Source of the DNA: a virus
Reading direction: 5' to 3' (one strand)
DNA length: 28,897 bases
Virus record (IMG/VR): IMGVR_UViG_3300044645_000980
Span: 1 to 28,897 of that record
Part shown: piece by piece, positions 1 through 28,897 of the stretch
Layout: each line of letters opens with the position of its first letter
How positions within the stretch are numbered: position 1 is the stretch's first letter
Notes under the pieces: generated by a model
Databases searched by the model: none
What the model saw: only the letters and a program-made list of their open reading frames with translations
What the model was told of the DNA's origin: nothing
Program-made: the position numbers and the translations under genes

Positions 1-645
1 CAGGCTCCGTAGCGCCTGCTCAATGGCCGCAAAATGCCGCGTGGCAACCCGTATCCAAGCGAGGATCTTACGGTTGAGCAGTTGCTGGCCAGCGGGCAAA
101 AACCCGCCGAAGATCACGCCGCCGGCTCGGCCAGCCGCTCCTGGCGCGCCCTGCGGGCCCGCTGGCCCTGCTGCCCCAGGCTGTCCGGGAGCCGGCTCGC
201 CATTGATGTTCTGGACAGTCATATTACGTGCGTAGTGGTTTTCGGTTGTCAGGTTCTGCGTGTACGTGTTGCCTTGGATGGTCACCGAAGGGCCGGAATA
301 GTACTGGTTGAGGTTCTGGGTCAACGACGTGCGCAGGTCAAACTCCGGCGACCCGTAGAACGTGCTATACCAATCGCCTGCCCGGTAGCCGCCGTTGCTT
401 GGGGCCTCCACAAATCCTGCACTGCCGGGGAACAATTCCGGTGGATAACTGGATGGATCCCAGCCGCCCTGGTTGGTTAGCACGCCTCCGCGCTGCGGGA
501 ACGAGGCATTCCCGAAGGCCACTGGCCCCCGATGCTCCAAGGCTTGGTTGCAGTTGAACAGCGCCTGCGAGAGGGGTTGCAAGAGCGAGGACGGCATGGC
601 CCCGTCAGTCGCCCGGTTGAACGCCGGAGCCGCCCTCGTCAGCAT
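1..645 (-). CDS. Collagen-repeat tail fibre-like protein, 3' end cut by window
   Basis: An open frame of 215 codons runs leftward from an ATG at 645 to the window edge without a stop. The ATG overlaps the stop of the nozzle gene (TAATG), so translation is probably coupled. The N-terminal part (WDPSSYPPELFPGS, GDWYSTFYGSPEFD) is not a family I recognise. At about residues 159-180 there is a short collagen-like Gly-X-Y run (GQPGAAGPAGPQGAPGAAG), followed by GGVIFGGFLPAG. Short collagen segments are common in phage fibres, where they trimerise and stiffen the shaft. The position directly after the tail nozzle fits a fibre or tail-tip protein. The C-terminus, where a receptor-binding domain would be, lies outside the window. 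Confidence 0.75.
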   Translation of the reverse strand, partial: MLTRAAPAFNRATDGAMPSSLLQPLSQALFNCNQALEHRGPVAFGNASFPQRGGVLTNQGGWDPSSYPPELFPGSAGFVEAPSNGGYRAGDWYSTFYGSPEFDLRTSLTQNLNQYYSGPSVTIQGNTYTQNLTTENHYARNMTVQNINGEPAPGQPGAAGPAGPQGAPGAAGRAGGVIFGGFLPAGQQLLNRKILAWIRVATRHFAAIEQALRSL

Positions 646-3281
646 TACTGAACACCTGACACAGAGATAGAGTGAATCTGCACCGTGCCGGTCGTCTGGG
701 TGCCCGACACCGCAATGGCCAGATGCCGGTCACCGCCGGCGCTTTGCTCATCGGCGCGCCCAGAGAAGCTGGCACGCGCGTGCCCAGTGGCCGTGCCCAG
801 CGCACTGCGGTCGGACGCCATGTTGAGGGAGGCCGCCGTCGAACCACCGTCAACGACAAACCCGTCGCCCCTGTTGGCCGCTATGGCATTGGCCCTTGGA
901 GAGTCGGAGTTGTTGTAATGCAGCGAGAGATTGAGCGTCTCCGGCGTCGGTGAGTAGACAACCCCAATGGAGCGGTTGCCATTCTCGTCCACAAACGGCC
1001 TGGGGCCTGTGCGGAACTGGTATGGAATGGCCGCCGTTGACCCAGAGGTTGTGGCGTCAAGCCGGCCGGCTGACTTGAGAATGCTCCCTGCCTCGCCGCC
1101 GTAGATCACCGCCTGTCTCTGACCGACGCTTGTGATGGTGGCGTGCGGCAGCGCTTGGGCAAATGTCTCTTCCCACCACGTTTGCGTGGCCAGCGAATAG
1201 CACAGGGCCCGCGTCGGGTAGGTGCCATCGGTCGAACGGCAATAGAAGAACCGCACCACCCGCTCCTGCGGGCTGGCCTTCATATAGAAGTACTTGCGCT
1301 TGGAGAAATCGATAATCCCGTCGCGCCAGTAGTTGTCGATGGCCGCCGAGATGGCTTCTTCCCGACCACCGTCAAAGGCGTACAAGCCATAGTCGTCGGC
1401 GATGAACGCCGCGCCACCAAATGTGTCCCAGCAGCGGGAGTTGATCACGCCGCGGTATGACACCAGCGTGATGGAGGCGTCGATGATGGGCTGGCTGATG
1501 TACTGGAGTTTGTAAATGTGTCTGGACTGGGCGATGAGCATGGACGCGCCAAACGGAATCAGCGCCACAATGGCGTCAGAGTCAATGGCGTTCTCTTGCA
1601 GCACCAACTCATTGGCGTCTGGCACGCTCTCGGGCTCATCGATCTCGGAGTAGTACAGGCTGTTCGGCTTGGCCCCGGTCGTATCCACTGCGTACCATGC
1701 CCGGTCTTGGAACATGCAGGCGACGGCCATGTTCTGCGGAGGAGGGTCGAACCGGCGGGCGTTGAGTTGGCCGCTGGGCAGCACAACCGGCATCAGGCCA
1801 TATACGCTGGTGATGTTGCTGGAGGTGGTGTTGCGATCCACGTCCAGCAGCTCATGGTCTGTCAGGGTGTCCACATACGCCGTGTTCGGCAATACGCCGT
1901 TGACCTTGTCGATGCGGGCCACGCGGTACAGCACCACGGACTGATCGGCCGTCGTTCTCCACAGTTCGATGGCATGGACGCGGGACTCCGCCCCGTGGTT
2001 GTTGAGGTTCCACGTCAGCGACTGAAAGCCGGCTGTGGCGTCCACCTCTCGCAAGTCGGAAATGGAACTTGGGATAGGCCCGCCTTGAGACTCCGGCGTG
2101 TCATCCAGGTAGCGGATGCAGCACTGGTAGACTCCCTTGATCGTCGGTGCTATGACGGCGCTGGCAATGGCTCCGCTGCTCAGAATGGTGGCGGTCGGAG
2201 GAATCCGATACCGGCCACCCGACACAACGGTCACGCCGGTAATTTGCCCGGTCGCATTGACCGCACACACGGCGGAGGCGCCGGCGCCGGCAGAGTCGTC
2301 AGGGTCAGCGACAAATGTGATGACCGGGGGCGTCATATACCCCGTGCCGGAGTTGGCGACAGTCACTGATTGGACCGAATACTCCAGCACCGGATGAACG
2401 GTTGCCTGGATGCTTGCCCCACCACCAGACAGGGATGCCGTCACGCCAGTGGAGGTGGCTCCCGTCCCGCCAGCCAGGACGTTGGAGCCAACAAGCACGC
2501 CAGACGTGGTGTCCACAGACACTTGGACGTTGGCGCCTGATAGCCCTTGGGTGTTGTAGAACGTGAGCGTCGGATCGCCGGTATAGCCAGCGCCGCTGTC
2601 GGAACACTCCAGTCCGATCACGGAGCCAAAGACGTTGCAGGTGAATGCCGCGCTGGTTCCCTGCCCGCCGGCAAACGAAACCTGCGGCGGCCCCGTATAC
2701 CCCGCTCCGCGGGCCGTGAGCTTCACGCCAGCAACCCGGCCGTTGGCGAGCAGGGCCGTGCCCGAAGCCTGGGTTGTAGCGCCTCCCCCAGTAAAAGACA
2801 CGGTCGGGACGCCACCATAGCCAGCGCCGCTGTCCAGGATTTGCACGGACGCCACGTAGTTCTGCTGGCTGGCCGTAGATCCCACTGGCGCCGCAAATGT
2901 GGAGGGCTTACTGATTCCGATGGCTTCTAGGTATGGCGTATCGCCGTCCCACCGGAACCCGCGCCCGTGGCCGTCCACGCCGTACATGTCGTTCCACCGT
3001 CCTTTGAAGAACGTGATCGGACGAGTGCCGGCGTATGACAGCACCGACGCAGTTCCGGCCGCACCCGAGCCGCCGCCACCCGAGAAACTGACCGTGGGCG
3101 CCGATGTATAGCCCGTGCCGGCATTGGTGATCACCACACCCTGTACCATGGTCCCGGCCATCTGTGCTACTGCCGCGGCGCCTGTGCCGCCTCCACCAGA
3201 AAGTGAGACAGTCGGCGCAGACGAATACGATGAGCCGCCAGTGCCGACCGTGACTTTGACGACGCCAGATGCGAGCTGCAT
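645..3281 (-). CDS. Tail nozzle (tubular B-like) protein with glycine-rich beta repeats
   Basis: This is an 878-aa protein. Its middle and C-terminal part (for example [35 protein letters not shown]) resembles the nozzle or stabilisation proteins that close the tail of podoviruses. Residues about 12-380 contain roughly eight copies of a 40-50 residue element built on GxGYTxxPTVxFxGGGGxGA, interrupted at residues 88-125 by nozzle-type sequence. The repeats look like beta-prism or beta-solenoid insertions. The ATG at 3281 overlaps the stop of the 89-aa gene upstream (TAATG). That small gene carries the motif usually found at the N-terminus of nozzle proteins, so the two probably form one functional unit. 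The assignment rests on motif memory and on the position next to the adaptor. Confidence 0.7.
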
Positions 3282-3550
3282 TATGACGGCCCCTTGGCCA
3301 CAAAGATGCCGCCAGATGCGTTCTGATACACAACGTGGCCTGTGGTGCCGTGCTGGAAATTGAACACCTGCACCACCGGAGATGAGGCACCCGTATGGGT
3401 GGCGAACGAGACGTTGGTGATTCCAGATCGCACTACCACGGAGCCAGGAACGAGGGCTTGGATATTCACCTGCGTAGCCGCTGCGCCTGGAGGAATGGCG
3501 TACGGCCCGACATTGGTGACAAGCCCCTTCCAGGATTCGATGACGATCAT
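3281..3550 (-). CDS. Small nozzle N-terminal-like protein
   Basis: This 89-aa protein begins [19 protein letters not shown] and continues [19 protein letters not shown]. The pattern W-x-GL-x-TN-x-x-PYA-x-PPGAA-x-x-Q-x-N followed by a G-S-x-x-x-R-x-G segment is the typical opening of phage nozzle or stabilisation proteins, which are usually several hundred residues long. Here the frame stops after 89 residues and the next gene restarts in TAATG overlap. The start overlaps the end of the adaptor gene (3547) by 4 bp. Either the nozzle is naturally made from two polypeptides, or a stop has split an ancestral gene. Because the junction is a neat coupled overlap and not a frameshift scar, I favour two real genes. 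Confidence 0.7.
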
Positions 3551-4686
3551 CCTTGGTCTGGCTTCAGAGGAGTACGCCAGCCCCCGTCATGGTAGATTTC
3601 CTTGCTACGCCCAGAGAACGGCGCCAACTGGTCCTGCTCCATCGCCAGCCGCAGATCACGCTGGTACATCTGGAACGCCTTGTCCGCGCCCTTGTCCCGC
3701 GTCCGCGCCAGCCAGTAGTCGCAGCAGCTCTCCACCGCGGCCTGCATGTGCGGCGCCACGTCGATGGGGTCGGTGATCAGATACTTGGTGGACCCGGCGA
3801 TGGTCCCGCTGTCTTCTGTGGTCAGGGCCGTAGACGAACCAACCGCCGTGATCTTGCTCTCCGATACCCACGGCGTGATCGACTCAATTGGCCCCGGACT
3901 GTTGGTGGTGTCGCCAATGCGCAGGATGGAGCCAACCATGGCCGAGGAGAAGGCCGTGCCAGAACCCGTGACGGTGCTGGAACTGCGCCCAACCGTGCCT
4001 TGCCGCAGTGCAGCCTCATGCCCCGAATAACGGATTGGGCGAGCTGTGCGCCGGTAGGTGAAGTCCACCGTCTCCACTTCCGTGGGATAGCCAATCAGTT
4101 TGATGGCGTATCCATTGCTATGGGGGTCTTTGATGACGGTCCAGTGGTATGGGTTGCCAGAGGAGTTCGACACCCGTTCGATCTTCATGGCCTCGTCGGG
4201 AGTCACATAGACCCCGGACCACCAGTTGAACTCGTCGCTGGGCTCGTCCATGTTGCGGAAGTCGGACGGCAGCGGATAGATCGACCGGAACAGCGTGTAG
4301 GCCGTGCCCGAGGCGATGTTCAGACCTGAGAACTGCGATCCAAAGGTGACGCTAGTGGCGCTGGAGTAGGTGCCGAGCGGATAGGAGCGGTCACCGGCGC
4401 GGATCGTCCAGTGCTGCACATTGGCCGCGGTGACGCCAGCCGTCGCAAACGAACCGCCGGTCAGCGTGACCGTGCCAGACGTGACGCCAATCGTCCCGGT
4501 GGAGTAGGTGGCGTTGGTCACCACCCGACCGTGGACGTGGTAGTAAGACCAGTCCCGGATAGTGGTGACTTCGTTGTAGGCCCTGTGAATGGCCGACCGG
4601 ATGTCCCGCTGCTCGGCATCCTGCGGCCCGCCGTAGGAGGAGACGATCAAGGATTCAACGAGGTCGAAGTATGTGAGGTAGGCCAC
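3547..4686 (-). CDS. Head-tail adaptor-like protein (tubular A type)
   Basis: This 379-aa protein starts at a GTG (4686), three bases after the previous stop. The N-terminus ([18 protein letters not shown], then [20 protein letters not shown]) matches the helical start of podovirus adaptor proteins, the ring between portal and nozzle. The C-terminal helix region ([25 protein letters not shown]) is also typical. Between them, at about residues 55-120 and 225-300, are two Thr/Ser/Gly-rich segments ([30 protein letters not shown]) that look like beta insertions. The gene sits immediately upstream of the nozzle pair, which is the standard order. I am fairly sure of the role, less sure of the exact subfamily. 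Confidence 0.7.
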
Positions 4687-4688
4687 GG

Positions 4689-5123
4689 TCAGACTTTCTT
4701 CACCTTGCCCGGCTGCTTGATCGACTCAAACAGCGACTGATCCTCTGCGTAGTACGCCCGGACCTTCGCCTCCTGCGCCTTGGTCAGCGCTCCAGCCGAA
4801 GAGTCGCCGAAGTTGCTGTCCATATGCGGCAGCATCGCCACGGCCTCGTCCCAGGGAATCACTTCGACGGCCGGGAGCAGCACACCCTGGTCGGCCGCCT
4901 GCCACATGGCATGGAGCAGGCCGCCTTCGCCCACCTCCGTCAGGACATCCGCAGAGAGCATGAGCCGGCCGTCCGTCAGAACGCGAGGCATGGGGACGCA
5001 GTTTGGGGAGCCGTATTCGGCGTGGAGTTCCGCGAGCCGCTGGGCGAGTTGCGGCGTGAAGACCAGCGCGTGCATCCGCGCTTCTTCGATGCTGATCGGA
5101 AAAACAATGTCTGCCAGCGTCAT
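4689..5123 (-). CDS. Hypothetical tail-module protein
   Basis: This 144-aa protein is not recognised. It begins MTLADIVFPISIEEARMHAL and contains MPRVLTDGRLMLSADVLTEV in the middle and a charged, Lys-rich C-terminus (SIKQPGKVKKV). No membrane segment or catalytic motif is visible. Its start overlaps the stop of the 931-aa tail protein (ATGA) and it ends two bases before the adaptor gene, so it is clearly part of the tail transcript. A small chaperone or minor virion protein is possible, but the sequence does not decide. Confidence 0.75.
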   Translation of the reverse strand: MTLADIVFPISIEEARMHALVFTPQLAQRLAELHAEYGSPNCVPMPRVLTDGRLMLSADVLTEVGEGGLLHAMWQAADQGVLLPAVEVIPWDEAVAMLPHMDSNFGDSSAGALTKAQEAKVRAYYAEDQSLFESIKQPGKVKKV

Positions 5124-7915
5124 GCTCTACTCAGCGCTGTCTGGAATGTGGTCAATGCGTTGTGAAGCGATAGCGCTTGAGCGTCTGTCAGGCCGTCGCC
5201 GATGCTGTACGCCTTGAGCGCAACACCAGCGAACCACCTAGACGCTGGCGTGGCGTTCCCGTCGTTGTCGGCAAAGACATGAAAATTACGCGCTACAGAA
5301 GCCGGAGTCGTGCTGGTTGCCAAAGTAGCAGTAACTGTGCCATTGGTGATGATTTTCGCACTTGTGGACGAAGTGCGCGTCACAATCTGCGATCCGGCCA
5401 GCCCATTGTTGTCAGTAGTGACGGCGGCGGTTCCGCCGCCCCAGAAACCGTCGCCGCGCTGGGTAGCGCCGCCGCGATGATACAGGCGGTAGAGTTGGTC
5501 GCCCGCCGAGTTTCGCAGGCCGATCATCTGGCCGTCAGTGCCTGTGTGGGCAGCGCGATACGCTGACAGATGCCCCGTCGCAAGAATTTGCAACGCATCC
5601 AAAGTCAAGCCGGTGTTTAGCCACTTCGCGTTTGTGACGAATGGTGTCAGCCCGCCGCTCGCGCCTGTTTCTGTATAGTCGGAACTGACGAAGTTGTTGT
5701 TGGTGTCTGTTGCGCTACCGAGCGGGTACGGATCGTACTCCGACGCCGAGGACGCTATCTCGCTCTGCACACCCCACACCAAGATGGCCTCGCTGCCGGT
5801 CGGGTTGTACGAAGAGCCGTCGCCAACGTCGATGCGGATAGCCATGTTGCCGCCGAAACTGTTCGTAACGGTGATGGCAAGCCTCCACCACCCGTTGCCG
5901 GCGTTGGTTGCCACGGCAGTCAGGCCAGTGGAGAAACTGCTGATTGCACCTGTTGTGAGATTGATGGTCCCAAACGCCACGCTGCTGCCGCCGGGGAACG
6001 TCATTCCACTGCTGCCGCTGAGAAGAATCCTCGCCGAGTTCCTTCCTGCCGCCTTGATGTAGGCCGACACTGTGATTGTGCCATAGCCGAAATTGTTGGC
6101 CGTGCTAACGATGTGCGGGGTCACGCCCGTCGCTGCACTGGCAGTGACGATATTGGCGTAAGGCCCAGCGGCAAACGGACGCTCCGTTGTCGATAGAGTC
6201 GCTGTGACTCCGCTCTTAGACCACCCAGAGGTGGTCATGTTGTCGCCGTATAGTTGCCGATTGCGGCCGGCATAGACCCTCCAGTTTTGGTACAGGGGGA
6301 CGAGGCAGGCAGGCAGGCCGGTGCCGCAGAAGAGATTCAGACGGTAGAAGCGGTCGCGGATTCCGGCGGCGTCGATGGCATCGCAGAACGCATTGACTGC
6401 CGCCGCCGTGCTGTTGCTGACTGTTCCGCCGTTTCCGTAAACGCGGTTGATCCAACTCTGCGCGTCGGCGTTGCTGACTTGGGGCGGCAGCGAGATGCCC
6501 CACTTGGCCCCCAAGTACCGCGTCACGCGGCCGAGTTCTGCGGCAGACAGTTCGCGGTCATAGTAGGCAAACTCTGCGATGCCACCGTTGAGCGGATATA
6601 CGCCAGACCCAAGACTGAACAGGTGCATCAGATAACTGCCCGACAGTTGCACCGAATAATTCTGCGAGGTTCCGCGAACTCCGCTGGCATAGGCAGTGAT
6701 GGAGCCAGAGTTCAAAACCGTCGCGCCTATGGCCCAAGTGCCAACAGCGTATGAAGCAAGTGCGTCAGCCTGCGAGGCGGCCGAGCCGTGAATGGTTCCT
6801 CGCAGGGTAACTACAGGTGATCCCTGTATTGCCGAGCGAGGGCCGTTGTTGAGAACGCCGCGCTGGTAAATGCCTTGGTTGAGTGCCGATCCGCGAAACA
6901 CAAAGACTGCCGTGTTGGCGGCGGTGTAGTCCCACTCCGGAACGGACATGGCCTGCGAGCCGACAGTGCGGAGCGTGGATCTCCCGTTGAGGTCGCCTGT
7001 GGTGAATGTCGGCCTGCTCGCTGCCGTGCTTTGCGTGGCGTGTCGCCCTCTGCCGGACTTGTCGCCCCAATAGCCGGCTAAAAGACTGCCTGCTGGCGTT
7101 GCCTGTACATGAACGCCAGTGATGCCCCACTTTGCGGCGAGGTAGGCTTCGACGCGGGCGCGGTCGGACGTTGAGAGTGCAGAATCAAAGACGACAATCT
7201 CGGCTATGTAGCCGTTGAGATGATTACCGGCGTTTGTCCTGTACGAGCCGATTGCCGTCTGTGTGCTGCCGGTTGTAAGCGACCCAGATGCCGCGCCGGC
7301 GGCCGCCAGCAAACCAGACTGAAAAATGGACGATGCCCCGGCTTGCACTCGTCCTGTCACAAGCGTCGGCGATGTCCCTTGAGGCGTGTCGGAGAAGTTG
7401 GAATATCCCCAAGTCCGAAAAGAGCCGTTGTGAATGACAAGGCGAGGCGACGAATCATCGGCCGGCTGGAGGGCGCTTGATATGATGCCGCCGTACTGCC
7501 CAGAGTTGTATTTGAATACCGACAGAATGGTGACGTTCGGCACTTGCAGGAAGCCGCTAGAAATAAGCATCTGATCGTCCGTGCCGTCGAACGTCACTAC
7601 GCTTCTGCCATTGAGTCCGCCGGCGGTCAGGGTCGGCCTTGCCCCACCGCTTGCGGTGGCGTGGCGATTGTTTCCGCTCTTGTCATTCCACTGGCTCACC
7701 AGACCGCCAGACTGCGTGATGCTGGCCGCATCGCTCGCATCCCACCACCCCACGCACCCACTGATCTCCGTAGGCGCCGCCACCGCCGTCACCGGCCCAG
7801 CGTCAGTGGTGTAGAGCGTCGAAGCGTCAGACCCGTCCAGCCACAGGGCGAGGCCAGAGATGGACTTCGGCGTGAACGCGCTGCCGGGCCGCAGGGTGCG
7901 AGGGTTTAGGGGCAT
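5120..7915 (-). CDS. Tail protein with tandem LamG/concanavalin-like domains
   Basis: This 931-aa protein is probably a receptor-binding tail appendage. Residues 20-45 (GLALWLDGSDASTLYTTD) look like the first strand of a LamG-type domain that stops early. A full copy follows at about 52-268 (CVGWWDASDAASIT, WNDKSGNNRHATASG, NGRSVVTFDGTDDQM) ending in YLAAKWGITG. A second copy at about 270-476 (GYWGDKSGRGRHATQS) ends in YLGAKWGISL. Residues 481-560 (NADAQSWINRVYGNGGTVS, AIDAAGIRDRFYRLNLF) form a segment I have seen in other phage tail proteins. Residues about 555-730 may be a carbohydrate-binding module (GWSKSG, GWWRLAI, VWGVQSE). The C-terminus (740-931) looks like another LamG-like unit. LamG-type folds bind sugars, which fits adsorption to a surface glycan. 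Confidence 0.75.
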   Translation of the reverse strand: MPLNPRTLRPGSAFTPKSISGLALWLDGSDASTLYTTDAGPVTAVAAPTEISGCVGWWDASDAASITQSGGLVSQWNDKSGNNRHATASGGARPTLTAGGLNGRSVVTFDGTDDQMLISSGFLQVPNVTILSVFKYNSGQYGGIISSALQPADDSSPRLVIHNGSFRTWGYSNFSDTPQGTSPTLVTGRVQAGASSIFQSGLLAAAGAASGSLTTGSTQTAIGSYRTNAGNHLNGYIAEIVVFDSALSTSDRARVEAYLAAKWGITGVHVQATPAGSLLAGYWGDKSGRGRHATQSTAASRPTFTTGDLNGRSTLRTVGSQAMSVPEWDYTAANTAVFVFRGSALNQGIYQRGVLNNGPRSAIQGSPVVTLRGTIHGSAASQADALASYAVGTWAIGATVLNSGSITAYASGVRGTSQNYSVQLSGSYLMHLFSLGSGVYPLNGGIAEFAYYDRELSAAELGRVTRYLGAKWGISLPPQVSNADAQSWINRVYGNGGTVSNSTAAAVNAFCDAIDAAGIRDRFYRLNLFCGTGLPACLVPLYQNWRVYAGRNRQLYGDNMTTSGWSKSGVTATLSTTERPFAAGPYANIVTASAATGVTPHIVSTANNFGYGTITVSAYIKAAGRNSARILLSGSSGMTFPGGSSVAFGTINLTTGAISSFSTGLTAVATNAGNGWWRLAITVTNSFGGNMAIRIDVGDGSSYNPTGSEAILVWGVQSEIASSASEYDPYPLGSATDTNNNFVSSDYTETGASGGLTPFVTNAKWLNTGLTLDALQILATGHLSAYRAAHTGTDGQMIGLRNSAGDQLYRLYHRGGATQRGDGFWGGGTAAVTTDNNGLAGSQIVTRTSSTSAKIITNGTVTATLATSTTPASVARNFHVFADNDGNATPASRWFAGVALKAYSIGDGLTDAQALSLHNALTTFQTALSRA

Positions 7916-7919
7916 CGGG

Positions 7920-8249
7920 TCAGCCCTTGGCCATCACCGTCATGGCGCAGGTCGTAGCGCCACTGACCACGGGCACCACATGATTCACGGCGAAGCAGGC
8001 GTCCGGGACGGGATGAATACCCACCGTCACGGCCGTTGTCACCGCCGAGCCCTCAGAGTAAATCTGCCGCGGGGTCACCGAGGGATCCACAGTGCCGTAC
8101 CAGTTGATCTGGGTGGCGCCGTTGGTGTTGGCGATCATCACGCAGGCACCGCCAAAGCGCCCGAACGGGAACATGCCGGACGTGGTGGCGGCCGAACTGT
8201 TGGCCGTGATCACCGCGCCTGGAGAAAAGTGCCGTGCAATCTCGTTCAT
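7920..8249 (-). CDS. Small virion-associated protein, unknown
   Basis: This 109-aa protein begins MNEIARHFSPGAVITANSSA. It is rich in Ala, Val and Thr with alternating hydrophobic residues (VMIANTNGATQINWYGTVDP), suggesting a beta-sandwich. A Shine-Dalgarno GAGGAG lies directly before the ATG, and the start overlaps the previous stop (ATGA). Position between a portal-adjacent gene and the large tail protein suggests a structural protein such as a head fibre or neck component, but no specific family is recognised. Confidence 0.75.
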   Translation of the reverse strand: MNEIARHFSPGAVITANSSAATTSGMFPFGRFGGACVMIANTNGATQINWYGTVDPSVTPRQIYSEGSAVTTAVTVGIHPVPDACFAVNHVVPVVSGATTCAMTVMAKG

Positions 8250-8779
8250 ACTCCTCGTCCTTTCACTCGGTACGCATGCTTCTCAATGACTTTGGCCCGC
8301 AGATCCTTGGCGTCGGCTGACGGGTTCTTGCGCTTTTCCTTGCGCACTTCTTCTTTGATGATGGATTCCGACAGCACCTTGCGCTGCGGCGGGGCAGGGC
8401 CGGGGTCGTAGTTCACGCTGCCCGACACGGCGAGGCGGCGCTTTTGGGCCACCTTCAGCACATCATCATTAGACGACACCCAGGCGGCCGGATCCCTCCA
8501 GCCGCGCTTGTCGGCGATCCCGGCCACGTAGTACTTGCCCGAGGGGTTGATCCCAGCCTGCTTGGCCTCGCGGATCATGTACTGGGCCTGCCGGCGGGGC
8601 AGGGAGTCGAACTGCTCGTTGTTCTGACGGCCCTCCAGGAACGCTCGCTCGGTCCCCTTGGTTCCCGGAGGACACTGGAGCGCGCACATTTCAGCCCACC
8701 GCTCGCCGTAGGGCAGGGCACGCTCATAGGTTTCGATGGCCTCTCGGCCCAAGGCCAAGACCGACTCGGGAATGCTCAT
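8246..8779 (-). CDS. Hypothetical protein following the portal
   Basis: This 177-aa protein begins MSIPESVLALGREAIETYER. It has a basic, probably helical C-terminal third (IIKEEVRKEKRKNPSADAK) and the segment REAKQAGINPSGKYYVAGIA in the middle. Two Cys residues occur close together (MCALQCPPG). No enzyme motif is visible. It starts six bases after the portal gene and overlaps the next gene by 4 bp. The basic C-terminus could bind DNA or portal, but that is only a suggestion. Confidence 0.75.
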   Translation of the reverse strand: MSIPESVLALGREAIETYERALPYGERWAEMCALQCPPGTKGTERAFLEGRQNNEQFDSLPRRQAQYMIREAKQAGINPSGKYYVAGIADKRGWRDPAAWVSSNDDVLKVAQKRRLAVSGSVNYDPGPAPPQRKVLSESIIKEEVRKEKRKNPSADAKDLRAKVIEKHAYRVKGRGV

Positions 8780-8785
8780 ATATGA

Positions 8786-10786
8786 CTATTGGGCGGGAGG
8801 AGGCCCTGGAGGTGCCGCCTCTTGGGGCGGGCCCGGGGGCGGCGGAGGGGGTGGAGGAGGAGGCGGAACCATGAACTCCGACACGTCCATCTGGTTGACC
8901 TTGCCCCAGGTGGACAGCATGGCGTTGAAGATTTCCGGCTGACCGGCCTGCATCATGCCCTGCGACACCGGGGCGATGATCTGCATGAAGTTGTTCAGGT
9001 TCTCAACCTTGGTGGCAATGTTGGGCTTCCTGGCAGACCCGGCCTCCACGCGGTACGAATACTCCCGAACGATGTTCTCCGGGTTCTCGCCCTGGACGTG
9101 CATGCCCCATGCCTGGGCCGCCAAGTCTCCGAGCAGCGGAGCAACGTCCTGGGGATAGATCAGCCACCGCGCCATGAGGGCTTCCTTCCGAGCAACCTCG
9201 GACAGACAGTCCTCCAGAGAATTTGCGTAATCGTCGGGCCTGACCGAAATTTGCTCGCTCTTCACGGCGGCTTCTGCCGCACTTCTGAAGGCTGACCTCG
9301 TCATACCGTAAATGAGTTCGGTCAGACCGACGCGCCGGTCGAAGAGTTCCGTGACCGCCTGGATGATGTTGTACATGTCCTGGGTGACCCCAGGCATCTG
9401 GAAGACCGAGATCACGTCGTTCACCGAGCGACCAACGGCCTCGGAGATTTCGACAATGTTGAACCCGCCTTCGCTCTTCTCCAGGATCTTCGATTTGATG
9501 TCTGGGTCCGCTGCCTTCGCTACGCCGATGAGCGTCTGCGAGGACGTGGCAATGCGCGTGGCCAGGAACGACATCGCCCAGTTGATAAAGCGAAGCTCTC
9601 CGATGCCGGGCTTGATCAGACTGATCGGCCAGGAGTAGCCGGGCTGACGATGCCAGGACAGTAGCGTGAACGGCCAGCCGTTGGGCTCGGCCCAGAAGGG
9701 GATCGGCCACTGGCAGGACATGAACAACGCCTGCGGGATGCCCGTCTCGTCCACCTCTTCCTGGAGGATGGCCGGTGGAGCATTGAGGGGGAAGTCGATT
9801 CCCTCCGCAACGACGATGTAGCAGTTGGGCCCGAGCGCATCGAACTTGCCGCGGAGATCCTTGTCAGCGTCCTTCAGCCGGTCGCCGAAGCCGGTCTTGG
9901 AGTAAATCTCCCAGTAGCAGATGAGGTCGTTGGTCTTGCCCGTCCGCTTCTTGTGTTCGTAGCCACGGTCGCCCTGGTCGGCCCGGGAGGAGTAGGACTC
10001 AATATGGCCCTTGAGATCCTCCCGAGACAGCCCGAACTTCGCCGCCACTTCGTCAATCGGCTGCACCCGCTTGCGGGCTGCCCAGCGGATGTCCTCAAAC
10101 TCGTCCGCGTCGGGATCCCACACAAGGTTGTCGATGGAATCAAAGAACGAACCGGCAAACTTCACCGTGGCCCCGAGCGGCTGGTACAGCTCATGCCACC
10201 ACACACCCGCGCCTTTGATGAACGCCTCGTCTACCACCTTGCGGGTGTGTCGCTTCAGGTCCAACTCATTGGGCGTGTAGTTCAGGTAGTCCTGGAGCAA
10301 CTGAGCGATGAGCTTGCGGCGCTCATACATGAAGCCCTGCTGCTGGACAGCCTGCTCATAGGCCATCATCATCGGGTCCGGCATCATCACCGGCTGGCCG
10401 TCCGGACCCATGACAGGTTGCCCATCGGGGCCCATCTGCGGGACAGGAGGCTGCGGCTGGATGCCAAGGAGCGCCGGCCCGATCACCGGATACTCCTTGG
10501 GGGTCACCGTCCGCTGTGGGTTGCGGTGGTGGATGACTGACCCAAAGAGCGTTACAGCCTCAAAAACACGGTTCACCACCATGCGAAACGGCGGCGGATC
10601 GATGCCCTTGTTGTAGCCCCGCTCCCCACGCGCATGCTCGTTGGCCCACATGGCGTTTGGGTCCGACGAGTAGAAGCCCATGGCTTCCTTGGCGTCATCG
10701 GAGAAGACCTTCTTGTGCTTCTCGGCTTGCCGGATGCACTCCAGCCAGCGCTTGGCTATGGGGCGCAGAGGGTTTTCTTCGGACAT
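8786..10786 (-). CDS. Portal protein
   Basis: At 666 aa this has the size and position of a podovirus-type portal, the dodecameric ring through which DNA is packaged. Supporting stretches are the early PPPFRMVVNRVFEAV, the region FDSIDNLVWDPDADEFEDIRW, the mid-protein helices ELRFINWAMSFLATRIATSS, and LTELIYGMTRSAFRSAAEAA. The gene is two genes downstream of the large terminase. Two oddities are visible: a tandem GPDGQPVM duplication at about residue 119-134, and a C-terminal tail of twelve consecutive prolines followed by PG-rich sequence. The DNA of that tail (about 8795-8870) is correspondingly a near-continuous G/C run. The polyproline tail is probably disordered and exposed. Confidence 0.8.
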   Translation of the reverse strand: MSEENPLRPIAKRWLECIRQAEKHKKVFSDDAKEAMGFYSSDPNAMWANEHARGERGYNKGIDPPPFRMVVNRVFEAVTLFGSVIHHRNPQRTVTPKEYPVIGPALLGIQPQPPVPQMGPDGQPVMGPDGQPVMMPDPMMMAYEQAVQQQGFMYERRKLIAQLLQDYLNYTPNELDLKRHTRKVVDEAFIKGAGVWWHELYQPLGATVKFAGSFFDSIDNLVWDPDADEFEDIRWAARKRVQPIDEVAAKFGLSREDLKGHIESYSSRADQGDRGYEHKKRTGKTNDLICYWEIYSKTGFGDRLKDADKDLRGKFDALGPNCYIVVAEGIDFPLNAPPAILQEEVDETGIPQALFMSCQWPIPFWAEPNGWPFTLLSWHRQPGYSWPISLIKPGIGELRFINWAMSFLATRIATSSQTLIGVAKAADPDIKSKILEKSEGGFNIVEISEAVGRSVNDVISVFQMPGVTQDMYNIIQAVTELFDRRVGLTELIYGMTRSAFRSAAEAAVKSEQISVRPDDYANSLEDCLSEVARKEALMARWLIYPQDVAPLLGDLAAQAWGMHVQGENPENIVREYSYRVEAGSARKPNIATKVENLNNFMQIIAPVSQGMMQAGQPEIFNAMLSTWGKVNQMDVSEFMVPPPPPPPPPPPGPPQEAAPPGPPPAQ

Positions 10787-10810
10787 GGCGGCTCCTACTG
10801 ACTAATGCCC

Positions 10811-11131
10811 TTATTTGGCCTTCTTGGGCTCCAGGACAGCCAGCTTCTTTTCCAGGAGCGAAACCCGCTCGGAAAGCAGGGCAATCTTCGGATCCTTGGG
10901 CCGGTGGTCCCAGAAGCCGTACCGCTTCCACTCGGGGAACTCTTGGACCCCCTCATCGGTGACGTGGTGGACCGAGGGCTTCACCACCATCCCCAGTTCG
11001 CCGGCCATGGCAAACAGGGTCAGCGTGCGGGCCGACGCCTTGCAGACGATGGCCGGGACGGCCGGGGCACCCTCATGTGGCATGAACAAGACAATCTCGC
11101 CAACTTCGGCCTTCGGCATCTCATAACTCAT
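10811..11131 (-). CDS. Small conserved protein between terminase and portal
   Basis: This 106-aa protein is coupled to the terminase by an overlapping ATGA. It opens with KAEVGEIVLFMPHEGAPAVP and continues with an SVHHVTDEGVQEFPEWKRYG segment ending in WDHRPKD, followed by a short leucine-rich helix (IALLSERVSLLEKKLAVLE) that could be a coiled coil. I recall proteins of this form next to terminase and portal genes in related phages, with no known function. The N-terminal part looks like a small SH3-like or OB-like beta domain, so an assembly cofactor for the packaging machine is possible. Confidence 0.75.
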   Translation of the reverse strand: MSYEMPKAEVGEIVLFMPHEGAPAVPAIVCKASARTLTLFAMAGELGMVVKPSVHHVTDEGVQEFPEWKRYGFWDHRPKDPKIALLSERVSLLEKKLAVLEPKKAK

Positions 11132-12816
11132 CGCTTAATACTCCCATTGGGGGCTAGGAAAATGCACGGGTCTTCGGACTTCCGCTGTCTCTTCAAACGG
11201 TCGGATCGCCACTTCACCCACCACGGCTCGGGGCCCACCTGTGACGGTGGCTTGTGGTAGCGGGGCTCATAGGCGCAGAGGTATTCGGCGGTCTGACAGG
11301 CGTGGACCTCGCCGCGTGTCTGCGGCTCGTCGGTCACGTAGACCTGTCCATTGACCGTGGTGGTCTTCTTGCGGTAGCGCTTCAACTCACGGACGAGGTT
11401 GGGACAGCCGCCCTCCAGTATCCGAAAGCGCGTGGTGCCGTCACCGCGGATGTGCATCATCTGCCGCACCATGGCCGTGCGGGCCGGGATGTCGTCCGAC
11501 CCAGGCAGGAACTGATGGCCCGTGAGGGCGAAGCGGTAGTTGCGCTTCTTCAGTTCCTCGGAGTACAGCTCATGGGGCAATCGACCCGACCCAAGGTCAC
11601 GCAGGGCTCCGCCGTGCATGTCCATGATGGCGGCGTAGATGTACTGGTGCTGGGCCTTGGAAAAGAACTGCTCGCCCCAGATGAGTGCGTTGCAGTTGCG
11701 GATGTACAGCTCGTCATAGAAGAGAATGAACTTCTCGTCCGGCGGGACCGCGGCAAACAACGTGGCCATCACCGCATGTCCGGGGTCAATCGCCACGTAC
11801 CGCGTCCACTCAGGCGGGATCTGGCCGTCCGGCAAGTCCGACCTGTTCATCATGTGGACCGACGCATTGAACGTCGGATACATGAGCGTGGAGCCGGTGG
11901 TGAACTCTCCCTCGGCCCGCATCTTCAGTTCGTCCTGGCCGAGCGCCGCCCACCGCTCTAGGTTCTTCTTCTTCTCCTCTTGGTCGATGTGGTCGTTGTC
12001 CAGGAAGCGGAGAACGAACTTCTTAATGATGGGGGTTTCGACGCCATCTTCTTCAGCCTTGTCGGCCCGCTCGCACAGACCAAGAAGCGCATCATTCTTG
12101 GACCACGGCATGGCCGACCAGACAAAGCGCCCCTTGCGATCCGAGAGGCGGGCCTGCATTTCGCCCACCCACCGCTCGTTGTTTATGTCCTCATCGATAT
12201 GGACAAGGTCAGCCTGGAAGCCCTGCGGAGGCTCGCCCTCAGAGGAGAAGCAGTAGATCGTCCAGCCGTTGGTCAACTCAGCCTTGTTGAGGTAGCCGGC
12301 GTTCTTCTGCGTCCACGCCATGTCTTTGATCATCCGCGGCGGGATCAGCGGAGGGGCTGGCTTGGACTCACTCTTGCGGGCCGCGTCCTTGGATGGGCTG
12401 AAGGCCCGCCATGCGCCAGTCACCTCATCACGGATGATGCGGAACGCCCCGGCCTTAAACAGCATCGGATACACCACCATTCCGATGTGCTGCCAGTTCT
12501 TGCCGATGATTACTAAGTTGCCGTTTTCTCTTGGGTACTTGCCATGAGGATCCTGCCCCGTGGCCGCGCGGGCATCCTCAATGAACGTGCAGGCGCTCTT
12601 GCCGCTGCGGTTGCCTCCGATCACCAGCCGCTCGCTCGCCATGCACCCGTGGAAATCCTCTTGCTTTGGCATGGGAACCCATAATCGCAGGGCCTCCAGA
12701 CGGCGCTCTGTGAGCGCGGCCTGGACATCCTTCATCTGCGTCAGGGCGTGCTGCGTCAGCCCGCCAATAGGGCCTTCAGCCTTCGGCGGAGGCGGAATCT
12801 TCGGATGCTTTCGCAC
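11128..12816 (-). CDS. terL: Terminase large subunit
   Basis: This 562-aa protein is the packaging motor and nuclease. The ATPase half shows Walker A GGNRSGKS (residues 67-74) and Walker B LVHIDED (204-210). The nuclease half shows the first metal-binding aspartate in VAIDPGHA (about 344) and a second candidate in IMDMHGG (about 399). The third conserved position, usually an Asp in a pattern like NHxxDxxEYL, aligns here with HACQTAEYL (505-513), where the Asp appears to be Gln; Glu511 might substitute. The N-terminus overlaps the embedded zinc-finger gene by 41 bp. The length is within the usual range for large terminases. Confidence 0.93.
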   Translation of the reverse strand: MRKHPKIPPPPKAEGPIGGLTQHALTQMKDVQAALTERRLEALRLWVPMPKQEDFHGCMASERLVIGGNRSGKSACTFIEDARAATGQDPHGKYPRENGNLVIIGKNWQHIGMVVYPMLFKAGAFRIIRDEVTGAWRAFSPSKDAARKSESKPAPPLIPPRMIKDMAWTQKNAGYLNKAELTNGWTIYCFSSEGEPPQGFQADLVHIDEDINNERWVGEMQARLSDRKGRFVWSAMPWSKNDALLGLCERADKAEEDGVETPIIKKFVLRFLDNDHIDQEEKKKNLERWAALGQDELKMRAEGEFTTGSTLMYPTFNASVHMMNRSDLPDGQIPPEWTRYVAIDPGHAVMATLFAAVPPDEKFILFYDELYIRNCNALIWGEQFFSKAQHQYIYAAIMDMHGGALRDLGSGRLPHELYSEELKKRNYRFALTGHQFLPGSDDIPARTAMVRQMMHIRGDGTTRFRILEGGCPNLVRELKRYRKKTTTVNGQVYVTDEPQTRGEVHACQTAEYLCAYEPRYHKPPSQVGPEPWWVKWRSDRLKRQRKSEDPCIFLAPNGSIKR

Positions 12817-12976
12817 GCTCGTTCATCTGCTGGATGGTGGGCGAAGACCATTCGCCACAGTGGTCAGTCGGGGACACGGTTGGGAAGTTCACCACCGGGG
12901 GCATCCGGTGGCAGCGGAGCCACTCCGGCATCGATGTGGTGATCGACCAACGGCAGGTTCGGCACAGTCTTTCCAT
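12776..12976 (-). CDS. Zinc-finger protein overlapping both neighbours
   Basis: This 66-aa protein begins MERLCRTCRWSITTSMPEWL. Four cysteines in the arrangement CxxC ... RCHRMPP ... TDHCGEW form a rubredoxin-like zinc-binding pattern that I associate with small phage proteins. The ATG at 12976 has a good GAGGTG Shine-Dalgarno four bases upstream. The gene overlaps the end of the 202-aa gene upstream by 113 bp in another frame and the start of the terminase by 41 bp, which is much more than the usual 1-4 bp in this operon. The conserved Cys/Trp pattern and the ribosome site argue that it is real and not a shadow frame. Confidence 0.65.
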   Translation of the reverse strand: MERLCRTCRWSITTSMPEWLRCHRMPPVVNFPTVSPTDHCGEWSSPTIQQMNERAKASEDSASAEG

Positions 12977-13472
12977 CAATCACCTCAACCTTCTGTATGT
13001 TCATGGCGGCCTCCAAGACCTGTCGTCTCAGCTCGGCCTCCAGTTCCTCTTCGCTCATCAACTCCAGCGGCTTCTTGGCCCCGCCCATGGCCGTGTTGCC
13101 AACCACCAGTCGCATCACGGAGTCCAGCATCTTGGTGCGGAATGCTCCACCGGCAGGTGAGTCGTAAAGTTGCTTCATAAACATATTGGCGTAGCCGCGC
13201 ACGCCACCGAAGTACTCCATGAGGATCTCAAGGAGTTCGGATGAGTGCGGGATGTTCGCCCCGCCCAGGCGGGAGGCTTTGATGAAGGAGTCAACGGCCG
13301 CCTTCTCCATCCGCCCCAGCCGCTTGTCCCGCACCTGCTTGCGCTCACCCTTGAGCTTCTTGTTGCGGCAGTCCCGGCAACGAGCGTGAAGCCCATCCTT
13401 GGACTTATGGAAATGCTCAGTGGTTGCGGGATACGAATGCCCGCAGTCTACGCACGCCTTATACGTTGACAC
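12864..13472 (-). CDS. Zinc-binding protein, possible terminase small subunit
   Basis: This 202-aa protein uses a GTG start at 13472. The N-terminus has two CxxC pairs (C7/C10 and C32/C35) framing YPATTEHFHKSKDGLHARC, the zinc ribbon seen in some HNH-associated phage proteins, followed by a basic helix (NKKLKGERKQVRDKR). The centre (HSSELLEILMEYFGGVRGYA) is helical and the C-terminus acidic and Pro-rich. It lies upstream of the large terminase with only one small gene between, which is where a DNA-recognising small terminase subunit would be expected. No HNH catalytic residues are seen. The small-subunit role is inferred from position only. Confidence 0.7.
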   Translation of the reverse strand: MSTYKACVDCGHSYPATTEHFHKSKDGLHARCRDCRNKKLKGERKQVRDKRLGRMEKAAVDSFIKASRLGGANIPHSSELLEILMEYFGGVRGYANMFMKQLYDSPAGGAFRTKMLDSVMRLVVGNTAMGGAKKPLELMSEEELEAELRRQVLEAAMNIQKVEVIDGKTVPNLPLVDHHIDAGVAPLPPDAPGGELPNRVPD

Positions 13473-14331
13473 TCTTCAGCCACTTCGGCTCCGGGATGTC
13501 CACTAGGCGCGTGTTGGGATCCACCTTGGCCTCCCACCAGCCCTTGAGTTTCTCGCTGATGCCGGATGCCGAGATGACCTGGGGCTTGCTCACACACTTG
13601 GGCTTCCAATGCCCTGCCCAAGCATCCCAGTTGCAGAACACGGGGTTGTATCCCAGCCTTTGCGTTCCGACCAAGGAGAGATCCCGCGTCTGCGTCACGT
13701 CCTCGGTGGAGGCTTTGTCGGCGTGATACTTGTCCTTCCACTCATAGTAAAACCACGGCTTGTCGCTCTCTGTCTTGGGCTCTGTGAGGGAGAAGCACCG
13801 CATGTCGTACATGATCAGGCCGGTTGGAAGCGCAGCGCACTCTTGGATGCCGGCCAGTTTCACTGCGGTGTGCCGGTCGTACATCTCCAACTGGAAGTCC
13901 GGGTTCGGGTTTTCGCTGGCCCAGTTGTTCCAGCGGAAGACATACACGTTCTCCATCGGGGGAGGCCCGCAGTACGGTGCCCCGATGCACACCGGCCCCT
14001 TGGCGTAGTGGTTGACCAGGAAGTCGAAGCTGCTCTTAAAGAACGGCTGCGACCCAGGCTGCCCGCCCAGAATGTCGGGCTTCATGTCGCTGTCCACCAT
14101 GACCAAGACATCAACCCCGTAGTCCCGTGCCATGAGGACGGCCCGGTTGCGTGTCATGGTGATCGGGGTATCGGCGAGGTTCCAGATTCGGATGCCGCCG
14201 ATGCGCTCGTCCTTGTGGGCCTCAAGGACGGTGGGAATCATCCACTCCCGAATGTCCGGCACTTCGGAGGAGATTCCGCCGTTACCGCCGTAAGAGAACG
14301 TAACGATGCCGACCTGGAACTTCTGCTGCAT
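13459..14331 (-). CDS. GT-A-like glycosyltransferase
   Basis: This 290-aa protein starts QQKFQVGIVTFSYGG, a beta strand and loop typical of a nucleotide-sugar-binding fold. The segment ADTPITMTRNRAVLMARD (53-70) followed by VDVLVMVDSDM (73-83) contains a DXD motif (DSD, 80-82), which coordinates metal and the sugar-nucleotide phosphates in family-2-type enzymes. A later STEDVTQTRDLSLVG segment fits the acceptor side. A GAGGTG ribosome site precedes the ATG. Lying within the morphogenesis operon, the enzyme could glycosylate a virion protein or modify host surface sugars. The donor and acceptor cannot be deduced from sequence. Confidence 0.7.
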   Translation of the reverse strand: MQQKFQVGIVTFSYGGNGGISSEVPDIREWMIPTVLEAHKDERIGGIRIWNLADTPITMTRNRAVLMARDYGVDVLVMVDSDMKPDILGGQPGSQPFFKSSFDFLVNHYAKGPVCIGAPYCGPPPMENVYVFRWNNWASENPNPDFQLEMYDRHTAVKLAGIQECAALPTGLIMYDMRCFSLTEPKTESDKPWFYYEWKDKYHADKASTEDVTQTRDLSLVGTQRLGYNPVFCNWDAWAGHWKPKCVSKPQVISASGISEKLKGWWEAKVDPNTRLVDIPEPKWLKSVNV

Positions 14332-14386
14332 ATGTCACCTCGGGGGGTAGGTGGACAAGTTTACACTATTACGCGACGGCCCGCAA

Positions 14387-15301
14387 CTAGTACATCTTCT
14401 GCATCATGCCGTACACCTGCCGATTGGCAGGCGTCATGCCGCGCATCCAAGACTTGTTGGCTGGCGATGCAATGTTCGCGGCGTGCTGCTGGCCCCAAGA
14501 CTGGGCTGGCCCAGATGGCCGATTACCGCCCATAACGCGGCCTGGGCTGGCTATCGGGCCTCCGGTCCACGGACCCGTGAATTGATTCTTAGGAGCCGGA
14601 GCAGGGTTGCGCGGCATGGCCTGCGGCTGGCCTTGGCGCCATGCGTCGTATGCCCTTGCCTCCGCCTGATAGCCAAACATGGATCCATCGGATGACTGAC
14701 CTACGACGGTCGACCGGGGACCAGACCCGACGCCCTGCTGATACTGACGATACGCATCGCTCTGCCGCCAATCGTCTACGCGGCTCCCGGGCGGCTGCGC
14801 CATCCCAGGCGTGGCTGGCGTAACGCCATACGGCGTCCCCTGCGACTGCGGCTGCGTTGGTTGAGCCATGCCAGGACGAAACGTGGATGGGATGGGGACG
14901 TTCTGGTACGGGGATGGGATGGGGACGTTCTGGTACGGGTCCGGCATCTGCCAGCCCTGCAAGCCGGGAACATGATCGGCCATGTTCCCGGCCTGTCGCC
15001 ACATGTCATTGGGGCTGAACTGCGGCGTAGCCCCCGGGACACCGCTCGTCCCTGCGCCACTCATGTATCGACCGGCTTGGTCGTTGGCAGTCTGAATGAA
15101 GGCGTCCCTCTGCCGATAGAACTGATTTGGGTCCATCTGGCCCCACGGCGTATTCATGGTCTGCGTGAACTGCGGGTTCCGATACGCCCCGGAGTCGATG
15201 TCGATCAGCCCTCGGCCTCCAGAAGACCCGCGGTACTGTGGGTTGGGCTGCATGGCGTCCGTGTACCGCATCTGCGACAAATCAGCGCCTTGGGCGTACA
15301 T
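14387..15301 (-). CDS. Pro/Gln/Gly-rich low-complexity virion protein
   Basis: This 304-aa protein is rich in Pro, Gln, Gly, Asn and Met (RGSSGGRGLIDIDSGAYRN; QPTQPQSQGTPYGVTPATPG). It has an exact tandem duplication of PYQNVPIPS at about residues 122-139, matching a 27-bp DNA direct repeat near 14887-14940. The C-terminus (SWMRGMTPANRQVYGMMQKM) looks helical. The protein is probably mostly disordered. Its start overlaps the stop of the 48-aa gene (TGATG), with GGAGGA upstream. No domain is recognised. An internal capsid or ejected protein would fit the composition, but this is a guess. Confidence 0.75.
   Translation of the reverse strand: MYAQGADLSQMRYTDAMQPNPQYRGSSGGRGLIDIDSGAYRNPQFTQTMNTPWGQMDPNQFYRQRDAFIQTANDQAGRYMSGAGTSGVPGATPQFSPNDMWRQAGNMADHVPGLQGWQMPDPYQNVPIPSPYQNVPIPSTFRPGMAQPTQPQSQGTPYGVTPATPGMAQPPGSRVDDWRQSDAYRQYQQGVGSGPRSTVVGQSSDGSMFGYQAEARAYDAWRQGQPQAMPRNPAPAPKNQFTGPWTGGPIASPGRVMGGNRPSGPAQSWGQQHAANIASPANKSWMRGMTPANRQVYGMMQKMY
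14887..14940. repeat. 27-bp tandem direct repeat, two copies
   Basis: Two consecutive copies of a 27-bp unit containing GGGATGGGGACGTTCTGG lie inside the Pro/Gln-rich gene and encode the duplicated PYQNVPIPS. The identity at DNA level suggests a recent slippage event. Confidence 0.8.
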
Positions 15302-15447
15302 CAGCTTTCCTCCACTATGTCATCAAACCCAGTGCCGGTGTCTTGCAGCATCCGCAGCCGGAGCATGTCCAGATACGGGTTCTCGCCGCGCACCTCGGCT
15401 ATGAGCTGACGCAGGTATTCCAGGTTTTGAATGGCCGGATCGTTCAT
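15301..15447 (-). CDS. 48-aa helical protein
   Basis: A short gene starts at an ATG at 15447 (MNDPAIQNLEYLRQLIAEVR ... GFDDIVEES) and ends in a TGA that overlaps the next start (TGATG). The peptide is probably helical and acidic at the end. The ribosome site is weak (CTGGAAACTGGA). It is the first gene after the terminator at 15465-15500. The clean coupling with its downstream neighbour and the absence of any other use of this stretch support it. No function is suggested by the sequence. Confidence 0.6.
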   Translation of the reverse strand: MNDPAIQNLEYLRQLIAEVRGENPYLDMLRLRMLQDTGTGFDDIVEES

Positions 15448-15464
15448 TCCAGTTTCCAGAAAAT

Positions 15465-15500
15465 GGAAAAGCCTCTGACCAAGTTGCCCTGGTCAGAGGC
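15465..15500 (-). terminator. Rho-independent terminator after the capsid genes
   Basis: An 11-bp perfect stem (GCCTCTGACCA, 15471-15481, with TGGTCAGAGGC, 15490-15500) closes an 8-nt loop. On the minus strand it is followed directly by TTTTCC. It lies 28 bases past the stop of the decoration-like gene, so it would end or attenuate transcription of the scaffold-capsid unit before the terminase-portal genes. Confidence 0.85.
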
Positions 15501-15527
15501 CCCCCCTAGCCCCAAACAGGGCATAAA

Positions 15528-16118
15528 TCAATGGTTGGTGCTGATGAGCGCCAGGACGCTGGAGCCGGTGGTAGCACCGACACTGCACGCCCGACCGATC
15601 ACGCCCAGACCGTTGTTGCCAGCGCCCGTCGTAGCGGCACCCACGGACGACGGCGTCACGCGGCCGGCAGTCGTCGCACCAGCCGTGACGGCCGTGATGC
15701 AAGACAGACGGTCACCAACAGCCACGTCCGCGCCCGAGAGAGCAACGGCGACCTCGGTCGGCCCGGCCACGGTGAGCCAGAACACGTCCTTGTCAGCCAC
15801 GCCCGCAGCAGGCAGGTACTCGTCCACCACGCCGACCCGCTCCTCGTTGGTCACGGCCGAATAGCCGTCAACGTGAGCGAAGGGCGCCACACCAGCGGTG
15901 TCGATGTCGAAGCGAGCGACCCGCTTCGGGAGCAGAGCAGCCCCCGAGACGTTCCGCACCGCCACGCACGTCTTCACCCGGTTCGACCGGACCTTGCCGG
16001 TGGTGGGATCAACGTCGGGGAAGTGCTTGACAGCACCGACCCAGTTCTTGCCATCCGAATCGGACGAGACGCCGAGCGTCTGACCAAGGGCGAACGGCGG
16101 ATCAACAAGCAGACTCAT
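15528..16118 (-). CDS. Head decoration-like protein
   Basis: This 196-aa protein follows directly after the major capsid protein. It is rich in Val, Ala, Gly and Thr with beta-type alternation (GVVDEYLPAAGVADKDVFW, LTVAGPTEVAVALSGADVA). An AAGGAG ribosome site lies 11 bases before the ATG. Proteins of this size and type immediately downstream of capsid genes are usually head decoration or stabilisation proteins, and I recall the GVVDEYLPxxGVxDKDxFW pattern from phage proteins in that position. A minor capsid role is the best inference. There is no enzymatic motif. Confidence 0.7.
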   Translation of the reverse strand: MSLLVDPPFALGQTLGVSSDSDGKNWVGAVKHFPDVDPTTGKVRSNRVKTCVAVRNVSGAALLPKRVARFDIDTAGVAPFAHVDGYSAVTNEERVGVVDEYLPAAGVADKDVFWLTVAGPTEVAVALSGADVAVGDRLSCITAVTAGATTAGRVTPSSVGAATTGAGNNGLGVIGRACSVGATTGSSVLALISTNH

Positions 16119-16138
16119 GTTTCACTTTCTCCTTGGTT

Positions 16139-17251
16139 TCAGACGTAGAGCTTGAAGAAGTTACGCGGGCTCTTGAACTTCAGGTTGCCCAGCGTTGACA
16201 CCACGTAGCGGTACTGCTGCGTGATTTCGTCGTAAAACGGACCCTCGGAGGTCATCAACTGACCCTCCATGCAGAGAAGCTCAATGTTCCCGACCGCAAG
16301 ACCGTAGCCCGTGCCAGCCGGAACACTCACCTCGCTGCCGACCTCCACGCCGTCGAACTCAAACACGTCCGTGAAGCCGTAGCTCCGCAGGCCGTTGGTC
16401 CGGCTGACGATGACACGCTCCTTGGAATCCAGCGTGTTGAGGAAGTCGATGTACAGCCGCCGGTCCAGGAGAACCATGTCGATCTGGTCTTCCTTGGTGT
16501 CGTTCCGGCGGGTCTGATGGATCGCCTCACGCAGAGCCTTGGCACAGTTGTCCTTCCACGTCGACGCACCGAAGTAGGAGCTGTCGGCGTTGACGATCAC
16601 CGGGCTGAAGAAATCAAACTCGGCATCGACATCGCCGTCCGGCCACGTCGCCGACGCATCGCCCGACCCGCCGTACGCACCAAGGACGGTCGAAAGACCG
16701 GCGTAGGTGTCGCTCGGGTAGTAGAAGCGATCCGCCGTGTTGGCCGCGCGGGCCGTGGCACCAGCGGCACCTTCCTGAATCGTCTGGGTCGCACCCATGA
16801 ACGACTCAATGCCGTGGAACCGCAGCTCGTTGCCGGTCGCGTAGCCGTCCTGCACCCACTCACGGGCCAGATACTGCTCCATCGAAGTCAGCAGACGGCT
16901 GGCCATCTTGCCGGCGACGTTGACCAGAGCCTGAGCGCTCCGGTTCTCCAACATCTCCTTCTTGTAGATGGCGTCCGTGACCTGCGCGCCACGGTACTCC
17001 AGCTCCGCCTTCTTCCACAGGTTCTCGCGGGCGAACGAACGAGGAGTCTCGCCGTTGTTCCCCGAGGGATTGTGGTTGCGGTACTGGATTTCCCAGTCGA
17101 AACCACGGCCGCTCATGTTGGTGCGGATCTGGCCCGCACCCTCAAGGGCAGCAAAGAACTTAAACTTGCGAAGCGAAGCGATCTCTTCCTCCCGAAGGTG
17201 GTTGACAATCGTCGTCGCAATGGAACGAGCCCAGTCGGTCGAACTGCTCAT
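16139..17251 (-). CDS. Major capsid protein
   Basis: This 370-aa protein begins with an N-terminal helix region (ARSIATTIVNHLREEEIASL) and continues with segments expected of an HK97-fold coat protein: an early helical and charged part (ARENLWKKAELEYRGAQV), a long helix (SRLLTSMEQYLAREWVQD), and a C-terminal beta-rich part (MEGQLMTSEGPFYDEITQQY, then YVVSTLGNLKFKSPRNFF). It is coupled to the scaffold gene by TGATG and followed by a decoration-like gene, the usual order. I recognise it by context and general pattern rather than by a specific named family. Confidence 0.78.
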   Translation of the reverse strand: MSSSTDWARSIATTIVNHLREEEIASLRKFKFFAALEGAGQIRTNMSGRGFDWEIQYRNHNPSGNNGETPRSFARENLWKKAELEYRGAQVTDAIYKKEMLENRSAQALVNVAGKMASRLLTSMEQYLAREWVQDGYATGNELRFHGIESFMGATQTIQEGAAGATARAANTADRFYYPSDTYAGLSTVLGAYGGSGDASATWPDGDVDAEFDFFSPVIVNADSSYFGASTWKDNCAKALREAIHQTRRNDTKEDQIDMVLLDRRLYIDFLNTLDSKERVIVSRTNGLRSYGFTDVFEFDGVEVGSEVSVPAGTGYGLAVGNIELLCMEGQLMTSEGPFYDEITQQYRYVVSTLGNLKFKSPRNFFKLYV

Positions 17252-18258
17252 CAGATCACTCCATCGTTAACGAGTTGGCCGCGAAGCCTCTCTTCAAAAG
17301 ACATCCGCTGGCGAGGTGCCCGCGGCTCAGTGGTTCCAGCACTACGGTTGGGGGTTCGGGTCGCACGTTCCCGAAGGAACTGCATGTTGCTCTCCGCTAC
17401 GGGGTCCGAGGGCGGGGCAGCCGGCTCGGCATAACCCTGCCCCATTTGCGGCGGCATCTGCGGGGGCATCTGCTGCATCTGCTGATAGCGGACGTTCAGG
17501 AGATCACGCTGGAGCATGCCTGTCGCAAACTTCCAGCGCGCGTCGGGGGACTGAATGCCGAACTCGGCTGCCTGCTGGATGTACGCCTGGATCGCCTGCC
17601 CCTCACGGGACACGTTCCCCTGCTCGTCGTACAGCCAGTCAGCGTTCTGACGCTCCAGATCCTGCACGTAGTTCTTGGCTTGATACTGGCCGAGGTGCTG
17701 TTCGACCAGCTCCTTGGCCTTCTGCATCGCCACGTCTTCGATGAACGGCTTCAGCGTGTTCTCGGGATCCGTGACGAACTTGCGGGCGAAGTTGGCCGTG
17801 TAGTCCTGGTACTTCCGCAGGGCCTGCTGGGCCTCATACGGGGCGTTGGGGTCAATGACCTCTTTGCCCGTCTGCGGATCACGGATGATGTAGGACTTGT
17901 ACGACTCCTCAACGGAAGGAGGACTCCACCACTTCGGCTTCTCGGCCGGCTTGGGCTGGGCAGCCTCACGCTGGGCGGCCTGCCACTTCTCATACTCCGC
18001 CTTGTTGCGGAGGTACTCATTGGCCTGCGGGATCAGGTTCTGGTACTGGGAGAGAACCCGCTGGCTTTCCAGGTAGCCCTGCTTGGAGCGGTACAGATCC
18101 TGGGCAATGGAGAGATCGTCTTGGCCGGCAAACTCTGGGAGATGGCGGAACGCTTCGTAGGGCGTGGAGAAGCCCTGCGACTGTTGCTCAACGGGAGCGG
18201 ACGCCTCGGGGGCGGGTGCTTCTGCTACCGGCGCTTCGTTAACAATTTCGTCCGACAT
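17251..18258 (-). CDS. Capsid scaffolding protein
   Basis: This 335-aa protein is acidic and Ala/Pro/Glu-rich at the N-terminus (EAPVAEAPAPEASAPVEQQ). It is helical and Gln/Lys/Glu-rich through the middle (YLRNKAEYEKWQAAQREAAQ), with a low-complexity PPQMPPQMGQGY stretch near residue 275 and a basic C-terminus (RAPRQRMSFEERLRGQLV). This composition, and its position overlapping the major capsid start, is characteristic of scaffold proteins that guide head assembly and then leave. The Met/Gln/Pro-rich stretch is encoded by repetitive DNA near 17440-17490. Confidence 0.75.
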   Translation of the reverse strand: MSDEIVNEAPVAEAPAPEASAPVEQQSQGFSTPYEAFRHLPEFAGQDDLSIAQDLYRSKQGYLESQRVLSQYQNLIPQANEYLRNKAEYEKWQAAQREAAQPKPAEKPKWWSPPSVEESYKSYIIRDPQTGKEVIDPNAPYEAQQALRKYQDYTANFARKFVTDPENTLKPFIEDVAMQKAKELVEQHLGQYQAKNYVQDLERQNADWLYDEQGNVSREGQAIQAYIQQAAEFGIQSPDARWKFATGMLQRDLLNVRYQQMQQMPPQMPPQMGQGYAEPAAPPSDPVAESNMQFLRERATRTPNRSAGTTEPRAPRQRMSFEERLRGQLVNDGVI

Positions 18259-18333
18259 AAACCTCAGTGCCTCGGGGGAGTTGGCTCTGAAAGGTTTAAT
18301 GCCGCTATAGGGGCGAAATTGTTACACCTACTG
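18259..18333 (-). promoter_or_regulatory. Intergenic gap upstream of scaffold, possible promoter
   Basis: This 75-bp gap is one of the few non-coding gaps in the left operon. Read leftward it contains GTGTAACAATTTCG and the AT-rich CTATAGCGGCATTAAAC. A related string (GTGTAAACTTG) occurs in the 55-bp gap at 14332-14386, upstream of the glycosyltransferase gene. The two may share a promoter or regulator site, but the match is short. Confidence 0.3.
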
Positions 18334-19017
18334 CTACTTACGAGCCGGTGGCCTCAAAAGACGAATGGCATCTTCGACGCCCATACGCAAACTGTCTGGC
18401 AACGCATCGTCTGCCGAGTGCGGAATGACGGCGCCGTCTATGGCCGCTAGATTACCATCAGGCATGATTCCAACATTGCCTGAGTGCGGGTCTGTCCATT
18501 GCATTCCGCGGGCGGCAAGCGAGCGTTGCACCGCGTCGGCCATATCCACCCAGCGCCCCTCCTCCGACAGGCCGCCAAGTCTTGACCGCACTTTGGAGTC
18601 CAGGACTTGCGCCGCGCGTGGCTGGAGTGCGACCAGAACTCCTGGGCCTATGCGGTCCTGTGCCCAATAGCCGGCAACACCATCGACGCCTGTCGGAAGA
18701 GAAAAACCACGCCCGGCCCCAGGAAGTTGAATCTTCAAAACATTCTCTGGGCCGCCGGACTTGGGCGGAGCCGAGAAGACAATGCTTTCCCGGCCACGGG
18801 CGATAGGGGGGCCAAGAATGGCGCCATGCCCACGGACGAACTCGTCTACCCCGTCCAATGTCGCTGCCGAGCGCGGCATCGTCAGCAGTTCGTTGGCGTA
18901 ACCTGCAATAGGGCCCTCGGACCTAGAGATAGCGTCCAACGCCTCCCAAGCGCGCTCATACCTAGTCGCCGGAGCTGCGCCGCTGACGGCGCGCAGCATG
19001 TCCTCCCACTTCCCCAT
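18334..19017 (-). CDS. Protein-kinase-like polyvalent protein
   Basis: This 227-aa protein has the marks of a compact protein-kinase fold. A GRESIVFSA segment (75-83) is in the place of the glycine-rich loop, a lysine occurs in VLKIQ (about 95), and the catalytic-loop pattern WTDPHSGNVG (174-183) has Asp176 and Asn181 at the canonical five-residue spacing. AAIDG (191-195) stands in the place of DFG. The pattern fits the kinase-like domain described in phage polyvalent proteins (Kinase-PolyVal in Pfam, from memory). The N-terminal 60 residues are a helical extension. It lies between an LPD-type protein and the scaffold, so it may be packaged and injected. The catalytic residues look intact, so activity is possible. 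Confidence 0.65.
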   Translation of the reverse strand: MGKWEDMLRAVSGAAPATRYERAWEALDAISRSEGPIAGYANELLTMPRSAATLDGVDEFVRGHGAILGPPIARGRESIVFSAPPKSGGPENVLKIQLPGAGRGFSLPTGVDGVAGYWAQDRIGPGVLVALQPRAAQVLDSKVRSRLGGLSEEGRWVDMADAVQRSLAARGMQWTDPHSGNVGIMPDGNLAAIDGAVIPHSADDALPDSLRMGVEDAIRLLRPPARK

Positions 19018-19033
19018 GCAGGACTAATGCCCG

Positions 19034-19939
19034 CTACTCGTCCTCCAGCCTGCGGCTCGCTTCACCGATGCCTACCCATGTTGCAGGCATGGCCATCTCT
19101 TGGCCGAATAGCCTGCCCGCTCGCAGTGCATGGGCTGCGCGGGCCGCTGGCGCTGCGGCTCTCAGTCCCTTGGAGAGATGGCGGATTGCGGCCGTGGCTC
19201 CGGTGACGGGGTCTGCGGCGGCCTCTAGCGCATAGCCGGCCATGTCGGTCTTCCAGTTGTCAGGGAAGTCAAAGTCTTCCTTCAGCACTTGCGGGCCTTC
19301 GACTATCCCGCGCTCTGGCAACTGTGGCAGGGCGGCACCGGGATTGCCTTTGGTCTTAAACATGAGCGTGTGGTTGAACGGGATCTTCCCGACCAAGGCC
19401 CGCTCCTGCGCCAACGCTTCGTTGGGATCCTTGCCTTGGAAAGCATTCCACAGACCGCCGGTTGCTTTGTTCGCAACGTACGGCGCCTCCTCGGCAGCCT
19501 TGTCCAAGTCCCACGCCGACCGGGCGGTATTGGCAGCCACGGAGAAAGGCACCTGCATGACATCAAAGGCGTTGCGGAGCGGCATCCCTGGAGAAAGCAT
19601 GCCACGCTCCCGGTAGGGCGAGCGGTCGATGTCATCAAACTTCAGCTCTCGGCCGACCACATCCCGCATGTAGCCTTCGCCAGTCAGGCTGTTCCTGGCC
19701 GGCTCACGGTAGATCACCGCCTGGTTAAACCCCGGAGCGTCTTCTTCCTGGATCTTCTGCAACCGCTCCATCAGGGCGGCGTACTTGAGCTTCTGCTGGT
19801 ACTCCTCATCGGTGAGGATCTGATGGCCCAAGACCCCGGGGTGGTTGGCCACCACGCTCAACATGGAGGGGTAGGGCTGACGAGGCATCTGCGACGTTTC
19901 GTCAACGGCCTGCTGGATACGGTCGTAGATGTCGGGCAT
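19034..19939 (-). CDS. Hypothetical protein beside the polyvalent genes
   Basis: This 301-aa protein begins MPDIYDRIQQAVDETSQMPR. It has a Lys/Glu-rich helical stretch (EYQQKLKYAALMERLQKIQE, 46-65) and an Ala-rich C-terminal half (GYALEAAADPVTGATAAIRH, AAAPAARAAHALRAGRLFG) that could be amphipathic or membrane-associated. The start overlaps the previous stop (TAATG). I do not recognise a family. The DxxDPVTGA-like segment occurs in internal virion proteins in my memory, and the neighbourhood of polyvalent-type genes suggests a protein carried inside the head. Confidence 0.7.
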   Translation of the reverse strand: MPDIYDRIQQAVDETSQMPRQPYPSMLSVVANHPGVLGHQILTDEEYQQKLKYAALMERLQKIQEEDAPGFNQAVIYREPARNSLTGEGYMRDVVGRELKFDDIDRSPYRERGMLSPGMPLRNAFDVMQVPFSVAANTARSAWDLDKAAEEAPYVANKATGGLWNAFQGKDPNEALAQERALVGKIPFNHTLMFKTKGNPGAALPQLPERGIVEGPQVLKEDFDFPDNWKTDMAGYALEAAADPVTGATAAIRHLSKGLRAAAPAARAAHALRAGRLFGQEMAMPATWVGIGEASRRLEDE

Positions 19940-21495
19940 TACTGATTCAGCCTGTCAATGAGGTCGTCTTGGGACATGATGCCAGTGGCTACGGCCGCGC
20001 CTACGCCACCTTCAATGAGACGGCGGCGCATTTCGTCGGACATGAGGTAGCGGCGAGGACGCATGTCTACGCCGCCTTCGGTTGCCACGGCCCGCTCGGC
20101 GGCTTTCCCGCGCACATCGCGGTAGGATGCTGCCACGCGGGCCTGCTCTTCGGCAAACCGCATCAATTGCGTCATAGCCTCGGCGGCACGCGGGCGAGCA
20201 ACATCGATCTCTGCGCCGCGGGAAATCAAATCGTTCAGCATGCTTTCGTACAGTTCGTTCGCCTGCTTGGCCTGCCATGCGGGGCCCTCGGTGCGCATTG
20301 TGTGAGCAAGGGTGTCGAAGGCGTCCACTGGCGTAATCGCAAAAGCGGGCGCCTCACGCCGCAGGCCCTTGCGCGTATCCAAGATTAGGTTGATGGCCTC
20401 ACCCGTTGGGTCGTTGTATCGCTTCAGCATCTCGTCCGCGGCATCGTCGTATGTCGGCGCCCTTGGTGGCGGCGCATCCTCCACCAACCCACCCATCTTC
20501 CGCCCCAGCCGCTCCAGCGCACCTGGGACAACCTTGCCGTAGAAGTGTTCGTAGTTGTCGATGTTGCCGCCGACCTTGTCGGCTATCGCCCGGGGAGAGG
20601 CGACTTCGATGGCCCGATGGCCTTTGCGGGCGGCTTCTAGGGCAAGACGTTTGATGAGGATGTCGGACCAAGCGTCTTCTAGCGGGAACGGAAGGCCGCG
20701 ACTTAGTCCAGTCACAACCCAGCCGCCCTGGTTTCCGCGCGCTATCTCAAAGCCGTCCTCGCGCATGCGTCGGATATAGCTCTCATCCGGCTCGCGCCTG
20801 TCCTTGGCCATGATCGTTTCGGCGTCTCGCCCAACAAAGCTGGCCTCGTCGCTGCCATTGCCAACCATTTCCCGCATCTTCCGGTTATGAATCCCCAGAT
20901 CCGACTGGAGTTCATTGATCCGAAGGGCATCGCCGTGAGTGTCGAAGCGGGCGTGGGCGACGGCGTCTTGGTTTGCGCTAGTAGCTTGCGTGGCCGCCTG
21001 CCCCCAGTGGTTGTAATACTCTCCAGCACTCCTCGCCCCAGGCTGCGTCAGTAAGATTTCCGTGTAGTCCCTGCCGCCTTGGCCATAGTCTTGGTATTTG
21101 GGGTCGCCGTGAGCTATGCCGCGCCCGATAGCAGAGGCTTCGTCTTGGTAGTGCGGCAGGCCACCAAATGCGCCCGGGATGGTTTCCATTGGAGGAGTGT
21201 CTGCCAGCACCACCTCCTTGTGCGTATACACGGGGCTGCGCTCTTTGACAGCCTGGAGTAGTTCTTCCTTGGGGACAGCCGGGCGGCCACCGATCACGGA
21301 GTCCAGATCGACGGCCTTCAGCTCCCAGCCGGGAACGCCGTCCTTGTATCGCTTCAGCAGGCCAGGGAGTTCCTGGACGCGGACGTTGTCCGGCATGGCC
21401 TCAATGGCACGCTCCAGGCGGGAGTAGATTCCTGGGCCGGGGTTGTAGCCGAGCAATCCGGCGATGACGCGGCCGGCTTCGTCAGGTTTGGCCAT
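19939..21495 (-). CDS. Large polyvalent-type protein
   Basis: This 518-aa protein carries signatures of the LPD-containing polyvalent proteins of phages and conjugative elements. These are GGRDYTEILLTQPG (140-153), the HARFDTHGDALRINELQSDL segment (181-200), and the conserved pair LEDAWSDILIKRLALEAARK (272-291) with GGNIDNYEHFYGKVVPGALE (309-328). The first 75 residues (LPGLLKRYKDGVPGWELKAV) look like another small LPD module. The C-terminus ends in a helical Ala-rich segment. In other systems such proteins are injected with the DNA and act early in the host. The gene lies next to a kinase-like gene of the same general class. The biochemical activity of this core is not known to me. Confidence 0.7.
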   Translation of the reverse strand: MAKPDEAGRVIAGLLGYNPGPGIYSRLERAIEAMPDNVRVQELPGLLKRYKDGVPGWELKAVDLDSVIGGRPAVPKEELLQAVKERSPVYTHKEVVLADTPPMETIPGAFGGLPHYQDEASAIGRGIAHGDPKYQDYGQGGRDYTEILLTQPGARSAGEYYNHWGQAATQATSANQDAVAHARFDTHGDALRINELQSDLGIHNRKMREMVGNGSDEASFVGRDAETIMAKDRREPDESYIRRMREDGFEIARGNQGGWVVTGLSRGLPFPLEDAWSDILIKRLALEAARKGHRAIEVASPRAIADKVGGNIDNYEHFYGKVVPGALERLGRKMGGLVEDAPPPRAPTYDDAADEMLKRYNDPTGEAINLILDTRKGLRREAPAFAITPVDAFDTLAHTMRTEGPAWQAKQANELYESMLNDLISRGAEIDVARPRAAEAMTQLMRFAEEQARVAASYRDVRGKAAERAVATEGGVDMRPRRYLMSDEMRRRLIEGGVGAAVATGIMSQDDLIDRLNQ

Positions 21496-21498
21496 TGC

Positions 21499-21777
21499 TC
21501 ACCAGGAGTAGTTGCAAGACCAGTAGCCGGCCTTGAGCTTGTCGTTCTTCTCGTCGCAGTTGTGGCGAGCCTTAAAGTTCTCCCTGCGGCCCTCATCCCC
21601 ATGACCTGCGGAGGTATCGGAGCCTTCCTTGTAGTGGCCCATGGAGGCGTCCCCGAACCTTACGATTCGCTCAGTGTCGCCGACCTTGGCGCGGACGACG
21701 AACTTTTTGCCACCCTGCACGTCCTTCACGGGACGGTTGGGGAGGAGATTGCGGATCTTGTCACCCTCGCTGTCCAC
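21499..21777 (-). CDS. Small phage protein ending KLKAGYWSCN..
   Basis: This 92-aa protein is read from a GTG at 21777 with GGAGGA six bases upstream. A longer frame to 21879 overlaps another real gene and lacks a ribosome site, so I reject it. The sequence KKFVVRAKVGDTERIVRFGD followed by RRENFKARHNCDEKNDKLKA and GYWSCNYSW is a pattern I have met in many phages, always small and of unknown function. The His/Cys pair (ARHNC) and the later Cys could bind metal. It shares its N-terminal EGDKIR motif with the gene just upstream. Confidence 0.75.
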   Translation of the reverse strand: MDSEGDKIRNLLPNRPVKDVQGGKKFVVRAKVGDTERIVRFGDASMGHYKEGSDTSAGHGDEGRRENFKARHNCDEKNDKLKAGYWSCNYSW

Positions 21778-21916
21778 TGAGCTTCCTCCACTGCTTCTGG
21801 TCGGGATAGTCCTTGTCACCCGGCTTGGCAGGAGCCTCGCCTCGCTCACGCTTGGCGCGGATGTTCTCCCACAGCCCACGCTTCAACTGCCGCACCTTGT
21901 CGCCTTCAGCGTCCAC
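21761..21916 (-). CDS. 51-aa GLWENI..KPGDKDYPD peptide
   Basis: The gene starts at a GTG (21916) with AAGGA upstream and ends inside the start region of the next gene, overlapping by 17 bp. The product (VDAEGDKVRQLKRGLWENIR ... EAPAKPGDKDYPDQKQWRK) matches a short family I recall from phages, with the order GLW-[DE]-NI-x-AKR followed by KPGDKDYPD (annotated in places as DUF6321; not checked). No function is known to me. It is basic and probably mostly helical. Confidence 0.75.
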   Translation of the reverse strand: MDAEGDKVRQLKRGLWENIRAKRERGEAPAKPGDKDYPDQKQWRKLSGQRG

Positions 21917-21977
21917 GGATGTCCTTCAGCAACTTGCGAATCTGGTCCCCGCCACAGTCAGTCTTCTTCATCTTCAT
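21906..21977 (-). CDS. Possible 23-aa peptide with EGDKIR-like start
   Basis: A short frame, MKMKKTDCGGDQIRKLLKDI ending RGR, starts at an ATG at 21977 (or 21971) and overlaps the next start. Its middle (GGDQIRKLL) resembles the openings of the next two genes (EGDKVRQLK and EGDKIRNLL). There is no good ribosome site, so this could equally be a decayed copy of a gene start. Confidence 0.35.
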   Translation of the reverse strand: MKMKKTDCGGDQIRKLLKDIRGR

Positions 21978-21998
21978 CGAACAGGAAGAAGAACGGGT

Positions 21999-22460
21999 TC
22001 ACATGCTGGCCAGGATCTGGCGGATCATCTCGCCTTCCTGTTCCTTGCGCTTGGCTTCCATCTGCATCCGAAGCAGTTCCTTCTGATGCTCCATGCGAGC
22101 CTGCTCCCGCATCTGTGCCACTCGGGAGTCATGCTCCGCCGAGAGGGCGTTCTGCACCTGATTGGCCATGCCGGCCAGATGCGAGCCCTGCTGCTGGGCA
22201 TGAGCCTGGGCCATGTTATGGCCACCAATCGCAAAATCCATCCCGTCATTCCAGCCCATGTTTCCACCTCTCACAAAGTTGTTGGCCCGCCGGGGCCTCC
22301 CCAGGTCACGCAGCGCTCCCTCTTCGGGCTGCGCCAAGAACGGATTGCCTTCCCGCTCTTCCTCGGCTGGCCTGACTACATTCCGCCTTGGCCGACCGAA
22401 GTCACGTAACGCACCCTCTTCAGGTGGTTCCAGAAACGGACTGCCTGCTGCGTTTGCCAT
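21999..22460 (-). CDS. Coiled-coil protein with internal 21-residue duplication
   Basis: This 153-aa protein is read from the ATG at 22460, five bases after the upstream stop, with AGGTAGGG as ribosome site. An in-frame ATG at 22493 lies inside the previous gene and has no clear site. Residues 6-26 and 38-58 are two copies of G-x-PFL-x-x-PEEGALRD-x-GRPRR separated by a charged linker. Residues about 107-150 (RMEHQKELLRMQMEAKRKEQ) form a long charged helix likely to be a coiled coil. The repeat and coiled coil suggest an oligomeric binding protein. No homologous function is recognised. Confidence 0.7.
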   Translation of the reverse strand: MANAAGSPFLEPPEEGALRDFGRPRRNVVRPAEEEREGNPFLAQPEEGALRDLGRPRRANNFVRGGNMGWNDGMDFAIGGHNMAQAHAQQQGSHLAGMANQVQNALSAEHDSRVAQMREQARMEHQKELLRMQMEAKRKEQEGEMIRQILASM

Positions 22461-22464
22461 ATCC

Positions 22465-22890
22465 CTACCTACAAGTGCCTTTCTTCTTGGCATTGCGTAC
22501 CGCCAGCTTCACCAACTGCCTTGCTGCCAAAGGCACAAACGGCAGGAGGATCTTCTGTCGGGTGTGTTCTTCCTTTAACCATCCAACAATGGTTTCCAGA
22601 TTGTTCAGGCACCATTGACATCCCTTGTCGTCCATGGTCTTGGCACGGGCGTTACATTTACAACCGGGCTTTGTAACAATCCTGAGATACCGTCGAAGGA
22701 GGGCTTTGAGTTCCGTGCCCGGCCCTTGGTCCCTTTGCGGATGGGGGCGCTTCTTGGGATAAGCCGGATGTAACTCATCGACCACAATCCGATCCCCGTC
22801 CTGGGACACAATACAGGCGCGGGCATCAGCGAATGTATAACCGCGCTCCAGGCAGCGGATCTCCAGATGTACCAGTCGGCACTCAATCAT
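22465..22890 (-). CDS. Cys-cluster protein (GPGTELK..CKCNARAK type)
   Basis: This 141-aa protein starts at an ATG (22890) that overlaps the stop of the Cys-rich gene (ATGA). The N-terminal half contains RGYTFADARACIVSQDGDRI. The C-terminal half has PGTELKALLRRYL, the cluster CKCNARAKTMDDKGCQWC (a CxC and a CxxC, likely zinc-binding), and NNLETIVGWLKEEHTRQKIL leading into a basic helix. I recall this C-terminal unit, with the CxCNARAxxMD core, as common in planctomycete genomes and their phages. The function is unknown to me. The zinc cluster suggests nucleic acid or protein binding. Confidence 0.75.
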   Translation of the reverse strand: MIECRLVHLEIRCLERGYTFADARACIVSQDGDRIVVDELHPAYPKKRPHPQRDQGPGTELKALLRRYLRIVTKPGCKCNARAKTMDDKGCQWCLNNLETIVGWLKEEHTRQKILLPFVPLAARQLVKLAVRNAKKKGTCR

Positions 22891-23576
22891 GGAAGCGGGT
22901 TGGCGCAGAGCGTGATTTCCAGCTCGGCGGCACAGTCCCAACAGGTATTGTTGGCATTACACCCGGCCTCGGTAAGCTGGTAGCAGGCTATAGCCTCCAC
23001 GCCGACAGCGCAGCCAGTTGGGTTAATCACGGTGAACGGATCGCCACCGTTGACGCCCGGGCACTCTATCTCGCCGTGGGTATGCTCGGCCGTGAGGTCA
23101 GAGACGCACTCCTCGCAGTCGTCCACAATCCGATAGCGGTCGTACCATTGCGAGTGGTAGGCCGTGCGACCTGACTCAAGGCTGCACGGGTCGGCCCAGC
23201 CACAGTTGATCGAATACTCGCCGAAGTCGTACTGGCTGCCATCTGGTGTTGACCCAGCGCACCCGACAGAGGCACCCTCGTCTGGCTCGGTCGGTATTAA
23301 AGCCCCTTCAACGCAGACCACGCCTTCTGGCTGAGTGGCTGGGATTGGGTCTGGAGATGGGTAGTTGGCTGTATCCGCTGGAGGATAGGAGAACGAGTAG
23401 TAGCTGTGGACCCGCTCATGGCACACAAAGCGATAGGTGCAGCAGAAGCAGGCAGCGTCACAGACCTTGGCTGGGTGCCACACACCATCCACCGCCTCAC
23501 ACTCCGCCCGCGTGGTCTTGGTGAGGTCCGGCACACCGTCCACACAACAACAGCCGGAACAGCACAGGCAGACCAT
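22887..23576 (-). CDS. Cysteine-rich protein (25 Cys in 229 aa)
   Basis: I read this from the ATG at 23576, which has GGAG seven bases upstream; a longer frame to 23672 has no site and extends into G-rich non-coding DNA. The protein opens MVCLCCSGCCCVDGVPDLTK, continues with AECEAVDGVWHPAKVCD-AACFCC, and has Cys pairs throughout (DDCEECV, CNANNTCWDC). Twenty-five cysteines in 229 residues imply several small metal-binding or disulfide knots. There is no clear signal peptide. The CVDGVP-x-x-TK-x-x-x-ECEA-x-x-GVW pattern is one I associate with planctomycete proteins. A virion-surface or lysis-module role cannot be told apart. Confidence 0.7.
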   Translation of the reverse strand: MVCLCCSGCCCVDGVPDLTKTTRAECEAVDGVWHPAKVCDAACFCCTYRFVCHERVHSYYSFSYPPADTANYPSPDPIPATQPEGVVCVEGALIPTEPDEGASVGCAGSTPDGSQYDFGEYSINCGWADPCSLESGRTAYHSQWYDRYRIVDDCEECVSDLTAEHTHGEIECPGVNGGDPFTVINPTGCAVGVEAIACYQLTEAGCNANNTCWDCAAELEITLCANPLP

Positions 23577-23690
23577 AGGAAGGCTCCAGAGGGCGACTCC
23601 ACTAGACAAGTGTCCACGGGCGTCAGGAGAGCCGAAGGGCGTTAAAACGCACGCCAGGGGCTGTGGCGACACATGGAGGGAAGTGGTGGT

Positions 23691-23722
23691 GGGAGAGTGG
23701 GAAAGTGGGAATTGGCCGGGGG
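23691..23722 (+). other. Possible G-quadruplex-forming tract
   Basis: Four G runs of at least three (23691-23693, 23699-23701, 23707-23709, 23718-23722) are separated by loops of 5, 5 and 8 bases on the plus strand. More G runs follow up to 23806. The tract lies just upstream of the Cys-rich gene, whose leader would carry the C-rich strand. Confidence 0.4.
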
Positions 23723-23866
23723 AAACATATGGGGGCCGAGGGGGTGCAAAAAGTCAGGAGGGGGATTGACATGATGAAGCGTGTCGCTTGGGGGGGCTGG
23801 CGGGGGTGTCTTTCGTATGACAACCCCTGCCAACCCCCCGTTGCAAACCCTTTGCCTACAACCCTT

Positions 23867-23900
23867 TACGCTTTACTGTCAGTGTACGCTATCGGCTGTC
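23867..23900. repeat. Direct repeat TACGCT...CTGTC, two copies
   Basis: TACGCT at 23867 and 23885 are each followed by CTGTC (23876 and 23896). The 18-bp period puts the TACGCT halves on nearly the same face across about two helical turns, as in many regulator or initiator sites. Just before them are related C-rich strings (CAAACCCTTTGC, CAACCCTTTACG). Confidence 0.45.
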
Positions 23901-23916
23901 GGTTTCGTAAGGTAGC

Positions 23917-23951
23917 CCCGGGCGGCCCGTTTTAATCGCGGGCCGCCCGGG
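23917..23951 (-). terminator. 13-bp GC-only hairpin, terminator-like but without U-run
   Basis: CCCGGGCGGCCCG (23917-23929) and its perfect complement (23939-23951) enclose a 9-base AT-rich loop. It begins 11 bases past the stop of the 23962-24831 gene, where a terminator is expected. Neither strand shows a T-run after the stem, so intrinsic termination is uncertain. A dyad binding site or RNA-stabilising hairpin is possible. Confidence 0.55.
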
Positions 23952-23961
23952 ATGCATCGCC

Positions 23962-24831
23962 CTACCCCTTAGCCGTTCGGATTGCCGATCCATCCCCGGC
24001 CATGGCCGGTACGCCCCTTGTCGGCGGCGGAGTCGGAATGAATCGCCGCCGCTCCGTGCGGCCTAGAATCGCCATCGTCGCCGCTGCGGTGCCGATTGCA
24101 TCCGCACCCACTGCGGGTGTCTTTGCCTTGCCGATAGCCCGGTGGCCGACCGTCCCAACGTATGGAACGTGCGGCCGTCCCCGCTGGCCTACTTCCCGTG
24201 TCGGTGGGAGGGGTTCAAACGCTATCCGGGTTCCCGATCCCGGCCACCACAGTGTGCGGCCGTTGGGAGCATATCCGGCCATCGGACGGCCGATCCTGCC
24301 CACAATGGCGACACGGTAGCGGGTCGCCTCCGGCTTGCCCTTGACGGGCCTTCTACGGGCCTTCCGTTGCCGGTCCGAAACGTACCGCAGCCCCTCCATT
24401 GTGGCCGTTTCGATGGCTTCCAGAATCCGATCGGGCCTAGGCTGTCGTGCATCGTCCGACACTCCGCGGAACGGGGACTTGTTCCGTCCCTCCTCGCTTT
24501 CCCGGCTTCCCGGGTCGCGGAGACTCTTCCGGGCCGCTGCACGTTCGGCACGTTTCCGGATCCGATCCGTTTCCGTGTCGCCGTTCCATCCCTTCACCCT
24601 CCAACGGCGACACGTTCGGAAAACGTAATGAAGCGGGGCGATTTCGGCCGGTATCGTCCCTGTCATAACGTCCATGATGATACGCGACGTTATCTCTTCC
24701 CGTTCTTCCGGCGAGAGAGTGTGGGGGCTATCGTCGCCGGACCATTTTCGCACGTAGGCCGCTACGATTCTAAGTGTAGCGGCGGCTGTGGCATCGGACC
24801 ATTGAAGCGGGTTCCGTTCGTTCGTTTCCAT
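23962..24831 (-). CDS. Hypothetical protein of divergent control region, unusual composition
   Basis: This 289-aa protein is read from the ATG at 24831, with GGAGGG seven bases upstream. The open frame continues to 25224, but that part covers the repeat-rich control DNA, so I reject the extension. Residues 8-75 (SDATAAATLRIVAAYVRKW; SPEEREEITSRIIMDVMTG; HYVFRTCRRWR) are helical and vaguely recall region 2 of small sigma factors. The next part is very Arg/Lys-rich (RIRKRAERAAARKSLRD) and residues 170-289 are Gly/Pro/Arg-rich and basic. Codon use includes more ATA, GAA, CGG and CCG than the virion genes. A DNA-binding regulator is plausible from charge and position only. Confidence 0.6.
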   Translation of the reverse strand: METNERNPLQWSDATAAATLRIVAAYVRKWSGDDSPHTLSPEEREEITSRIIMDVMTGTIPAEIAPLHYVFRTCRRWRVKGWNGDTETDRIRKRAERAAARKSLRDPGSRESEEGRNKSPFRGVSDDARQPRPDRILEAIETATMEGLRYVSDRQRKARRRPVKGKPEATRYRVAIVGRIGRPMAGYAPNGRTLWWPGSGTRIAFEPLPPTREVGQRGRPHVPYVGTVGHRAIGKAKTPAVGADAIGTAAATMAILGRTERRRFIPTPPPTRGVPAMAGDGSAIRTAKG

Positions 24832-24843
24832 TGTGATACCCTC

Positions 24844-24878
24844 CGATATATAGCGGACTGAACCGGGAACAATTCCGC
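24844..24878 (-). promoter_or_regulatory. Control unit copy C, facing left
   Basis: Read on the minus strand, the unit gives TTGTTCCCGGTTCAGTCCGC followed by TATATATCG. With -35 TTGTTC and -10 TATATC the spacer is 16 bases. The GGAGGG ribosome site of the leftward gene follows immediately, leaving a very short leader. Confidence 0.5.
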
Positions 24879-24938
24879 CGGAAAACATTCCCGACGGTTC
24901 ATATATAGTATCGGCTATTCCATCGGCCGCAAGAATTA

Positions 24939-24982
24939 TTTTCGGGAATTGTTCCGGCCGCAGTCCGTTATATATCGTCCGA
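24939..24982 (+). promoter_or_regulatory. Control unit copy A, facing right
   Basis: The unit begins TTTTCGGGAATTGTTCCGG and ends AGTCCGTTATATATCGTCCG, close to identical with copy B and an imperfect inverted repeat of copy C. Right after it lies a CGTCCG-accga-CGGACG dyad. Confidence 0.5.
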
Positions 24983-25084
24983 CCGACGGACGAACGAACG
25001 GACGGTATCAACGTCCGTTTCGCACGTTCGGCAGTGACGATACGCTGTCTGCCTTGCGTTATGTAGGCAGTGACGGGGCAAAGA

Positions 25085-25129
25085 TTTTCGGATTTTTGTT
25101 CCGCCGTCGGTCCGTTATCTATCGTCCGA
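25085..25129 (+). promoter_or_regulatory. Control unit copy B, facing right
   Basis: The unit begins TTTTCGGATTTTTGTTCCG and ends GGTCCGTTATCTATCGTCCG, about 146 bp after copy A in the same direction. It lies about 70 bp before the first rightward ATG (25199), the right place for its promoter. Its GTCCGTT also pairs with AACGGAC at 25134-25140. Confidence 0.5.
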
Positions 25130-25198
25130 TTCAACGGACGACCCGGGAGGGAGTAACGTATAACTCTCTCCGCATGCGGGCAGTCAAAGGGAGGTCTA

Positions 25199-25315
25199 AT
25201 GATCGACACTGGTATGTTCGACATGTACCTTCAATATCGCTATGCGTGGAATGCGTACCACACGGACTCATGGGATGTTCTGTGGGCCGCCTTGTGGTTC
25301 GCAAGCCGCGTGTAA
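25199..25315 (+). CDS. 38-aa aromatic-rich peptide, first rightward gene
   Basis: The gene has AAAGGGAGG just before its ATG at 25199 and ends at a TAA that abuts the next ribosome site (TAAGAGGAGGTGTCATG). The product, MIDTGMFDMYLQYRYAWNAY followed by HTDSWDVLWAALWFASRV, is rich in Trp and Tyr. Its last 15 residues could sit at a membrane surface. As the first gene after the divergent control region it is probably expressed early. I recognise no family, and short length limits what can be said. Confidence 0.65.
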   Translation: MIDTGMFDMYLQYRYAWNAYHTDSWDVLWAALWFASRV

Positions 25316-25326
25316 GAGGAGGTGTC

Positions 25327-25536
25327 ATGTACTGTGACGTGAACTTCAGGACTAAGAAAGCCCTGAAGGAGGCTGTGCTGGCGGGCCGAGAGATCGGCGT
25401 GTTCCAGGTCGGCCCCTTTGGGAGCGGGGACTACTCCAACGGCAAGTTCGCCGTGGAGGGTCCGCACTATCCCGAGCCCCACCGCTGGTATGCCAGCGTG
25501 GAGGTGCGGGAAGGGAAGATTGTCAGCGTGAGGTGA
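25327..25536 (+). CDS. Conserved small phage protein (VEGPHYPEPHRWYA type)
   Basis: This 69-aa protein is read from the ATG at 25327, with GAGGAGGTG upstream. The sequence (FRTKKALKEAVLAGREIGVF; QVGPFG; FAVEGPHYPEPHRWYASVEV; REGKIVSVR) belongs to a small family I have seen in many phages and plasmids, with the order KKALKxAV ... I.VFQ.GPFG ... VEGPHYPxPHxWYA. Its function is unknown to me. The conserved His/Pro/Trp core suggests a compact beta domain. The structured non-coding element begins eight bases after its stop codon. Confidence 0.8.
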   Translation: MYCDVNFRTKKALKEAVLAGREIGVFQVGPFGSGDYSNGKFAVEGPHYPEPHRWYASVEVREGKIVSVR

Positions 25537-25572
25537 TCGGGCCGCCGGGCAGGGGAGCAGTGACCCCTGTCC

Positions 25573-25658
25573 CGGCATCCGAGCCCGGGCAGGTGGCTGC
25601 GGCTAACGGGCGATTGCCCAGGTAAGTCCGAATGCTGCCTGCCCGGGTTCGGTTGCCG
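25573..25658 (+). repeat. RNA module M1
   Basis: The module reads CGGC-AT-CCGAGCCCGGGCAGG ... CCTGCCCGGGTTCGG-TT-GCCG. The inner 15 bp include one G-U pair, and the flanking CGGC/GCCG can add four more across a 2x2 internal loop. Inside is a GGGC-GATT-GCCC hairpin (25608-25619). Confidence 0.75.
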
Positions 25659-25676
25659 TTGGTATACTCATGTATA

Positions 25677-25847
25677 CGGCGTCCGAAAGCGTTCACGGAA
25701 AACTATAGCTCTGGCCGGTTTCCTTCGCTGGGCAAGAGTCCGGCGTGGAGTGATCACCCACAGCCCAGCGAACTGCCGCGTGGCATCCCGTCAAACAACG
25801 GGCAGCCGGTACGGCTAGAACGTATCCGTGAACGCCTTCGGTTGCCG
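25677..25847 (+). repeat. RNA module M2
   Basis: The module reads CGGC-GT-CCGAAAGCGTTCACGGA ... TCCGTGAACGCCTTCGG-TT-GCCG, with one A-C mismatch in 17 bp. Inside are a perfect 10-bp stem TTCGCTGGGC/GCCCAGCGAA (25724-25733/25763-25772) and hairpins TGCC-gcgt-GGCA (25774-25785), CCCGT-caaaca-ACGGG (25788-25802) and AGCCG-gta-CGGCT (25804-25816). Confidence 0.78.
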
Positions 25848-25991
25848 TTTCGGTGGGTAGCCGTCGCCTCTGCCTGTGCCTGGGAGTAATTACCTAGGAC
25901 GAAAGCAGCGTGGACGGCTTCCTGTGGTCCGTAACAGGGTTGCCACACGGGCAATAGGGGTGGACCGTCAATGCCCCGCCCGCCGTTTCTA

Positions 25992-26136
25992 CGGTGTCCG
26001 AATAGCCCCCTCTGGGCAAAACGCATTCGACGGGGTGCGTAGTCAACGCGGGGAGAACCGCCAACCGCCTGCTCCTAGGGCAGCCTCGGTGGCTTGCGAT
26101 CCAACCGTTGGCTCAGAGGGTGCTATTCGGCTGCCG
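25992..26136 (+). repeat. RNA module M3
   Basis: The module reads CGGT-GT-CCGAATAGCCCCCTCTG ... CAGAGGGTGCTATTCGG-CT-GCCG, with one C-U mismatch in 17 bp. Inside are CGCA...TGCG (26022-26039) and CTGC...GCAG-type (26069-26083) hairpins and a CCAACCGTTGG near-palindrome (26101-26111). Confidence 0.75.
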
Positions 26137-26162
26137 TTCGGTAGCCATTCACGGAGGTGCGT

Positions 26163-26975
26163 ATGGTCGCAAGATCACGCACCGCCAAGCCGCTCGGTGT
26201 CATTCTGCACCGAGGCCGGTCGCCGTTCGACGGCTCGCCCTATGTGGTCATCATGCCACTGGGCAAGTCTTCCAACAGCAAGACGGGCAAGATGCTCCAG
26301 ACCTACATCATTAGGTCGCATGTGCATCCGGTCCAGGCGGTGCGCACGGGTGGCGATGGTGCCATCTGCGGCACAGGCGAGCATGCCTGTCCGCTGCAAG
26401 GGCTGATGGTCCGGAAGCGCGGCAAGCGTAAGTTCCGGGCCTGCTATGTCAACGTCGGGCAGGGTCCAGCCATGGTCTATGGGGCGTTCCGCAGGGGACG
26501 CTATGTGGACTATGTGCCGGCACTGCATGACGAATACATCCGGGGCCGGAAGGTGCGGTTTGGCACCTACGGCGAGCCGGTGCTGATTCCCCTGGAGCTG
26601 GTGCAGCATCTGGCCAGCCTTTCATCGGGCTGGACCGGGTATACTCACCAGTGGTCAAGTGTTCAGTATGCCGACTACCGGCAGTACCTCATGGCCTCTG
26701 TGCATGGGGTATCTGGCCCGTGGTCATACGAACACGCCAAGTCTTTGGGCTGGCGTACGTTCCGCACCATGCGTGGTGGCGAGCCGCTGCCGACTGAGCG
26801 GCTCTGTCCGGCCAGCAAGGAAGCGGGGCATCGTCTGTCCTGCCTCACCTGCAACCTGTGCGATGGTGCAGGCCGCAGGCAGATAGGTCTGGAGTTGGTG
26901 GACGTTTACATCCCCGGGCATGGTGGCAAGGCGATTATGTCTGCCGTCGCCAACCTGCCCATCCTGCAAGCGTGA
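26163..26975 (+). CDS. Conserved phage protein with TGYTHQW and Cys-cluster motifs
   Basis: This 270-aa protein is read from the ATG at 26163 with GGAGG upstream; a GTG two codons earlier is in the ribosome site and unlikely. Recognisable stretches are GEHACPLQG (first Cys pair region), RKVRFGTYGEPVLIPLELVQ, SGWTGYTHQWSS, LGWRTFRTM, and a C-terminal cysteine group CPASKEAGHRLSCLTCNLCD. The order matches an uncharacterised family I have met in phages and plasmids, where the last Cys cluster probably binds zinc. It directly follows the structured RNA, so the RNA may also act as its leader. No enzymatic function is known to me. Confidence 0.78.
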   Translation: MVARSRTAKPLGVILHRGRSPFDGSPYVVIMPLGKSSNSKTGKMLQTYIIRSHVHPVQAVRTGGDGAICGTGEHACPLQGLMVRKRGKRKFRACYVNVGQGPAMVYGAFRRGRYVDYVPALHDEYIRGRKVRFGTYGEPVLIPLELVQHLASLSSGWTGYTHQWSSVQYADYRQYLMASVHGVSGPWSYEHAKSLGWRTFRTMRGGEPLPTERLCPASKEAGHRLSCLTCNLCDGAGRRQIGLELVDVYIPGHGGKAIMSAVANLPILQA

Positions 26976-26983
26976 GGTGTGAC

Positions 26984-27196
26984 ATGAGCGACAGCTTAGA
27001 TCCGTGGATTGTGCTTTACAAATCGCCAGATGCGTTGCCCGCCGATCCGCCGGAGGCTTTCGCCTGCCGGGCAGAGGATGGCGACCACGCCGACGAACAG
27101 TGCAGAAATGCCTATCCGGAGTGTGATGTGGTGTGGTCTTACCTCGGTGATGCCGATGGGGCATACCGCGAATACTACGACAGCCAGGAGGTGTGA
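26984..27196 (+). CDS. 70-aa acidic protein
   Basis: The gene is preceded by GTGAGGTGTGAC, the junction cassette used in this cluster, and starts at 26984. The product (MSDSLDPWIVLYKSPDALPA ... DDA-type acidic residues ... SYLGDADGAYREYYDSQEV) is acidic and rich in Asp, Tyr and Ala, with two separated cysteines. I do not recognise a family. Its final codons (GAG GTG TGA) are the ribosome site of the next gene. Acidic small phage proteins are often DNA mimics or inhibitors of host enzymes, but nothing specific is visible. Confidence 0.7.
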   Translation: MSDSLDPWIVLYKSPDALPADPPEAFACRAEDGDHADEQCRNAYPECDVVWSYLGDADGAYREYYDSQEV

Positions 27197-27197
27197 C

Positions 27198-27407
27198 ATG
27201 CGGTTAGTAGATGCTTATTACTCAAACGAACTGCGGTGCTGGGTGCGGCTGGAGCGTGAGGCGGATGGAGAGTGGTGCCATACATCTGGCTATGCCACCC
27301 ATGCCGAGGCAGTTGCGCCTCACTTGTTACAGGCTACCGCTGTTGAGTCGCACTTTGACGGTCAAAGTGCAACACAATGGGTTCACCCATGCGACCGGAG
27401 GGACTGA
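27198..27407 (+). CDS. 69-aa protein, unknown
   Basis: This protein starts at an ATG at 27198, after GGAGGTGTGAC. It begins MRLVDAYYSNELRCWVRLER and contains EWCHTSGYATHAEAVAPHLL, which looks like a small alpha/beta protein with a substrate-like YATHAEA segment. Two Cys and several His residues are present without a clear metal motif. A short inverted repeat (GCACTTTGAC/GTCAAAGTGC, 27350-27359/27361-27370) lies inside its 3' third. No family is recognised. Confidence 0.7.
   Translation: MRLVDAYYSNELRCWVRLEREADGEWCHTSGYATHAEAVAPHLLQATAVESHFDGQSATQWVHPCDRRD
27350..27370 (+). other. Perfect 10-bp inverted repeat inside a gene
   Basis: GCACTTTGAC and GTCAAAGTGC flank a single G, forming a near-continuous 21-base palindrome inside the 69-aa gene. 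As DNA it is a good dyad for a dimeric protein; as RNA the loop is too short without opening two or three pairs. Confidence 0.6.
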
Positions 27408-27408
27408 C

Positions 27409-27555
27409 ATGTGCGTGATTCTGGCAGGTGCCCCGTGGGAAGGGCTCCGTGTATACGGCCCCTTCGCCCGAGAATCAGAGGCAGAAGCGTACCAGCAGAA
27501 GCATCTCGTCGGGTGCGACTTCTGGTGGATCGTTCCCTTGGAAAGGGAGGTGTGA
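27409..27555 (+). CDS. 48-aa protein, unknown
   Basis: The gene starts at 27409 after GGAGGGACTGAC. The product is MCVILAGAPWEGLRVYGPFA followed by RESEAEAYQQKHLVGCDFWW and IVPLEREV. The order GPFxxxxEAxxYxxxH...WWIVPLE is typical of very small phage proteins with one beta hairpin and a helix. It has a Cys at position 2 and another near the end. Its stop is part of the next ribosome-site cassette. No function is suggested. Confidence 0.7.
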   Translation: MCVILAGAPWEGLRVYGPFARESEAEAYQQKHLVGCDFWWIVPLEREV

Positions 27556-27556
27556 C

Positions 27557-27766
27557 ATGCGGATTGATGACGCAATCAAAGAACTCCGCAGCCTCAAAAA
27601 GGCTGGAGTGCGAAGCGTCTTGGCCACATGGTGGACAGCCGAGGACTTCAGTCGGCAAGACGATGAGGGTTGGGAGTACGACAGCGGGGCCGCAGAGCGG
27701 CACATGGACTGGTCGCTCGCCCATGACAGCCTGTCAGAGTTGATCGACAACAGCGGGGAGGTGTGA
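27557..27766 (+). CDS. 69-aa acidic protein, unknown
   Basis: The gene starts at 27557 after GGGAGGTGTGAC. The product begins MRIDDAIKELRSLKKAGVRS and continues VLATWWTAEDFSRQDDEGWE, then WSLAHDSLSELIDNSGEV. The segment order suggests two helices around a Trp-rich turn. The opening ([DE]xAIxxLxxLKxxGxxxVL..WW) resembles small phage proteins I have seen, but I cannot name a family. The end (GGGGAGGTGTGACATG) again forms the start signal of its neighbour. Confidence 0.7.
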   Translation: MRIDDAIKELRSLKKAGVRSVLATWWTAEDFSRQDDEGWEYDSGAAERHMDWSLAHDSLSELIDNSGEV

Positions 27767-27767
27767 C

Positions 27768-28292
27768 ATGGGCTGGTACGGCGAGCCAGGAACACGCAAA
27801 GAAAAACTGGCAGAACTTACACGCTGCCATGAGAACGCTACGTGTCTGCGGCACTGCTACCGGGGCAACAACTTTCGGGGTGTGCTGTGGTCCGTGTGGG
27901 AAACCACCGAGAAGTTCAGGCAGGAACACCCCGAGCATCCGCCCCGTGCGATCTCCTGCGATCTGCTGGAGTATCGGGACGGCATGTGGTTTCACAAGCC
28001 ACTGTGCGAACAGTCGCACCCCTACTACTACTCCTGCCCGCTGGGCTACTTGGACATGGTGCCAGTCGCCAATGCTGAGTGGCGGGAAAGCGTGCGGAAA
28101 TACCACGCCAAGCCTGACACGCCGCCGCTGCGGGAAGGCATGAGGATTCGGTTCACAGTCGCCAAGTTCGGCGGCAGCGACACGTTCCGTGCCATCAAAC
28201 GGGGCCGGGCGTGGAGGTTCATAGATGACATCGGCCGAGTGGTTCGGCTGGTGGGGTGGCAAAAGCATGTGTGGGTGGAGGTTGTGACATGA
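27768..28292 (+). CDS. 174-aa protein, unknown
   Basis: This protein starts at 27768 after GGGAGGTGTGAC. It begins MGWYGEPGTRKEKLAELTRC and contains CLRHCYRGNNFRGVLWSVWE, YRDGMWFHKPLCEQSHPYYY, SCPLGYLDMVPVAN, and the C-terminal RAWRFIDDIGRVVRLVGWQK. The Trp/Tyr/Cys content and the run of short beta-type segments suggest a compact domain. I recall SCPLxYLxMVP in other phage proteins of unknown function. Its stop overlaps the next start (ATGA). Confidence 0.75.
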   Translation: MGWYGEPGTRKEKLAELTRCHENATCLRHCYRGNNFRGVLWSVWETTEKFRQEHPEHPPRAISCDLLEYRDGMWFHKPLCEQSHPYYYSCPLGYLDMVPVANAEWRESVRKYHAKPDTPPLREGMRIRFTVAKFGGSDTFRAIKRGRAWRFIDDIGRVVRLVGWQKHVWVEVVT

Positions 28293-28609
28293 GCGAACGC
28301 TACAACGGCTGGACGAACTACGAAACGTGGTGCGTCAACCTGTGGATAGACAACTCCGAAGGCGACCAGGACTACTGGCATGATCGCGCACGGTGGTGCC
28401 TGCAACATCAGCCCGAAGAGGGTGATGCCGTGCTGGAGTTGCGCGACGCGCTGCGTGACACGTTTGACGAAAAGTACGACGAGCAGAAGCCGGACAACGG
28501 GGTTCTGGCAGACCTACTGCGGGACGCCCTGTCCGAGGTGAACTGGCATGAGATTGCCAAGCACCACATCGAAGCGGTGCTGGAGGAGGAATCCAATGCG
28601 GAGGGTTGA
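28289..28609 (+). CDS. YNGWTNYETW family protein
   Basis: This 106-aa protein is read from the ATG at 28289 (ribosome site GGAGG, overlapping stop ATGA). The N-terminus SERYNGWTNYETWCVNLWID is a well-known signature found in many phages and some plasmids (listed as a DUF, I believe DUF7249; not checked), with the rest made of charged helices (DRARWCLQHQPEEGDAVLEL; NWHEIAKHHIEAVLEEES). The function is unknown. It supports the view that this is an accessory or early cluster of a phage and not host DNA. Confidence 0.8.
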   Translation: MSERYNGWTNYETWCVNLWIDNSEGDQDYWHDRARWCLQHQPEEGDAVLELRDALRDTFDEKYDEQKPDNGVLADLLRDALSEVNWHEIAKHHIEAVLEEESNAEG

Positions 28610-28897
28610 GACATACAAGGGCTCCAAGGATTTCGTCCTTGCCTTGGAATCAGATGACTTGGACAGCCTGCTGCCCACCTTCGACCGCGTGCGGTTGGAG
28701 TGGGCCAAGGAATGGCAGCGGCGAGGCAGCCGTGATGAGGGCTCCTGCTGTCTGGGCGTGGGCGTGTCCGTGTATTACCTGCGACCGGGCAAGCGTAAGC
28801 CTGAGCGCAGGCAGGTCATCTCATGGACATGGACACAGGGTGATCTGGAGGCAGATCGGACCCGCCACCTGCCGCGGGGAATGCTCGCAGAGCATGG
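28596..28897 (+). CDS. Hypothetical protein, 3' end cut by window
   Basis: A frame opens at an ATG at 28596, with GGAGGAGGA five bases upstream, overlaps the previous gene by 14 bp, and stays open for 100 codons to the window edge. It begins MRRVETYKGSKDFVLALESD and continues LPTFDRVRLEWAKEWQRRGS, SCCLGVGVSVYYLRPGKRKP. The charged N-terminal helix and the CCLGVGV strand suggest an alpha/beta domain. No family is recognised. Confidence 0.65.
   Translation, partial: MRRVETYKGSKDFVLALESDDLDSLLPTFDRVRLEWAKEWQRRGSRDEGSCCLGVGVSVYYLRPGKRKPERRQVISWTWTQGDLEADRTRHLPRGMLAEH

Follow-up and report, generated by a model that had tools for sequence, protein, structure and literature searches.

The element described here lies close to the beginning of an operon that runs rightward in a 28.9-kb virus record, IMGVR_UViG_3300044645_000980 (28,897 nucleotides, which as a whole are called the window), whose portal and large terminase genes are on the opposite strand. 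It fills the space between a small open reading frame and phrog_2554, a gene of unknown function, and the features of the region are as follows.

25172..25183, + strand: leader motif GCATGCGGGCAG, preceding the first small genes
25327..25536, + strand: upstream ORF of 69 aa, whose TGA stop codon (25534-25536) adjoins the element
25537..25576, + strand: hp0, an additional hairpin at the 5' end, which carries strand S'0 TCGGGCCGCC
25573..25658, + strand: module 1, with S1 (25573-25582), a variable apical stem and S'1 (25649-25658); shows covariation
25677..25847, + strand: module 2, with S2 (25677-25686) and S'2 (25838-25847)
about 25851..25985, + strand: domain 2b, closed by CGGTGGG/CCCGCCG, with a branched interior
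25992..26136, + strand: module 3, with S3 (25992-26001) and S'3 (26127-26136)
26129..26146, + strand: H2, in which S'3 pairs with strand T (26140-26146), excluding S3:S'3
26153..26186, + strand: H3 hairpin, holding the Shine-Dalgarno sequence (26153-26158) and the start codon (26163-26165)
26163..26975, + strand: downstream gene phrog_2554, 270 aa from ATG

No tRNA or tmRNA was found in the window, and the region has no promoter match and no + strand terminator match (terminators: 24850-26300). At megablast level there is no close phage relative in GenBank; the sole distant DNA match of note is that of the upstream small gene to Pseudomonas phages Lucjan and Ab20, and a covariance model finds no element in the Lucjan stretch. 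The leader motif precedes the element in 25 of 35 loci. At 25172-25183 it includes a CCGCATGCGG palindrome, and through CGGGCAG, a match to the 5' arm in the stem of module 1, it might compete for CTGCCCG, the 3' arm. In one relative (L018:8333-9496) the same operon carries an amidoligase-like gene (phrog_2443, phrog_7469) downstream of the element.

Fold and modular composition

The 631-nt stretch 25535-26165 folds at -338 kcal/mol, compared with -273 ± 6 kcal/mol for 20 dinucleotide shuffles. The margin is 65 kcal/mol (z -10.5). Selection on RNA structure, for which a preliminary description of the window had argued, is supported. In 15 elements tested, z on the + strand ranges from -3.4 to -9.0, and the + strand energy is lower than the - strand energy in 14 of 15 elements tested. 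The three long inverted repeats reported in that description are all present, at 25573-25593/25638-25658 (90% complementary), 25677-25699/25825-25847 and 25992-26020/26108-26136, and they share the base signature it had pointed out (CGGCATCCGA/TCGGTTGCCG, CGGCGTCCGA/TCGGTTGCCG and CGGTGTCCGA/TCGGCTGCCG). Its spacing of exactly two nucleotides between domains is only approximate, as linkers run from 2 to 18 nt. It had not included the start hairpin, the pairing of S'3 with 26140-26146, hp0 (which is present also in L005, L006, L008 and L021) or domain 2b, a fourth domain without the signature; with these, the window's element is composed of hp0, modules 1, 2 and 3, and 2b. A conserved protein frame, which the same description had set against an RNA reading, is rejected: element lengths (83, 85, 88, 101, 103, 113, 115 nt and so on) are not multiples of three, and the interior is fully exchanged.

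Relatives were collected by a scan for phrog_2554, which gave 79 IMG/VR loci, 32 of them forming a cluster apart (72-89% identity, the rest 49% or less), and by two pattern scans for the RNA itself, which gave further loci, some with the element before other genes. A covariance model was built on the single-module form. Across about 37 related IMG/VR loci, drawn from related phages such that sequence counts are not event counts, the element has one to four tandem modules that have been recombined between phages, and the distance from stop to start is 83-626 nt. The repeated-module design proposed earlier is borne out, and the element is not one fixed large RNA. The discrete noncoding RNA of roughly 600 nt that had been envisaged does not hold, because single-module relatives of about 85 nt keep the same flanking features, and size is thus not conserved. 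This simplest form (L009, L019) runs through S (10 nt, immediately after the upstream stop codon), a stem CCCGGGCAG...CTGCCCGGG whose apical part is free, S' (TCGGYTGCCG), a short loop and T (GGTARTCGG), followed by the Shine-Dalgarno sequence and then the start codon; larger forms add extra modules in tandem.

Modules move as units: the window's module 2 has a 99.4% identical counterpart in L086, and the domain 2b region (25848-25991) has a 98.6% identical copy in L171, each standing alone between modules 1 and 3. The apical regions, the most variable part, are exchanged between loci independently of the stems. Inspection by eye suggests that the module 3 apical region of several relatives could form an H-type pseudoknot of GCTGA with TCAGC; in several versions TCAGC sits in a hairpin loop closed by about 8 bp, and the two arms of that hairpin change in concert, again by eye (for example from ACTCCC/GGGAGT to ACGCATCC/GGGTGCGT). 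Otherwise unlike apical parts of module 1 (such as 25600-25635 in the window) have in common a recurring internal-loop motif, GG-YUARC-hairpin-AASUAARU-CC-GAAUGC, which may be a tertiary or protein-binding motif. The module 3 apical part of L032 resembles no other and contains GGCTAGGTACCAGAAGAGG twice, as a direct repeat.

The covariance model places the element at one site per contig in the 24 whole contigs tested. Each genome, of about 60 kb, has one element, which in every case precedes a gene start, and with one site per genome a dispersed mobile element is rejected. A 117778-base contig (IMGVR_UViG_3300049595_001870) holds two elements (L107, L119) 59 kb apart, which match those of L093 and L117, and it probably joins two genomes. 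Weak second matches lie 6-8 kb downstream of the main element at G010:C1:9804-9934 (20 bits) and G011:C1:14094-14224 (18 bits), and are perhaps a degenerate copy. The model found no element in the distant loci searched or in bacterial genome matches, and none was seen in the 20 upstream regions of distant phrog_2554 homologues that we read; the search of bacterial genomes for relatives returned only distant ones and one MAG contig at 68% identity, which is without the element.

Modules that move as blocks, and a mosaic of upstream genes with a precise junction at the element, could also reflect a DNA-level exchange site, an integron attC-like or boundary sequence for swapping upstream genes in which RNA structure is secondary. 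We regard this as highly improbable. An attC-like array is expected to have several sites with intervening genes, whereas each genome has one locus and no genes lie between modules. In addition, G-U pairs are conserved, the + strand folds better in most loci, conservation is specific to the transcribed strand, and H3 extends into different coding sequences with compensatory changes.

The strong structure, domain shuffling, apical pseudoknot, recurring internal loops and concentration of variability in the apical regions might instead suggest a trans-acting phage RNA, be it ornate, a decoy or anti-defence, whose apical domains are a diversifying active payload. Such a role is very unlikely, as there are single-module elements with apical parts of just 16-18 nt (L009, L011), the region lacks a promoter or + strand terminator match, and the constant features, a stop codon and a start hairpin, are cis ones. 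Membership of GOLLD, ROOL, OLE or raiA, which the preliminary description had entertained, finds no support, and RNA of this kind is not in Rfam: there is no match at gathering thresholds, and a permissive scan yielded only low-scoring miRNA-type hairpins and a 15-bit Chloroflexi-1 match. GOLLD and ROOL, which are often near tRNA genes and form a homo-oligomeric RNA cage, are likewise large, highly structured phage RNAs with pseudoknots and a variable part (PMC12286853). The element differs from them in having no Rfam match, nearby tRNA or fixed size, and in that its constant parts are its ends, at the stop and start codons.

A stop codon and a start hairpin bound the element

In all 35 tabulated loci the upstream ORF has its stop codon right at the element, separated from it by 2 nt at most, either as TGA or TAA directly or as TAG plus the same A. 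L021, L106 and L171 also agree, and a departure was seen only in L008, where the stop codon stands 13 nt short of the element. The upstream ORFs have an SD-like sequence upstream, encode 22-174 aa and fall into 12 unrelated clusters (blastp at E 1e-3, single linkage, with tiny ORFs hard to compare); most are full-size genes, and the tiny ones have 22, 25 and 35 aa. In L022, the gene usually found upstream is followed by a 22-aa ORF, and it is this ORF that ends at the element. An abutting stop codon across 12 ORF clusters argues that termination at this point is part of the design. The length of the S strand is about that of the mRNA held by a terminating ribosome past the stop codon, or A site.

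At the other boundary, the Shine-Dalgarno sequence and start codon lie inside H3 in all loci. The 50-nt start region of element loci has a mean energy of -21.0 kcal/mol (n=35, worst -17.8), compared with -7.1 kcal/mol for 24 homologues of this gene that have no element and also lack H3, and with -10.8 ± 4.4 kcal/mol for 132 genes of these phages with a Shine-Dalgarno sequence and ATG, a set that includes some element-bearing starts, so that the contrast is if anything understated. Within H3, 98.5% of cells are paired and four of the seven outer pairs have changes on both sides; the choice of arm strings by folding favours pairing, but the compensatory changes are independent of that choice. 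H3 is kept though N-terminal codons differ, and before non-homologous genes (phrog_2554, MRLAYAPANAKL, MGYSIARIVQ, MGYHAARIVQ). Strong start hairpins are also predicted at other candidate starts (-22.5 kcal/mol at L022:11199 and -19.9 kcal/mol at L020:7507). Pairing of the Shine-Dalgarno sequence with S, seen in some loci (L019, L140), is not general and was rejected, and no consistent partner for T was found in the H3 region when S' is absent.

Exclusive pairings and proposed control of the downstream start

S' is able to pair with either S or T, and these pairings are mutually exclusive. Among 29 distinct strings, 92.3% of S':T cells are paired, with both-side changes at two pairs, one of which has five pair types, although T was chosen by best pairing, which biases towards S':T. 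For S:S', 82.8% of cells are paired (29 distinct strings), with one both-side-changed pair and two compensations; there is a fixed mismatch, and further pairs are broken in many loci. The covariation score of each register, in counts that include H3, was reached by no shuffle. Covariation supports both registers, S':T more strongly than S:S', and in two loci all three strands have changed together (L021: S' TCAGG, S TCTGA, T GGTGCCTG; L022: S' TCCGG, S CGGA, T GGTATCGGG). Blocking one partner at a time gives an energy difference between the registers of only -0.3 ± 3.0 kcal/mol (35 loci). Where there are several modules, S' can also pair forwards, with the S of the module that follows, and S'1:S3 pairs at 9-10 of 10 positions where scorable. 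No intrinsic terminator that would form in one of the registers was found: the T-rich tail after H2 is not conserved, and there is none on the + strand between 24850 and 26300. By analogy, the arrangement of S, S' and T is an attenuator layout with a relay option.

RNA processing offers another account of the near-perfect helices (about 20 bp or longer in the S:S' register) that stand between genes with their apical sequence free. The stems would be sites for RNase III or another endonuclease that separate messages, as in the T7 early sites and the lambda N leader, and H2 and H3 would protect the newly made 5' end or control translation once the RNA had been cut. We find this quite unlikely, since RNase III needs neither a conserved primary sequence like that of S, S' and T nor a stop codon at the stem base, and some modules are short (the main stem of L019 has 11 bp).

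Action of the element in cis on the downstream start has good support and is probable; exchange among S, S' and T as the means of that action is somewhat short of an even prospect. We therefore put forward only tentatively the reading that this is an intercistronic RNA by which downstream translation depends, via strand exchange, on ribosomes terminating upstream. In the resting RNA, the ribosome-binding site and start codon would be hidden by H3, and with no ribosome at the upstream stop codon S would pair with S', extending the module stem. A terminating ribosome would then cover or melt S, freeing S' for T or, alternatively, for the S of the next module, such that the exchange could be handed along the array. 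Start-adjacent RNA would be remodelled and the downstream gene made translatable, with the apical parts acting mostly as exchangeable cargo or stabilisers. A fuller version, which we consider doubtful, is a relay RNA in which interchangeable modules, whose closing strand pairs backwards or forwards, would carry a termination signal over 80-600 nt to the hidden start, and which phages would add to, trim and swap by the module, like cassettes.

Several observations sit poorly with strand exchange. H3 is a local hairpin predicted in both registers, so the switch alone leaves its opening unexplained. In loci with hp0 (the window, L005, L006, L008 and L021) the ribosome would be on S'0 rather than S, and the predicted register at T is thereby reversed. 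The 13-nt gap in L008, the 68%-identity MAG gene without an element and the mismatched and broken S:S' pairs also count against this reading.

Ribosome-controlled attenuators, such as trp-type transcription attenuation, ermC-type translation attenuation and RepY/RepZ of IncI-type plasmids, resemble the proposed system in that a ribosome, by where it stands when an upstream ORF ends, selects between exclusive pairings that control the next gene. The element has two exclusive conserved pairings, albeit with weaker support for S:S' than for S':T, but it has no terminator hairpin, no regulatory or stalling codons and, across 12 unrelated upstream ORF clusters, no conserved leader peptide. Its register, moreover, can run through several modules. 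Hidden-start coupling, as in the MS2 lysis gene and rpmI-rplT, shares with our proposal a start-site hairpin dependent on upstream translation (PMC12548453). In those cases the hairpin is opened directly by the ribosome, over spacings from about -50 to +52 nt (PMC12548453), whereas the element interposes 83-626 nt of folded RNA; because greater distance normally weakens coupling in E. coli (PMC12548453), a gap of this size calls for a special device.

The main rival to strand exchange is a device of another kind, a folded bridge analogous to a ribosome shunt, in which the hairpins fold away the spacer and a ribosome that leaves the stop codon at their base re-initiates at a start site about 30-45 nt past the last stem, melting H3. 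A bridge would span the 83-626 nt gap whatever the number of modules or the presence of hp0, and it fits a stop codon at the stem base, a hidden start site, an apical part variable in length and sequence, and the little single-stranded linker between modules. In the shunt leaders of plant pararetroviruses (CaMV, RTBV) and RTSV, too, an upstream ORF ends at the base of a large stem with a variable apical part (7-8 nt before the basal helix in the pararetroviruses) and ribosomes land behind it, where the downstream start lies (PMC5902531); the corresponding distance here is 0-2 nt in 35 loci (13 nt in L008). Those leaders, however, serve eukaryotic scanning 40S subunits, while the element would serve bacterial Shine-Dalgarno initiation with 0-nt spacing, and it differs further in its tandem swappable modules, competing T, hidden start and upstream ORFs that are usually full genes. 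We judge the bridge doubtful. It leaves the S':T covariation unexplained, as that pairing would break the basal stem, the literature searched for a bacterial ribosome shunt yielded none, and structure just after a stop codon lowers coupling, according to a screen as summarised in PMC12548453.

If the cis reading is true, bacterial translational coupling can act over hundreds of nucleotides by way of a folded, modular RNA, and these phages carry a new class of regulatory RNA whose domains evolve by shuffling. Such an element would provide a natural design for synthetic operons, and would allow a direct test of whether, in bacteria, a ribosome or its signal can be conveyed from stop to start by a spacer that is folded.
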